The notes under the pieces were generated by a model. The model was given only the letters and a program-made list of their open reading frames with translations. It did not search any database and was not told the DNA's origin. The translations under genes and the position numbers were made by a program. 64,000 bases of DNA from Mycobacteriales bacterium (GTDB taxonomy: Bacteria > Actinomycetota > Actinomycetes > JAFAQI01 > DASSKL01). Below, piece by piece: positions 1-64,000 of the stretch (position 1 is the first letter of the stretch; each line of letters begins with the position of its first letter). The stretch spans positions 1 to 64,000 of the forward strand of contig DASSKL010000094.1 in NCBI GenBank assembly GCA_035690485.1, in the 5' to 3' direction.

Positions 1-135
1 CACGGAACTTGTGCGGACCGTGTCCTGTGCTTGCTGGCGCGTCCCTGATGGAAGGTAGACCCACAGGCCCGCGGCTGCTATTCCAATTGCGGCGACCACA
101 GACGCGGCGGCTGCCCGATGGATCGTGGTAGCCAT
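1..135 (-). CDS. Truncated N-terminal fragment of a membrane-anchored or secreted protein
   Basis: This partial gene enters from the left edge and reads leftward. The ATG at 133-135 is preceded by a good ribosome site (AAGGAGC, plus-strand 142-148). The 45 visible codons read MATTIHRAAAASVVAAIGIA and continue with AAGLWVYLP and a polar Gln-rich stretch. That is one hydrophobic segment near the N terminus, consistent with a signal peptide or signal anchor. It lies 37 bases downstream of the peptidoglycan-binding gene on the same strand, so the two may be cotranscribed. The function cannot be judged from this fragment. The region is AT-richer than the rest of the window. Confidence 0.6.
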   Translation of the reverse strand, partial: MATTIHRAAAASVVAAIGIAAAGLWVYLPSGTRQQAQDTVRTSSV

Positions 136-172
136 GAAGTAGCTCCTTTCAGGCATGATTCCTAACAGGTTC

Positions 173-710
173 CTAATTCGGTCCGTTTACATCGAAATCT
201 ACCCAGCCGCTGGCCGCCTTATTCTGGGAAAGCCAGTAATCGTCCAGCCCGTACCCGTAGACATTTTCGAAAGCGTCGTTAGTTGAGCCGTATACATGGT
301 AGACGTCACCAATATAGTTGAAGTATGAGTAAATCACTTTGTAGTACCTCATGTGCCACCAAGTGTCGTGGCCGACGATGCCGTCTACGGTAGGCAACTG
401 CGCAGAAGTCTGGTACGCCCTCACTGCTGACGCCGTCGCAGTGCCGAAGATTCCATCGTTAGTGCCCGAGGTCAGGAATCCGGAACCACGCAGGATGCGT
501 TGCACCCCAGTTACGTAATTGGCGTATTGTTGATATCGGGTTCCGTCGGTACCGAGCCAGCAGTTTGAAGACCAGTCGCTGCCAGACGGCGTCCATTGGT
601 CGCAGCCCGATGGGTAATTTTGCATCCGCATATGCTGGCCGAACTGCCACTAACGCCGCCAACAAAAGGAGGCCAACCACAGCACACTGGCGCAATCTGC
701 TCATACTCAT
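173..710 (-). pseudogene. Secreted peptidoglycan-binding (PG_binding_1) protein, frameshifted
   Basis: The coding signal is split between two frames. From the ATG at 710 (ribosome site GGGGG just upstream) a clear signal peptide reads MSMSRLRQCAVVGLLLLAAL and continues VAVRPAYA|DA. The mature part lies in the next frame (continuous from 631 to 173) and begins NYPSGCDQWTPSG. It contains a peptidoglycan-binding type 1 repeat (VQRILRGSGF...DGIFGTATASAVRAYQ...VDGIVGHDTW) and a Tyr/Trp-rich tail. Removing one base from the TTTT run at plus 618-621 joins the frames exactly as ...YADANYPSGC. It is therefore either a recent one-base disruption or a sequencing error. Intact, it would encode about 178 residues, exported and binding cell wall. 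Base composition is low in G+C, suggesting acquisition. Confidence 0.7.
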
Positions 711-1084
711 CCCCCAGGTGGAGTGCCTACGCAGGAGCATGTTGTCGCGCGTGCCGATGCGCCACACATTCCGCGGTCTAGGTGGCCCAGGGAAGCAACA
801 TGTATCGAGCTCCGCATAGCGGGGCGCAACGCGGGCCTCGCGAAGCTGCTGGCGCACGCGGCTCCGAGGCCGCGGCCGCCGCGACTGTTCAATACATAGC
901 CTGCCGATGCGGCAGCCGGCCCGCGACCGGTGCTGCCACCAGTCGCGCGCCCGAGGCTGACCGGCATGGCCCGATGACCACCGCCGTTCGCTGCTGTATT
1001 CCGGACGATCTTCGGGCTTTTCCGGGCTTTTTGGGTCCCGACAGAGTCGATCAAGGCGCTGACCTGCGCAAACGCAGATCGAGG
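711..1084. other. Gene-free stretch between the PG-binding gene and selC
   Basis: I see no convincing coding region in these 374 bases. The frames that stay open show no family signature. The G+C content rises from left to right toward tRNA-Sec, so the transition from the AT-rich patch to ordinary chromosome falls here. A direct repeat CGGGCTTTT occurs around 1012-1032. I could not find a second copy of the tRNA 3' end within it. Confidence 0.5.
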
Positions 1085-1180
1085 TGGCGGAGGCGGACGG
1101 GAATCGAACCCACCAGCGACAGTGACTGCCGCTCTACGGTTTTGAAGACCGCGGGGGCCACCAGGCACCCATACGCCTCC
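1085..1180 (-). tRNA. selC: tRNA-Sec (anticodon UCA), selC
   Basis: Read on the minus strand, the 96-base gene starts GGAGGCGT and ends CCGCCTCCGCCA, giving a long acceptor stem with discriminator G and encoded CCA. The anticodon loop CTTCAAA carries TCA, which decodes UGA. The variable arm is long: an eight-pair stem, AGCGGCAG with CTGTCGCT, closed by loop TCA. The T arm is GTGGG-TTCGATT-CCCGT. A UCA anticodon, extended acceptor and very long variable arm identify selenocysteine tRNA. It supplies the tRNA that SelA charges with selenium from SelD's selenophosphate. selD lies about 1.9 kb away and a UGA-containing selenoprotein gene 9.7 kb away. selA and selB are not in the window. Confidence 0.95.
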
Positions 1181-1207
1181 CCGGCCGGAGGCGTCGGCCG
1201 CCCTGCG

Positions 1208-1234
1208 ACTCTACGCCGCGGCCCACCCGCGCAA
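1208..1234 (-). promoter_or_regulatory. Putative selC promoter
   Basis: On the minus strand a -10 box TAGAGT (1208-1213) lies 27 bases before the tRNA 5' end. A TTGCGC box (1229-1234) lies 15 bases further upstream, a slightly short spacer. The same hexamer TAGAGT precedes selD. This is inferred from motifs only. Confidence 0.4.
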
Positions 1235-1240
1235 GGGTCG

Positions 1241-1265
1241 AGCCCGGCGCGGGGGACGCCGGGCT
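1241..1265 (-). terminator. Rho-independent-like hairpin after the small secreted protein gene
   Basis: A perfect nine-pair stem (AGCCCGGCG at 1241-1249 with CGCCGGGCT at 1257-1265) closes a seven-base loop. It lies 18 bases beyond the stop codon of the leftward gene ending at 1284. There is no real U tract, as is usual in G+C-rich actinomycetes. Confidence 0.5.
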
Positions 1266-1283
1266 TCGACGGTGCCCGCAGGA

Positions 1284-1601
1284 TCAGGATCCGGGCGGGT
1301 TCTCTGGGTTCGTGCCGCCGGCGCACGTGCCGTGGCCGGCCTCGCCCGGCGAGCCCTGATTGTGCGGCGTCTGGACGATGCTGCTGATCGGCCCCTGGTC
1401 CGGGTTCATGTCGTTGAGCCCGTTGTAGCTGCAGATGGAGTTGGAGTGGGCCGGCGCCCCGGTGCGCACGCCCGAACCGGAGAACGGCACGCCGGGCGTC
1501 CCAGGTGGACCGGTCACCTCACCGGCGTACGCCGGGCCAGCCCCTACTGCGATAACGGCCACCGCACACGCCCCGGCAGCGGCGAACGACTTGACGCGCA
1601 T
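1284..1601 (-). CDS. Small secreted protein of unknown function
   Basis: This 105-residue protein has a clear Sec signal peptide: MRVKSFAAAGACAVAVIAVG then AGPAYA|GE, with an AYA cleavage site. The mature part is about 79 residues, rich in Gly, Pro, Ser and Asn. It has two Cys (SNSICSYNGLND and HGTCAGG) that could form a disulfide. The ending is GGTNPENPPGS. Small exported proteins with an H-x-NSICS-x-NGLND core are a recurring hypothetical family in actinomycetes, as I recall; no function is known to me. It is monocistronic, with a terminator-like hairpin behind it. A GGGAGGGA ribosome site precedes the ATG. Confidence 0.75.
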   Translation of the reverse strand: MRVKSFAAAGACAVAVIAVGAGPAYAGEVTGPPGTPGVPFSGSGVRTGAPAHSNSICSYNGLNDMNPDQGPISSIVQTPHNQGSPGEAGHGTCAGGTNPENPPGS

Positions 1602-1685
1602 GAGTCCCTCCCTGTTCCGGCATGATTCGGAAGGGAGTCACGCGAGACCGAGCCTGATACGCGAATCGCGAACGAGCTCGGGCAG

Positions 1686-2975
1686 CTACGCCGCGGTGGA
1701 CGCGGCCGCGCGGACGGCCGGACGGACGGCGGCCCGCTCCCAGACCGGCATGAGGTCCTCGGCCAGCACCTGCTCCCACGACGGCTGCTCCTGCTCGATC
1801 GACCGCCGCGCCGCCTGACCGATCCGCGCCCGCAGCTCGGCGCTGTCGACCAACGGCTCCAGCGCGGCGGCCCATGCCGAGGGGTCGTCGGCGCCGACCA
1901 GGACGCCGTCGCGGCCGGGCGCACGCAGCCACTGGTTGGTTGTGGCTCCCGCTTGCAGCACGACCGGCAGCCCGGCCGCCATCGCCTCGGCGACGACGTT
2001 GCCGATGGTCTCGCTGGTCGACGGGAATGCGAACACGTCGCAGGCCGCGTAGATCCCGGCCAGCTCGTCCTGCGGCAGCGCACCCGGCAGCGTGGCGTGC
2101 TCCCCCAGCATCTTGCCGATCCGGCCCAGGTCGCCGCCCGCGCCCGCCACGAACATGTGCACCGGATGGCCGGCTTCGCGCAGCAGGCGTACGGCGCGCG
2201 CCACCTTCAGCGCCCCCTTGGTCGCGTCGGCGCGACCCGCGAAGAGCACGACGACGTCGGACGCCGGGACGCCGTAACGCGCGGTCAGCCACGCGCGGTC
2301 GTGCCGCCGCGGGTGGAAGGTCGAACGGTCGACTCCGCGCCGCAGCAGGGAGACGCGATCGGGGCCGACCACTCGTGCTGCTTCCGCCGCGTCGACGTCG
2401 TTGGAGACGAGCACGTGGCCGCAGGCCTCCAGCAGGCGCCGCTGGTGCCGGGCGGCGAACCTCCCGGCGCGGTCGTCGACGTGCCAGGTGTCGACCAGCA
2501 GGCGGCCGCCGATACGGCGGCCGGCGACCCGATCCACGAGCGCGCGCAGGTAGAGCCGGACGAACGCCGGCAGGTCGGTCTGCAGTGAGGCGACCAGCGG
2601 GTGGCCGGTGCGGAGCGCGAGCCGTCGCGCGGTCCAGCCGAAGGCGAACGCGTGCGTGGCGTGCCAGACGTCGTGCCGCGGCAGGAGACGGGCCAGGGCC
2701 GGGTGGTACGGCGCGAGGTCGGTCGCATCGGTGCCGGCCGCGAACGTCTGCAGGGTGCGCGTACCGAGCACCGGCCGCAACGCGACGAACCGGGCATTGG
2801 CCGTGATCTCGTCGACGTGGCGCCGCGCGCCGAGCACGTAGACCGTGAGGTCGAGCTGAGCGCGCACCGCGTCGGCCGCCTCGGCGAGCCGCTCCCACGA
2901 CTTCACGTGGCCGCCCGAGACCGCCGTGCGGTCGAGGTCGACGAGCACGGCAACGGAGATCGGCGCCTGTGCCAT
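1686..2975 (-). CDS. Family 4-type (GT-B) glycosyltransferase
   Basis: A 429-residue GT-B glycosyltransferase of the GT4 type, probably transferring a sugar from a nucleotide-activated donor in the cytoplasm to a cell-envelope acceptor. The N half (MAQAPISVAVLVDLDRTAVS, then GGHVKSWERLA) is the acceptor domain. The C half has the donor-domain landmarks VVLFAGRADATKGA, LPQDELAGIYAACDVFAFPS and the E-x7-E-like STSETIGNVVAEAMAAGLPVV. The start at 2975 leaves 78 bases to the divergent selD. The gene stands alone, so its substrate cannot be deduced. Confidence 0.8.
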   Translation of the reverse strand: MAQAPISVAVLVDLDRTAVSGGHVKSWERLAEAADAVRAQLDLTVYVLGARRHVDEITANARFVALRPVLGTRTLQTFAAGTDATDLAPYHPALARLLPRHDVWHATHAFAFGWTARRLALRTGHPLVASLQTDLPAFVRLYLRALVDRVAGRRIGGRLLVDTWHVDDRAGRFAARHQRRLLEACGHVLVSNDVDAAEAARVVGPDRVSLLRRGVDRSTFHPRRHDRAWLTARYGVPASDVVVLFAGRADATKGALKVARAVRLLREAGHPVHMFVAGAGGDLGRIGKMLGEHATLPGALPQDELAGIYAACDVFAFPSTSETIGNVVAEAMAAGLPVVLQAGATTNQWLRAPGRDGVLVGADDPSAWAAALEPLVDSAELRARIGQAARRSIEQEQPSWEQVLAEDLMPVWERAAVRPAVRAAASTAA

Positions 2976-3041
2976 TGAGAAGGCCCGTACCCCCTCCCGC
3001 CGGCGTGATGCACGCCAAGATCGACGGGTTGCCGACGGCCG

Positions 3042-3047
3042 TAGAGT
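3042..3047 (+). promoter_or_regulatory. -10 box of selD, leaderless type
   Basis: TAGAGT ends six bases before the selD ATG, so transcription should begin at or next to the start codon. No Shine-Dalgarno sequence is present between them. Confidence 0.55.
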
Positions 3048-3053
3048 CGGGTC

Positions 3054-4052
3054 ATGACGAGCCTGGAAACCCGCCTCACCCACTATGCGCACGGTGGGGG
3101 GTGCGCCTGCAAGATCCCGCCCGGTGAGCTGGAACACATCGTCGCGGGGCTCGTCGGGCCGGCGATGCCGGCCGGGACGCCGGAGCTGCTCGTGGGACTC
3201 GACGACGGCGACGACGCGGCTGCCGTCCGCCTCGACGGCGACACGGCGGTCATCGCCACCGCCGACTTCTTCACGCCGGTGGTGGACGACCCCTACGACT
3301 GGGGCCGCATCGCCGCGGCCAACGCGCTCTCGGACATCTACGCCATGGGCGGGCGACCGCTGGTGGCGGTCAACCTGCTGGCCTGGCCGCGCGAGGTGCT
3401 GGCGTTCGACCTGGCCCGGGAGGTGCTGCGTGGCGGGCTCGACGTCGCCCGCGCGGCCGGCTGCCACGTGGCGGGCGGGCACAGCGTCGACGACCCGGAG
3501 CCGAAGTACGGCATGGCGGTCACCGGCGTCGGCGACGCCAGGCGGTTGCTGCGCAACGACGCCGCATCCGCGGGTCTGCCGATCTCGCTGTCGAAGCCGC
3601 TCGGGATCGGCGTGCTCAACAGCAAGCACAAGACCACCGGTGAGCGCTTCCCCCAGGCGGTCGAGACGATGACGACGCTCAACCGCGACGCCGCGGAGGC
3701 GGCGCTGGCCGGCGACCTGCGCGCCGCGACCGACGTGACCGGGTTCGGCCTGCTCGGCCACCTCTACAAGATGTGCCGGGCCAGCGGGGTGAGCGCAGTC
3801 GTCGACGCCGCGGCGGTGCCCTATCTCGACGGCGCCCGCGAGGCAGCGGCCGAGGGGCACGTCAGCGGCGGCACCCGGCGCAACCTCGACTGGGTGCGCC
3901 CCCACCTCGACTCCGGGCTCGACGAGCTCGAGCTGCTGCTGCTCGCCGACGCGCAGACCTCCGGCGGGCTGCTGGTCGCCGGGGAGATCCCGGGCGCGCC
4001 CGTCATCGGTCGCTTCGTGCCGGCGGGCGACCGCGCGCTGGTGGTGCGTTGA
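3054..4052 (+). CDS. selD: Selenide, water dikinase (selenophosphate synthase), SelD
   Basis: SelD makes selenophosphate from selenide and ATP, the selenium donor for Sec-tRNA synthesis. The protein is 332 residues, the usual size. The N-terminal signature HGGGCACKIPP places Cys17 and Lys20 exactly where the catalytic Cys/Lys pair of the family sits, so this is the Cys form, not itself a selenoprotein. Further marks are the metal/ATP segment VGLDDGDDAAAVRLD, DPYDWGRIAAANALSDIYAMGG, GGHSVDDPEPKYGMAVTG and DVTGFGLLGHLYKM in the AIRS C-terminal domain. A TAGAGT box six bases upstream indicates a leaderless message. Its nearness to tRNA-Sec and to a UGA-containing gene supports a working selenocysteine pathway. 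Confidence 0.96.
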   Translation: MTSLETRLTHYAHGGGCACKIPPGELEHIVAGLVGPAMPAGTPELLVGLDDGDDAAAVRLDGDTAVIATADFFTPVVDDPYDWGRIAAANALSDIYAMGGRPLVAVNLLAWPREVLAFDLAREVLRGGLDVARAAGCHVAGGHSVDDPEPKYGMAVTGVGDARRLLRNDAASAGLPISLSKPLGIGVLNSKHKTTGERFPQAVETMTTLNRDAAEAALAGDLRAATDVTGFGLLGHLYKMCRASGVSAVVDAAAVPYLDGAREAAAEGHVSGGTRRNLDWVRPHLDSGLDELELLLLADAQTSGGLLVAGEIPGAPVIGRFVPAGDRALVVR

Positions 4053-4064
4053 GGGTTCCGCGCC

Positions 4065-4400
4065 TCAGTTCAGCTTGTCAGGGATGTTGACCCCGACCAC
4101 GTCCTTCTGCTTGCGCAGGCAGTCGTAGAGCTTCGCCAGCTGGGCGTCGTTGGCGTTGTCGATGCGGAAGCGCACGTCGGCGACCATGTCGGACTTGTAC
4201 TTCGACTTGATCATCGGCTCGGGCGACACGTTGGGGATGCCCGAGCAGGCCGCCCGGGCCGCGGCGTGCTCCGCCTGCGTGGCCTCGGGCTTGAAGTAGA
4301 CGACGACCTCCTGCTCGCGCAGCGCGGCGCCGTAGGCCCCGCACCCGCTCGCCACCATCGCCAGACCGACGATCGCGGCGGCGGTCCGGGCGCGGATCAA
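4065..4400 (-). CDS. Small lipoprotein of unknown function
   Basis: This 111-residue protein has a lipoprotein signal (MIRARTAAAIVGLAMVASGC|G): after lipidation it would sit on the outer face of the membrane. The mature part has a strand-like segment EVVVYFKPEATQAEHAAARA and two further Cys (ACSGIPN, LYDCLRKQ). It ends DVVGVNIPDKLN. The ferredoxin-like beta-alpha-beta pattern resembles small metal- or ligand-binding folds, but that is only an impression. It converges on selD with 12 bases between stops, so it is unlikely to share selD's regulation. Confidence 0.75.
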   Translation of the reverse strand: MIRARTAAAIVGLAMVASGCGAYGAALREQEVVVYFKPEATQAEHAAARAACSGIPNVSPEPMIKSKYKSDMVADVRFRIDNANDAQLAKLYDCLRKQKDVVGVNIPDKLN

Positions 4401-4544
4401 CGATGCTCCTCGTGCTGGGCGGTGCAGTCAGGCTACGTCGGCGCCGGGGCACCTTGCGCGTGTGCCGGCCGACCGCTGCCGTAGGGTGAGCACGTCGTCG
4501 TACGCCGACATCGACGCCGTTCACTGTGCCTGGAGGGGTACGCC

Positions 4545-4751
4545 GTGGTTCTCGCCCTCACGACGGAGCATGCCTGGGACTTCGGTCTGCTGGGCCTCAA
4601 CGTCGCAGTGCTGCTGATCGGCATTCCCGTGGCGCGGGCCTTCGCCACGTCCAACAACGCGACGTTCCGCTTCATCTGGCCGGCGTTCGCACTCGGCGTG
4701 CTCGCGACCTTCGCGATCTTCGTCTACTTTGCGCGCTCGTACGTGAAGTGA
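4545..4751 (+). CDS. Small two-helix membrane protein upstream of murT
   Basis: A 68-residue protein starting at GTG with a strong ribosome site (GGAGGGG, six bases before the start). It has two predicted membrane helices (residues about 13-30 and 45-63) joined by a polar loop ARAFATSNNATFR. I do not recognise a family with known function. Its stop codon overlaps the murT GTG (GTGA), so translation is probably coupled to MurT-GatD. A role near the lipid II amidation complex at the membrane is an inference from position only. Confidence 0.7.
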   Translation: MVLALTTEHAWDFGLLGLNVAVLLIGIPVARAFATSNNATFRFIWPAFALGVLATFAIFVYFARSYVK

Positions 4752-5980
4752 CCGCGGCGGGCGGCCGCTTCACGCTCGCCCGCCGGCTCGGCGCGGCCAC
4801 CGCGGCGCTGTCCCGCGCCACGGGGCGCGGTGGCGGCACCACGATCGGCGGCCGGGTCACCCTCGCCGTCGACCCGTCGGCGCTGCGGCACGCGGCCGCC
4901 GGCCGCCGGCTCGCCCTCGTCAGCGGGACCAACGGCAAGACCACGACCCGGACCCTGCTCGTGGCAGCCCTGCGAACGGCGGGCCCCGTGGTCAGCAACG
5001 GCGGCGGGGCCAACCTGCCACCGGGGCTCACGGCGGCACTCGGCGCGGACCTCGACGCACCTGTCGGCGTGCTGGAGGTGGACGAGCCGTACCTGCCCCG
5101 GGTCGCCGCCACGGTGCGCCCCGAGCTCGTCGTGCTGCTCAACCTCAGCCGCGACCAGCTCGACCGCTACGCGGAGGTGGGCCGCGTCGCCGGCATCTGG
5201 CGCGATGCCCTCGCGCTGCCCGGCGCTGCGACGGCGGTGGCCAACGTCGACGACCCGCTGGTCGTGTGGGCGGCCTCGTCGGCCCCCGCCGTGCGCTGGG
5301 TGTCGGTCGGGCTGCGGTGGCGCGACGACGCCTCCGCCTGCCCGGCCTGCGGTGGCCCCGTGACCTGGCGGGGCGACGACTGGTCGAGCGACTGTGGCTT
5401 CAGCCGCCCCCGACCGGACTGGGTCCTGGAGGGATCGGAGCTCGTCACGCCCGACGGCGAACGCCTCCGGATCCGGCTCGCGCTGCCGGGCGCCGCCAAC
5501 CTCGGCAACGCCGCGCTTGCCGCCGCTGCGGCCGCGGAGTTCGGCGTCGACCCGCGCACGGCTCTCGACGCGATGGCGGCGATCACCGGCGTGGAAGGGC
5601 GCTACGTCGAGCGCGACTTCGCCGGGCGCCGCACCCGGCTGCTGCTCGCGAAGAACCCGGCCGGCTGGCAGGAGAGCCTGTCTTTCGTGCGGCCGGAGGC
5701 GACCCACGTCGTCGTCGCCATCAACGCGCGCGCCGCCGACGGCCGCGACCCGGCCTGGCTGTGGGACGTGCCGTTCGAGCGCCTGCAGGGCCGGTTCGTG
5801 ACCGCGACCGGCGAGCGCTCCCGCGACATGGCCGTGCGGCTGCGCTACGCCGGCGTCGAGCACCAGCGCGTCGACGACTTGGCGCAGGCGCTGCGACGGG
5901 CCGGAGGGCAGGGGCCGCTCGAGGTGCTCGCCAACTACACCGCGTTCCAGCAGCTGCGCAAGGTCGTGGGCGATGCCTGA
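4748..5980 (+). CDS. murT: MurT, lipid II isoglutaminyl synthase ligase subunit
   Basis: MurT activates the D-Glu carboxylate of lipid II with ATP while GatD supplies ammonia, giving D-iso-glutamine in the stem peptide. The 410-residue product has the Mur ligase P-loop SGTNGKTTTRTLL, the LEVDEPYLPRV segment, the central domain ending in GAANLGNAALAAAAAAEFGV, and the C-terminal MurT domain (KNPAGWQESL). The small zinc-ribbon insertion reads SACPACGG...WSSDCGFSRP, so only three of the usual four Cys are present. The GTG at 4748 overlaps the preceding stop and is preferred over an in-frame upstream start at 4526, which would overlap most of the preceding gene. gatD follows with an eight-base overlap. 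Confidence 0.92.
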   Translation: MTAAGGRFTLARRLGAATAALSRATGRGGGTTIGGRVTLAVDPSALRHAAAGRRLALVSGTNGKTTTRTLLVAALRTAGPVVSNGGGANLPPGLTAALGADLDAPVGVLEVDEPYLPRVAATVRPELVVLLNLSRDQLDRYAEVGRVAGIWRDALALPGAATAVANVDDPLVVWAASSAPAVRWVSVGLRWRDDASACPACGGPVTWRGDDWSSDCGFSRPRPDWVLEGSELVTPDGERLRIRLALPGAANLGNAALAAAAAAEFGVDPRTALDAMAAITGVEGRYVERDFAGRRTRLLLAKNPAGWQESLSFVRPEATHVVVAINARAADGRDPAWLWDVPFERLQGRFVTATGERSRDMAVRLRYAGVEHQRVDDLAQALRRAGGQGPLEVLANYTAFQQLRKVVGDA

Positions 5981-6725
5981 CCGGGTCGGTGTGGTGCTCG
6001 TCTACCCGTCGCTGCTCGGGACCTACGGCGACGGCGGCAACGCTCGCATCCTGTGCGAGCGGTTGCGCTGGCGTGGCGTCGACGCCTGCGTGCTCGAGGT
6101 CGGGCTGGACGAGCCGCTCCCCCGCGACGCCGACGTCTACGTGCTCGGCGGCGGGGAGGACACGGCGCAGACCCTCGCCGTCTCGGCCCTGTCGGCCGAC
6201 GGCGGGCTGGCGGCGGCGACCGCGGCCGGCAAACCGGTCTTCGCGGTGTGCGCGGGCTTCCAGATCCTCGGCACGACGTTCCTCGACGGCCGCGGCGCCG
6301 ACCATCCGGGGCTCGGCCTCGTCGACTGCGTGACCAAGCGGCTGCCGGGCCCGCGGGCGGTCGGCGAGCTGCTGGCGCGGCCCGACCTGCCCGGCGTCCC
6401 GGCTCTCACCGGCTACGAGAACCACGGCGGGAAGACGATCCTCGGCCCCGGCGCGCGCCCGCTCGCGCGGGTCGAGTCGGGCGTCGGCAACGGCGACGGC
6501 ACGGAGGGCGCGGTCCAGGGGTCGGTCGTCTGCACCTACGCGCACGGGCCGGCGCTCGCCCGCAACCCCGGCCTCGCCGACCACCTGCTCGCGATGGCCG
6601 TCGGCCCGCTGGCGCCACTCGACGACGGCGAGGAGGACGAGCTGCGGCGGGAACGTCTCGCCGCCGTACGCCGGACCCGCCGGGCCTTCTGGCGCCGGCA
6701 GTGGCGCCCGCCCGCCGCGACCTGA
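5973..6725 (+). CDS. gatD: GatD, lipid II isoglutaminyl synthase glutaminase subunit
   Basis: This 250-residue class I glutamine amidotransferase releases ammonia from glutamine for MurT. The N terminus (RVGVVLVYPSLLGTYGDGGN) is typical of GatD. The nucleophile is Cys93 in FAVCAGFQILG, and the catalytic His lies in CTYAHGPALARNP. The oxyanion-side loop VYVLGGGEDTAQ is also present. The start ATG lies inside the end of murT, so the two are translationally coupled, as expected for an obligate heterodimer. The Arg-rich C-terminal tail (RRTRRAFWRRQWR) is a common feature of actinobacterial GatD. Confidence 0.93.
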   Translation: MPDRVGVVLVYPSLLGTYGDGGNARILCERLRWRGVDACVLEVGLDEPLPRDADVYVLGGGEDTAQTLAVSALSADGGLAAATAAGKPVFAVCAGFQILGTTFLDGRGADHPGLGLVDCVTKRLPGPRAVGELLARPDLPGVPALTGYENHGGKTILGPGARPLARVESGVGNGDGTEGAVQGSVVCTYAHGPALARNPGLADHLLAMAVGPLAPLDDGEEDELRRERLAAVRRTRRAFWRRQWRPPAAT

Positions 6726-6735
6726 CCGGAGCGGC

Positions 6736-8088
6736 TCAGTCGCTGACGACCTCGACCGCGCCGGCGCCGATTTCTCGCAGGCCATCGGCCACCACCGACG
6801 CGTCACCCACCACGACCGTCAGCAGCCGGTCGGGGTGCAGCCGCCGGCGGGCCGCCTCGTTGACGGCGTCCAGCGGCACCTCGGCGATCTGGTGGCGGAC
6901 CCGGTCGAAGTAGTCGTCGGGCAAGCCGTGCACGGTGAGGTCGCCGAGCGCGCCCGCGACGGCGTAGGGCGAGGCGAACTGGATGGGGAAGACGCCCGCG
7001 CGGTAGCGGCGGACCTGGTCCAGCTCGTCGGCGTCGATGCCGTCGCGCTGGAGGCGCTCGATCTCGGCCACGGTGTCGGCGACCGCCTGCGCGGTCGGCT
7101 CGGCGTGCACCGACGCGCGGGCCGCGAAGATCCCGCCGTGCCGGCGCATCCCGAAGCCGGCGGACGCGCCGTAGGTGAACCCGCGCTCCTCGCGCAGCTT
7201 CATGTTGAGCCGGGCCGAGAACATGCCCCCCAAGGCGATCGCCATCGTCGTCGTCGGGACGTAGTCCTCGATCGCCCGCGGCGGGCCCGGGTGACCGATG
7301 ACGAGCACCGACTGCACCGAGCCGGGACGGTCCACGACGACGATCCGTCGTCCGCCGTCGACCGGCGTGACCACGGGAGACGCGACCGGTGCCATCCCGG
7401 CCGTCCAGCCGGAGAACGTCCGCCGGCCGAGGTCCGCGGCATCGACGCGCGACAGGTCCCCGGCGACGACGAGCGTCGCGGCGCCCGGCGCGAACCGCGC
7501 CGCGTGGAACGCCCGCACGTCGTCATCGGTCACCGCCGCGACCGACTCCGGGTCGCCGCCGTCCGGGCGGCCGTAGCGGCTGGGGGCTGCGAACGTATGA
7601 GCGTTGAACGTCGCACTGGCGCGTGCGGCCGGCTGCAGCAGCTCGGCCCGCAGCTCGTCGAGCCGGTCGTCACGCACCCGCTCCACGTCGGTGGGCGAGA
7701 AGGCCGGCCGGCGTACGGCCTCGGCGAGCAGGTCGACCGCGTCGGGCAGCGCCGTGACCGGTGCGTCGAAGCCGACCCGCAGCGAGTCCCAGTCGACGTC
7801 GGCGTGCCAGGAGGCGCCGAGCCGTTCGACCGCGACGCCGAACTCGAAGGCATCACGCACCTGGGTGCCCTCACCGAGCAGCCGCGCGGTCAGCAGGGCC
7901 ACGCCCTCCTGCCCGGTGGGTTCGGTCGTCGCGCCGGCGTCGACGACCAACGCGACCGCGGCGAGCTGCTGACCGGGAAGGTGGGCGGCGAGCACCGTGC
8001 CGCCGTCAACCCAGTGCCGTTGCCACGAAGGGAACGACCAGGGGCGGGCCGGCCCCGGAGTGGGCGCCTCGGCGACGAGCCGGTTCAC
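6736..8088 (-). CDS. M16 family peptidase, non-catalytic partner subunit
   Basis: A 450-residue M16 (pitrilysin/insulinase) protein with two half-domains but no HxxEH zinc motif. The equivalent N-terminal region reads TEPTGQEGVALLTARLLGEGT. The second half has the conserved LREERGFTYGASAGFGM segment involved in substrate binding. In bacterial M16B systems one zinc-bearing and one inactive protein pair to form the active protease. This gene overlaps by ATGA the downstream end of the zinc-bearing gene (8085-9383), fitting such a heterodimer. It is probably cytoplasmic or peripheral, as no signal peptide is seen. It converges on gatD. Confidence 0.88.
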   Translation of the reverse strand: MNRLVAEAPTPGPARPWSFPSWQRHWVDGGTVLAAHLPGQQLAAVALVVDAGATTEPTGQEGVALLTARLLGEGTQVRDAFEFGVAVERLGASWHADVDWDSLRVGFDAPVTALPDAVDLLAEAVRRPAFSPTDVERVRDDRLDELRAELLQPAARASATFNAHTFAAPSRYGRPDGGDPESVAAVTDDDVRAFHAARFAPGAATLVVAGDLSRVDAADLGRRTFSGWTAGMAPVASPVVTPVDGGRRIVVVDRPGSVQSVLVIGHPGPPRAIEDYVPTTTMAIALGGMFSARLNMKLREERGFTYGASAGFGMRRHGGIFAARASVHAEPTAQAVADTVAEIERLQRDGIDADELDQVRRYRAGVFPIQFASPYAVAGALGDLTVHGLPDDYFDRVRHQIAEVPLDAVNEAARRRLHPDRLLTVVVGDASVVADGLREIGAGAVEVVSD

Positions 8089-9383
8089 GCCGCCTCCTCG
8101 CGCGGGACGAACGTGAGCACGACCCGGTTGTCCGGCACCAGGATGTTCGTGGCTACCCGGTGGAGGTCGTCGGCGCTCACCGCCAGCAGCCGCGGCAGGT
8201 AGCCGTTGACCAGTTCGGGGTCACCGAACAGGGTCGCGAACATCGAGATGGTGTCGGCCCGGCTGTCGAAGGACGCCATGCGGTGCAGCCAGTCACTGGT
8301 CAGCTGCGCGCGGGCGCGGGCGAGCTCGTCGGCCCCGATGGGCTCCCGGGTGACCGACTCGCAGACCTCGTGGAATGCCTTCTCGAGGTCGACGACGTCG
8401 ACCCCCTCGCGGGCCGAGGCGTCGCCGGCCATCAGCGCGACGCCGCCCACGAACGGCCAGGTATCCGTCATCGAGCCGCCCGGCGGCTGGGCCAGCCGGC
8501 GCTCGAGGACCAGCGAGCGGTAGAGCCGGCTCCCGCGGCCGCTGCCCAGCACCGCGGCCAGCACGTCGGCGGCGTCGTGGTCGGGGTGGCCCATCGGCGC
8601 GATGCGGTGCGCGACGAAGACGCGCGGCACCGGTACGACGTCGGGCCGGGTCTCCCGCACCTCGCCGCCCAGCGACAGCGGCAGCGTGCCGTCGGGCGCG
8701 CCCGGCACGGTCGCGAGGGGCTCCAGGCCGCCGAAGTAGCGATCCACCAATGCGAAGGTTGCCTCCGGCTCGACGTCACCGACGACCGTGAGCACGGCGT
8801 TGTTCGGCGCGTAGTGCCTGCGGTGGAAGGCCTGCACGTCGTCGAGCGTCGCCGCCTGCAGATCGGCCATCGAGCCGATCGTCGAGTGGTGGTAGGGGTG
8901 GCCGGGCGGGAACGCGAGCGCGTGCAGCCGCTCGACCCACATGCCGTAGGGCTGGTTCTCGTAACGCTGCCGGCGCTCGTTCTTCACGACGTCGCGCTGG
9001 GTGTCGAACCGCGGCTGGTCGAGGACCAGCGTCCCCATGCGATCGGCCTCGAGCCAGAGCACGGTCTCGAGGTGGTTGCTTGGGACCGTGTCGTAGTAGT
9101 TCGTCCGGTCGCACCAGGTCGACGCGTTGAGCGTGCCGCCCGCGCCGAGCACGTGCTTCCAGTGGTCACCCTTGGGCACGTGGGCCGAGCCCTCGAACAT
9201 CAGGTGCTCGAAGAGATGGGCGAAACCCGTGCGGCCCGCCGGCTCGTGGCGCGAGCCCACGTCGTACCAGATGTTGACGGCCGCGACGGGGACGGAGTGG
9301 TCCTCGGCGACGACGACGCGCAGCCCGTTGCCGAGGGTCCTGGTCACCAGGTCGTACGACGGGACGGCGGCGTCGATGGGCAC
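8085..9383 (-). CDS. M16 family zinc metallopeptidase, catalytic subunit
   Basis: This 432-residue protein carries the inverted zinc motif at His56-x-x-Glu59-His60 (AHLFEHLMFEGS) and the downstream Glu region NERRQRYENQPYG that completes the metal site in M16 enzymes. The start is the GTG at 9383: a TATGCT -10 box lies six bases upstream, so the message is probably leaderless. Its substrate is unknown; family members cleave peptides, including signal-peptide remnants. It is the first gene of a two-gene operon and is divergent, across 45 bases, from the thioredoxin-UGSC selenoprotein module. Confidence 0.92.
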   Translation of the reverse strand: MPIDAAVPSYDLVTRTLGNGLRVVVAEDHSVPVAAVNIWYDVGSRHEPAGRTGFAHLFEHLMFEGSAHVPKGDHWKHVLGAGGTLNASTWCDRTNYYDTVPSNHLETVLWLEADRMGTLVLDQPRFDTQRDVVKNERRQRYENQPYGMWVERLHALAFPPGHPYHHSTIGSMADLQAATLDDVQAFHRRHYAPNNAVLTVVGDVEPEATFALVDRYFGGLEPLATVPGAPDGTLPLSLGGEVRETRPDVVPVPRVFVAHRIAPMGHPDHDAADVLAAVLGSGRGSRLYRSLVLERRLAQPPGGSMTDTWPFVGGVALMAGDASAREGVDVVDLEKAFHEVCESVTREPIGADELARARAQLTSDWLHRMASFDSRADTISMFATLFGDPELVNGYLPRLLAVSADDLHRVATNILVPDNRVVLTFVPREEAA

Positions 9384-9389
9384 CCGGCC

Positions 9390-9417
9390 AGCATAAGGAG
9401 CAGCGAGGGCGTAGCGT
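9390..9417. promoter_or_regulatory. Divergent -10 boxes for M16 and selenoprotein operons
   Basis: On the minus strand TATGCT (plus 9390-9395) lies six bases before the M16 GTG. On the plus strand TAGCGT (9412-9417) lies eleven bases before the ATG at 9429. The whole intergenic region is 45 bases, so the two promoters overlap almost back to back and may influence each other. Confidence 0.5.
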
Positions 9418-9428
9418 CGTCGATCACC

Positions 9429-10859
9429 ATGGACCTGCCCGACGGTGTGGTGGCGATCGTCAAGCGCGACTGCCCCACCTGCACGCTCGTCGAGCCGGTG
9501 CTGCAGCAGCTCGCTGCCGTGGTGCCGCTGACGGTCTTCAGCCAGGACGACCCGACGTTCCCGGCCGGGGTCCCCTGCGTGGTCGACGACACCTCGCTGG
9601 CGACCAGCTGGCACCTCGACCTGATCGCCGTGCCGACGTTGCTGCGGGTGGAGAACGGCGTGGAGGTCGCGCGCACGGAGGGTTGGCTGCGGTCCACGTG
9701 GGAGGAGCTGACCGGCGTCGCCGACCTGGGCCCCGGGCTGCCCGACTACCGGCCCGGCTGCGGGTCGCGCACGGTCGAGCCGGGCGTGGCCGAGGAGCTG
9801 GCCGTGCGGTTCGGCGGCTCGGTGCTGCGGTCCCGGCGCGTGGAGATCGCCGACCTCGAGGACGAGATGGAGGCGCTCTTCGACCGCGGCTGGACCGACG
9901 GGCTGCCGGTCGTGCCACCGACCGAGGCCCGGGTGCTGCGCATGCTCGAGGGCACGACCCGAGCCCCTGACGACGTCGTCACGGTGATGCCACCCGACCT
10001 CGTCGAGTGCACGGTCGAGAAAGTCGCGATCAACGCGGTCATGGCCGGCTGCCTGCCGGAGTACCTGCCGGTGGTCCTCGCCGCGGTCGAAGCGGCGGCG
10101 ACCGACGCGTTCAACGCGCACGGGCTGCTGGCGACGACGTACTTCTCCGGCCCGCTGGTGCTCGTCAACGGCCCCGTCGCCACGAAGATCGGCATGAACA
10201 GCGGCCTCAACGCCCTCGGTCAGGGCAACCGCGCCAACGCGACGATCGGCCGGGCGCTGCAGCTGGTCATCCGCAACGTCGGGGGCGGGCGGCCGGGCGA
10301 GGTCGACCGGGCCACGCTGGGCAACCCGGGCAAGTTCACCTTCTGCTTCGCGGAGGCGGAGGACAGTTCGCCGTTCGAGCCGTTCTCCGTGTCACGCGGC
10401 CTGCCGGTCGGCACGTCGGCCGTGACGCTCTTCGCCGGGGCCGGGGTGCAGCCGGTGGTCGACCAGCACTCCCGCCGGCCCGAGTCGCTGGCGCGCTCGT
10501 ACGCCGCCGCGTTGCGGGTCAACGCCCACCCCAAGCTGCCGATCGCGTTCGACGCGATGCTCGTGGTCTCCCCCGAGCACGGCCGGGTCTTCCGCGACGC
10601 GAGGTGGGACCGCGCGCGGCTGCTGGCCGAGCTGCACGAGCTGCTGCTCCTCCCGGGCAGGGACATCGTCGAGGGCGCCGCCGACATCGACGAGGGGATC
10701 CCGGAGGCCTTCCGCGACAGCGTGCTGCCGAAGTTCCGCGACGGCGGGCTGCTCGTCGTGCACGCCGGTGGCACGGCCGGCATGTTCTCGGCCATCATCG
10801 GTGGTTGGGTGAGTGGGGATTCCGGAAGCCAGCCGGTCACCGTGGAGGTGCGCTCATGA
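9429..10859 (+). CDS. Thioredoxin-fold fusion protein of the UGSC selenoprotein operon
   Basis: The 476-residue protein begins with a thioredoxin-like domain (residues 1 to about 98). It has an active-site C15-P-T-C18 (VKRDCPTCTLVEP) and a cis-Pro-type segment LIAVPTLLRVENG. After a linker comes a domain of about 340 residues that opens LFDRGWTDGLPVVPPTEARV and contains GPLVLVNGPVATKIGMNSG, LGNPGKFTFCFAEAE and VVHAGGTAGMFSAII. I recognise the second domain as a conserved companion of UGSC-type proteins but know no proven activity. The ATG of the selenoprotein gene overlaps the stop (ATGA), so the two products are made together. A dithiol-reducing role toward the Sec protein is an inference from the CxxC domain and coupling. 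Confidence 0.75.
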   Translation: MDLPDGVVAIVKRDCPTCTLVEPVLQQLAAVVPLTVFSQDDPTFPAGVPCVVDDTSLATSWHLDLIAVPTLLRVENGVEVARTEGWLRSTWEELTGVADLGPGLPDYRPGCGSRTVEPGVAEELAVRFGGSVLRSRRVEIADLEDEMEALFDRGWTDGLPVVPPTEARVLRMLEGTTRAPDDVVTVMPPDLVECTVEKVAINAVMAGCLPEYLPVVLAAVEAAATDAFNAHGLLATTYFSGPLVLVNGPVATKIGMNSGLNALGQGNRANATIGRALQLVIRNVGGGRPGEVDRATLGNPGKFTFCFAEAEDSSPFEPFSVSRGLPVGTSAVTLFAGAGVQPVVDQHSRRPESLARSYAAALRVNAHPKLPIAFDAMLVVSPEHGRVFRDARWDRARLLAELHELLLLPGRDIVEGAADIDEGIPEAFRDSVLPKFRDGGLLVVHAGGTAGMFSAIIGGWVSGDSGSQPVTVEVRS

Positions 10860-11386
10860 GAACCGTGCTCGATCCGACCGGGGAGCTGCGGCCGGCGACC
10901 CGTGAGCTGCTGTCACGCCCGGCCTCGTTGAACGGACGGACCGTCGGCCTGCTCGACATCTCCAAGCCGCGCGGAGACGTGTTCCTCGACACCCTCGCGG
11001 CCCGGCTCGCGGAGCGGGGCGCGACCGTCGAGCGCTACCGCAAGCCGACGTTCACCAAGCCGGCGCCCGTCGACCTTCGGCACGAGATCGCCACCCGTTG
11101 CGAGGTGGTCATCGAGGCGCTCGCGGATTGAGGGTCGTGCACGTCGTGCAGTGTGCACGACATCGCCGACCTCGAACGCCGTGGCGTCGTGGGCGTCTTC
11201 GTCGCCTCGACGGAGTTCGTCGCGGCGGCCGCCGCGCAGTCGCGGGCCCTGGGCTTCCCGGCCGCATCCGTCTTCGTGCCCCATCCGATCCAGGACCGCA
11301 CCGACGAGGAGATGCGGGCCCTGGCCGAGGCCGCAGTCGAGGAGATCGTGCGCGCGGTGACCGACGAAGGGACCAACGGCTCCTGA
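10856..11386 (+). CDS. UGSC-family selenoprotein with in-frame UGA (Sec92)
   Basis: Ordinary reading stops after 91 codons at a TGA (11129-11131), but the same frame continues without interruption to 11384-11386. It gives 176 residues with the motif U92-G-S-C95-T-S-C98-S-V-H-D. This matches the UGSC selenoprotein family, in which UGSC and the following SVHD..ELE..G segment are the hallmark; here the continuation is IADLERRGVVGVFVASTEF. The C-terminal half has a Rossmann-like look (GFPAASVFVPHPIQDRTDEEM). A nine-pair stem-loop starts just after the UGA. The gene overlaps the thioredoxin-fold gene by ATGA. selC and selD are in the same window. The catalysed reaction is unknown; a selenol/thiol redox site is likely. 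Confidence 0.85.
11129..11161 (+). promoter_or_regulatory. Putative bacterial SECIS element after UGA
   Basis: Two bases after the UGA, GTCGTGCAC (11134-11142) pairs perfectly with GTGCACGAC (11153-11161) around a ten-base loop, GTCGTGCAGT. Bacterial SECIS hairpins lie inside the coding region immediately 3' of the Sec codon and bind SelB, so position and stability fit. The loop differs from the E. coli fdhF loop, as is usual between phyla. Confidence 0.6.
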
Positions 11387-11439
11387 ACTCGTGACGTCCG
11401 CCCGTCCACCACCAGGGCCGACGGGCGCACGATCGAGAC

Positions 11440-12321
11440 GTGATCACGAAAGGCTTCGTCGCCCTCGCCGTTGCGGCCCTCGCCGCGGGCTGCGGCGGTG
11501 CGACGCAGACCGCGGCACCCTCCTCGCCGACGCCCACCCCGAGCGCGCCGGCGACCACATCACCCTCCGGGTCCCCTTCGGCGTCGCCCGCACCCTCGTC
11601 GACGCCGACCGCCACCACCGTGGCGGTCTACTTCCTGCACGGCGAGCACGTCACGCCGGTCGCCCGCACCGCGCGCTCAGCGGCGGTCGCCACCGAGGCA
11701 GTGCGGGCGCTGCTGGCCGGCCCGACCGCCGCGGAGTCGCACGAAGGACTCACCTCCAGCATCCCCATCGGCACGTCGCTGCGGTCGATCGCGATCACCG
11801 GCGGCACCGCGGTCGTGGACCTGAGCGCGGCCTACGGCAGCGGCGGCGGGAGCCTGTCGATGAGCACGCGGCTCGGGCAGCTCGTCGCGACGCTGACGCA
11901 GTTTCCGACCGTGCGCGACGTGCGACTGTGGCTCGACGGCAAGCCGACCGGAACGCTCGGCGGTGAGGGCCTCGTCGTAGACCGCCCGCTCGGCCTCGCC
12001 GACGTCGAGTCCTCGCTGCCGGCGATCCTGGTGGACAGGCCGCTGCCGGGAAGCACCGTGCACAGCCCGTTGCGCGTCCGCGGCTCCGCCAACGTGTTCG
12101 AGGCGGTCTTCCAGATCGAGGTGACGGACTGGGACGGGCGGATCGTGGGCCGGCAGATCGTGCACGCGACGTCGGGTACAGGCACCCGCGGCACCTTCGA
12201 CGTGACCGTTCCCTACACCGTCGACCGAGCCGGTCACGGTGAGCTGATCGTCTACACGCTCTCCCCTCGCGACGGCAGCCGCGACCACATCGGGGAGACG
12301 CCGCTGCTCGTCGCGCCCTAA
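11440..12321 (+). CDS. GerMN/Gmad2-domain lipoprotein
   Basis: A 293-residue lipoprotein. The signal peptide ends at LAAGC|GG. A Ser/Pro/Thr-rich tether (residues about 25-62) follows. A GerMN domain comes next (VAVYFLHGEHVTPVART...VRALLAGPTAAE...GTAVVDLSAAYGSGGGSLSMSTRLGQLVATLTQFPTVRDVRLWLDG). The C terminus is an immunoglobulin-like Gmad2 domain (LPAILVDRPLPGSTVHSPLRVRGSANVFEA...LIVYTLSPRDG). In sporulating firmicutes these domains occur in germination and spore-shape proteins. In actinomycetes the pair is common on exported lipoproteins of unsettled function, probably in envelope or peptidoglycan binding. The start is GTG. Confidence 0.85.
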   Translation: MITKGFVALAVAALAAGCGGATQTAAPSSPTPTPSAPATTSPSGSPSASPAPSSTPTATTVAVYFLHGEHVTPVARTARSAAVATEAVRALLAGPTAAESHEGLTSSIPIGTSLRSIAITGGTAVVDLSAAYGSGGGSLSMSTRLGQLVATLTQFPTVRDVRLWLDGKPTGTLGGEGLVVDRPLGLADVESSLPAILVDRPLPGSTVHSPLRVRGSANVFEAVFQIEVTDWDGRIVGRQIVHATSGTGTRGTFDVTVPYTVDRAGHGELIVYTLSPRDGSRDHIGETPLLVAP

Positions 12322-12370
12322 CCGGGCTGCTGACCCGGATCGCGGCGGTGGGGGTCCGCTCCCGCCGCCG

Positions 12371-13015
12371 CTACGCCGCGTCGGCGCGCAGCGGGAACCC
12401 GACGACCGCCTCCAGCTGTGCCAGCGCGTCGTCGGGGTCGACGACCTTGATCGTGTGCATGCCCAGGGCCTTGGCCGGCTTGAGGTTGACGCCCAGGTCG
12501 TCGAGGAACACGGCTGCCGACGGCTCGATGCCCAGCAGCTCGCAGGAGATCTCGTAGAAGTGCGGGTCGGGCTTGCGTACGCCGACCGTGCTGGACTCGA
12601 CCACGACGTCGAAGAGCTCGACGACGTGGGCGACGTCGGAGTCGCGTTCCTGCACGGTCGCGAAGTTGTTGGTCAGCAAGGCGGTCTTGAGCCGCTCGCC
12701 GCACCGGCGTACGGCCTCCACCATCGCCGGCCGCAGCTCGCCGCGCAGCAGCGCGATGACCGTGCGGGCGTCGATCTCGTATCCGGCGGCGCGCGCCTCG
12801 GACTCGAACAGGTGGCAGAACTCGTCGAAGTCAACCGCGCCGCGTTCCATCTGCGCCCATGCGTTGGCGTCGGGGTTGGTGGCGTTGAGCCCGCGGATGA
12901 AGCCGGCCGGCAGTCCGAGGTCGCGCTCGTAGGCCGCGAACGCCTCGAACGGGCTCGACAGGATCACTCCGCCGAAGTCGAACAGCACCGCCTCGATGTC
13001 CGCCACGGCCGGCAT
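12371..13015 (-). CDS. HAD-superfamily hydrolase (subfamily IA)
   Basis: A 214-residue HAD hydrolase, probably a small-molecule phosphatase. Motif I reads VLFDFGGVILSSPFEAF, with the nucleophile Asp but Gly at the second-Asp position, a pattern of the YihX/epoxide-hydrolase-N-terminal-like branch. Motif II is LLTNNF, the motif III Lys is in VGVRKPDPHFYE, and motif IV is AVFLDDLGVNLKPA. The second-Asp replacement makes dephosphorylation less certain. The gene lies between a convergent lipoprotein gene and, 22 bases upstream, the stop of the next leftward gene, so the two may form an operon. Confidence 0.85.
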   Translation of the reverse strand: MPAVADIEAVLFDFGGVILSSPFEAFAAYERDLGLPAGFIRGLNATNPDANAWAQMERGAVDFDEFCHLFESEARAAGYEIDARTVIALLRGELRPAMVEAVRRCGERLKTALLTNNFATVQERDSDVAHVVELFDVVVESSTVGVRKPDPHFYEISCELLGIEPSAAVFLDDLGVNLKPAKALGMHTIKVVDPDDALAQLEAVVGFPLRADAA

Positions 13016-13037
13016 CCTCGCACGGCGCCGCGATGCC

Positions 13038-13922
13038 TCAACCTCCGAGCCGTCGCAGCACCGCGGCGAAGTCCGGCGGCGGGCGGAACGTCACCCGATC
13101 CGGGTCGACCGTCGCGGGCAGCAGCGAGAGCGTGCCGGCGCGCCACCAGTAGAGATGCGGCGACAGCGAGCCGGGGCCCTGGTCGTGGAACGCGTAGGCG
13201 TTGACGACCATCGCCTGCACCGCCGGCACCACCGTCGCGTCGCCGATCGGGTGCACCAGCAGCAGGTGGCGGGTCGGCAGCGCGACGAGGGCTCCGTCTG
13301 CAGGTACGTCGACCAGCTCGGGCAGCCAGAACACGCTGGTCGCGGTGAAGAACGACGGCGACTCGACCGCGTGCAGGACGGCCCCGTCGACGTCGACGTC
13401 GCGCACCTGCGGCAGGCCTTCGGCGCGCACCTGCGCGCGGGCCTGTCGGTAGAGCTCCTCGAGGGGCTCGTGCCAGCTCTCGACCTGGGTCCGGGGCAGG
13501 GTCGCGATCGTGCCCGCTTCGCTCACGACGAGGGCCTCCACGACTCCCGGCGCGACCGGCCTGGCCTCGACGTCGTCCAGCAGGAACTCCGCCTCCGCGT
13601 AGAGCCGGCTGCGCAACAGGGGCCGCACCCGGTCGAGGTTGTCGTAGCCCCGCGGCCGTGACCGCACCTGCGCGAGTCCGGCCAGGTGGTCGACCAGGAT
13701 CCCTCCCCAGGCGGACCGGTCGACGCCGCGGCAGAGCTGGCGCACGTTGCGCAGGTCGACGGTGCCCGCCAGGCTCATCCCCGTCAGCTCGACCTCGCCG
13801 GCCGGGTCGTAGTGCAGCACGGTCATCGACAGCCGCGGCGCCATGTCGCGGACGACCTGCTCGAAGTAGGCGTCGTCGTCGAGCGGTGGCCCGGACCCGT
13901 GCTTCGACCGCCAGGGCCTCAT
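13038..13922 (-). CDS. Conserved hypothetical protein
   Basis: A protein of about 294 residues with no motif I can name. It has no signal peptide or membrane helix. Notable segments are [74 protein letters not shown] and [20 protein letters not shown]. The alternation looks like an alpha/beta cytoplasmic protein. The ATG at 13922 is the first likely start; longer in-frame extensions are Arg/Gly-rich and look non-coding. It shares direction with the HAD gene and is divergent from acnA. Confidence 0.65.
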
Positions 13923-14083
13923 GCGGGAGCGAAGGCTGCGGCCTCGCGCAGCCGGCCGGCAACCTGCTCGACCGTCATCACATCCCAGGCTACGCGCGGC
14001 AGCCCGACCGGGCTGCCGCGCACCGGGCCGGACGGCTGCGGGAGACTGAGGTGATCCCGACCTCGGCACAGGAGAGAGCCGGC

Positions 14084-16855
14084 ATGAGCCCCGAGCGCAG
14101 CCATCCCGACAGCTTCAACAGCGTCGACACCCTTGACGTCGGCGCGGCGTCGTACCGCATCCACCGGCTCGACGCGGTGAGCGGCAGCGCGCGGCTGCCG
14201 TTCAGCCTCAAGGTGCTGCTGGAGAACCTGCTGCGCAACGAGGACGGGCACAACGTCACGGCCGAGCAGGTGCAGGCGCTCGCGCGCTGGGACGCGCAGG
14301 CGGAGCCGGACACCGAGATCCAGTTCACGCCGGCACGCGTCGTGATGCAGGACTTCACCGGCGTGCCCTGCATCGTCGATCTCGCGGCGATGCGCGAGGC
14401 CATGGCCGAGCTGGGCGGCGACACGAGCAAGATCAACCCGCTGGTGCCCACGGAGCTGGTGATCGACCACTCGGTGATCGCCGACTACTTCGGCACCCCC
14501 CGTGCGTTCGCGCAGAACGCCGAGCTGGAGTTCGAGCGCAACAAGGAGCGCTACCAGTTCCTGCGCTGGGGCCAGCAGGCGTTCCGCGACTTCGTCGTCG
14601 TGCCGCCGGACACGGGGATCGTGCACCAGGTCAACCTGGAGTACCTCGCCCGCGTGGTCTTCGACAAGGACGGCACCGCCTACCCCGACACGCTCGTCGG
14701 CACCGACTCGCACACCACGATGATCAACGGTCTGGGCGTGCTCGGCTGGGGCGTGGGCGGCATCGAGGCCGAGGCGGCGATGCTCGGCCAGCCGGTGAGC
14801 ATGCTCATCCCGCGGGTGGTGGGCTTCAAGCTGTCCGGCGAGCTGCCGTCCGGCACCACCGCGACCGACCTGGTCCTGACGATCACCGAGATGCTGCGCA
14901 AGCACGGCGTGGTCGGCAAGTTCGTCGAGTTCTACGGCCCCGGCGTCGCCGGTGTGCCACTCGCCAACCGGGCCACGATCGGCAACATGAGCCCGGAGTA
15001 CGGCTCGACCTGCGCGATCTTCCCGATCGACGACGAGACGCTGAACTACCTGCGGCTGACCGGTCGCCCGGCCGAGCGCGTGCAGCTGGTCGAGGCCTAC
15101 GCGAAGGAGCAGGGCCTCTGGCACGACCCGGCGCGTGAGGCCGACTACTCCGAGACTCTCGAGCTGGACCTGTCGACCGTGGTGCCCTCGATCGCCGGGC
15201 CCAAGCGGCCGCAGGACCGCGTCGCGCTGTCCGACGCCAAGCAGGGCTTCCGCTCCTCCCTCGAGCAGCTGGTCGACTACAGCGCCAACGGCCGCGCCGA
15301 CCAGGCGTCGAAGGAGTCGTTCCCGGCCAGCGACTCCCCCGCGGCCGGTACGCACCAGGACCCGGCCGACCAGCCGCAGGAGCACCTGCGCGCGACGTCG
15401 CCGGGGCGCCCGTCCCAACCGGTGCAGGTCACCGTCGACGGGGCGAGCTTCGAGGTCGACCACGGTGCCGTCACGATCGCGGCGATCACCTCGTGCACCA
15501 ACACCTCCAACCCCTCGGTCATGGTCGGCGCCGCCCTGCTGGCGAAGAAGGCGGTCGACGCGGGCCTGTCGCGCAAGCCGTGGGTCAAGACCTCGCTCGC
15601 GCCCGGGTCCAAGGTCGTCATGGACTACTACGACCGCGCGGGCCTCACGCCGTATCTCGAGAAGCTCGGCTTCAACCTGGTCGGCTACGGATGTACGACG
15701 TGCATCGGCAACTCCGGGCCGCTGATCCCCGAGGTCAGTGCGGCCGTACAGGCTCACGACCTCGCCGTCACCTCGGTGCTGTCCGGCAACCGCAACTTCG
15801 AGGGCCGGATCAACCCGGACGTGAAGATGAACTACCTGGCCTCGCCGCCGCTGGTGGTGGCCTATGCGCTGGCCGGGACCATGGACATCGACCTCACCAA
15901 CGAGCCGCTGGGCACCGGATCCGACGGCAAGCCCGTCTTCCTCGCCGACATCTGGCCGAGCCCGCAAGAGGTGCAGCAGGTCGTCGGCGAGGCGATCCGC
16001 TCGGACATGTTCAGCAGCGGCTACGCCGACGTGTTCGGCGGGGACGACCGCTGGAAGTCCCTCGACGTGCCGAGCGGTGACACGTTCGCCTGGGACGCAC
16101 CCTCGACCTACATCCGCAAGCCGCCCTTCTTCGAGGGGATCGGCCGCGAGCCCGACCCGATCAAGGACATCCACGGCGCCCGGGTGCTCGCGAAGCTCGG
16201 CGACTCGGTGACGACCGACCACATCTCCCCCGCCGGGTCGATCAAGAAGGACTCGCCGGCCGGTCGCTACCTCACCGAGCACGGCGTCGACCAGCGGGAG
16301 TTCAACTCCTACGGGTCGCGCCGGGGCAACCACGAGGTGATGATGCGCGGCACGTTCGCCAACATCCGCCTGCGCAATCTGCTCGCCCCCGGCACGGAGG
16401 GCGGGGTGACCCGCCACCTGCCCGACGGCGAGCAGACGACGATCTTCGACGGAGCGATGCGCTACATCGACGACGGCGTACCGCTCGTCGTCATCGGCGG
16501 CGCGGAGTACGGCTCCGGCTCGTCGCGTGACTGGGCCGCCAAGGGCACGCTGCTGCTCGGCGTCAAGGCCGTCCTGGCGGTCTCCTACGAGCGGATCCAC
16601 CGCTCCAACCTGATCGGCATGGGCGTGTTGCCGATGCAGTTCAAGCCCGGGCAGGACGCCGACTCCCTCGGGCTGACCGGCGAGGAGGTCTTCGACATCA
16701 CCGGCCTCGAGGGAGCCGACCGCATCCCGCGCGAGGTGACCGTGCGGGCGGACGACAAGGAGTTCACGGCGGTCGTGCGGATCGACACGCCTGGCGAGGC
16801 GGCCTACTACCGGCACGGGGGCATCCTGCAGTACGTCCTACGCTCGCTGCTGTAG
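14084..16855 (+). CDS. acnA: Aconitate hydratase A
   Basis: Aconitase interconverts citrate and isocitrate in the TCA cycle using a [4Fe-4S] cluster. The 923-residue length is normal for the actinobacterial form. Cluster ligands are Cys471 ([13 protein letters not shown]) and the pair Cys537/Cys540 ([14 protein letters not shown]). Other family marks are [21 protein letters not shown] near the middle of the first half, [14 protein letters not shown], and [17 protein letters not shown] in the swivelling domain. A hydrophilic linker of about 45 residues (15285-15425) separates the core domains and contains [12 protein letters not shown] clear ribosome site AGGAGAG lies seven bases before the ATG. 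It is monocistronic. Confidence 0.97.
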
Positions 16856-16894
16856 AGGTCTGCCCCGTCCGGTCGCCTAGCAGGAGGTCCGCTC

Positions 16895-18064
16895 ATCGAC
16901 CCCCTGCTTCTCGGTGCCCTGCTCGGCGGCTTCGCGGTCACCATCGGACTGGTGTTCCGCCGGGTGGCCCCGGAGATCGTCGCGTTCCTCGTCATCGGGG
17001 TGCTCGTCGGCCCGCACGGTCCGCTGCACCTGGTCGACGCGCACAACGTCGACCAACTCCAGCGGATCACCCACGTCGCGGTCGGGTCGGTCATGTTCCT
17101 GTTCGGTCAGCGGTTGCGGGCCGCCGACCTGCGCCGCGACGTCCACGTGCTGCGGGCGGTCACTGTGCTGCCGCTGCTCGTCACTGCCGGCGCGACCTAC
17201 CTGGTGACCCGGTGGGCCGGCGCCTCGACGTCGCTCGCGACGCTGCTCGCGATCATCGCGACGGAGACCGGGGTGCTGACCGTCACCGCGACCGTGCGCG
17301 AGGAAGGTGCCGAAAGCGGCGCGTCGCGCCGGCTGCTCGCCACCGTGGGACTCAGCAACGTGGTCACCGCCGCGGCCTTCGGCATCGGCTTCCCGCTGGT
17401 GCTCGCGACCAGTGGCCGGCTGACCAGCCCGACCGCTGCGCTCGGCGTCTTCGGTCGCGCGACGCTCGCGGCGATCGGACTCGGGATCGCCGCTGCGGTG
17501 CTGCTGCTCTGGATCGAGCGGCACGTCCACAACGACGGCGAGCTGCTGCTGACCGAGCTGCTCGTCATCACCGGGACCGTCGGGTTGTCGGTGACGATCC
17601 ACGGTTCGCTGGTCATCTCGCTGCTGGCGACCGGCATCTGGACCGCCAACCGCGGCCCGGCCGCGGCCGACCGGCTGTTCGGCGTGCTCCGGGTGCTCGA
17701 GGCCCCGTTCTACCTGCTGTTCTTCATCGTCGCGGGTGCGGAGTTCCGCATCCAGAACGTGCCCGACGTGGGGCTCATCGGAGCGGCGTACATCCTCGCC
17801 CGCGGCACCAGCAAGGTGACGATGACCGCGCTGGGCGGGCGGGTGCTGGGCTCGTTGCGGGGACGTGAGTCTCTTCGGCTGGGCGGCGCGCTGCTGCCGC
17901 ACGCCGGGATGGCAGTGGCGCTGGTTGCCTACGTCGGTGAACAGGCGCCGACGTTGGGTGAACGGGTGTCGACGATCGTGCTCACGTCAGTGTTCCTGTT
18001 CGAGGTGGTCGGCCCGCTGTTCGTACGCCGGTTCCTGCGCGCCGACACGAGGGAGCCGGCCTGA
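16895..18064 (+). CDS. Cation:proton antiporter (Kef/CPA2-like membrane protein)
   Basis: A polytopic membrane protein of about 389 residues, resembling the transport domain of Kef/CPA2 exchangers without an RCK/TrkA-N domain. It probably exchanges Na+ or K+ for protons. The re-entrant or helix regions include VAPEIVAFLVIGVLVGPHGP, VAVGSVMFLFGQRLR, LLAIIATETGVLTVTATV and LGGALLPHAGMAVALVAYVGE. A perfect AGGAGG (16882-16887) lies seven bases before an in-frame ATC at 16895, and no ATG, GTG or TTG follows until 16952, which would cut into the first helix. I therefore place the start at ATC (read as MDPLLLGALLGG). The alternative is a damaged ATG. Confidence 0.75.
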   Translation: MDPLLLGALLGGFAVTIGLVFRRVAPEIVAFLVIGVLVGPHGPLHLVDAHNVDQLQRITHVAVGSVMFLFGQRLRAADLRRDVHVLRAVTVLPLLVTAGATYLVTRWAGASTSLATLLAIIATETGVLTVTATVREEGAESGASRRLLATVGLSNVVTAAAFGIGFPLVLATSGRLTSPTAALGVFGRATLAAIGLGIAAAVLLLWIERHVHNDGELLLTELLVITGTVGLSVTIHGSLVISLLATGIWTANRGPAAADRLFGVLRVLEAPFYLLFFIVAGAEFRIQNVPDVGLIGAAYILARGTSKVTMTALGGRVLGSLRGRESLRLGGALLPHAGMAVALVAYVGEQAPTLGERVSTIVLTSVFLFEVVGPLFVRRFLRADTREPA

Positions 18065-18076
18065 GAGGATGGCCGC

Positions 18077-18814
18077 ATGGATCTCGGCCTTCATGACCGC
18101 GTCTACATCGTCACTGGTGGCACCCGCGGGCTGGGGCGCGCTACCGCCGAGGCGCTGATCGTCGACGGGGCGCGGGTCGTCGTGTCGTCACGGTCCGACG
18201 ACAACGTCGCCACCGCCGCCGACCAGCTGGGTGCCGTCGGCATCGCCGCCGACAACGCCGACCCCGCGGCCGCGGATCGCCTGGTGCAGGCGACCCTCGA
18301 CGCCTTCGGCCGGCTCGACGGCGCGCTGGTCAGCGTGGGCGGCCCGCCGCCCGGGGGGGTCATGGACGTGACCGACGAGCAGTGGCGGTCGGCGTTCGAG
18401 TCGGTGTTCCTCGGGGCGGTCCGCCTCGCCCGGGCCGTCGCGACCGCCATGACGGGCGAGGGCGCGATCGGCCTGGTGCTGTCGTCGTCGGTCAAGGTGC
18501 CGATCGGCGGGCTGGCGATCTCCAACGGCCTGCGCCCGGGCCTAGCCATGGTGGCCAAGACGCTCGCCGACGAGCTCGGCCCCCGCGGCGTACGCGTCTT
18601 CGGGTTGATGCCGGGCCTCGTGTCGACCGACCGCACCGCGCAGCTGTACGCCGACGAGCAGGGGCGCCAGCGCGCGCAGGGCGGCATCCCGCTGCGGCGG
18701 TTCGGCGAGCCGGCGGAGTTCGGTCGGGTGGCGGCGTTCGCGCTGTCACCGGCCGCGTCCTACCTCAGCGGCTGCGTGATCCCGGTCGACGGCGGCGCCC
18801 TGCGGACCCTGTGA
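18077..18814 (+). CDS. Short-chain dehydrogenase/reductase with altered active site
   Basis: A 245-residue SDR with the NAD(P)-binding TGGTRGLGRATAEAL near residue 14 and VVVSSRSDDN for the cofactor ribose. The catalytic Ser region LVLSSSVKVPI is present. The YxxxK motif is not: the aligned stretch reads ISNGLRPGLAMVAKTLADELG, with Ser and Arg at the positions of Tyr and Lys. Related FabG-like paralogues in actinomycetes share this pattern, so it is probably a natural subfamily whose activity is unclear. The C-terminal GCVIPVDGGALRTL is typical. The gene starts 12 bases after the antiporter. Confidence 0.88.
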   Translation: MDLGLHDRVYIVTGGTRGLGRATAEALIVDGARVVVSSRSDDNVATAADQLGAVGIAADNADPAAADRLVQATLDAFGRLDGALVSVGGPPPGGVMDVTDEQWRSAFESVFLGAVRLARAVATAMTGEGAIGLVLSSSVKVPIGGLAISNGLRPGLAMVAKTLADELGPRGVRVFGLMPGLVSTDRTAQLYADEQGRQRAQGGIPLRRFGEPAEFGRVAAFALSPAASYLSGCVIPVDGGALRTL

Positions 18815-18837
18815 CGACGCGTGCCAGACTCCGCGCC

Positions 18838-19725
18838 ATGACGACGCAGAAGGCCGCGGTCGGCCCGCTCGAGATTGCCTACGAGACGTTCGGCGATCGC
18901 GCCGACCCGCCCGTCCTGCTGGTGATGGGCCTCGGCGCCCAGCTGATCGCCTGGCACGACGAGTTCGTGGCGCAGCTCGCGGGCCGTGGCCACTTCGTCG
19001 TGCGCTACGACAACCGCGACGTGGGCGAGTCGACCCATCTGCACGATGCCCGCCAGCCCGACGTGGCGGCGGCGATGGGCGGCGACTTCTCCTCCGCGGC
19101 CTACCTGTTGAGCGACATGGCCGGCGATGCCGCCGGGCTGCTCGACGCCCTCGACCTCGACAGCGCGCACGTGATCGGTGCCTCGATGGGCGGCATGATC
19201 GTGCAGCAGTTCGCGATCGACCACCCGCAGCGCACCCGCAGCCTCACGTCGATCATGTCGACGCCGGACCCGTCGGTGTCTCCGCCGACCGAGGCCGCCA
19301 TGGGCGCGCTGCTGCGGCCGCCCGCGTCCAGCCGCCAGGAGGTCGTCGACAGCGCCCCGGAGATGTGGCGGTTGATCGGCTCCCCGGGCTTCGCCCACGA
19401 CATCCCATGGATCCAGACGATCGCCGGCCGCGGTTACGACCGCGGCTACGACCCGACCGGTGTGATGCGTCAGCTGCTCGCGATCCAGGCGAGCCCCGAC
19501 CGGCGGCCCGGGCTCGCGGAGCTAGGCGTCCCCACGCTGGTCATCCACGGCGAGGACGACCCCCTGGTCCCGCTGCCCGGTGGCCAGGCAACCGCCGACG
19601 CGGTGCCCGACGCCAAGCTCGTGACGTTCGCCGGGATGGGGCACGACCTTCCCCAGGAGCTGTGGCCGGCGATCCTCGACGAGATCAGCGAGGTCGTCAG
19701 CCGGGGCGAGCAGGCCCGCGGCTAA
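18838..19725 (+). CDS. Alpha/beta-hydrolase
   Basis: A 295-residue alpha/beta-hydrolase. The oxyanion-hole segment is LLVMGLGAQLIAWHDEFV, followed by VRYDNRDVGEST. The nucleophile elbow is VIGASMGGMIVQQ (Ser in G-A-S-M-G), the acid is in LVIHGEDDPLVPL, and His is in FAGMGHDLPQELW. This layout is that of RdmC/aclacinomycin-esterase-like and haloalkane-dehalogenase-like members, so an esterase on a polyketide or other small ester is possible; the substrate cannot be told. CAGACT, a weak -10, lies seven bases upstream. The 3' end overlaps the convergent ABC exporter gene by four bases. Confidence 0.88.
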   Translation: MTTQKAAVGPLEIAYETFGDRADPPVLLVMGLGAQLIAWHDEFVAQLAGRGHFVVRYDNRDVGESTHLHDARQPDVAAAMGGDFSSAAYLLSDMAGDAAGLLDALDLDSAHVIGASMGGMIVQQFAIDHPQRTRSLTSIMSTPDPSVSPPTEAAMGALLRPPASSRQEVVDSAPEMWRLIGSPGFAHDIPWIQTIAGRGYDRGYDPTGVMRQLLAIQASPDRRPGLAELGVPTLVIHGEDDPLVPLPGGQATADAVPDAKLVTFAGMGHDLPQELWPAILDEISEVVSRGEQARG

Positions 19726-21629
19726 CCGACCGTAGGAGTGGGCACCTCGTCGGCCGGGGACCGGGCGAACTGGGTGCGGTAGAGCTCGGCGTAGAGCCCG
19801 CCGGCCGCGAGCAGTTCGTCGTGCCGGCCGTGCTCGACGACGCGCCCGTCGTCGACGACGAGGATCTGGTCGGCCTCGCGGACCGTCGACAGCCGGTGCG
19901 CGATGACGAGGGACGTGCGGTCGGCGAGCACCCGCTTGAGCGCCCGCTGCACAGCCGCTTCCGACTCGGAGTCGAGGTGCGCGGTGGCCTCGTCGAGCAC
20001 CACGATCGACGGCGCCTTGAGGATCAGCCGGGCTATCGCGAGGCGCTGCTTCTCCCCGCCCGAGAGGCGATAACCGCGGTCACCCACGACGGTGTCGAGC
20101 CCGTCGGGCAGCGACTCGACGAGCTCGGAGATGTTGGCGTCGTCCAGGGCCTCCCACATCTGCGCCTCGGTCGCGTCGGGGCGGGCGAAGAGCAGGTTCG
20201 CGCGCATCGTGTCGTGGAACATGTGCGCGTCCTGCGTGACGACGCCCACCGCGTTGCGCAGCGAGTCGAGGGTGACGTCGCGCACGTCGTGACCGCCGAC
20301 ACGCACGCTGCCCTTCTGCACGTCGTACATCCGCGTGACCAGCTGGCTGATGGTGGTCTTGCCCGCACCGGACGGCCCGACGAGCGCGACCAGCTGGCCT
20401 GGTTCGGCCCGCAGCGAGACACCGCGCAGCACCTGCTTGTCGGGAGTGCTGTCGAGGACCGCGACCGACTCCAGCGACGCGAGCGAGACCTCGGCCGCGG
20501 TCGGGTAGCGGAAGTGCACGTCGTCGAACTCGATCGTCGCCCGCCCGCCGAGCTCACGCGGCAACGCGACCGCGCCCTCGCGGTCGGCGATCGAAGGCTG
20601 CAGGTCGAGCACCTCGAAGACGCGCTCGAAGGACACCAGCGCGGTCATGACGTCGACCTGCACGTTGGACAGTGACGTCAGCGGGCCGTAGAGGCGGGTG
20701 AGGTAGGCCACCAGCGCGACCACGGTGCTCACCTGCAGGGTGCCCTCGGCCGCCCACCGGCCGGCCAGGCCGTAGACGATGGCCGTCGCCAGCGCGGCGA
20801 CGAGGGTGAGGGCGACGAAGAAGACCCGGCTGTACATCGCCTGCTGCACGCCGATGTCGGCGACCCGGCGGGCGCGGGTGCGAAACGCGGCGTCCTCGCT
20901 CTCCGGCCGGCCGAACAGCTTGACCAGCAGCGCCCCCGAGACGTTGAACCGCTCGGTCATCGTGGTGTTCATCTCCGCGTTGAGCGCATAGCCCTCGCGG
21001 GTGATGCTCTGCAGGCGCCGCCCGACGAAGCGCGCGGGGAGCACGAAGACCGGCAGCAGCGCCAGTGCCAGCAGGGTGATCTGCCAGGACAGGAAGAACA
21101 TCGCCGCCAGCACGATCGTGACGCTGACCACGTTGCTGACGACGTTGGACAGCGTGCCGGTGAACGCCTGCTGCGCGCCGAGGACGTCGTTGTTGAGCCG
21201 GGTGATCAGTGCGCCGGTCTGCGTGCGGGTGAAGAAGGCGATCGGCATGCGCTGCACGTGTCCGAAGACCTTGGCCCGCAGGTCGTAGATGAGACCTTCG
21301 CCGATGCGGGCGGAGTACCAGCGCATCGCGAGCGACACAGCCCCGTCGATGACGGCGAGGAAGGCGACCAGCCCGGCCAGCCACTCGACGGTGCTGACGT
21401 GGTGGCCGAGGATCGCGTCGATGATGCGCTTGTAGATGAGCGGGTTGGCGGCGCCGATGACCGCATCGAACAGGATCAGCCCGAGCAGCAGCACCAGCCA
21501 GCGCCGGTAGGGGCGGGCGAAGGCGCCGATGCGACGGATCGTGCCGGGGGCCAGGCGTTGCCGACCGACCTCACGGTCGCGGCTGTAGGAGCGCAGCGTG
21601 GACCAGCCCGCTCCGTGCCCCGGTGCCAT
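19722..21629 (-). CDS. ABC exporter, fused permease and ATPase
   Basis: A 635-residue half-transporter of the exporter (ABCB/MsbA-like) type. After a short cytoplasmic lead, six membrane helices span residues about 40-320, including RWLVLLLGLILFDAVIGAAN and MFFLSWQITLLALALLPVFV. The nucleotide-binding domain has Walker A GPSGAGKTTISQ, the Q-loop VVTQDAHMFHDT, signature LSGGEKQRLAIAR, Walker B SIVVLDEAT and the switch His in VIAHRLSTVRE. It is probably a homodimeric drug or lipid exporter. An inverted repeat lies just upstream of its start, between it and the small HTH gene, which may be in the same transcript. Confidence 0.93.
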   Translation of the reverse strand: MAPGHGAGWSTLRSYSRDREVGRQRLAPGTIRRIGAFARPYRRWLVLLLGLILFDAVIGAANPLIYKRIIDAILGHHVSTVEWLAGLVAFLAVIDGAVSLAMRWYSARIGEGLIYDLRAKVFGHVQRMPIAFFTRTQTGALITRLNNDVLGAQQAFTGTLSNVVSNVVSVTIVLAAMFFLSWQITLLALALLPVFVLPARFVGRRLQSITREGYALNAEMNTTMTERFNVSGALLVKLFGRPESEDAAFRTRARRVADIGVQQAMYSRVFFVALTLVAALATAIVYGLAGRWAAEGTLQVSTVVALVAYLTRLYGPLTSLSNVQVDVMTALVSFERVFEVLDLQPSIADREGAVALPRELGGRATIEFDDVHFRYPTAAEVSLASLESVAVLDSTPDKQVLRGVSLRAEPGQLVALVGPSGAGKTTISQLVTRMYDVQKGSVRVGGHDVRDVTLDSLRNAVGVVTQDAHMFHDTMRANLLFARPDATEAQMWEALDDANISELVESLPDGLDTVVGDRGYRLSGGEKQRLAIARLILKAPSIVVLDEATAHLDSESEAAVQRALKRVLADRTSLVIAHRLSTVREADQILVVDDGRVVEHGRHDELLAAGGLYAELYRTQFARSPADEVPTPTVG

Positions 21630-21639
21630 CGACTCGTCA

Positions 21640-21703
21640 CTCCTCCGCGGTAGGTCCCACCGCCGAACAACACCGGCGGCGCCGAGGACCTTCCGCGGAG
21701 GAG
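21640..21703. repeat. Nested inverted repeat between HTH gene and ABC exporter
   Basis: The outer arms CTCCTCCGCGG (21640-21650) and CCGCGGAGGAG (21693-21703) are perfect 11-base complements. Inside, CCGCCG (21660-21665) pairs with CGGCGG (21674-21679). The structure lies seven bases after the HTH stop and ten bases before the exporter ATG on the transcribed strand. It could be a terminator for the HTH gene, a leader attenuator, or a binding site. Confidence 0.55.
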
Positions 21704-21710
21704 CGAGGGG

Positions 21711-21923
21711 TCAGGACTGCTTGCGTCCGCGGGTCGCGCCGCCGCGACCGCGCAAGGGGGTGCCGGACTCGCTGAGGATGCGGTGGATGAAGCCGTAGGA
21801 GCGTCCCGTCGACTCCGCGAGGGCGCGGATGCTGTCACCGGTCTCGTAGCGCCTCCGCAGGTCGGTCGCCAGCCGGTTGCGTTCGTCGCCGGTCACCCGG
21901 CTGCCCTTCTTCAGGTCCGCCAC
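21711..21923 (-). CDS. Small helix-turn-helix DNA-binding protein
   Basis: A 70-residue protein, mostly a HTH: DERNRLATDLRRRYETGDSIRALAESTGRSYGFIHRILSESG. This is followed by a basic Gly/Arg tail (RGRGGATRGRKQS) resembling an AT-hook. The recognition helix is probably SYGFIHRILSESG. Small proteins of this design are common in actinomycetes; their targets are mostly unknown. It starts at GTG behind a GGAGG site six bases away. It precedes the ABC exporter in the same direction, separated by the inverted repeat. Confidence 0.8.
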   Translation of the reverse strand: MADLKKGSRVTGDERNRLATDLRRRYETGDSIRALAESTGRSYGFIHRILSESGTPLRGRGGATRGRKQS

Positions 21924-22017
21924 GGCGTACCTCCGTGTCTCTCGATTGTCCCTATTCGACCCCCTGCAGGGCCATGATCACTCATCCCCCGCACAGGCGC
22001 CAACTCACCCCCGGGGA

Positions 22018-22302
22018 TCAGTCGTCCTCGACGACGAGCGTGTCGAGCGTGCCGAGCTTCTGGGTGTCCTCCATGAGCGCGGCGCCCTCGGGGCTGCCCA
22101 TCGCGGCGCCGAGAGCGTCCGGGCCGTCGAAGTGCAGGACAGCAACGCGGTAGTAAGGGCCGTCACCCTGGGTCTTGTAGGTCTCCGCGCTCTTGAGGCC
22201 GGGGAGCTTGCGGGCGAGCGGCATGTGGGTCTGGTGGTAGTGCTTCTCGAAGGCCTCGACGTCGCCCGGCTTGTTCCAGAGGGCGATCAGGCTGATGCTC
22301 AT
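22018..22302 (-). CDS. EthD-like dimeric alpha/beta barrel protein
   Basis: A 94-residue protein with the EthD pattern: SLIALWNKPGDVEAFEKHYHQTHMPLARKLPGLKSAETYKT, then YYRVAVLHFDGPDALGAAMGSPEGAALMEDT. The H-x-P-L-A-x-x-L-P-G segment is the family signature. Members form ferredoxin-like dimers and take part in degradation or modification of small aromatic or ether compounds. A strong AGGAGGAG site lies six bases before the ATG. It stands alone, divergent from the MFS gene. Confidence 0.88.
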   Translation of the reverse strand: MSISLIALWNKPGDVEAFEKHYHQTHMPLARKLPGLKSAETYKTQGDGPYYRVAVLHFDGPDALGAAMGSPEGAALMEDTQKLGTLDTLVVEDD

Positions 22303-22395
22303 GCGGACTCCTCCTGGCGTGGTTGATCAGGGACCGCTCGGAGCCTACGGCCGTCGCGACGGAAGGGATCACGCGGTGCCCGCGTTGGTAGGCCT

Positions 22396-23793
22396 GTGAC
22401 CGCGACGACCGCCGCCGACCTCGAGGCCGGCGGCAGGGTCCGCGGTTCGATCCTCGACGCCGGACATCGGCTCGCCACCCTCGGCGCGGTGCTCGTCATC
22501 ACCGTCGTCGCCGTCGACGCGATGGCCGTGGCCACGATCATGCCGACGACCGTGCGTGACCTGCACGGGCTGCGCTACTACGCCTGGGCGTTCACGGCGT
22601 TCTTCATCGCCGACGTGATCGGCATCGTCGACGCGGGCGCTCGCTGCGACCGCCACGGCCCCGGACGATCGCTCCTCGGCGGCATGGGGCTGTTCGCCGG
22701 CGGGCTCGTCATGGCCGGTGCCGCGCCGGTGATGGCGGTCTTCGTCGCCGGCCGCGCGGTGCAGGGTCTCGGCGCAGGGATGATCGTCGTGGCGCTCTAC
22801 GTGGTCATGGCGCGGGCCTACGACGAATCCTTGCGCCCCAAGGCGTTCGCGGCCATCTCCGCCGCATGGGTGGTGCCCGCGCTGGTCGGCCCGGCGGCGG
22901 CCGGCGCCGTCGCGTCGGGGCCCGGCTGGCGCTGGGTTTTCGTGGGCATGCTGCCGCTGGTGCTCGTCGGGCTGGCGCTGCTCGGGCCGGTGCTGCGCGG
23001 CCTGCCTTCGGCCGCCGGCGGCGCCGGGCTGCGGCGCGGAGGGCTCGTCGTCGCCGTGCTGGTGGCCAGCGGGCTGGCCGCGGTGCAGTACGCCGGCCAG
23101 CAGCCGGGATGGTGGTCGATCCCCCTGGTGGTTCTCGGCCTGGCGCTCATGCTGCCGGCACTGCGCAGGTTTCTCCCCGACGGCACGCTGCGTCTGCGCC
23201 GCGGCCTGCCCGCCACGGTGGCGTTGCGCGGCATCCTCGCCGGCGGCTTCTTCGGCGCCGAGGCCTACCTGCCGCTCGCCCTCACTCGCGTGCACGGCGC
23301 CTCGCCGGCGACCGCCGGTCTCCCGCTGACCGTCGGCGCGCTCGGCTGGGCCGCGGGCTCGTGGGTGCAGGGCCGGGCCAGCGAGGCGGTCCGGCGACGG
23401 CTGCTGCCGCTCGGGTTCGCGGTCGTCGCCACCGGCATCGGGCCGCTCGCGCTGGTGGCCTCGTCGTCGCACGTCACGATGTGGCTGGCGCTCCCCCTGT
23501 GGTGCGTCGCCGGTCTCGGCATGGGCCTGGCCATGCCGTCGATCTCGGTGCTGACGCTGTCCATGTCGCCGGAGCGCGAGCAGGGCGCCAACTCCGCCGC
23601 GCTGCAGATCTGCGACGTGACCTGCAGCGTGGTCACGATCGGCGCCGGCGGCGGGCTGGTCGCCTGGGCACAGAGCGGCGCCATCGGGCTCGGCGCGGCC
23701 ATCGCTGCGATCGACCTGGCGATGGCCGGCATCGCGGTGCTCGGCGTGCTCGCCAGCCGACGTGCCGGTCACGCCACCGGAGTCGCCGACTAG
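22396..23793 (+). CDS. Major facilitator superfamily transporter
   Basis: A 465-residue membrane protein with about 14 helices, suggesting a DHA2-like drug:H+ antiporter size class. The first helices read LGAVLVITVVAVDAMAVATI then MPTTVRDLHGL. The loop 2-3 motif is modified (DAGARCDRHGPGRSLLGGMGLF). VAGRAVQGLGAGMIVVALY is motif-B like, with a conserved Arg, and AISAAWVVPALVGPAAAGAV is the antiporter motif C. The start is GTG at 22396. The substrate is unknown. It ends 13 bases before serB. Confidence 0.85.
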   Translation: MTATTAADLEAGGRVRGSILDAGHRLATLGAVLVITVVAVDAMAVATIMPTTVRDLHGLRYYAWAFTAFFIADVIGIVDAGARCDRHGPGRSLLGGMGLFAGGLVMAGAAPVMAVFVAGRAVQGLGAGMIVVALYVVMARAYDESLRPKAFAAISAAWVVPALVGPAAAGAVASGPGWRWVFVGMLPLVLVGLALLGPVLRGLPSAAGGAGLRRGGLVVAVLVASGLAAVQYAGQQPGWWSIPLVVLGLALMLPALRRFLPDGTLRLRRGLPATVALRGILAGGFFGAEAYLPLALTRVHGASPATAGLPLTVGALGWAAGSWVQGRASEAVRRRLLPLGFAVVATGIGPLALVASSSHVTMWLALPLWCVAGLGMGLAMPSISVLTLSMSPEREQGANSAALQICDVTCSVVTIGAGGGLVAWAQSGAIGLGAAIAAIDLAMAGIAVLGVLASRRAGHATGVAD

Positions 23794-23806
23794 CGTCTGG
23801 GGAGCC

Positions 23807-24991
23807 ATGCCCGACGACGTCGACGCCCTCTACCTGACCGTCACCGGCGCCGACCACCCCGGCGTCACGAGCGGGCTGTTCACGGTCCTGCACGAGCTGG
23901 GCGCCACCGTGCTCGAGGTCGAGCAGGTCGTCGTGCGCGACCGGCTGCTCCTCGGCGTGCTCGTCGCCGCCGACCGCACCACCGACGCGCTGCAGCACGC
24001 GCTGGGACCCTGCGCGACGACCCTCGACGTGCAGATCGACGTACGCCGGATCGCCGCGGCACCCGACCCCGCCCGGGTCGAACGCCACCACGTGACCGTG
24101 CTGGCCGAGCAGCTGTCCGCCGGCTCGATCGCGGCCGTCGCCGGCACCCTGGCGCAGCACGGCGCCAACATCGAACGGATCGAGCGGATCGCGAGCTACC
24201 CGGTCACGAGCTACGAGCTGATGGTGGCCGGCGGGGATCCGCAGACCCTGCGCGCGGCCCTGTCCCTGGTCGCAGCCGCCGAGCAGGTCGACGTCGCCGT
24301 GCAGCCCGCGGGCCTGCACCGGCGGGCGAAACGGTTGGTGGTGCTCGACGTCGACTCGACCCTCGTGCAGGGCGAGGTGATCGAGATGCTCGCGGAGCGG
24401 GCGGGCTACGGCGCGCAGGTTGCCGAGGTGACCGCGGCCGCGATGCGCGGGGAGATCGACTTCGCGGAGTCGCTGCGGCGCCGGGTGTCGCTACTCGCCG
24501 GCCTCGATGCCTCGGTGCTCGACGACGTGCGCGACTCCCTGCGCCTGACCCCGGGCGCCCGCACACTGGTGCGCACGCTGAAGCGGCTGGGCTGCGTCGT
24601 CGGCGTCGTCAGCGGCGGGTTCACGCAGGTCATCGACGGGCTCGTGCAGACGATGGCTCTCGACTTCGCCGCGGCGAACACGCTCGAGATCGCCGACGGG
24701 GCGCTGACCGGTCGGGTGGTCGGCCCGGTGGTCGACCGGGCGAGCAAGGCGCGGGCGCTGGAGGAGTTCGCCGCGGCGGCCGGCGTACCGCTGGCCCAGA
24801 CCGTCGCCGTCGGTGACGGCGCGAACGACCTCGACATGCTGGCGGCGGCGGGGCTCGGGATCGCGTTCAACGCCAAGCCGGTCGTGCGCGAGGCAGCAGA
24901 CACCGCGGTCAACGTGCCCTACCTCGACGCGATCCTGTTCCTGCTCGGCATCACCCGCGAGGAGGTCGAGGCCGCCGATGCCGCCGACTAG
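23807..24991 (+). CDS. serB: Phosphoserine phosphatase SerB with ACT domains
   Basis: SerB performs the last step of serine synthesis, dephosphorylating phosphoserine. The 394-residue form has two N-terminal ACT-type regulatory domains (LYLTVTGADHPGVTSGLFTV and HHVTVLAEQLSAGSIAAVAG). The HAD phosphatase domain follows from about residue 180: motif I VVLDVDSTLVQGEVIE, motif II VGVVSGGFTQ, motif III Lys in VDRASKARALEE and motif IV AVGDGANDLDML. A GGGGAG site precedes the ATG. The ACT domains imply feedback control by an amino acid, usually serine. The end overlaps the convergent sufT-like gene by four bases. Confidence 0.95.
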   Translation: MPDDVDALYLTVTGADHPGVTSGLFTVLHELGATVLEVEQVVVRDRLLLGVLVAADRTTDALQHALGPCATTLDVQIDVRRIAAAPDPARVERHHVTVLAEQLSAGSIAAVAGTLAQHGANIERIERIASYPVTSYELMVAGGDPQTLRAALSLVAAAEQVDVAVQPAGLHRRAKRLVVLDVDSTLVQGEVIEMLAERAGYGAQVAEVTAAAMRGEIDFAESLRRRVSLLAGLDASVLDDVRDSLRLTPGARTLVRTLKRLGCVVGVVSGGFTQVIDGLVQTMALDFAAANTLEIADGALTGRVVGPVVDRASKARALEEFAAAAGVPLAQTVAVGDGANDLDMLAAAGLGIAFNAKPVVREAADTAVNVPYLDAILFLLGITREEVEAADAAD

Positions 24992-25314
24992 ACGTTGAAG
25001 CCCAGAGCGCGGAGCTGCTCGCGGCCGTCGTCGGTGATCTTGTCCGGCCCCCACGGCGGCATCCAGACCCAGTTGATGACGACCTCGCTGGCCAGGTGGC
25101 CGAGCGCGCCGTTGGTCTGGTCCTCGATGACGTCGGTCAGCGGGCAGGCCGCCGACGTCAGCGTCATGTCGAGGGTCACCGCGTTGCCGTCGGCGATGTC
25201 GACGCCGTAGACCAGGCCGAGGTCGACGACGTTGATGCCGAGCTCGGGGTCGACGACGTCGCGCATCGCCTCGGTGACGTCCTCGACGGTCAACGTTTCT
25301 GCCATCTCGGTCAT
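24988..25314 (-). CDS. sufT: SufT-like metal-sulfur cluster assembly factor (MIP18/DUF59)
   Basis: A 108-residue MIP18-family protein, the last gene of the suf operon. It shows TVEDVTEAMRDVVDPELGINVVDLGLVYGVDI, the catalytic-Cys region TLTSAACPLTDVIEDQ, and WVWMPPWGPDKITDDGREQLRALGF at the end. In other bacteria SufT helps maturation of Fe-S proteins when iron is short or demand is high. Its ATG overlaps the sufU stop (ATGA), giving coupled translation; another in-frame ATG lies three codons later. Confidence 0.92.
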   Translation of the reverse strand: MTEMAETLTVEDVTEAMRDVVDPELGINVVDLGLVYGVDIADGNAVTLDMTLTSAACPLTDVIEDQTNGALGHLASEVVINWVWMPPWGPDKITDDGREQLRALGFNV

Positions 25315-25760
25315 GCCGAACGCTCCTCGTTCAGGGCCTGTGCGGTCGCGTCCTTCCAGGCCATCCAGGCCAGCAGGGCGCACTTGACGCGGGCGGGGTA
25401 CTTCGAGACACCGGTGAACGCGACCGCGTCCTCGAGCACGTCCTCGTCGGGCTCGCCGGCTCCCTTGGACTGCATCAGCGAGACGAACTCGTCCATGACG
25501 GCCATCGCCTCGTCGACGGTCTTGCCGAGGACGAGATCGGTCATCACCGAGGTGGAGGCCTGGCTGATCGAGCAGCCTTCGCCGTCGTAGGACACGTCGT
25601 CGACGCGGTCGCCGGACAGCCGCACCCGCAGGGTCACCTCGTCGCCGCAGGTCGGGTTGACGTGGTGCACCTCGGCGTCGTACGGCTCCCGCAGCCCCTT
25701 GTGGTGCGGGTTGCGGTAGTGATCCAGGATGATCTCCTGGTACATCGAGTCGACGCTCAT
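25311..25760 (-). CDS. sufU: SufU, zinc-dependent sulfurtransferase for SufS
   Basis: A 149-residue SufU that accepts persulfide sulfur from SufS and passes it to the SufBCD scaffold. Its three Cys are NPTCGDEV, GEGCSISQAS and ARVKCALLAW, with Asp in the CGD zinc site. The opening MYQEIILDHYRNPHHKG is characteristic, and the SufU-type insertion between the second and third Cys is present. It overlaps sufS by ATGA upstream and sufT by ATGA downstream. Confidence 0.95.
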   Translation of the reverse strand: MSVDSMYQEIILDHYRNPHHKGLREPYDAEVHHVNPTCGDEVTLRVRLSGDRVDDVSYDGEGCSISQASTSVMTDLVLGKTVDEAMAVMDEFVSLMQSKGAGEPDEDVLEDAVAFTGVSKYPARVKCALLAWMAWKDATAQALNEERSA

Positions 25761-27010
25761 GCCACCCCTCGCGCGAAGAACTTCTTCACCTGGTGCAACC
25801 CGGCGACCAGGGCGTCGATTTCCTGCGTCGTCGTGTAGAGGTGCACGGAGGCGCGAGTCGTCGCGGGCACGCCGTAGCGCACGCAGGTGGGCCGCGCGCA
25901 GTGGTGGCCGACGCGGACGGCGATGCCGTGCTCGTCGAGCACCTGTCCGACATCGTGCGGGTGCAGGTCACCCAGCACGAACGACACGATGCCGCCGCGG
26001 TCGACGGGCTCGGTCGGCCCGATGACGCGCAGGCCGTCGACCGCCTGCAACGCGTCGAGCATGTACGCCGTGAGCGCGTGCTCGTGCGCGGCGATCGCGT
26101 CCATGCCGATGTCGTCGAGGTATCGGATCGCCGCCCCCAGCCCGACGGCCTGGGCGATCGGCGGGGTGCCGGCCTCGAACTTGTGCGGCGGCTCCGCGTA
26201 GGTCGAGCCGGTCATCGCGACTTCCTCGATCATCTCCCCGCCGCCGAGGAACGGCGGCAGCTCCTCGAGCAAGGACAGCCTGGCCCAGAGCACCCCGACC
26301 CCGGTCGGGCCGAGCATCTTGTGGCCGGTGCAGCCGAGGAAGTCGACCCCGAGCGCCTGCACGTCGACGGCCAGGTGGGGTGCCGACTGCGCCGCGTCGA
26401 GGAACACCAGGGCACCCACCTGGCGGGCCCGGCGCACGATGACGTCGACCGGGTTGATCGTGCCGAGGATGTTGCTCATGTGCACGAACGACACGATCTT
26501 GGTGCGCTCGGTGAGCAGCGTGTCGAGATCGGTGAGGTCGAGCCGGCCGTCGTCGGTCAGCGGGAACCACTTCAGCGTCGCGCCGGTGCGCTGGCAGAGG
26601 AGCTGCCAGGGGACGATGTTGGAGTGGTGCTCCATCTCGGTGACCAGCACCTCGTCGCCGGGGCCGACGCGACCGGCGTCGCCGAGCACGCGCGCGACGA
26701 GGTTGATGCCCTCGGTGATGTTCTTGGTGAAGACGATCTCGCGCTCGTCGGCCGCGTGCAGGAAACCCGCGACGCTGCGGCGCGCGTCCTCATAGGCCTC
26801 GGTCGCCTCCGCGCCGAGCGTGTGGATCGCCCGCGCGACGTTGGCGTTGTGCTGCTCGTAGAACTCCCGCACGGTGTCGATGACGACCTGCGGCTTCTGC
26901 GAGGTGTTGGAGCTGTCGAGGTAGACCAGCGGGCGACCGTTCGGTAGCACCCTCGACAGGATCGGGAAGTCCTTGCGAATGCGCTCGACGTCGTAGGCCG
27001 TAGCGCTCAT
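25757..27010 (-). CDS. sufS: Cysteine desulfurase SufS
   Basis: A 417-residue PLP enzyme that takes sulfur from cysteine for Fe-S cluster building. The PLP Lys is in GCTGHKMLGPTGVGVLW, the cofactor-stacking His in VTEMEHHSNIVPWQ, and the persulfide-carrying Cys in VRVGHHCARPTCVRYG. The Asp of the PLP pocket is in LVFLDAAQSAPH. Group II (SufS) character fits the suf context. The start ATG at 27010 overlaps the sufC stop. Confidence 0.95.
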   Translation of the reverse strand: MSATAYDVERIRKDFPILSRVLPNGRPLVYLDSSNTSQKPQVVIDTVREFYEQHNANVARAIHTLGAEATEAYEDARRSVAGFLHAADEREIVFTKNITEGINLVARVLGDAGRVGPGDEVLVTEMEHHSNIVPWQLLCQRTGATLKWFPLTDDGRLDLTDLDTLLTERTKIVSFVHMSNILGTINPVDVIVRRARQVGALVFLDAAQSAPHLAVDVQALGVDFLGCTGHKMLGPTGVGVLWARLSLLEELPPFLGGGEMIEEVAMTGSTYAEPPHKFEAGTPPIAQAVGLGAAIRYLDDIGMDAIAAHEHALTAYMLDALQAVDGLRVIGPTEPVDRGGIVSFVLGDLHPHDVGQVLDEHGIAVRVGHHCARPTCVRYGVPATTRASVHLYTTTQEIDALVAGLHQVKKFFARGVA

Positions 27011-27828
27011 CGACCCGGTCCCCCGGCGCCGGGCAGGACGCCGGCCTCCACGCCGGGCTGCTCGGCGCCGTTGATCGCCGCCGGACCGGCGCCCTTGACC
27101 CAATGGTCATAGCCCTCGGCCTCGAGCCGGTTGGCAAGCTCCGGGCCGCCCTCCTCGACGAACCGGCCGCTGACGAACACGTGCACGTAGTCGGGCCGGA
27201 TGTAGCGCAGGATGCGGGTGTAGTGGGTGATCAGCAGGGTGCCGGTCTGCCCGGCCTCGCGCACCCGGTTGACGCCCTCGGAGACGACCTTCAGTGCGTC
27301 GATGTCGAGACCGGAGTCGGTCTCGTCGAGGATGGCGATCTTCGGCTTGAGCAGCTCGAGCTGCAGCACCTCGTGGCGCTTCTTCTCACCACCGGAGAAG
27401 CCCTCGTTGACGTTGCGGTTCTTGAAGGCCTTGTCCATCTGCAGCTGCGCCATCGCCTCGTCGACCTCCTTGACGAAGGTCCGCAGCTTCGGCGCCTCGC
27501 CCCGGATCGCCGTGACCGACGTGCGCAAGAAGTTGGAGACCGTGACGCCGGGCACCTCGACGGGGTACTGCATCGCGAGGAACAGGCCGGCCCGCGCTCG
27601 CTCGTCGACGGTCATGGCGAGGACGTCCTCGCCGTCGAGCAGGATCTCGCCGCTGGTCACGGTGTACTTGGGGTGACCGGCGATGGAGTAGGCGAGCGTC
27701 GACTTGCCGGAGCCGTTGGGCCCCATGATCGCGTGCGTCTCCCCCTGCTTCACGGTCAGGTCGACGCCACGGAGGATCTCCTTGTCGTCGACGGAGACGT
27801 GCAGGTCGCGGATCTCGAGCGTGGCCAT
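27007..27828 (-). CDS. sufC: SufC ATPase of the Fe-S scaffold
   Basis: A 273-residue ABC-type ATPase that powers the SufBCD scaffold complex in the cytoplasm. It has Walker A MGPNGSGKSTLAYS, signature NEGFSGGEKKRHEVLQ, Walker B KIAILDETDSGLDIDALK and the switch His in LLITHYTRILRYI. The C-terminal extension (AAINGAEQPGVEAGVLPGAG) is longer than in most SufC proteins and looks disordered. It follows the Rieske gene by 19 bases and overlaps sufS. Confidence 0.95.
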   Translation of the reverse strand: MATLEIRDLHVSVDDKEILRGVDLTVKQGETHAIMGPNGSGKSTLAYSIAGHPKYTVTSGEILLDGEDVLAMTVDERARAGLFLAMQYPVEVPGVTVSNFLRTSVTAIRGEAPKLRTFVKEVDEAMAQLQMDKAFKNRNVNEGFSGGEKKRHEVLQLELLKPKIAILDETDSGLDIDALKVVSEGVNRVREAGQTGTLLITHYTRILRYIRPDYVHVFVSGRFVEEGGPELANRLEAEGYDHWVKGAGPAAINGAEQPGVEAGVLPGAGGPGR

Positions 27829-27847
27829 GGGTGTCAGGACTCCAGCT

Positions 27848-28168
27848 TCACAGCGGTTCGTGGACGGCGACGAGGACGTCGTCGCCGTCCACCTTGACGG
27901 GGTAGACGGGCACGGGCCGGGTGGCGGGCAGACCCGTGGGCTTGCCGGTGCGCAGGTCGAATCGGGAGCCGTGCAGCCAGCACTCGACCGTGCAGTCGTC
28001 GACGTCGCCCTCGGAGAGCGGCACGTCCTGGTGGGAGCAGACGTCGTAGATGGCGAAGAACTCACCGCAGCTCTTGGCGATGCAGACCGGCACGCCGTCG
28101 ATGTCGACGTGCAGCGCGGCCTCGTCACCCAGGTCGCCGAGGCCGCAGGCACGGGCGTAGCCGCTCAT
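27848..28168 (-). CDS. Rieske-type [2Fe-2S] ferredoxin in the suf operon
   Basis: A 106-residue Rieske ferredoxin of the non-heme dioxygenase (NirD/ferredoxin component) type. The cluster ligands are C-x-H (YDVCSHQDVPLSEG) and C-x-x-H (VECWLHGSRFDLRTG). It lies between sufD and sufC, an order common in actinobacterial suf operons, where it may supply electrons for cluster assembly or act as a client. Its start overlaps the sufD stop. Confidence 0.93.
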   Translation of the reverse strand: MSGYARACGLGDLGDEAALHVDIDGVPVCIAKSCGEFFAIYDVCSHQDVPLSEGDVDDCTVECWLHGSRFDLRTGKPTGLPATRPVPVYPVKVDGDDVLVAVHEPL

Positions 28169-29321
28169 CAGCCCAGCACCCGGCCCAGCTCCTCGTCGAC
28201 GGCGGCGTCGAGCCGCTCGCGGAACGCCGGGACGTCGATCTGCGCGATGATCTCGGCGAAGAAGCCGCGGACGACCAGGCGACGCGCCTCGTCGGCGGGG
28301 ATGCCGCGGGCCTGCAGGTAGAACAGCTGCTCGTCGTCGAAGCGACCGGTGGCGCTGGCGTGCCCGGCCTGGACGACCTCGCCGGTCTCGATCTCCAGGT
28401 TGGGGACGGAGTCGGCGCGGCCGCCGTCGGTCAGCAGCAGGTTGCGGTTGAGCTCGTAGGAGTCGGTGCCGTCGGCCTCGGCCCGGATGAGCACGTCGCC
28501 GATCCAGACGGTGTGCGCCTCGTCGCCCTGCAGCGCGCCCTTGTAGGTGACCCGGGAGCGGCAGTGCGCCACCGCGTGGTCGACGAACAGCCGGTGCTCC
28601 AGGTGCTGCTGCGCGTCGGCGAAGTAGAGGCCGAGCAGCTCCGCGTCGCCGCCGGGTCCGGCGTACTTCACGGTCTGCGTCAGCCGCACCAGGTCGCCGC
28701 CGAGGGTGACCGTGACCTGCCGCAACCGGGCGTCGCGGCCGAGGCAGACGACCTGGGCACCGGCGTGCACCGCGTCGCTCTCCCAGTCCTGCAGGGAGAT
28801 CAGCGTCAGCGTCGCGCCGTCGGCGACGTCGATCTCGAGGTTGCCGGCGTAGATCGCACTGCCCTGGTGGTCGAGCACGACGGTGGCGCCGGCGCTGCGC
28901 CCGACGTCGATGCGCAGGTGCCCGAAGGCGGTGCCGCCCTCGCCGCGCAGGGTGACGACGGTGGGCTCGGGGTCTGCCGAGCCCGCCGGCACGGTGATGA
29001 CGGTCGCGGTCTCGAAGGCCGCGTATGCCACTGCGGCGACCCGGTCGGCGGGGACCAGCACCGTGCCCAGCCGCGGGTCGTCGCGGCCGACGGTGTCGAC
29101 CTGGGTGCCGGGGGCGGCGGCCACCTCGACGACGACCTTGCCGTCGGCGTGCAGCGTCGCGGGATCGGTCGCGTGCAGGCCGCGCAGCCGGTCGAGCGGC
29201 GTGAAGCGCCACTCCTCCTCGCGACCCGTGGGGACCGGGAAGTCGGCCGGGTCGTGCGAACGGATGCGTTCCTGGCGGGCGTCGACCGGCTGCGCCGCAG
29301 TGATCTGTGCCGATGGGGCCA

Positions 29322-29322
<1 letters not shown>
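28168..29322 (-). CDS. sufD: SufD scaffold protein
   Basis: A 384-residue SufD with an N-terminal helical part (REEEWRFTPLDRLRGL) and a right-handed beta-helix core, then the conserved end GHASATGRFDDEQLFYLQARGIPADEARRLVVRGFFAEII. It forms the SufBC2D scaffold with SufB and SufC. The ATG shares a base with the sufB stop (TGATG). The conserved His of the SufB-SufD interface lies in the GHASATG segment. Confidence 0.95.
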
Positions 29323-30727
<1,405 letters not shown>

Positions 30728-30731
<4 letters not shown>

Positions 30732-31429
30732 GCGGAGGTCCTCCCTGCCGTCGGACGTGCGGGGGTCAACGGGACGTGCGTGGTGCAAATGCCGTCGCCG
30801 TGAGCGATCGTTGCCAAACGCTGAACGTGTACGCCGAGAAGCCGGCCGAACGCCGCGGTCTCGGCCTCGCACAACTGCGGAAACTCCTCGGCGACGTGCT
30901 GCACCGGGCAGTGGTGCTGGCAGATCTGGACGCCGGTGCCGGCGTCGTCGGTGCGCGCGGCGTAGCCGTCAGCGGCCAGCGCCTCGGCGAGCGCAGCCGG
31001 CCGGTCCTCGGCGGCCACGCCGGCGAGCCGATCGCCGTAACGCACCTCGAGCTCGGCGACGCGGGCCTGGGCGAACCGGGAGACGGCCTCCTCGCCACCG
31101 GAGTCGGCGAGGAACCGGAGAGCGGCCGAGGCGATGTCGTCGTAGGCGTTCGGCATCGCCGCGTGCCCCGCGTCGGACAGCGCGAACACGCGAGCGGGCC
31201 GGCCGCGGCGACGGCCCTTGCGCTCGGCCGGGCGCGCCTCGCGCCCGACGATCGTGCCTGCGGCGAGCATGGCGTCGAGATGCCGGCGCACCGCGGCGAC
31301 GGTCAGACCCAGCGCGTCGCTCAGCGCGGCGGCGGTCTGCGGGCCGCGCTCGAAGATGAGCCGGGCCACCCGGTCGCGGGTGCGCTGATCGGCGGCGGTG
31401 TCCGCAACCGGCGTCTCCACGAATTTCAC
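30728..31429 (-). CDS. sufR: SufR, Fe-S-sensing repressor of the suf operon
   Basis: A 233-residue regulator with an N-terminal winged HTH ([41 protein letters not shown], then [13 protein letters not shown]). The C-terminal cluster-binding part has [22 protein letters not shown], giving C-x3-C and a third Cys 13 residues on. SufR holds a [4Fe-4S] cluster and represses suf until the cluster is lost under iron or oxidative stress. The start is GTG ([11 protein letters not shown]). It heads the operon, and a palindrome lies over its start codon. Confidence 0.93.
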
Positions 31430-31440
31430 AACGCTATTGT
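31428..31440. promoter_or_regulatory. Candidate SufR operator
   Basis: The palindrome ACAA-CGCTA-TTGT spans the sufR start codon region and the bases just upstream. Known SufR sites are short inverted repeats of the CAAC-N-GTTG kind near the suf promoter, so this fits autoregulation. It also lies 47 bases upstream of the divergent ABC gene's -10 box. Confidence 0.45.
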
Positions 31441-31499
31441 CGCGTAATTGGTCCGGCGGACGCAAACCGGCCCCCCGGCGCCGTCCTAGACTCGGCGCC

Positions 31500-32429
31500 G
31501 TGGCCGTAGCCGAGGGAGCCGCCGTCGAGATCAACGGCCTCATCAAACGCTACGGCGACACGGTGGCGGCCGACGGGCTCACCTTCACCGCCGCGCACGG
31601 CGCGGTGACCGCGCTGCTCGGGCCCAACGGCGCCGGCAAGACGACCACGATCGAGACGTGCGAGGGCTTCCGCCGCGCCGACGGGGGCACGGTGCGCGTC
31701 CTCGGCCTCGACCCGCACCGCGACGCGCGCGCGCTCAAACCGCGCGTCGGCGTGATGCTGCAGTCCGGCGGCATCTACCCCGGAGCGCGGGCGACCGAGA
31801 TGCTCGAGCTGGTCGCGTCGTTCGCCCGCGACCCCATCCCGATCGGGCTGCTCGTCGACCGACTGGGGCTGCAGAGCTGCGGCGCGACGCCGTACCGCCG
31901 GCTGTCAGGCGGGCAGCAGCAACGGCTGTCGCTGGCCCTCGCCGTGGTCGGCCGCCCGGAGCTGGTCTTTCTCGACGAGCCCACCGCCGGGCTCGACCCG
32001 CAGGCCCGGCACGCGACCTGGGAGCTGGTCGAGGAGCTGCGCGCCGACGGCGTCGCGGTCGTGCTCAGCACCCACTACATGGAGGAAGCCGAACGCCTCG
32101 CCGACCACGTCGTCATCGTCGATGCCGGCCGGGTCGTCGCATCCGGCACGCCGGGCCAGCTGACCGCCGGACCGGCCGAGCAGCAGCTGCGGTTCCGGGC
32201 ACCGGCCGGCCTCGACCTCGACCCGCTGGTCGCCGCGCTGCCGCTCGGGTCGACGGCGAAGGAGTCACCGTCGGGCCACTACCTGCTCGAGGGGTCCATC
32301 GACCCGCAGTTCCTCGCCACGGTGACCGCATGGTGCGCCGGCCATGGAGTCATGCCCGACGACCTGAAGATCGGTTCCCGTTCGCTGGAGGACGTCTTCC
32401 TCGAGCTCACCGGCAAGGCGCTGCGGTGA
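31500..32429 (+). CDS. ABC transporter ATP-binding protein (ABC-2 type exporter)
   Basis: A 309-residue ATPase of the drug/antibiotic-export (DrrA/CcmA-like) type. It has Walker A LLGPNGAGKTTTIETCEG, signature RRLSGGQQQRLSLALAVVG, Walker B LVFLDEPTAGLDPQ and switch His in VVLSTHYMEEAERLADH. The C-terminal extension (GVMPDDLKIGSRSLEDVFLELTGKAL) is typical of this class. A TAGACT box seven bases before the GTG (31487-31492) suggests a leaderless message. The permease gene follows. The pair often lies beside suf in actinomycetes. Confidence 0.92.
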   Translation: MAVAEGAAVEINGLIKRYGDTVAADGLTFTAAHGAVTALLGPNGAGKTTTIETCEGFRRADGGTVRVLGLDPHRDARALKPRVGVMLQSGGIYPGARATEMLELVASFARDPIPIGLLVDRLGLQSCGATPYRRLSGGQQQRLSLALAVVGRPELVFLDEPTAGLDPQARHATWELVEELRADGVAVVLSTHYMEEAERLADHVVIVDAGRVVASGTPGQLTAGPAEQQLRFRAPAGLDLDPLVAALPLGSTAKESPSGHYLLEGSIDPQFLATVTAWCAGHGVMPDDLKIGSRSLEDVFLELTGKALR

Positions 32430-32454
32430 GCGGCCTCGGAAGCGGGCTCGGCCG

Positions 32455-33219
32455 ATGACTGCAGGGACATTCGCACCCCGGCCCGGAGCAGCGCCGCTCC
32501 CCCGCATCGTGGCCGCGCAGACCGCGATGGAGCTGCGGCTGCTGCTGCGCAACGGCGAGCAGCTGCTGCTCACGGTCATCATTCCGACGCTGCTGCTGGC
32601 GCTGTTCGCGGCCGTGCCCGTGGTGGAGATGCCGAAGCCGCGGGTCGACTACCTCGTCCCCGGCGTGCTCGCGCTCGCAGTGCTGTCGACGGCGTTCACC
32701 GGTCAGGCGATCGCGACCGGCTTCGAGCGGCGCTACGGGGTGCTCAAGCGGCTCGGCGCGACCCCACTGCCGCGGTGGGGCCTGCTCGCCGCGAAGACCC
32801 TCGCGGTGCTCGCGGTCGAGGCGCTGCAGGTGGCCTTGCTCATCGGCGTCGGCTTCGCGCTCGGCTGGTCGCCGCACGGGTCCGGCGCGCCGGTCGCGGG
32901 TCTGCTGGTCCTGGGTACCGCGGCGTTCAGCGGGCTCGGGCTGCTGATGGCCGGCACCCTGCGGGCCGAGGCGACGCTGGCCGCCGCAAACCTCGTCTAC
33001 ATCGTGCTGCTGGCGCTCGGCGGCGTGGTGTTCCCGGTCGACCGGTTCCCGGCCGGCCTGCGCCACGCGGTCGAGTGGCTGCCGGTCACCGCGCTGTCCG
33101 ACGGCCTGCGCGCCGTGCTGCGGCACGGGGCGTCCGTGCCGGCGCACGACTGGTGGACGCTCGCCGGGTGGGCGGTCGCCGCCCTGGTGGCGGCCGCACT
33201 GACCTTCCGCTGGGAGTAG
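32455..33219 (+). CDS. ABC-2 type permease
   Basis: A 254-residue membrane protein with six helices, the partner of the preceding ATPase. It shows AMELRLLLRNGEQLLLTVII then PTLLLALFAAVP at the first helix, and FTGQAIATGFERRYGVLKRLGATPLPRWGLLAAKTLA, a segment typical of ABC-2 permeases. The conserved ending is PAGLRHAVEWLPVTALSDGLRAVLRHG. It probably exports a lipid or drug-like molecule. It begins 25 bases after the ATPase gene. There is no clear ribosome site. Confidence 0.9.
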   Translation: MTAGTFAPRPGAAPLPRIVAAQTAMELRLLLRNGEQLLLTVIIPTLLLALFAAVPVVEMPKPRVDYLVPGVLALAVLSTAFTGQAIATGFERRYGVLKRLGATPLPRWGLLAAKTLAVLAVEALQVALLIGVGFALGWSPHGSGAPVAGLLVLGTAAFSGLGLLMAGTLRAEATLAAANLVYIVLLALGGVVFPVDRFPAGLRHAVEWLPVTALSDGLRAVLRHGASVPAHDWWTLAGWAVAALVAAALTFRWE

Positions 33220-33300
33220 CGGGGCGACCCGATCTGCTGCCCCGCGAAGAACTCGGGGGGCGGCAGCGAGCCCGGCCTCCCGACGTACGATCAACGCATC

Positions 33301-34260
33301 GTGAGCACCGTCAGCGACACGCTTCGCCGCGTGGCGACCCACCGCGTGTCCCCGCGTGTCTTCCGCTGGCTGACGGCCGCGTCCGTGGTCGCGCTGGGGA
33401 TCATCGTCGTCACCGGCGGCGCCGTGCGGCTGACCGGCTCGGGCCTCGGCTGCTCGACCTGGCCGCAGTGCGACCCGGGCCAGCTCGCGCCGCCCTGGGG
33501 CTACCACGCGTGGATCGAGTTCGGCAACCGGCTCGTCACGGTCGCCGTCACGGTCGTCGTGATCTTGACCACGATCGCGGCGATGCGGCTGCAGCAGCGC
33601 CGCCGCGACCTGACGCTGCTGTCCTGGGGCATGGTCGCCGGCGTGGCCGCCCAGGCCGTGGTCGGCGGGCTCAGCGTCATCTACGACCTGGTGCCCGGCT
33701 GGGTCATGGCGCACTTCCTGCTGTCGATGGTCGTGTTGTGGGACGCCCTCGTGCTGCACCACCGGGCCGCCCCCGGCTGGCGGCCGCTGCCGCTCCCCGT
33801 CGTACGCCGTGAAGTCGTCTGGCTGGGCCGCGGCCTCGCCGGCACCGCGGGCGTCGTGCTCGCGCTCGGCACCGTCGTCACCGGCACCGGGCCGCACGCG
33901 GGCGACGAGCACACGGTGCGGCTGCCGTTCGACCTGCGCGACGTGACGCAGCTGCACGCCGACTTCGCGCTCCTGCTCACCGGGCTTGCCATCGCCACCC
34001 TCGTCGCCATGCGCATCGCCGAGGTGCCCGCGCACGTGGCCAAGGTCGGCCGCTGGCTGGTCGCCGCGCTGCTGCTGCAGGTCGCGATCGGCTACTCGCA
34101 GTACTTCTCCGGCCTGCCGGTCGGGTTGGTCGAGCTGCACATCGCCGGGGCCACCGTGCTGTGGGTCGTGACGGTGTGGCTGAACCTCGCGTTCACCGCG
34201 CCGGTCCGCGAGCTGGCGATCCCCGAGCCGGCAGCCGAGCGGCTACGCGTCGAGGTCTGA
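33301..34260 (+). CDS. ctaA: Heme A synthase CtaA (COX15)
   Basis: CtaA oxidises the C8 methyl of heme O to make heme A for cytochrome aa3. The 319-residue protein has eight membrane helices in two similar halves. Visible marks are GGAVRLTGSGLGCSTWPQCDPGQL, with the regulatory Cys pair, the heme-ligand His positions in IEFGNRLVTV-like and LQLHADFALLLTGL-like segments, and VELHIAGATVLWV near the end. The start is GTG with TACGAT nine bases upstream. It converges on ctaB, whose product makes its substrate. Confidence 0.94.
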   Translation: MSTVSDTLRRVATHRVSPRVFRWLTAASVVALGIIVVTGGAVRLTGSGLGCSTWPQCDPGQLAPPWGYHAWIEFGNRLVTVAVTVVVILTTIAAMRLQQRRRDLTLLSWGMVAGVAAQAVVGGLSVIYDLVPGWVMAHFLLSMVVLWDALVLHHRAAPGWRPLPLPVVRREVVWLGRGLAGTAGVVLALGTVVTGTGPHAGDEHTVRLPFDLRDVTQLHADFALLLTGLAIATLVAMRIAEVPAHVAKVGRWLVAALLLQVAIGYSQYFSGLPVGLVELHIAGATVLWVVTVWLNLAFTAPVRELAIPEPAAERLRVEV

Positions 34261-34284
34261 GCTCGTCCCCGCCTGCGCGGGCAC

Positions 34285-34350
34285 GCGGCGGCTTGTGTCC
34301 ACCGCTGCGGCGGCTTGTGCCCCCCGCTGCGGCGGCTTGTGCCCCCCACT
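34285..34350. repeat. Three tandem 22-base units
   Basis: Units at 34285-34306, 34307-34328 and 34329-34350 share GCGGCGGCTTGTG followed by a C-rich end and [AG]CT. Units 1 and 2 differ at two positions and units 2 and 3 at one. They sit 24 bases after the ctaA stop and run straight into the large inverted repeat. Confidence 0.85.
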
Positions 34351-34406
34351 ACTGCCGCGGTGTGGGGCCTTTTGGAGATCGTTTGACCCCCACACGGCGG
34401 CAGTAG
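34349..34406. terminator. Long inverted repeat between convergent ctaA and ctaB
   Basis: A 19-base left arm (CTACTGCCGCGGTGTGGGG, 34349-34367) pairs with a right arm at 34388-34406 with one mismatch, around a 20-base loop. It lies between two convergent genes, so it can serve as a bidirectional terminator. The arm length, the shared edge with the tandem units and the conserved-looking loop also resemble a dispersed intergenic repeat. Confidence 0.7.
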
Positions 34407-34435
34407 ACATAACGCACGCGGGACGCGCGGCGGTC

Positions 34436-34503
34436 GGTCAGCGCGTGCGGGCGGTCAGAGCCGGGGGTGGGTCAGCGCGCGCGGGCGGTCAGAGCCGGGG
34501 GCG
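34436..34503. repeat. Two tandem 34-base units next to the ctaB stop
   Basis: The units 34436-34469 and 34470-34503 differ at two positions. They share GCGGGCGGTCAGAGCCGGGG. The second ends one base before the ctaB stop codon. Confidence 0.85.
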
Positions 34504-34504
34504 A

Positions 34505-35431
34505 TCAGCCGATGAACTGGCCGACGGCCACGGCGGCGAACAGCAGCGCCAGATACGTGATCGAGTAGTGGAAGAGCTTCATCGGCTTCGGGTCCTCGCC
34601 GCGCCGGGCCCGCCCGGACATGCGGTGCGCCTCGGCCAGGAACCACCCGCCCAGCGCCACCGCGCACACCGCGTAGAACCAGCCCGCGTCGAAGGCGACC
34701 AGCGCCAACGAGGCGGCCACCATCCCGTAGGAGTAGCGCACGATCCGGCGGGCCACCTCGACCGGTGAGGCGACCACCGGCAGCATCGGCACGCCGGCTG
34801 CGGCGTAGTCGTCGCGGAACCGCATCGCGAGAGCCCAGAAGTGCGGCGGCGTCCAGAGGAACACCACCGCGAACAGCACCGCGGCGCCCCAGCCGACCGT
34901 GCCGGTGACGGCCGACCAACCGATGAGCACCGGGAAGCAGCCGGCCGCGCCGCCGATGACGATGTTGGACGGCGTACGCCGCTTCAGCCCGAGCGTGTAG
35001 ACGAGGACGTAGAACAGGATCGCGGCGTCGGCCATCAGCGCCGACGGCCAGTTGACCGCGAACCCCAGCAGCGCGGTCGCGGCCACGCCCAGCACGATGC
35101 CGAACCGCAGCGCCGCGGCCGGGCTCACCAGCGAGGTGGCGACCAACGGCCGGCGGGACGTGCGGTGCATGACCGCGTCGATGTCGCGGTCGACATAGCA
35201 GTTGAGCGTGTTGGCACTGCCGGCGGCCAGCGTGCCGCCGACCAGCGTGGCGACGAGGATGCTCCAGGCCGGCCAGCCGCGCTCGGCGAGCACCATGGCC
35301 GGGACGGTCGTGACGAGGAGCAGCTCGATGATCCGCGGTTTGGTGAGCCCGACGTATGCACGCACCAGCGCACCGACGGACGGGCGGGTGGGTACAACGG
35401 TCGGATGCTCAGCAAGCGGGACGAGCGTCAC
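34505..35431 (-). CDS. ctaB: Heme O synthase (protoheme IX farnesyltransferase) CtaB
   Basis: CtaB attaches a farnesyl group to protoheme IX to give heme O, the precursor of heme A. The 308-residue UbiA-family membrane enzyme has both Asp-rich motifs: [23 protein letters not shown] and, in the second half, [18 protein letters not shown] chose GTG at 35431 rather than the in-frame TTG at 35455: a TAGCAT -10 box (plus 35440-35445) ends eight bases before this GTG, giving a leaderless arrangement. It is divergent from tkt. Confidence 0.93.
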
Positions 35432-35439
35432 AGGAGGCA

Positions 35440-35480
35440 ATGCTAGCCGCGGCAATTGTCACGAGGTCCGTGGGTAGGCT
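35440..35480. promoter_or_regulatory. Divergent ctaB and tkt -10 boxes
   Basis: TAGCAT on the minus strand (35440-35445) and TAGGCT on the plus strand (35475-35480) each end eight bases before a GTG start. Only 57 bases separate the two start codons, so the promoters face away from each other within a very short region. Confidence 0.5.
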
Positions 35481-35488
35481 CGGCCAGT

Positions 35489-37570
35489 GTGAGCCCTAGC
35501 ACTGCTGCCCTGGAGTGGAGCGACCTCGACCGGCGCGCGGTGGACGTGGTCCGGGCGCTCGCCATGGACGCGGTCGAGGAAGCCGGCAACGGCCACCCCG
35601 GAACCGCGATGAGCCTTGCCCCGGCGGCGTACCTGCTCTTCCAGCGGCTGCTGCGCCACGACCCCACCGACCCGGAGTGGATCGGGCGCGACCGGTTCGT
35701 GCTGTCGTGCGGCCACTCGAGCCTGACCCTCTACATCCAGCTCTTCCTCTCGGGCTACGGGCTGACGCTCGACGACCTGAAGCTCTACCGGCAGTGGGGC
35801 AGCCGCACCCCCGGCCACCCCGAGCACGGCCACACGGTCGGTGTGGAGACGACGACCGGGCCGCTCGGGCAGGGTGTCGGCAACGCGGTCGGCATGGCGA
35901 TGGCGGCCCGGCGGGAGCGCGGTCTGTTCGACCCCGACACGGCCGCGGGCGAGTCGGTGTTCGACCACACGATCTGGGCGTTCGCCTCCGACGGGGACAT
36001 CCAGGAGGGCGTGCAGGCCGAGGCCGCCAGCCTCGCCGGGCACCAGCAGCTCGGCAACCTCGTGCTGCTCTACGACGACAACCACATCTCGATCGAGGGC
36101 AACACCCGGGTCGCGCTGTCGGAGGACGTGCTCGGGCGCTACGCGGCCTACGGCTGGCACACCCAGCGGGTCGACGACGTCAACGACGTCGGGGCGTTGC
36201 ACGCGGCGCTGGTGGCGGCCCGCGACACGACCGACCGGCCCAGCATCATCGCGGTCCACTCGATCATCGGCTGGCCGGCGCCCGACGCGCAGAACACCGG
36301 GGAGGCGCACGGCTCGGCGCTCGGTGCCAAGGAGGTGGCCGCCACCAAGAAGGTCATGGGCATGGACCCGGACGCGAGGTTCGTGGTGCCCGACGAGGTG
36401 CTCGCGCACGCTCGTCAGGTGGTCGACCGCGGCCGTGCCCGCCACGCGGAGTGGGCGCAGCGTTTCCAGGCCTGGCGCAAGGAGCAGCCGGACCGTTCGG
36501 CCGAGCTCGACCGGATGACCGCGCGGCGCCTGCCCGCGGGCTGGGACGCGAAGCTGCCGACGTTCGAGGCCGGCAAGCAGGTCGCCACCCGCAAGGCATC
36601 CGGTGCCGTCATCAACGCGATCGCTCCCGCACTGCCCGAGCTGTGGGGCGGCTCCGCGGACCTGGCCGGCTCCAACGACACCACGATCGACGGTGCCGAC
36701 AGCTTCCTGCCGGAGGCGCACGGCGGGTCGCCCTACGGGCGGGTGCTGCACTTCGGCATCCGCGAGCACGCGATGGGGGCCGCCCTGAACGGCATCGCGC
36801 TGCACGGGCCGACCAGGGTCTACGGCGGCACGTTCCTCGTGTTCAGCGACTACATGCGCCCGTCGGTACGGCTGGCCGCACTGATGGGCCTGCCGGTCGT
36901 GTACGTCTGGACCCACGACTCGATCGGGCTCGGCGAGGACGGCCCGACGCACCAGCCGATCGAGCACCTGGCGGCGCTGCGAGCCATCCCCGGGCTCGAC
37001 GTCGTACGCCCCGCCGACGCCACCGAGACCGTCGTCGCCTGGCGCACGATCCTCGAGAACCCCGACCGGCCGGCCGGGTTGTGCCTCACCCGTCAGGGCG
37101 TGCCGGTGCTCGACCGCTCGACGCTGGCATCCGCCGACCACGTCGCCCGTGGTGCCTACGTGCTCGCGGAGGCGTCTTCGGGCACGCCCCACGTGATCGT
37201 CGTCGGCACCGGCAGCGAGGTGCACCTCGCGCTCGCCGCGCGCGAGCAGCTGGAGTCCGACGGCGTACCGACCCGGGTCGTGTCGATGCCGTGCCGCGAG
37301 TGGTTCGACGCGCAGGACGCCGCCTACCGCCAGCAGGTGCTTCCTCCCGAGATCCGGGCACGGGTCTCGGTGGAGGCCGCCGTCGGGCAGGGCTGGCGCG
37401 ACATCGTCGGCGACGACGGCGAGATCCTCTGCCTCGACCACTTCGGCGCGAGCGCGCCCTACCAGGTGGTCTACGAGCAGTTCGGGTTGACCGCGGAGCG
37501 GGTCGTCGCCGCCGCCCACGCGACCCTGTCCAAGGTCGGCGCCACGCGGGGTACGACGACCGGCAACTAG
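35489..37570 (+). CDS. tkt: Transketolase
   Basis: A 693-residue thiamine diphosphate enzyme of the non-oxidative pentose phosphate pathway. Marks are GNGHPGTAMSLAPAAYLLFQ at the N terminus, TTGPLGQGVGNAVGMAMA, the ThDP motif SDGDIQEGVQAEAASLAGH...LLYDDNHISIEG, and FGIREHAMGAALNGIALHG plus THDSIGLGEDGPTHQPIEHL in the pyrimidine domain. It is leaderless, with TAGGCT upstream. It is the first gene of the run tkt-tal-pgi-zwf-opcA-pgl. Confidence 0.97.
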   Translation: MSPSTAALEWSDLDRRAVDVVRALAMDAVEEAGNGHPGTAMSLAPAAYLLFQRLLRHDPTDPEWIGRDRFVLSCGHSSLTLYIQLFLSGYGLTLDDLKLYRQWGSRTPGHPEHGHTVGVETTTGPLGQGVGNAVGMAMAARRERGLFDPDTAAGESVFDHTIWAFASDGDIQEGVQAEAASLAGHQQLGNLVLLYDDNHISIEGNTRVALSEDVLGRYAAYGWHTQRVDDVNDVGALHAALVAARDTTDRPSIIAVHSIIGWPAPDAQNTGEAHGSALGAKEVAATKKVMGMDPDARFVVPDEVLAHARQVVDRGRARHAEWAQRFQAWRKEQPDRSAELDRMTARRLPAGWDAKLPTFEAGKQVATRKASGAVINAIAPALPELWGGSADLAGSNDTTIDGADSFLPEAHGGSPYGRVLHFGIREHAMGAALNGIALHGPTRVYGGTFLVFSDYMRPSVRLAALMGLPVVYVWTHDSIGLGEDGPTHQPIEHLAALRAIPGLDVVRPADATETVVAWRTILENPDRPAGLCLTRQGVPVLDRSTLASADHVARGAYVLAEASSGTPHVIVVGTGSEVHLALAAREQLESDGVPTRVVSMPCREWFDAQDAAYRQQVLPPEIRARVSVEAAVGQGWRDIVGDDGEILCLDHFGASAPYQVVYEQFGLTAERVVAAAHATLSKVGATRGTTTGN

Positions 37571-37591
37571 CACTCGTTTAAGGAGAGCCTC

Positions 37592-38698
37592 ATGACCGAC
37601 CCTCTCGCCCAACTCAGCGCGGCAGGTGTCGCTGTGTGGCTCGACGACATCAGCCGTGACCGCCTGCGCACCGGCAACCTCGGCGAGCTGATCCGCGACC
37701 GTCACGTCGTGGGCGTGACGACCAACCCGAGCATCTTCCAGAAGGCGATCAGCGGCAGCGAGGTCTACGACCCGCAGGTCCGTGACCTGGCACGCCGCGG
37801 CGTCGACGTCGGCGAGGCGCTGCGGGCGTTGACGACGTACGACGTGCGCTGGGCCTGCGACGTGCTGCGACCCGCCTACGACGCCAGCGACGGCGTCGAC
37901 GGCCGGGTGTCGATCGAGGTCGACCCGCGGCTGTCCGACGACACCGACAAGACCGTCGCCGAGGCCCGCGCGCTCTGGTGGCTGGTCGACCGGCCGAACC
38001 TGTTCATCAAGATCCCGGCCACCGTGCCGAGCCTGCCGGCGATCAGCCAGTGCCTCGCCGAGGGCATCAGCATCAACGTCACGCTGGTCTTCTCGCTGCA
38101 GCGCTACGACGGCGTCATCGACGCATTCTTCGAGGGGCTCGAGCGGGCCCGGGCCGCCGGCCACGACCTGAGCCGGCTCGGCAGCGTCGCGTCGTTCTTC
38201 GTCTCCCGCGTCGACACGGAGGTCGACCAGCGGCTCGACAAGCTCGGCACCGACGAGGCGAAGGCGCTACGCGGCCAGGCGGCGGTCGCCAACGCCCGGC
38301 TGGCCTACCAGCTCTACGAGCAGCGGTTCGACTCCGACCGCTGGCGCGCGCTGCAGGCCGCGGGCGCGAAGCCGCAGCGACCGCTGTGGGCATCGACGTC
38401 GACGAAGGATCCGGCCTACCCCGACACGCTCTACGTCACCGAGCTCGTCGCCCCGGGCACCGTCAACACGATGCCGGAGTCGACGCTGCTCGCCACCGCC
38501 GACCACGGGAAGATCCCGACCGACAGCGTGCACGGGACATACGCCGAGTCGCAGCAGGTGCTCGACCGGCTGGCCGCCCTCGGCGTCGACTACGACGACG
38601 TGGTGCGGGTGCTCGAGGAGGAGGCGGTCGAGAAGTTCGAGGCCGCCTGGACGGAGCTGAGCCGTGCGGTGCAGGCCGAGCTGAAGGCGAAGGCATGA
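37592..38698 (+). CDS. tal: Transaldolase
   Basis: A 368-residue transaldolase transferring dihydroxyacetone units in the pentose phosphate pathway. The long actinobacterial (TalB-2 type) form is recognised by SVWLDD-like [32 protein letters not shown], the Schiff-base Lys in [16 protein letters not shown], and [21 protein letters not shown] real ribosome site (TAAGGAGAG) precedes the ATG, 21 bases after tkt. It overlaps pgi by ATGA. Confidence 0.97.
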
Positions 38699-40275
38699 TC
38701 GAGGTCATCACCCGCGGCGAGGCCCTGGTCGACGCACGCGACCGGGTGGTCGACGAGGCCGTGGCGGCCGGCCTGCCCAGCGCGATCGTCGCCAAAGACG
38801 CGGCGCTGTGGGGCCAGGAGGCCACCGCGGAGGCGGCGATCCGGCTCGGCTGGCTGGACGTGACCCGGGCGTCGCGACCGCTGCTCCCCCGCATCACCGC
38901 CCTGCGCGACGAGCTGCGTGCCGAGGGCGTCGACCACGTCGTGCTGGCCGGCATGGGCGGCTCGTCGCTGGCGCCCGAGGTCATCACCCGCACCTACGGC
39001 GTGGAGCTGACGATCCTCGACACGACCGATCCGGGCCAGGTGGGCGCGGCGCTCGCCGACCGCCTCGACCGCACCGTCGTCGTGGTCGCCAGCAAGTCCG
39101 GCAGCACGGTCGAGACCGACAGCCACCGCCGCATCTACGAGCAGGCGTTCCAGGCCGCGGGTATCGACCCCGCCCGGCGCATCGTGGTCGTGACCGATCC
39201 CGGCTCGCCGCTGGAGCAGACCGCGACCGCGGCGGGCTACCGCGCCGTCTTCACCGCCGACCCGCACGTCGGCGGCCGCTACAGCGCGCTGACGGCCTTC
39301 GGCCTGGTCCCCTCGGGGCTGGCGGGCGCGCCGATCGACGAGCTGCTCGACCAGGCCGCCGCGGTCGAGACGGCTCTCGGCGGGCTCCAGCACAACCCTG
39401 CACTTCTGCTCGGGGCGGCCGTCGGCGGGGCGGCCAGGGCCGGGCACGACAAGCTGGTCATCGCCGACGCCGGCTCGGGCATCAGCGGTCTCGGCGACTG
39501 GATCGAGCAGCTGGTCGCCGAGTCGACCGGCAAGCAGGGCCGCGGCGTGCTGCCGGTCGTCGTCGAGAACGTCGACGCACCGGGGTTCGCCCCGACCGAC
39601 GACACCCACCCGGTGACGATCGGCGGGACCGCGCTCGACCTGGGGACCACGGTGACCGGCCCGCTCGGCGCGCAGTTCCTCGTCTGGGAGTTCGCCACGG
39701 CGGTGGCCGGCTGGGCCATCGGCATCGACCCGTTCGACCAGCCCAACGTGCAGGAGTCCAAGGACAACACCAACAAGGTGCTCGACGAGGGGTTGCCGGC
39801 CGAGACCGCCGCCTACGCCGACGGCCCGGTCGAGGTTTACGCCGACCGGGCCCTGCTGGGCGACGCGGCCGACGTGGCCGGCGCCCTCGGCCGGTTGGTC
39901 GCTGCGGTGCCGGAGCGCGGTTACCTCGCGGTGATGGCCTACCTCGACCGGCTCACCGACGAGGACGCGGCCGGGCTGCGAGCCCGGCTGGCCCGGCGTA
40001 CGCGACATCCGGTGACCTTCGGCTGGGGGCCGAGGTTCCTGCACTCGACCGGCCAGTTCCACAAGGGCGGGCCGCAGGTCGGGGCGTTCCTGCAGGTCAC
40101 GGCGGCGCCGGACGGAAAGGTCGACGTGCCCGGCCGGCCGTTCGACCTGGCGACGCTGCAGGCGGCGCAGGCCGCCGGCGACCGGCAGGCCCTGCTCTCT
40201 CGCGGGCGGCCGTTCCTGCGGCTGCACCTCACCGACCGCGCCGCAGGGCTGCGACGCCTGCTCGACGTCGCGTGA
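38695..40275 (+). CDS. pgi: Glucose-6-phosphate isomerase
   Basis: A 526-residue isomerase of the branch found within actinobacterial pentose phosphate operons, interconverting glucose 6-phosphate and fructose 6-phosphate. The SIS-domain segments [16 protein letters not shown] and [18 protein letters not shown] bind the sugar phosphate. The region [19 protein letters not shown] matches the family. The C-terminal part [19 protein letters not shown] holds the catalytic His/Lys area. It is coupled to tal upstream and zwf downstream by four-base overlaps, feeding zwf directly. Confidence 0.95.
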
Positions 40276-41798
40276 GCGAACCCGGCAACCCGCTACGAGA
40301 CCCGCGGGATCGGCGACTCCCCCGTGTCCCCGCCCCGTGCGCCCTCGTGGTCTTCGGCGTCACCGGCGACCTGGCGCGCAAGAAGCTGATCCCCGCGGTC
40401 TACGACCTGGCCAACCGGGGCCTGCTGCCACCGGGCTTCGTCCTGCTGGGGTTCGCCCGCCGTGACTGGGGCGCCGGCGAGTTCGAGCAGCTGGCCCGCA
40501 CGGCGGCGGAGGAGCACTCCCGCACCGGCTTCCGCGAGGAGGTCTGGGCGCGGCTGGCCGACGGGCTGCGCTTCGTGCCCGGGTCGTTCGACGACGACCA
40601 TGCCTTCGACACGATGCACGAGGAGCTGGTGCGGCTCGAGGACAGCCACGGCATCAGCGGCAACGCGGCGTTCTACCTGTCGATCCCGCCGGCGGCCTTC
40701 CCGACCGTGCTCAAGCAGCTGTCCCGCACCCGCCTGGCCGACAACAGCGACCGGGGCGGCTGGCGGCGCGTCGTCGTCGAGAAGCCGTTCGGCCACGACC
40801 TCGCGTCGTCACGGGAGCTCAACGCGCTGGTCGACGACGTGTTCACGCCGCCGGACGTCTTCCGCATCGACCACTACCTGGGCAAGGAGACCGTCCAGAA
40901 CATCCTTGCGCTGCGCTTCGCCAACACGCTGTTCGAGCCGCTGTGGAACGTCCACCACATCGACTCGGTGCAGATCACGATGGCCGAGGACGTCGGCATC
41001 GGCGGCCGCGCCGGCTTCTACGACAAGGCCGGAGCAGCGCGCGACGTGCTGCAGAACCACCTGCTGCAGCTGCTCGCGCTCACCGCGATGGAGGAGCCGG
41101 TCGCCTTCGACGCCGAGGCGATCCGCACCGAGAAGCTGAAGGTGCTCGGCGCGATCTCCGTGGCCGACGATCTCGCCACCTACGCCGTGCGCGGGCAGTA
41201 CGACCAGGGCTGGCTTGCGGGCAGCCGGGTCGCGGGCTACCGCGAGGAGGAGGGCGTGCCCGCCGACTCGCGGACCGAGACCTTCGCCGCCGTACGCCTC
41301 GAGGTCGACACCCGCCGCTGGGCCGGAGTGCCGTTCTACCTGCGCACCGGCAAGCGCCTGCCCCGGCGGGTCACCGAGGTCGCGATCGTGTTCAGGCGGG
41401 CGCCGCACCTGCCCTTCGCGAGCACCGACACGGAGGAACTGGGACACAACCAGCTGGTCATCCGGGTGCAGCCCGACGAGGGCGTCACGCTGCGCTTCGG
41501 CTCCAAGGTGCCGGGGTCGGCGATGGAGGTGCGCGACGTGTCGATGGACTTCCTCTACGGAGCCGCCTTCACCGAGTCCTCCCCCGAGGCCTACGAACGG
41601 TTGCTGCTCGACGTGCTGCTCGGCGACCAGACGCTGTTCCCGCGCAACGCCGAGGTGGAGGCCTGCTGGCGGGTAGTCGACCGGCTGGAGGAGTTCTGGG
41701 CTGGCCGGCCGCCGGAGCCCTACCGGGCGGGAAGCTGGGGGCCGAGCGGGGCCGACGCGATGCTCGCCCGCGACGGGCGGGTCTGGAGGCGGCCATGA
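40272..41798 (+). CDS. zwf: Glucose-6-phosphate 1-dehydrogenase
   Basis: A 508-residue dehydrogenase, the first step of the oxidative pentose phosphate pathway, making NADPH. The cofactor fingerprint is VVFGVTGDLARKKLIPAVYDL. The substrate site is RIDHYLGKETVQN with the catalytic His region following. EKPFGHD and PFYLRTGKRLPRRVTEVAIVF are also diagnostic. The start GTG overlaps the pgi stop. It precedes opcA, which encodes its activator. Confidence 0.97.
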   Translation: MSEPGNPLRDPRDRRLPRVPAPCALVVFGVTGDLARKKLIPAVYDLANRGLLPPGFVLLGFARRDWGAGEFEQLARTAAEEHSRTGFREEVWARLADGLRFVPGSFDDDHAFDTMHEELVRLEDSHGISGNAAFYLSIPPAAFPTVLKQLSRTRLADNSDRGGWRRVVVEKPFGHDLASSRELNALVDDVFTPPDVFRIDHYLGKETVQNILALRFANTLFEPLWNVHHIDSVQITMAEDVGIGGRAGFYDKAGAARDVLQNHLLQLLALTAMEEPVAFDAEAIRTEKLKVLGAISVADDLATYAVRGQYDQGWLAGSRVAGYREEEGVPADSRTETFAAVRLEVDTRRWAGVPFYLRTGKRLPRRVTEVAIVFRRAPHLPFASTDTEELGHNQLVIRVQPDEGVTLRFGSKVPGSAMEVRDVSMDFLYGAAFTESSPEAYERLLLDVLLGDQTLFPRNAEVEACWRVVDRLEEFWAGRPPEPYRAGSWGPSGADAMLARDGRVWRRP

Positions 41799-41811
41799 GG
41801 AGGAGCCCGCG

Positions 41812-42771
41812 ATGGTGACCCTCTGGGACACGACCGGCGGTGACGTCGTCTCCGCACTCGCCGCCGAGCGGCGGGTCGCCGGCGCCGTGACGTCCGGGCT
41901 GGCACTCACGCTCGTGGTGTCCGTCGACGAGCCGCGGGTCGCAGAGGCCACCCAGGCCGCGGCCGCCGCGGCGGCGGCGCACCCGTGCCGGCTCCTGGTC
42001 GTCGTACGCCGGTCCCTCGACTCCGACAACCGGCTCGACGCCGAGGTGTCGATCGGCGGCCGGTTCGGCCCGGCCGAGTCGGTGGTGCTGAGGATGTGGG
42101 GCCGGCTCACCCTGCACGCCGAGTCGGTGGTGCTGCCGCTGCTCGCGCCGGACGCGCCGGTCGTCACCTGGTGGCACGGCCCGCCGCCCGAGCAGATCGC
42201 GACCGACCCGCTGGGCGTGCTCGCCGACCGGCGGATCACCGACTGCGTGCAGGCGGCCGACCCCCTGGCCGCCCTGCGCGCGCGGGCCGACGACTACGCG
42301 CCCGGAGACACCGACCTGGCCTGGGCGCGCACGACCCGCTGGCGCAGCCTGCTCGCGTCGACGTTCGACACCTCACCCGGCACGGCGACCGCGGGCCGGG
42401 TGGCGGCCGAGGCCGGCAGCCCGACCGCCGCGCTGCTCGCCGGCTGGCTGCGGGCGCGGCTCGGCGTGCCCGTCGAGCAGGAGACCAGCGACGGCCCGGG
42501 CATCACCGGCGTTGCCGTCGACGTCGACGGCGACCGCGTCACGATCGACCGGCCCGACGGGCAGGTGACGATCCTGTCGCTGCCCGGCCAGCCGGAGCGA
42601 CGGCTCCCCCTCGGCCGACGCGACCTCGGCGACCTGCTCGCCGAGGAGGTACGCCGCCTCGACGCCGACGAGCCCTACGCCGACGCGCTGTCCGCCGCCA
42701 CCGGCGTGAGCGGCCTGCAGGACCGGGCCCCGCGCCGCCGGCACATCTGGCGGGAGCCCGCCGCGTCATGA
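41812..42771 (+). CDS. opcA: OpcA, glucose-6-phosphate dehydrogenase assembly protein
   Basis: A 319-residue protein that in actinomycetes and cyanobacteria promotes assembly or redox activation of Zwf. Conserved parts are HPCRLLVVVRRSLDSDNRLDAEVSI, VVLRMWGRLTLHAESVVLPLLAPDAPVVTWWHGPPP, and ARTTRWRSLLASTFD. Cys is nearly absent apart from HPCRL and TDCVQ. It lies between zwf and pgl, with pgl overlapping by ATGA. Confidence 0.94.
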   Translation: MVTLWDTTGGDVVSALAAERRVAGAVTSGLALTLVVSVDEPRVAEATQAAAAAAAAHPCRLLVVVRRSLDSDNRLDAEVSIGGRFGPAESVVLRMWGRLTLHAESVVLPLLAPDAPVVTWWHGPPPEQIATDPLGVLADRRITDCVQAADPLAALRARADDYAPGDTDLAWARTTRWRSLLASTFDTSPGTATAGRVAAEAGSPTAALLAGWLRARLGVPVEQETSDGPGITGVAVDVDGDRVTIDRPDGQVTILSLPGQPERRLPLGRRDLGDLLAEEVRRLDADEPYADALSAATGVSGLQDRAPRRRHIWREPAAS

Positions 42772-43547
42772 CGCCTCCGCTGGTCGTCGTACACCACGAC
42801 GCGGACCTGCTGGCAAAGGCCGTGGCCGCGCGGCTGGTGACCGCGCTGGTCGACGCTCAGGCCGCGCGCGGCACCGCGTCGGTCGTGCTCACCGGCGGCG
42901 GCATCGGCACGCGGGTGCTGCGCACCCTGCGCGACTCACCGGCCCGCGACGCCGTCGACTGGCAGCACCTCGACGTGTGGTGGGGCGACGAGCGCTTCCT
43001 ACCGGCCGGCCACCCGGAGCGCAACGAGACCCAGGCGCGCGAGGCACTGCTCGACCACGTGCGCTGCCCGACCGACCGGGTGCACCCGATGCCCGCGACC
43101 GGGGGGCAGTACGGCGACGACCCGGAGGCCGCGGCCGCCACCTACGCCGCCGAGCTTCGGCGAGCGACCCGGCCGGAGGACCACGGCGAGGTGCCGGTGT
43201 TCGACGTGCTGCTGCTCGGGGTCGGCCCCGATGGGCACGTGGCGTCGCTGTTCCCCGAGGCGCCGGCGGTGCACGACGAGCGAACCGTGGTCGCCGTGCG
43301 GGGCGCCCCGAAGCCGCCGCCCACCCGATTGTCGTTGACGTTCCCTGCGATCACCGCGGCGCGCGAGGTGTGGGTGATGGCGACCGGACGGGAGAAGGCG
43401 GGGGCGGCACGGCTCGCACTGTCGGGCGCCGGCCGGGTGCAGGTGCCGGCCGCCGGCGCGGTGGGCCGCCAGCGAACCCTGTGGCTGCTCGACCGGGAGG
43501 CCGCGAGCGCACTGCCGCACGACCTCGCGCGGATCGCTTCACCCTGA
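42768..43547 (+). CDS. pgl: 6-phosphogluconolactonase
   Basis: A 259-residue lactonase of the NagB-like (DevB) type hydrolysing 6-phosphogluconolactone made by Zwf. Motifs include VVLTGGGIGTRVL for phosphate binding, VWWGDERFLPAGHPERNETQAREALL, DVLLLGVGPDGHVASLFP with the catalytic His, and RLSLTFPAITAAREVWVMATGREKA. It is the last gene of the operon. Confidence 0.95.
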   Translation: MTPPLVVVHHDADLLAKAVAARLVTALVDAQAARGTASVVLTGGGIGTRVLRTLRDSPARDAVDWQHLDVWWGDERFLPAGHPERNETQAREALLDHVRCPTDRVHPMPATGGQYGDDPEAAAATYAAELRRATRPEDHGEVPVFDVLLLGVGPDGHVASLFPEAPAVHDERTVVAVRGAPKPPPTRLSLTFPAITAAREVWVMATGREKAGAARLALSGAGRVQVPAAGAVGRQRTLWLLDREAASALPHDLARIASP

Positions 43548-43631
43548 CGGGCGGGCGGGTGCGAGCGCGGCGTGCCCGGAGGGCAGGTAAGCGCCCGAGA
43601 ACGCCGCGGGCCGAAGCCCAGGGGCGGTCGG

Positions 43632-43967
43632 CTACTTGTTGCCGCGGAGCTGGGAGAGAGCCTCGGCGAGGATCGCCTCGCCGTCGGTGTCGTTGCGGCG
43701 TTCGCGCACGTAGGCGAGGTGGGTCTTGTAGGGCTCGGTCTTCGGCGGGGCGGGCGGGTTGTCCTTGTCGCGGCTCGCCGGGTAGCCGCACCGCGGGCAG
43801 TCCCAGACGTCGGGGATCACCGCTTCGACCGCGAACGACGGCCTGGTCTCGTGCTGGTTGGCGCACCAGAACGCCACTCGCCGGCGGGGTGCGGACTCGC
43901 CGCGCTCCGCCTCGCCCATGGGACCGGCCCCCACCCGGCTGCCCCGGATCGCGCTACCACCAGCCAC
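43632..43967 (-). CDS. rbpA: RNA polymerase-binding protein RbpA
   Basis: A 111-residue RbpA, an actinobacterial factor that binds the principal sigma factor and stabilises the open promoter complex. It has the N-terminal tail (SAIRGSRVGAG), a zinc ribbon core (VAFWCANQHETRPSFAVEAVIPDVWDCPRCGYPAS) and a C-terminal sigma-interaction helix (THLAYVRERRNDTDGEAILAEALSQL). The start is GTG at 43967, eight bases after AGGAG; a TTG two codons earlier is too close to that site. Confidence 0.93.
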   Translation of the reverse strand: MAGGSAIRGSRVGAGPMGEAERGESAPRRRVAFWCANQHETRPSFAVEAVIPDVWDCPRCGYPASRDKDNPPAPPKTEPYKTHLAYVRERRNDTDGEAILAEALSQLRGNK

Positions 43968-44026
43968 GGTCAAGACTCCTCAGTCAACGCGACGGCACCT
44001 GCGGTCGAGTGTAAGTGCCGGTGCGA

Positions 44027-44266
44027 TCAGCCGCCCGGGCTCAGCAACAACTCGAGGGCGACGATGGAGGCGAACCAGATGATCCCGGTGATGATCGTCA
44101 GCCGGTCGAGGTTCTTCTCCACGACGGAGGAGCCCGACAGGGACGAGGAGACGCCGCCGCCGAAAAGGTCGGACAGACCGCCGCCCTTGCCGCGGTGCAG
44201 CAGGATCAGCGCCACGAGCAGCAGGCTCGTGACCAACAGGATGGCGGCGATCGCTGCGCTCAGCAC
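44027..44266 (-). CDS. secG: SecG, preprotein translocase subunit
   Basis: A 79-residue, two-helix membrane protein of the SecYEG channel. The conserved loop ALILLHRGKGGGLSDLFGGGVSSSLSGSSVVEKNLDRLT is unmistakable. In many actinomycetes secG directly follows tpiA; here an oligopeptide ABC operon lies between them. It precedes rbpA in the same direction by 59 bases. Confidence 0.95.
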   Translation of the reverse strand: MLSAAIAAILLVTSLLLVALILLHRGKGGGLSDLFGGGVSSSLSGSSVVEKNLDRLTIITGIIWFASIVALELLLSPGG

Positions 44267-44321
44267 GGAATGCTCCTCGTCGTACGCCGGTCAGCCGGGT
44301 CCGGCACTTGCAGGGTACGCC

Positions 44322-44358
44322 ACGCGCCGCGCCGCGTCGGGCGGCGCAGGTGGCGCGT
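44322..44358 (-). terminator. Bulged hairpin after the oligopeptide ABC operon
   Basis: ACGCGCC-GCGCCGC (44322-44335) pairs with GCGGCGC (44341-44347) and GGCGCGT (44352-44358), separated by a four-base bulge and closed by a five-base loop. It lies 16 bases beyond the stop of the last leftward gene of the operon. Confidence 0.5.
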
Positions 44359-44374
44359 CGCCGTGGCGCCGCGG

Positions 44375-45436
44375 CTAGACGACCGCGCGGGCCTCGGCGT
44401 AGTGGCAGGCGGTCGGGTGGCCCTGACCGTGATCGATCAGCGGGGGCTCCTCGTCGATGCACTTCCGGCGCTCGGCATCGGTGAGCTCGTTGGCGAACTT
44501 CGGGCAGCGGGTGCGGAACCGGCAGCCGCTCGGCGGGTTGACCGCGCTCGGCACGTCGCCCTGGATCAGGATGCGCTCGCGCTCCCGCTCCTTGCGCGGG
44601 TCGGGGATCGGGATCGCCGACATCAGCGCCTGCGTGTAGGGGTGCGACGGCTTGCCGAACAGCTCGTCGACGGTAGCGACCTCGACGATCTTGCCGAGGT
44701 ACATCACGGCGACGCGGTGCGAGATGTGCCGGATCACGGACAGGTCGTGCGCGACGAAGAGGTAGGACAGCCCGTAGGTGTCCTGAAGCTCCTCCAGCAA
44801 GTTGATGACGCCCGCCTGGATCGACACGTCGAGCGCGGACACCGGCTCGTCGAGGACGATCGCCTGCGGCTGCAGCGCGAGCGCGCGGGCGATGCCGATG
44901 CGCTGGCGCTGCCCGCCGGAGAACTCGTGCGGGTAGCGGTTGCCGTGCTCGGGGTTGAGCCCGACGGTGCTCATGAGCTCGCGAACCCGACCGGTGCCGC
45001 CGACCTCCTTGTAGATCTTGTGGATGTGCAGCGGCTCCGCGATCGCGTCGTGGACGGTCATCCGCGGGTCGAGGGACGCGTAGGGGTCCTGGAAGACGAT
45101 CTGCAGGCGCTTGCGGATCTCGCGCATCTGCCGGCGCGACTTGCCGGTGATGTCGTCGCCCTCGAACTGCACGACGCCCGACGTCGCCGGCACGAGGTTC
45201 AGCAGGGTCCGGCCCGTGGTCGACTTGCCACAGCCGGACTCACCGACCAGCCCGAGGGTCTCGCCGCGGTGCAGGTCGAAGGACACGCCGCACACGGCGT
45301 GCACCTGGTCGACGACGCCGCGGATGACGCCCTTGCCGCGCACCGGGAAGTGCTTGACGAGGTCGCGGACCGACAGGATGACCTCGGACTCGGCCAGCAA
45401 TCTGCTGGCGTGGGCGGTCTGCTCGGTGGCGGTCAT
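44375..45436 (-). CDS. Oligopeptide ABC transporter ATP-binding protein (OppF/DppF type)
   Basis: A 353-residue ATPase, the second ATP-binding subunit of a peptide importer. Walker A is LVGESGCGKSTTGRTLL, the Q-loop IVFQDPYASLDPR, signature HEFSGGQRQRIGIARAL, and Walker B AIVLDEPVSALDVSIQ. The C-terminal oligopeptide-type extension with clustered Cys (GCRFRTRCPKFANE...RKCIDEEP...ACHYAE) probably binds an Fe-S cluster as in other DppD/F proteins. It overlaps the other ATPase gene by four bases. Confidence 0.92.
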   Translation of the reverse strand: MTATEQTAHASRLLAESEVILSVRDLVKHFPVRGKGVIRGVVDQVHAVCGVSFDLHRGETLGLVGESGCGKSTTGRTLLNLVPATSGVVQFEGDDITGKSRRQMREIRKRLQIVFQDPYASLDPRMTVHDAIAEPLHIHKIYKEVGGTGRVRELMSTVGLNPEHGNRYPHEFSGGQRQRIGIARALALQPQAIVLDEPVSALDVSIQAGVINLLEELQDTYGLSYLFVAHDLSVIRHISHRVAVMYLGKIVEVATVDELFGKPSHPYTQALMSAIPIPDPRKERERERILIQGDVPSAVNPPSGCRFRTRCPKFANELTDAERRKCIDEEPPLIDHGQGHPTACHYAEARAVV

Positions 45437-46539
45437 GCCTCGACCTCGTCGCCGGTGGCGTCGGCTGCCGGCAACGCGCCGACCTCCTCCAGTACCTGGT
45501 CGTCGACGGCCGTGGCCGCGAAGACGTCGCCGGGCCGCACACCTTCGAGCTCGTGCGAGAAGTGGCAGGCCGCCACGTGGCCGGGGCGGGTGGTCGGGCG
45601 CAGCTCCGGCTCCTTCTCGTCGCAGATCGGCCGGGACAGCGGGCACCGCGGCGAGAACGGACAGCCGGGCGGCAGCGCGATCAGCGACGGCGGGGCGCCG
45701 ACGATCGGGGTGAGCTTGTGCTCGCGGCTGCGCTCGACGTCGAGGCGCGGCAAGCTGCCGAGCAGCCCGAGCGTGTAGGGCATCCGCGGCTCGTAGTAGA
45801 TCTCGTCGACGGTGCCGATCTCGACCGGGCGGCCGGCGTACATGACCAGCACCCGGTCGGCCTGGCCGGCCACGACGCCGAGGTCGTGGGTGATGAGGAC
45901 CATCGCGGCCCCGGCCTCGCGGCGGGCGTCGCCGAGCGCCTCAAGCACCTGCGCCTGCACGGTCACGTCGAGGGCGGTCGTCGGCTCGTCGGCGATGATG
46001 ACGTCGGGGTAGTTGGCCATCGCGATGGCGATGACCGCCCGCTGCCTCATGCCGCCGGAGAACTCGTGCGGGTAGTTGTCGACACGTTCCGAGGCGTTGG
46101 GGATGCCGACGATCTCGAGCAGCCGCACCGCGCGGTCACGGGCTTCGTGCTTGTCGATGTGGTTGTGGGCCCGGATGCCTTCGGCGATCTGGTCACCGAC
46201 GGCGTAGACCGGGTTGAGCGACGTCATCGGGTCCTGGAAGATCATGGCGATCTTCGCGCCGCGCACCCGCGACATCGTCTTGTCGTCGGCGCCGAGCAGC
46301 TGCTGGCCCTCGAAGCGCACCGCACCGCTGATGCGCGCCGACCGCGGCAGCAGGCCCATCACCGCGAGCGAGGTGACCGACTTGCCCGAGCCCGACTCCC
46401 CGACGATCCCGAGCACCTCGCCCCGCCGGATCTCGTAGCTGACCCCGCGGACGGCCCGGACCAGACCGTCCTCGGTCGGGAAGCTGACGTTGAGGTCCTC
46501 GACCTCGAGGACGACGTCGCGCTCAGCGGGGACGGTCAT
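45433..46539 (-). CDS. Oligopeptide ABC transporter ATP-binding protein (OppD/DppD type)
   Basis: A 368-residue ATPase pairing with the following gene product. It has Walker A IVGESGSGKSVTSLAVMG, the Q-loop MIFQDPMTSLNPVY, signature HEFSGGMRQRAVIAIAMA and Walker B VIIADEPTTALDVTVQ. The oligopeptide C-terminal region has CPFSPRCPLSRPICDEKEP and ACHFSHE, a four-Cys set. It overlaps the permease gene upstream by ATGA. Confidence 0.92.
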   Translation of the reverse strand: MTVPAERDVVLEVEDLNVSFPTEDGLVRAVRGVSYEIRRGEVLGIVGESGSGKSVTSLAVMGLLPRSARISGAVRFEGQQLLGADDKTMSRVRGAKIAMIFQDPMTSLNPVYAVGDQIAEGIRAHNHIDKHEARDRAVRLLEIVGIPNASERVDNYPHEFSGGMRQRAVIAIAMANYPDVIIADEPTTALDVTVQAQVLEALGDARREAGAAMVLITHDLGVVAGQADRVLVMYAGRPVEIGTVDEIYYEPRMPYTLGLLGSLPRLDVERSREHKLTPIVGAPPSLIALPPGCPFSPRCPLSRPICDEKEPELRPTTRPGHVAACHFSHELEGVRPGDVFAATAVDDQVLEEVGALPAADATGDEVEA

Positions 46540-47528
46540 GCGCGGACCCGGGTCTGCTGGGGGTCGAAGGCGTCCCGCAGGCCGTCGCCGATGAAGTTGA
46601 TCGTCAGCGCGATGAGGATGATGAAGACTCCCGGGAAGTAGAACAGCCACGGCCTGGTGTCGATCGCGGTCTGCGCGTTGCTGACGAGCAGGCCGAGCGA
46701 GGTGTCGGGGGCCTGCACGCCGAAGCCGAGATAGGACAGGGCCGTCTCGAGCAGGATGCCGATCGCGACGAGGATCGTCAGGTTGACGATGATCGGTCCG
46801 AGCGTGTTGGGGATCAGGTGCCGGCCGATGATCCGCACGTCGGAGGCGCCGAGGGCGCGCGAGGCTTCGATGAACTCCTTCTCCCGCAGCGACAGCACGA
46901 CACCGCGTACGACGCGGGACACGTAGGCCCACTGCAGCCCGCCGATGATCGCCGCGATCAGCAGCCAGCTGCCACCGCCGACGTTGTGCCCCAGCACGGC
47001 CGCGACCGCGATCAGCGGCAGCGTCAGCACCAGGTCGGCGACGCGCATGAGGACCGTGTCGGTGATCCCTCGGTAGTAGCCCGAGACCGCACCCCAGATG
47101 GTGCCGACCGTGCCCGAGAACACGGCGATGAGCAGCGCGATCTCGACCGACCGCTGGGTGCCGCGCAGCACGAGCGCGAACTCGTCCTTGCCCAGGTTGT
47201 CGGTGCCGAACGGGTGCTTCAGCGACGGGCCGACGGACACGTCGGGACCGCTGAACGTGTAGCTGAAGCGCCAGAAGTGCCCGCCGACGAACGCCAGCAG
47301 CACGAGGGCGATGAACACGAACAGGCTGGCGACCGCGGCCTTGTGCTGCAGGAAGCGCCCGATGATGAGGCTGGTCTGGGTGCGCTGCCGCACCGTGAAC
47401 TCGCGCTCGACCGGCGCGCCGGCGATCGACGACCCCGCGCCGGTCTCGGTCGGCGCCTTGACGTGCAGCGTCGTGTCGCCCTCGAGGGGCTCACCGACCG
47501 GCGCCTCGCCGGTGAATCGGTCAGTCAT
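46536..47528 (-). CDS. Oligopeptide ABC transporter permease (OppC/DppC type)
   Basis: A 330-residue inner-membrane permease. A long hydrophilic N-terminal lead (about 55 residues, rich in Glu/Gly/Thr) precedes the OppC-type first helix (AAVASLFVFIALVLLAFVGG). HPFGTDNLGKDEFALVLRGTQRSVEIALLIA is the classical OppC segment. The cytoplasmic EAA loop is EFIEASRALGASDVRIIGRHLIPNT. The start at 47528 overlaps the partner permease stop by eight bases. Confidence 0.92.
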   Translation of the reverse strand: MTDRFTGEAPVGEPLEGDTTLHVKAPTETGAGSSIAGAPVEREFTVRQRTQTSLIIGRFLQHKAAVASLFVFIALVLLAFVGGHFWRFSYTFSGPDVSVGPSLKHPFGTDNLGKDEFALVLRGTQRSVEIALLIAVFSGTVGTIWGAVSGYYRGITDTVLMRVADLVLTLPLIAVAAVLGHNVGGGSWLLIAAIIGGLQWAYVSRVVRGVVLSLREKEFIEASRALGASDVRIIGRHLIPNTLGPIIVNLTILVAIGILLETALSYLGFGVQAPDTSLGLLVSNAQTAIDTRPWLFYFPGVFIILIALTINFIGDGLRDAFDPQQTRVRA

Positions 47529-48504
47529 AGCGGATCCTCGGGTCAAGTACGGCGTAGAGGAGGTCGGCGATCAGGTTGAACAGGATCACGACGATCGCGA
47601 AGACCAGCAGCCAGGCCTCGACCGCGAAGACGTCACGGGAGCGGATCGACTGCAGCAGGTAGTCACCCATGCCGTGCCACTGGAAGACGGTCTCGGTGAT
47701 GATCGCGCCACCGATGATGCCGGCGAGGTCGAGCGCGGTGACGGTCGCCAGCGGGATCAGCGCGGTGCGCAGGGCGTGCTTGACCATGACCCGCCGGTTG
47801 GACAGGCCCTTCGCGCGAGCCAGCCGGACGTAGTCGCTGTTGAGCACCTCGAGCATCGAACCGCGCTGATAACGGCTCCACGCGGCGTAGGAGATCAGGG
47901 CCAGCGAGATCGTCGGCAGGATCATGTGGCCCGTGATGTCGGTGAAGTTGTTCCAGGCGCCCGATGGTGCGGGCACCGACTGCTCACCGATCGTGTAGAA
48001 GACCTGGTCGCCCATCTTCTCGTTGGCCCAGATGCCGCCCTGCTTGAGCAGCAGCGCCAGCCAGAACGACGGCATGGCAAGGAAGAGGAAACCGAAGAAC
48101 GTCGCCGTGTAGTCGGTCACGGAGTACTGCTTGACCGCGCTGATGACGCCGACGACGACCGCGAGGATCAGCGCCAGGATCATCGCCGCGAAGACCAGCC
48201 GCAGCGTGACGCCGAGCCGGCTGACGATCTCGGTGCGGATGTTGTCGGTCGGGTTGACCGACGGTCCGAAGTTGCCGTGGAGCACCAGACCTTTGATCCA
48301 GTGCCAGTAGCGCTCGAAGAGCCCCTGGTCGAGCCACAGCCGGTGCTCCAGCGCGTGGATCACCTGCGGGGACGGCGGTGGGTTGCGGGCCTTCAGGTCG
48401 TTGACCGGGTTGCCGCTGGTCGCGACCATCACGAAGACCACGAACGACGAGACCACGACGATCGGGATCGACACCGCGAGCCGTCTGATCGAGTAGGAGA
48501 GCAA
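47521..48504 (-). CDS. Oligopeptide ABC transporter permease (OppB/DppB type)
   Basis: A 327-residue permease with six helices. The opening LLSYSIRRLAVSIPIVVVSS is typical OppB. GNFGPSVNPTDNIRTEIVSRLGVTLRL and the EAA loop YVRLARAKGLSNRRVMVKHALRTALIPLAT follow. I chose TTG at 48504 because GGGAGG lies six bases upstream. The alternative GTG at 48570 would add an Arg-rich lead and sits on top of a possible -10 box (TAGCCT). Confidence 0.88.
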   Translation of the reverse strand: MLSYSIRRLAVSIPIVVVSSFVVFVMVATSGNPVNDLKARNPPPSPQVIHALEHRLWLDQGLFERYWHWIKGLVLHGNFGPSVNPTDNIRTEIVSRLGVTLRLVFAAMILALILAVVVGVISAVKQYSVTDYTATFFGFLFLAMPSFWLALLLKQGGIWANEKMGDQVFYTIGEQSVPAPSGAWNNFTDITGHMILPTISLALISYAAWSRYQRGSMLEVLNSDYVRLARAKGLSNRRVMVKHALRTALIPLATVTALDLAGIIGGAIITETVFQWHGMGDYLLQSIRSRDVFAVEAWLLVFAIVVILFNLIADLLYAVLDPRIRYD

Positions 48505-48644
48505 CCGCCGCCTCCCGGGCAGGTCGACAGGTCGCCGCCGGACACCGGTCGGGCATCCGCGGCGCCACACAGGCTATCCGGATGAAGCCGGTCTGCGGCG
48601 CATTCCGGCCAGCATCACGGGGTCGTGGATCGGGGCCATGCGAA

Positions 48645-48674
48645 GGGCCGGCCCGCGGTGCGGCGGGCCGGCCC
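48645..48674 (-). terminator. Hairpin between substrate-binding protein and permease genes
   Basis: GGGCCGGCCCGC (48645-48656) pairs perfectly with GCGGGCCGGCCC (48663-48674) around a six-base loop. It lies in the 204-base gap between the binding-protein gene and the permeases on the transcribed strand. Such intra-operon hairpins usually protect or partly terminate the message so that binding protein exceeds transporter. Confidence 0.6.
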
Positions 48675-48708
48675 CTGCATGACCTTCGAAGGTCGCCTCA
48701 GGCGAGGA

Positions 48709-50451
48709 TCAGCTGGCCTTGGCCAGACCCCACTCGCCGGCGTTGTACGGCGGACCAACGTTGGTGTTGTTGTTGCGGATGTTGACGTACTTCTTCTGGA
48801 CCACGAGGTACGTCGGCTTCTGGTACAGCGGCAGGACGTAGGCGTCCTTCGACATGAGCTCGTCGGCCTTGTTGAGGTTGTCGCGCGACTTGCTCACGTC
48901 GGTCGACGACGCGGCCTCCTTCAGAAGCTGGTCGACCTGCGGGTTGCTGTAGTGGCCGTAGTTGCCACCCGCGTCGGTCTCCCACAGCTGCTCCGCACCG
49001 CTGAACGGGTACGGCGTGTCGACCCAGGCGAACACGATGACATCGAAGTCGCCCTTGCTCAGGGTGCCACCGAGGTCGTCGGTCGGCTGCACGTTGACCG
49101 TGATGCCGAGCTGCTTCATCGAGGCGGCGAACAGCTCGCACTCGTTCTGACGGACCTGGTTGCCGACCGTGTAGCGGATCCGGAACGGACCCACGGCCTT
49201 GCCGCTCTTGTCCTTCAGCGCGGTGCCCACGCCGGTGTAGCCGGCGTCGGTCAGCATCTTCTTCGCTGCCGTGACGTCACCACTGCCCTGAGCCTTCGGC
49301 AGGTTGTCCTGGTAGCCCGGCTGCCCCGGCACGAACATGTGGCTGTTCAGGGGCTTCGCCGTGGGGTCGAACTGGCCGACCGTCTTCTTGATGATGTCGT
49401 CGCGGTTGACCGCGGTGAACATCGCCTGACGGAGCGTGACGTCCTGCAGCGCGGGGTTCTTCAGGTTGAGGTCGAAGTGCTCCCACACGAGGCCGTGGCC
49501 GATGTTGGAGATCACACCCGGGATCTGCTTCACCTGGCTTACCAGGTCGACCTCGGGCTGGGGGTACATGCCCTGGATCTCGTTGTTCTGCAGGGCCGTC
49601 GGCTCCTGCGTCGCGTCGGTGATGATCCGGAAGATCAGCGTGCTGAGCTGGGCCTTCTTGCCGAAGTACTTGTCGTTCGGCACCAGCGTCACAGCGACGT
49701 TGTTCTCGAACTTCTGGATCGTGTAGGGCCCACCGGAGTAGGTCGGGACGTTCTTCGCGAACCAGTCGTTGAAGGTGCTCGCGATGCCGTCCGGGGTGTT
49801 GATGTCACCGTGCTGCGCGGCGATGTGGGCCGGGTAGAGCGGGCCGAACAGCGCCTGCCAGTCGGTGTAGGGCTTCTTGAAGACGACGGTCACGGTCTTG
49901 CCGTTGTCGGACGGCGTCAGCGACTGGATGTCGTCGTAACCCGAGGTCGTCGCCGGCGTGCACTTCGGGCACTGCGCGGGGTCCTGGGTCTTCCAGTTGT
50001 ACTCGAAGTCCTTGGCGTCGATCGGCGTGCCGTCGTTCCACTTCGCGTTGGGCTGGATCTTGTAGACGATCGTCTGGGGGTCTGTCTTGGTCTGCTCGGC
50101 CGAGACCATCAGGTCCTTGTTGAGGTGACCGGTCAGGTCCGGGTAGGGCACGAAGACGGACGGCAGCACACCGTCGAGGACCTCGGCGGTCTCGAACGTG
50201 TTGCCGTCGGCGGTATTCAGGCTCCAGTCGTTGATGTTCTTCTCGATGGCGTAGGAGAAGGTGCCGGTGCCCGTGGTGGTGCCCGAGTTGCAGGTGTTCG
50301 GGTTGCTGTCGCAGTCGCCGAACCCGCTCGAGGACTGGTTGTTACCGCCGGTGGTGCCGCCGCCTCCCCCGCTGCTGCCACCGCAGGCGGTGAGCGCCAA
50401 AGCGCCGGCCGCCACGATGGTCAGGCCCGTATAGAGCCGCCTTCGCTTCAT
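48709..50451 (-). CDS. Oligopeptide ABC transporter substrate-binding lipoprotein
   Basis: A 580-residue SBP family 5 lipoprotein that captures peptides outside the membrane. The lipobox is ALTAC|GGSSGGGGG. A Gly/Ser-rich tether with two Cys (FGDCDSNPNTCNSG) follows. Core segments are FETAEVLDGVLPSVFVPYPD, IVYKIQPNAKWNDGTPIDAKDFEYNWK, YTDWQALFGPLYPAHI and LQDVTLRQAMFTAVNRDDIIK. CPKC in the first lobe could form a disulfide. GGGAG precedes the ATG. It is the first gene of the five-gene operon. Confidence 0.93.
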   Translation of the reverse strand: MKRRRLYTGLTIVAAGALALTACGGSSGGGGGTTGGNNQSSSGFGDCDSNPNTCNSGTTTGTGTFSYAIEKNINDWSLNTADGNTFETAEVLDGVLPSVFVPYPDLTGHLNKDLMVSAEQTKTDPQTIVYKIQPNAKWNDGTPIDAKDFEYNWKTQDPAQCPKCTPATTSGYDDIQSLTPSDNGKTVTVVFKKPYTDWQALFGPLYPAHIAAQHGDINTPDGIASTFNDWFAKNVPTYSGGPYTIQKFENNVAVTLVPNDKYFGKKAQLSTLIFRIITDATQEPTALQNNEIQGMYPQPEVDLVSQVKQIPGVISNIGHGLVWEHFDLNLKNPALQDVTLRQAMFTAVNRDDIIKKTVGQFDPTAKPLNSHMFVPGQPGYQDNLPKAQGSGDVTAAKKMLTDAGYTGVGTALKDKSGKAVGPFRIRYTVGNQVRQNECELFAASMKQLGITVNVQPTDDLGGTLSKGDFDVIVFAWVDTPYPFSGAEQLWETDAGGNYGHYSNPQVDQLLKEAASSTDVSKSRDNLNKADELMSKDAYVLPLYQKPTYLVVQKKYVNIRNNNTNVGPPYNAGEWGLAKAS

Positions 50452-50618
50452 CTGACTCCCTTTCCCGCGGCCCTGTGATGGCCGCCAGCCGTCGTGCAGC
50501 CGTTGTCCGGCTACCCGACCGGGCACAATACGACGCGCCCGGTGTTAGGTGCAGTAAGGGCACGCCGTTCCGCGCCAACCGTGACGAACACGTTATGCAG
50601 TCGTGACCGACGGTGCGG

Positions 50619-51401
50619 TCAGGCTCCGGAGCGGTCGAACCGCACGATCCGGGCGAAGTCGTCGGCCACCAGGCTCGCACCGCCGACGAGCGCCCCGTCG
50701 ACGTCGGGCTCGGCCATGATCGCCGTGATGTTGTCGGGCTTCACCGATCCGCCGTACAGGATGCGGACGCCGTCGGCCAGGTCGCCGGTGTAGAGCTCGG
50801 CGAGAGCGGAGCGCACCTCGCCGCAGACCTCCTGCGCGTCCTGGGGCGTCGCCGTCTCGCCGGTGCCGATCGCCCAGATCGGCTCGTAGGCGATGACCAG
50901 GCTGCGGGCCTGCTCGGCCGGCAGCCCTTGCAGGGCGCCCTGCAGCTGGCTGCAGCAGTGCGCGACGTGACCTTCGGCCCGGCGTACGTCGAGGTCCTCG
51001 CCCACGCACAGGATCGGGGTGATGCCGTTGCGGTAGGCGGCCTGCACCTTCGCCGCGACGAGCTCGTCGGTCTCGTGGTGGTGCTGTCGCCGCTCGGAGT
51101 GCCCGATGCAGACGTAGGAGCAGCCGAGCTTGGCGAGCATGGGCCCGGACACCTCGCCGGTGTAGGCGCCGGAGTCGTGGGCGCTGAGGTCCTGCGCCCC
51201 ATAGCGGATCAGGAGCTTGTCGCCGTCGACGAGCGTCTGGACGCTGCGCAGGTCGGTGTAGGGCGGGAGTACGACGACCTCGCGGTCCTCGAAATCCTTG
51301 TCCTGCAGGGAGAATGCCAGCTTCTGGACCAGCGCGATGGCCTCGAGGTGGTTGAGGTTCATCTTCCAGTTGCCCGCGAGCAGCGGGGTGCGTGCGGTCA
51401 C
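50619..51401 (-). CDS. tpiA: Triosephosphate isomerase
   Basis: A 260-residue TIM barrel interconverting dihydroxyacetone phosphate and glyceraldehyde 3-phosphate. Active-site residues are visible: Lys in [12 protein letters not shown], His in [15 protein letters not shown], and Glu in [18 protein letters not shown], followed by phosphate-binding [11 protein letters not shown] and GALVGGASL. It starts at GTG three bases after pgk and is the last gene of gap-pgk-tpiA. Confidence 0.97.
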
Positions 51402-51404
51402 GAG

Positions 51405-52583
51405 TCAGTCCTCCAGCACCGCGAGGCCGGGCAGGGTGGCGCCCTCGAGGTACTCCAGGCTGGCGCCCCCGCCGGTGGAGATGTGGGTGAAGCGTTGCTC
51501 CCCGATGCCCAGGAGGCGGATCGCGGCGGCCGAGTCGCCGCCGCCCACGACGGTCAGGGCACCGGTCAGCGCGGCGATGGCCTCCGCCACGCCGCGCGTC
51601 CCGGCGGCGAACGGCGCCAGCTCGAAGACACCCATCGGGCCGTTCCAGAAGACCGTGCGCGCGCCGGCCAGCTCGTCGCGGAACAGGTCGACCGTGCGCG
51701 GCCCGATGTCGAGCCCCTTCCGAGCGGTCGGGATGGCGCCGACGTCGACGACCTCGGTGGCCACGTCGGGCGAGACGTCGGGCGCGACAACGACGTCGAC
51801 CGGCAGCACGACCTTGCCGGAGTCGAGGAAGCGCCGGCACGCCTCGACCTGGTCGGCCTCGAGCAGCGAGCCGCCCACGTCGTGACCCTGCGCCGCGAGG
51901 AAGGTGAAGCACATGCCGCCGCCGACCAGGAGGCGGTCGACGTGCGGCAGCAGGCTGTCGATGACGGCAAGCTTGTCGGACACCTTCGACCCGCCGAGCA
52001 CGACCACGTAGGGCCGGTCAGGATCCTGGGTGAGCCGGCGCAGGACGGCCACCTCCTGCTGCACGAGCGCGCCGGCAGCGTGGGGCAGCAGCCGGGCGAC
52101 GTCGTAGACGCTCGCGTGCTTGCGGTGCACGGCCCCGAAGGCGTCGTCGACGTAGACGTCGGCGAGGGCGGCCAGCCGCGCGGCGAACTCCCGGCGCGCA
52201 GTCTCGTCCTTGCTGGTCTCCCCCGCGTCGAACCGAAGGTTCTCCAGCACCGCCACGTCGCCGTCGCCGAGCCGGCCGACGGCCTCGGTCGACGCCGGCC
52301 CCGCCACGTCGCCGGTGAAGCGCACCGCGCGGCCGAGCAGCTCCCCCAGCCGCTCGGTGACCGGGCGCAGTGACAGCTCCGGCCTCACCTCACCCTTGGG
52401 CCGGCCGAGGTGGGCGCACACGACCACGCGCGCTCCCCCGCCGGCGAGCTGCTCGATGACCGGGAGGCTGGCCCGGATGCGGCCGTCATCGGTGATGCGG
52501 CCGTCCTGCAGCGGCACGTTGAGGTCGGCGCGCAGCAGCACTCGCCGGCCGGTGAGATCACCCAGGTCGGTGACGGTCTTCAT
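51405..52583 (-). CDS. pgk: Phosphoglycerate kinase
   Basis: A 392-residue kinase making ATP from 1,3-bisphosphoglycerate in glycolysis. Marks are RVLLRADLNVPLQDGRITDDGRIRASLP, VVCAHLGRPKGEVRPELSLRPV, YVVVLGGSKVSDKLAVIDSLL, FWNGPMGVFELAPFAAGT and the ATP loop VVGGGDSAAAIRLLG. It starts seven bases after the gap stop and lies in the normal gap-pgk-tpiA order. Confidence 0.97.
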   Translation of the reverse strand: MKTVTDLGDLTGRRVLLRADLNVPLQDGRITDDGRIRASLPVIEQLAGGGARVVVCAHLGRPKGEVRPELSLRPVTERLGELLGRAVRFTGDVAGPASTEAVGRLGDGDVAVLENLRFDAGETSKDETARREFAARLAALADVYVDDAFGAVHRKHASVYDVARLLPHAAGALVQQEVAVLRRLTQDPDRPYVVVLGGSKVSDKLAVIDSLLPHVDRLLVGGGMCFTFLAAQGHDVGGSLLEADQVEACRRFLDSGKVVLPVDVVVAPDVSPDVATEVVDVGAIPTARKGLDIGPRTVDLFRDELAGARTVFWNGPMGVFELAPFAAGTRGVAEAIAALTGALTVVGGGDSAAAIRLLGIGEQRFTHISTGGGASLEYLEGATLPGLAVLED

Positions 52584-52590
52584 GCGGGAG

Positions 52591-53619
<1,029 letters not shown>

Positions 53620-53689
53620 TCACGACTGTTGATCGACAGGCCTTCCCGTCGCGACAGTAACCGATGCCCGGCCCGGGCAGGGCACGCAC

Positions 53690-54664
53690 TCAGGGCGCGA
53701 GCATCTCCTCGGTGAGGTTGGCCTCCGTGCCCGGCACGCCGAGCTCCTCCGCCCGCTTGTCCGCGAGCGCGAGCAGCCGGCGGATCCGGCCCGCTATCGC
53801 GTCCTTCGTCAGCGGCGGGTCGGCGAGGGCGCCGAGCTCCTCGAGCGAGGCCTGCGAGTGCTCCATGCGGAGCCGGCCGGCGGCGAGCAGGTGGTCGGGT
53901 GCTTCGCCGTCGAGGATCTGCATCGCCCGCTGCACCCGGGCGCCGGCGGCGACGGCCGCGCGGGCCGACCGGCGCAGGTTGGCGTCGTCGAAGTTCGCCA
54001 GCCGGTTGGCCGTGGCGCGCACCTCGCGGCGCATCCGGCGTTCCTCCCAGGCGAGCACCGAGTCGTGCGCGCCGAGGCGAGTGAGCAGCATGCCGATCGC
54101 GTCGCCGTCGCGGAGCACGACCCGGTCGACGCCGCGGACCTCGCGCGCCTTGGCCGAGACGCCGAGCCGGCGGGCCGCGCCGACCAGCGCGAGTGCCGCC
54201 TCCGGGCCGGGCGAGGTGATCTCGAGGGACGACGAGCGGCCGGGCTCGGTGAGCGAGCCGTGGGCGAGGAAGGCGCCGCGCCACGCGGCGGCGGCGTCGC
54301 AGAGCCCGCCGGACACCACCGCCGGCGGGATGCCCCGCACCGGCCGGCCGCGGCCGTCGATGAGGCCGGTCTGGCGGGCCAGGCTCTCGCCGTCCTTGAC
54401 GATGCGTACGACGTAGCGGGTGCCCTTGCGCAACCCGCCGGCGGCCATCACCGCCACGTCGGAGGAGTGCCCGAAGACCTCGGCGATGTCCTTGCGCAGC
54501 CGGCGCGCGGCCTGCCCGGTGTCGAGCTCGGCCTCGACGACGAGCCGGCCGCTGACGATGTGCAGGCCCCCGGCGAACCGCAGCAGCGTCGCCATCTCCG
54601 CCTTGCGGCAGCAGGGTTTGGTCACCACCAGCCGCGAGAGCTCGTCCTTGACCGCGGCCGTCAT
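53690..54664 (-). CDS. whiA: WhiA, sporulation/cell division transcription factor
   Basis: A protein of about 324 residues with an N-terminal LAGLIDADG-homing-endonuclease-like domain ([35 protein letters not shown]...[11 protein letters not shown]...[15 protein letters not shown]). A C-terminal HTH follows ([37 protein letters not shown]). In Streptomyces WhiA works with WhiB to start sporulation septation. An in-frame ATG two codons upstream (54670) is an alternative start; 54664 overlaps the yvcK stop by four bases. Confidence 0.96.
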
Positions 54665-55632
54665 CGCCATCTGTCGTCTCCCGTGTCGGTGAATATCCGC
54701 CCGTAGACCCGGGCGAGCTGGTCGGCGTCATGGTGCGGCGACCCGTCGGCGGCCCGGACGGGCGCGACGACGAGCTCGGCGCTCATGCTGCGGGCCACCT
54801 CACGCAACCGTCGCTCGGCGGCGGCGTCGGGCACCGAGGACCGGTCGGCGAGCACGACGTCGACGTCGATGTCCGGCGCGTGGGCGCACAGCACTTCGAT
54901 GTGGGCCTCGGGGGAGAAGCCCTCGGTCTCCCCCGGTTGCGGGGCGAGGTTCAGGGCGAGCATCCGCCGGGCCGCGGTCTTGGTGACGGCCTCGGCGAGG
55001 TCGGGAACGAGCAGGTGGGGCAGCACGCTGGTGAACCACGAGCCCGGGCCCATCACCACCCACTCGGCGTCGCGCACCGCGTCGACCGCCTCCTGGCAGG
55101 CGCGCGGCCGCTCGGGCACCAGCCGGACGGTGACGACCCGCCCGGGCGTGGTGGCGACCGCCACCTGGCCGCGGACCAGGTGCACGGCCGACGGGTCGTC
55201 GGCGACGAGCCCGGCGACCTCCGCCACGATCTCCAGCGGCTCGGTGGCCATCGGCAGCACCCGGCCGGTGACGCCGAGCACCTCGCCGAGCAGGCCGAGG
55301 CTGGTGACGAGGTCGCCGGTGACCTCGAAGAGTGCGGCGAGCACGAGGTTGCCGACCGCGTGCCCGGCAAGCGCGCCGGCGCCGGCGAACCGGTGCTGGA
55401 CGACCTGCTGCCAGACCGCTTCGGTGTCGGTGCTGCCGGCGAGCGCGCAGAGCGCCATCCGCAGGTCACCGGGGGGCAGCACGCCGAGCTCGGCCCGCAA
55501 CCGGCCGCTCGACCCTCCGTCGTCGGCGACGGTGACGACGGCGGTGATGTCGTCGGTGACCTGGCGCAGGGCTGCGAGCGAGGCGGCGAGGCCGTGCCCG
55601 CCGCCGAGCGCCACGACCCGGGGCCCTCTCAC
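54661..55632 (-). CDS. yvcK: YvcK/CofD-like gluconeogenesis factor
   Basis: A 323-residue member of the YvcK family, which binds UDP-sugars and affects carbon use and cell-wall synthesis. It has the N-terminal [52 protein letters not shown], and [22 protein letters not shown]. The set rapZ-yvcK-whiA is conserved across Gram-positive bacteria. The GTG start lies six bases after GGGGG; the 49 bases to rapZ contain no other good start. Confidence 0.93.
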
Positions 55633-55681
55633 TCCGGTCCCCCGCTGGGGCGCGACCGCAGCGAGGCACTCCGCGCGGTGC

Positions 55682-56551
55682 TCACTCCCGCCCCACGTCG
55701 CGGTGGCCGGTCTGCACGTCGAGACCCGCGGCAGCGAGCCGGCGGGCCAGCTCCTCGGCGATGACGACGCTTCGATGCTTCCCGCCGGTGCAGCCGACCG
55801 CGAGAGTGAGGTACTGCTTGCCCTCCCGGCGGTAGCCCTCGGCCATGACCTGCAGCACGTCTTCGAACCGCTCGAGGAACGCCTCCGCGCCGGGCTGCCC
55901 GAGCACGTAGTCGCGGACGGCCTGGTCGCGCCCCGTGAGCGGCTGCAGCTCGGGAATCCAGTGCGGGTTGGGCAGGAACCGGCAGTCGACGACCAGGTCC
56001 GCATCGACCGGCAGGCCGTACTTGTAGCCGAAGGACACGACGTTCGTGCGCAGCGGCTGCTGGCCCTCCTCCTGGAAGGCGGCGGCGATCTTCGCCCGCA
56101 GCTCGTGGACGTTCGTCACGCTGGTGTCGATGACCAGGTCGGCCTCGCCCTTGAGGTCGCGGAGCAGGTCGCGCTCGCGGGCGATGCCGTCGACGAGGCG
56201 GCCGTCACCCTGCAGCGGGTGCGGGCGGCGGACCGAATCGAACCGGCGTACGAGCACGTCGTCGGAGGCCTCGAGGAACAGCACCCGCGCGTGGCAACCC
56301 CTGCGCTCCAGATCGTCGAGCGCCTCCCGCAGGTTGACGCGGAACGCCCAGCTGCGCACGTCGACGACGACGGCGATCCGGGAGACCGAGCCGCGCGATC
56401 GGCTGCCGAGGTCGACCATCGTCGGGATCAGCTCCGGCGGCAGGTTGTCGACGACGTACCAGCCGAGATCCTCCAGGCACTTCGCGGCGGTGCTGCGACC
56501 CGCGCCGGACAGCCCGGTGACGACCACCAGGTCGAGGCTGCCGGTCGTCAT
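55682..56551 (-). CDS. rapZ: RapZ-like nucleotide-binding protein (YvcJ family)
   Basis: A 289-residue P-loop protein with Walker [22 protein letters not shown], the segment [17 protein letters not shown], and a Walker B-like [15 protein letters not shown]. The C-terminal domain is [25 protein letters not shown] with Cys-x-x-Gly-Lys-His. In E. coli RapZ controls GlmS through small RNA and binds GlcN6P; in Gram-positive bacteria the family binds nucleotides and its target is less clear. Position 4 of the usual GKST is Arg (GAGRST), common in actinomycetes. Its start overlaps the uvrC stop. Confidence 0.94.
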
Positions 56552-58611
56552 CCCTCGCCGCTCCCCTCGACCAACCCGTCACCGATCGACGTCGAGACTG
56601 CCACCGCGCCGGCCTCCGTGTCTTGCCGCTGCGGCAAACCTCCGCCGTCCGCGAGGATCTCGCCGGTGGCGGGATCGACGGCGACGGGCGGTTCGACGCC
56701 GGCGAGCGCGCTGCACACCGCCGCGGCGGTCGCCGGACCGATGCCCGGCACCTCCGCGATCTGCTCGACCGTCGCCTGCCGCAACCGCTTGACCGACCCG
56801 AAATGGCGAAGCAGCGCCTTGCGCCGCGTCTCACCGAGACCGGGTACGCCGTCGAGTGCACTGGCGGTCATCGACCGGGACCGCTTCTGCCGGTGGTAGG
56901 TGATCGCGAAACGGTGCGCCTCGTCGCGCACCCGCTGCAGCAGGTAGAGCGCCTCGCTGGTGCGCGGCAGGATCACCGGGTCGGGGCGGTCGGGCAGCCA
57001 CACCTCCTCGAGCCGTTTCGCCAGCCCGCAGAGGGCGACGTCGTTGACCCCGGCATCGGCGAGCGCGGCCGCGGCGGCCGCGACCTGCGGGGCCCCGCCG
57101 TCGACCACGACGAGGTTCGGCGGGTAGGCGAAGCGCCGGGCGCGACCGGTCTCCGGGTCGATCAGTGCCGGCCCCACGCTGACGTCGAGCTCGCCGGTGC
57201 GGGCTCTTTCCTCGACGTAGCGGCGGAACCTGCGGCCCACGGCCTCCCGGATGCTGGCGACGTCGTCCTGGCCGGCGACCCCGCGGATCTGGAAACGCCG
57301 GTAGTCGGACTTGCGCGGCAGCGCGTCTTCGAAGACGACCATCGACGCCACCACGTCGCTGCCCTGCAGGTTGGAGACGTCGAAGCACTCGATGCGCAGC
57401 GGCGCCTCGTCGAGGTCGAGCGCGTCCTGGATCTCCTGCAGGGCAAGGCTGCGCGCGGTCAGGTCGCTGGCGCGTCGCATCCGGTGCCGCTGCAGCGACT
57501 CCGCCGCATTACGGGTGACGGTGTCGAGCAGTGCCCGCTTGTCACCGCGCTGCGGCACCCGCAACGACACCCGGCCGCCGCGGACGATCTCCAGCAGCTC
57601 GGTCACGACCTCCGGGTCCGGCGGCAGCGTCGGGACCAGCACCTCGCGCGGCACCTCGTGGCCCTCGTCGAGGTAGGCCGTCGACAGGAACTGCTCCACG
57701 AGCCCGTCCAGACCATCGCCGCCCTCGGGGTCGGTCTCCTTGTCGACGACCCAGCCGCGCTGCCCGCGAACCCGGCCGCCGCGGACGTAGAAGACCTGAA
57801 CGGCGGCCTCGAGCTGGTCCTCGGCGAACGCCACGACGTCGGCGTCGGTCCCGTCGCCGAGGACGACGGCCTGCTTCTCGACGGCGCGCTCGAGCGCGCG
57901 GATGTCGTCGCGCAGGCGGGCCGCGCGCTCGTAGTCCTGAGCGTCGGAGGCGGCCTTCATCTCCAGCTGAAGCCGGCGCAGGTACTTCTGCGTCTGGCCG
58001 GCCATGAAGTCGCAGAAGTCCTCGACGATCTCGCGGTGCTCCTCGACGCCGACCCAGCCGACGCACGGCGCGGAGCACTTGCCGATGTAGGCCAGCAGGC
58101 ACGGCCGCCCGCTGCGCTGTGCCCGGTGGAAGACCCCGTCGCTGCAGGTGCGGGCGGGGAACACGCGCAGCAGCAGGTCGAGCGTCTCGCGGATGGCCCA
58201 CGCGTGGGAGTAGGGCCCGAAGTAGCGCACGCCCTTGCGTTTGGCGCCGCGCATCACCCGGATCCGCGGGACCTCGTCGCCGACGGTGACGGCCAGCCAC
58301 GGGTAGCTCTTGTCGTCGCGGTAGCGGATGTTGAAGCGCGGGTCGTACTCCTTGATCCAGGAGTACTCGAGCTGCAGAGCCTCGACCTCGGTGCCGACGA
58401 CCACCCAGTCGACCGAGGCCGCGGCGCGCACCATCGTCTGCGTCCGCGGGTGCAGGTGGACGATGTCCTGGAAGTACGACGAGAGCCTGCTGCGCAGGCT
58501 CTTGGCCTTGCCGACGTAGATGACCCGGCCGTGCTCGTCGCGGAAGCGGTAGACCCCCGGCTGGTCGGGGATGGAGCCCGGCGCCGGACGGTAGCTCGCC
58601 GGATCTGCCAC
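56548..58611 (-). CDS. uvrC: UvrC, excinuclease ABC subunit C
   Basis: A 687-residue nuclease cutting both sides of a lesion in nucleotide excision repair. The GIY-YIG domain is at the N terminus ([30 protein letters not shown]). A Cys-rich segment ([31 protein letters not shown]) is next, then UVR motif [15 protein letters not shown], the RNase H-like endonuclease ([31 protein letters not shown]) and C-terminal helix-hairpin-helix pair ([29 protein letters not shown]). A TAGGCT box (plus 58619-58624) lies seven bases before the GTG, indicating leaderless transcription. Confidence 0.97.
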
Positions 58612-58676
58612 GGACTCCAGCCTAATCCGGTCTGGCGCCCCGGCTCCCGATCTGATTTGGCACCGCGGTCCTCGGA

Positions 58677-59144
58677 ATGCCACCCTTCCGGGCATTCGCC
58701 ACCCGCACCGGATCCGGGAGACGCACACTGACCGACGAGGTACTCACCGAGGTCGTCGTCGACGACGGCGGCGCGACCGGCCGCGGTCGGGTGACCTCCC
58801 TCCGGCTGTCGTGGCGGAAGGCCGACCCGCTGGCCGTGACGGTGACGCTGATCCCGAAGCCCGAGCACCCCGCCTTGCCCAACGGCTCCTGGGTGGTGCT
58901 GCGCGACTTCCTCCGCTACGGCCTGGAGGAACCCACCGGCGACGGTGACGTCCGCCTGCGGCCCGACCCGGAACGGGGCCGCCTGGTGCTCCAGCTGGCC
59001 CGCGGCGCGCACCCGTGCCAGGTCAGCGTGGCCTGCGACACGGTGCGGACGTTCCTCGACGCCACCGAGGCGATCGTGCCGGCGGGCGAGGAGGCCGGCG
59101 ACGCCGAGATCGACGCCCTCATCGCCCGTCTGCTCGACCGCTAG
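58677..59144 (+). CDS. SsgA-like (sporulation and cell division family) protein
   Basis: A 155-residue protein with the SsgA-family outline. [19 protein letters not shown] corresponds to the strand 'DPYAV', [30 protein letters not shown] to the 'W..ARDLL..GL..PAGxGDV' region, and [33 protein letters not shown] to the C-terminal helix. SsgA-like proteins direct septum placement and peptidoglycan remodelling in sporulating actinomycetes, together with genes such as whiA. The assignment rests on pattern memory. It is divergent from uvrC and converges on uvrA with 11 bases between stops. Confidence 0.65.
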
Positions 59145-59155
59145 CGCAAGGGACG

Positions 59156-62050
<2,895 letters not shown>

Positions 62051-62135
62051 AGGTGCTCTCTCGAGAAGGTCTCCGCCGATGCTAGTGCGGCTCGCCGACA
62101 GTCCTCGGGCGTCGTAGGCCGCATCCGCGGGCCGC

Positions 62136-62141
62136 TACGCT
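62136..62141 (+). promoter_or_regulatory. -10 box of the MBL-fold gene
   Basis: TACGCT ends eight bases before the ATG at 62150, a leaderless or near-leaderless arrangement with no Shine-Dalgarno sequence. Confidence 0.5.
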
Positions 62142-62149
62142 GCCGGGGC

Positions 62150-62818
62150 ATGGCAGACACCTACACCGGTGACGTCTCCGTCGGCGGGCCCGCCCAGACC
62201 CGCGAGCTGCCGGGACTGACGGTCACGAAGGTCGCCGTCGGGGACTTCGACAACAACTGCTACTTCTTGCGCTGCCGGGCCACCGGCGAGGTGCTGCTCG
62301 TCGACGCGGCCAACGAGGCCGAGCGCCTGCTCGCCGAGCTCGGCGACGAGCGGCTGACCCGGGTCGTCACCACGCACCAGCACTTCGACCACTGGCAGGC
62401 CCTCGACGCCGTGGTTCGCGCGACCGGGGCACCCGTCGTCGCCCATCCCGACGACGCCGGCGAGCTGCCGGTGCCGGTCGACGAGACCGTCGTCGACGGT
62501 GGTCGGGTGCGCGTCGGCGAGGCCGAGCTCGCCGTCATCCACCTCGTCGGCCACACCCCCGGCTCGATCGCGCTGCTGTACGACGCGGGCGGCGAGCTCT
62601 CCGACTCCCCCCACCTCTTCACCGGCGACAGCCTCTTCCCCGGCGGGCCGGGACGGACGACGAACCCCAAGGACTTCACGTCGCTCATGGACGATCTGGA
62701 GCGGAAGGTGTTCGGCCCGTTGCCCGACAGCACCTGGGTCTACCCGGGCCACGGCAAGGACACCACCCTCGGCGCCGAGCGCCCCTCGATCCCGGAGTGG
62801 CGCGCCCGCGGCTGGTGA
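62150..62818 (+). CDS. Metallo-beta-lactamase fold hydrolase (glyoxalase II-like)
   Basis: A 222-residue MBL-fold enzyme. The metal-binding motif is T-H-x-H-x-D-H (VVTTHQHFDHWQAL), then His in LVGHTPGSIALLY, Asp in LFTGDSLFPGGPGRT and the last His in VYPGHGKDTTLGAE. The spacing resembles hydroxyacylglutathione-hydrolase-like proteins, so a thioester hydrolase is possible. In actinomycetes without glutathione the natural partner would be mycothiol; this is inference. It is divergent from uvrA, and its stop abuts that of the flippase gene. Confidence 0.9.
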   Translation: MADTYTGDVSVGGPAQTRELPGLTVTKVAVGDFDNNCYFLRCRATGEVLLVDAANEAERLLAELGDERLTRVVTTHQHFDHWQALDAVVRATGAPVVAHPDDAGELPVPVDETVVDGGRVRVGEAELAVIHLVGHTPGSIALLYDAGGELSDSPHLFTGDSLFPGGPGRTTNPKDFTSLMDDLERKVFGPLPDSTWVYPGHGKDTTLGAERPSIPEWRARGW

Positions 62819-64000
62819 TCAGGACGCGGGCGACTGCCGGATCAGGCGCAACCGCGCCACGGCCGGGAACGTCGAGTGCAGCCGCAGCAACCGCCTGCTC
62901 CCGACCAGGAGCCCCAGCCACACGAGGGCGACAGCGGCGATGCCGACCACCAGCGGCGGGTGCGTCAGCCGCGCGAGGCCCCAGAGCGCGATGGTCGCCG
63001 CCGCTATCGAGGCGTAGCACCGCAGGTGCTCCAGGTCGACCAGTCCGACGCCGCCCGCGCCGCGAAGACCGAACTGCTTGACGACGTTGTGCACGAGCAG
63101 CGTGACAAGCGCCGTCACCGCCGCGCCCAGGGCGCCCGCGACCGGCACCAGGAACAGGCACATCGCCACGATCACGGCGAGCACCGCCACGCTGCTGCCC
63201 ACGAGGAAGCGGCGCCGACCGAGGATCTGCAGGGTCATCCCGTTGAAGCCGAGGGCTGCGCTGACGTAGGTGCCGACGGCGAGCAGGACCAGGTAGTGGG
63301 AGGACGAGGCGTAGCGCGCACCGAAGAGCGCGACGGTCAGCGGCCGCGCGAGCGCGACCTGTGTCGCGAACACCGGGAAGGTGAGCAGCGCGACCCAGCT
63401 CGCGCTCTGCCAGTACAGGTCTCGCAGCGACTCCTGCTCGCCGCGGACGTGCAGCCGGGAGGCGTACGGCGTGAACAGCGTGAGGAAGCTGTAGGAGACG
63501 GTGAGGTTCAGCATGGCGAGCGGCACGACCGCGCGGAAGGAGGCGACGTCGACCGTGGAGTGCGTGCGCCCGAGCACGAGGCTGGCCAGCTCGAACGTCG
63601 CCGAGGTCACGAGCCCGGTGAGCAACATGGGCCAGGCGAACCCGAAGAGCTCGCGCACCGGCAGCCGGACCCGAGCGCGCGCCAGGGCGGCGAGCACTCC
63701 CGTCTCACGCAGCAGCCGGGCCGAGAGCACGGCGTACAGCAGGAAACCGGCGGCCGAGACGACCACGTAACCGCCGGCGAGGAACCGCGGACCCCGGTCC
63801 GCGACCACGAGGACCCCGACCACCGCGAGCTTGAGCAGAGGCTCGAGCACGTACCGGCGCACGAAGACCGCGCCCGGCCGGCCGAAGACCGCGAACAGGT
63901 TCACGACCAGGGTGTCGAGCGCCTGCACGGGAGCCAGGAGCAGGAGCACTCCGATGACGGCGTAGGACCCGTGCCCGTTCGTCAGCACGTGGATCACCTC
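62819..64000 (-). CDS. Polysaccharide flippase-like membrane protein (partial)
   Basis: The start lies beyond the right edge; at least 394 codons are visible. The product is polytopic, with about ten helices in view, and has the layout of MATE/MVF-type flippases. Visible segments include VQALDTLVVNLFAVFGRPGAVFVRRYVLEPLLKL, LFGFAWPMLLTGLVTSATFELASLVLGRTHS and FGARYASSSHYLVLLAVGTYVSAALGFNGMTLQILGRRR, the last being typical of polysaccharide-biosynthesis C-terminal domains. It probably moves lipid-linked sugars across the membrane. The stop is directly adjacent to that of the MBL gene (convergent, no gap). Confidence 0.82.
   Translation of the reverse strand, partial: EVIHVLTNGHGSYAVIGVLLLLAPVQALDTLVVNLFAVFGRPGAVFVRRYVLEPLLKLAVVGVLVVADRGPRFLAGGYVVVSAAGFLLYAVLSARLLRETGVLAALARARVRLPVRELFGFAWPMLLTGLVTSATFELASLVLGRTHSTVDVASFRAVVPLAMLNLTVSYSFLTLFTPYASRLHVRGEQESLRDLYWQSASWVALLTFPVFATQVALARPLTVALFGARYASSSHYLVLLAVGTYVSAALGFNGMTLQILGRRRFLVGSSVAVLAVIVAMCLFLVPVAGALGAAVTALVTLLVHNVVKQFGLRGAGGVGLVDLEHLRCYASIAAATIALWGLARLTHPPLVVGIAAVALVWLGLLVGSRRLLRLHSTFPAVARLRLIRQSPAS

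Follow-up and report, generated by a model that had tools for sequence, protein, structure and literature searches.

The frame that opens with the ATG at 10856 of the window (the whole 64,000-nucleotide stretch analyzed here) is crossed by one in-frame TGA. Is this codon read as selenocysteine (Sec), as an earlier note on this DNA had proposed in assigning the gene to the UGSC selenoprotein family, and what might the resulting protein do? The second question is the older one, and to our knowledge no function has been assigned to UGSC for two decades. The family, a published one without known function (PMC2398784, PMC13188914), comes from the selenoproteomes of the Sargasso Sea and GOS, with 255 sequences in GOS, and is among the most abundant selenoprotein families of aquatic metagenomes (PMC2398784). 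Table 1 gives the features under discussion. Elsewhere in the window, a GatD-like amidotransferase gene at 5973-6725 (E=1.5e-26) lies directly downstream of a Mur-ligase-like frame, with which it probably forms a MurT/GatD pair.

Table 1. Coordinates of the UGSC locus and associated genes in the window
Feature	Position	Strand	Details and basis
UGSC-family gene (predicted selenoprotein)	10856..11386	+	176 residues, Sec at 92; PF24696, NF041046, 31-homologue alignment
In-frame TGA, codon 92, predicted to be read as Sec	11129..11131	+	TGA/TAG/TGC column in homologues
SECIS-like hairpin	11143..11161	+	8-bp stem 11143-11150 / 11154-11161; apical loop GUG 11151-11153
Partner gene, N-terminal thioredoxin-like domain (CPTC) and conserved C-terminal domain	9429..10859	+	TIGR01068; adjacency; co-occurrence
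Partner C-terminal domain, ~330 residues, nearly invariant Cys208	9855..10856	+	Alignment A3, 24 divergent members
selC, tRNA-Sec, anticodon UCA	1089..1180	-	RF01852, 77.2 bits, E=4e-14; ARAGORN
selD, selenophosphate synthetase (Cys form, GGGCACK)	3054..4052	+	TIGR00476, E=4.1e-117, 390.8 bits (cut-off 125)

The reading frame across codon 92

Re-reading the frame confirmed a single internal TGA, at codon 92, followed by an open stretch to the TGA stop at 11384-11386, for 176 residues including Sec; the sequence around the Sec position is ALAD-U-GSCTSCSVHDIADLERRGV. The read-through product matches PF24696 over residues 3-169 (E=9.1e-46, 156.6 bits, cut-off 25) and NF041046 at 157.1 bits (cut-off 125), and the family match spans the full length on both sides of the TGA. 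Membership in the UGSC family, as stated in the earlier note, is thus borne out by Pfam and NCBIfam models above their cut-offs, and on this sequence evidence the gene is a further member of an already known family. The raw list of open reading frames does split it in two, as had been predicted, with a minor correction as to the pieces: the first part runs from GTG 10007 (374 aa) and the second is a 77-aa ORF from GTG 11153.

The relatives used for comparison comprised 80 from species genomes plus a few found by profile. Across about 100 independent loci, the homologues resemble the window protein both before and after codon 92, so the continuation past the TGA is real coding sequence, as the earlier note proposed. 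The motif is Sec92-G-S-C, and the homologues have Sec or Cys aligned at the first position. Among the loci scored in the first homologues, codon 92 is TGA in 74, TAG in 7 and TGC in 2; TGC also occupies this position in L003 and L004, which lie outside that scoring. The alignment of the 176-residue product with Cys homologues included, which the earlier note had suggested as a check, has Sec (TGA/TAG) or Cys (TGC/TGT) at position 92 in every full-length homologue examined, and none of them stops at codon 91. Identity to the window protein in the aligned set is 65-73% for the Sec homologues and ~30% for two Cys homologues. Codon counts over 81 Sec loci show conserved amino acids encoded by varying synonymous codons everywhere except in the hairpin.

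The hairpin and the selenocysteine machinery

The hairpin lies 12-30 nt past the UGA, its loop is separated from that codon by 19 nt, and it has a stability of -12.4 kcal/mol. Bacterial SECIS (bSECIS) elements, according to the criteria quoted in PMC13188914, have a loop of 3-9 nt, a stem of 4-16 bp, a G in the first two loop positions, a distance of 16-37 nt from the UGA and a stability of -7.5 kcal/mol or lower; the window hairpin is within all of these limits, with its 3-nt loop, 8-bp stem and G at the first loop position. In a codon-shuffle test of the window hairpin alone, 7.6% of shuffles were at least as stable, which is not significant. Since the stability of the single sequence is not exceptional, the case for a SECIS element rests on comparison.

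Across the 81 Sec loci, seven of the eight stem pairs are kept in 81/81 and the remaining one in 73/81, and the synonymous sites of codons 96-103 are frozen. Thr96 is ACG in 78/78, and Cys98 (TGC), Ser99 (AGT), Val100 (GTG) and Asp102 (GAC) are each invariant in 81/81, whereas the same amino acids elsewhere in the gene have mixed codons, for an expected identity of 0.39 for Ser99 and 0.42 for Val100. Codons 97 and 101 covary: TCG or ACG is found with CAC at 60 loci and with CAT, a G-U intermediate, at 10, while TCA or ACA is found with CAT at 11 and with CAC at none. This joint change from a G-C to an A-U pair proves the pairing of the stem. The DNA patterns used to find the 81 loci could have biased the frozen sites, and we therefore repeated the test on loci found by profile, with the same outcome: of 20 such TGA loci, which were not selected by DNA pattern, 17 have the 8-bp stem intact and 3 retain 6 or 7 pairs. 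Two of these 20 (L102 and L112) have a C-G to G-C swap at codons 98 and 100, together with a Cys98-to-Trp change. The hairpin is absent from seven Cys homologues, which have only 1-5 of the pairs left and use other Ser codons. In the window, the TCG codon of Ser94 creates a further inverted repeat (TCGTGCAC...GTGCACGA; 11134-11161) that overlaps the conserved hairpin and competes with it.

Since the gene ends in a TGA as well (the true stop, 11384-11386), it must be the hairpin rather than the codon that discriminates between the two. The machinery for Sec decoding is complete, with selC and selD in the window and with selA and selB, adjacent to each other, on a different contig of this genome. 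The earlier argument for UGA readthrough from selC, selD and the hairpin therefore holds, with the hairpin now seen to be real and conserved across homologues and with selA and selB, whose absence would have counted against it, both present.

The seven loci with TAG at codon 92 are all from Blastococcus or Geodermatophilus (Geodermatophilaceae), and their genomes have a tRNA-Sec with the anticodon CUA, which ARAGORN labels tRNA-Pyl because of that anticodon. This UAG/CUA switch, in which UGSC is one of the recoded genes, was reported by Mukai et al. 2016 (as cited in PMC5330540), and so it is not new; it is nonetheless strong independent evidence for decoding of the family by tRNA-Sec.

We consider it practically certain, from sequence comparison, that 10856-11386 is a UGSC selenoprotein gene whose UGA 92 is decoded by SelA, SelB, SelC and SelD with the hairpin at 11143-11161 as its SECIS element. 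Reading of the UGA by a near-cognate tRNA, or insertion of an amino acid other than Sec, is very improbable: chemically, sequence data would be compatible with it, but UAG replaces the codon precisely in the genomes whose tRNA-Sec has CUA, Cys is the replacement in other homologues, and the SECIS hairpin is found only alongside a Sec codon. The idea that the TGA is a real stop, a sequencing error or the mark of a pseudogene, with mere noise downstream, draws on the unexceptional stability of the window hairpin but is already refuted by the comparative data and has a negligible probability, given TGA or TAG at codon 92 in more than 100 loci from many assemblies, a protein conserved on both sides with synonymous sites frozen only in the hairpin, and a full Sec machinery with a matching codon/anticodon change.

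The upstream partner gene

The gene at 9429-10859, which we call the partner, ends 4 bases into the selenoprotein gene, so that its stop overlaps that gene's ATG. The N-terminal domain of its product is recognized by the TIGR01068 thioredoxin model in 22/29 partner homologues (best E=6.5e-6) and has PDB thioredoxins among its matches. For the C-terminal domain, searches against Pfam and NCBIfam gave no family match, and a PDB sequence search with its alignment gave no relative. A class I fumarase-like fold was considered for the partner and rejected; the Foldseek E value was about 1e-4, but with a TM score of 0.24 and an rmsd of 16 Å we make no fold claim. In one partner gene of another genome (L031:6495-7960), the thioredoxin domain is interrupted by an in-frame TAG, through either an error or a broken gene.

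The partner adjoins UGSC in 29/29 profile-found loci. Both gene orders occur, one locus has the two in a single frame, and the adjacency holds also where UGSC is in its Cys form and where the thioredoxin part of the partner is missing; in divergent subfamilies the partner has no fused thioredoxin domain. Among UGSC matches of >200 bp, 37/42 are within 300 bp of a partner match on the same strand, again in either gene order. In a survey of 398 genomes of the phylum, UGSC scored above the cut-off in 27, and the partner was present in 27/27 of these and in only 1 of the 371 remaining genomes (Fisher p=5e-41 for co-occurrence, which, like other p-values among related sequences that share ancestry, is a guide only). 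That sole partner-only genome (G275, locus L154) has two partner domains in tandem, with no UGSC found on the fetched stretch. On these counts the partner is an obligate one. It is the last element of conserved gene order that we found: the window's clade showed no wider conserved operon, and viral contigs contained no partner.

Several genomes contain two or more UGSC-partner pairs. In one genome (G454; loci L100, L183, L194, L196 and L197), UGSC was matched six times and the partner genes number at least five, which suggests that these copies are paralogues with different substrates. The neighbors of divergent copies include short-chain, acyl-CoA and 2-hydroxyacid dehydrogenases, class III CoA transferases and organic-solute transporters; these neighborhoods, drawn from few copies per family and crude gene calls, fit the catabolism of organic compounds and name no compound.

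It is very highly probable, on the evidence of gene order and co-occurrence, that the UGSC protein works together with the product of this translationally coupled gene. The two claims taken jointly, i.e., a Sec-decoded UGSC gene with its SECIS element and a functional pairing with the upstream protein, remain highly probable. The generality of the pairing was not found in the papers searched here that mention UGSC together with selenoproteins.

Predicted fold, possible chemistry and comparison with known systems

The AlphaFold2 model of the UGSC protein (pLDDT 91.9, pTM 0.86) has alternating strands and helices in a doubly wound Rossmann/flavodoxin-like order, and Sec92 sits at the N-terminal end of the helix that follows the third strand. 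Foldseek gave flavodoxins and lumazine synthases as its PDB neighbors, at TM scores of about 0.4-0.5; thioredoxin topology was found neither in the model nor by Foldseek, and a PDB sequence search with the UGSC alignment gave no relative of the Sec domain. The fold is thus predicted to be flavodoxin/Rossmann-like and not thioredoxin-like, and the model contradicts the thioredoxin-like fold assumed in PMC2398784.

When 31 UGSC proteins were scanned singly, the GrdF model matched 24/31 (best 2.4e-5), GrdB 21/31 (best 4.4e-6), the general selenoprotein B model 12/31 and PrdB 1/31, always in the C-terminal Sec-bearing part of UGSC. Profile-profile comparison with GrdB-like genes of Actinomycetota, fetched by PF07355, aligned Sec on Sec with P=0.001; the 12 decoys, shuffled or reversed, all gave 0.2 or more. 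GrdB carries UxxCxxC (PMC13188914), and UGSCTSC has this pattern at the homologous position, although divergent UGSC members have Trp, Tyr or Ser in place of the third Cys (C98). We also saw Actinomycetota GrdB-like selenoprotein genes with an in-frame TGA in UGTGTRCG (L159-L170), at least three of them (L159, L164 and L170) adjacent to a GrdE-like frame, and short PrdB-like frames with an in-frame TGA at ULTC, UPLC or UPIC followed by a conserved second half (L175-L182). Homology of the partner to GrdE or GrdB was also tried and rejected (P=0.25 against a GrdE-like ORF, a single reference sequence, and P=0.45 against GrdB).

We tentatively suggest, as the most likely function, that UGSC and its partner make up a two-component reductive enzyme working like glycine reductase protein B or PrdB, a proposal that we hold with a little less than even confidence. 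The Sec selenolate of UxxCxxC, at its helix start in the Rossmann/flavodoxin-like domain, would attack the substrate or cleave a C-N, C-S or similar bond; an oxidized Se-S bond would form between Sec92 and Cys95; the thioredoxin domain of the partner would re-reduce this selenenyl-sulfide; and the C-terminal domain of the partner may bind or activate the substrate. More speculatively, the pairs could represent a new widespread class of GrdB/PrdB-like two-component selenoenzymes, thioredoxin-fed and reductive, with several paralogues per genome and a substrate-activating domain that stands in for the pyruvoyl subunit.

Two other functions were weighed against this proposal. With the thioredoxin-like fold of the literature, UGSC would be a peroxidase or a thiol:disulfide oxidoreductase that the upstream protein reduces; we judge this unlikely. 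In the window's clade the partner does bear a thioredoxin domain, but the confidently predicted structure is a doubly wound alpha/beta fold with flavodoxin-like neighbors, the sequence similarity is to GrdB/PrdB, and a general peroxidase would need no obligate partner domain of ~330 residues. Quite unlikely as well is a detoxification or assimilation enzyme whose Sec site binds a metal(loid) or a sulfur or selenium compound and cleaves no organic bond. For other selenoproteins without a known function, roles as metal or substrate ligands have been proposed (PMC13188914), but genes for metal resistance do not recur around the pair, whose only conserved neighbor is the partner, and the divergent copies sit among the dehydrogenases (short-chain and acyl-CoA), CoA transferases and organic-solute transporters listed above.

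The partner, the GrdB/PrdB kinship and the corrected fold prediction are additions to the gene call from which this work started, and they make the long-standing question of UGSC function testable, with thioredoxin-dependent reductive cleavage by the two proteins together as a concrete hypothesis. Furthermore, with alignments of UGSC and partner, gene callers that halt at UGA (or UAG) can recover the full two-gene unit.

Compared with GrdB, GrdF, GrdH and PrdB, UGSC shares UxxCxxC followed by a helix, a strand and a conserved H-P-x-x-D-type segment, with a weak but significant sequence match limited to the Sec domain. It differs in having 176 residues rather than about 430 (GrdB), in its occurrence here in Actinomycetota, and in scores far below the curated cut-offs (18.4 bits against 602.2 for TIGR01917, the GrdB model, 14.2 against 65.45 for TIGR01918); no PF07355 domain was matched in the window protein, and its partner is not the pyruvoyl protein GrdE/PrdA, which is absent. 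On sequence grounds, the Sec half of UGSC and the Sec domain of GrdB/PrdB are distant homologues, and UGSC lies outside the GrdB family because of its missing N-terminal domain, its score and the lack of a pyruvoyl partner.

Within the UGSC family as defined by PF24696 and NF041046, the whole-length match above both cut-offs, the motif and the common place of Sec or Cys leave no excluding difference, and the window protein is an ordinary member of a large Actinomycetota subgroup. The UAG-encoded selenoproteins of Geodermatophilaceae (Mukai et al. 2016, as cited in PMC5330540) include an orthologous UGSC gene with its hairpin; the partner gene there has an identical 4-base overlap, and the difference is in the decoding, UAG with CUA in theirs and UGA with UCA in the window. 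Finally, the GOS survey reports a fusion of UGSC to an 'Unknown_1' domain (PMC2398784), i.e., UGSC joined, as here, to a second conserved domain of unknown function. The window has separate overlapping genes instead, and a partner with an N-terminal thioredoxin domain, yet Unknown_1, going by that description, is probably the same partner domain.
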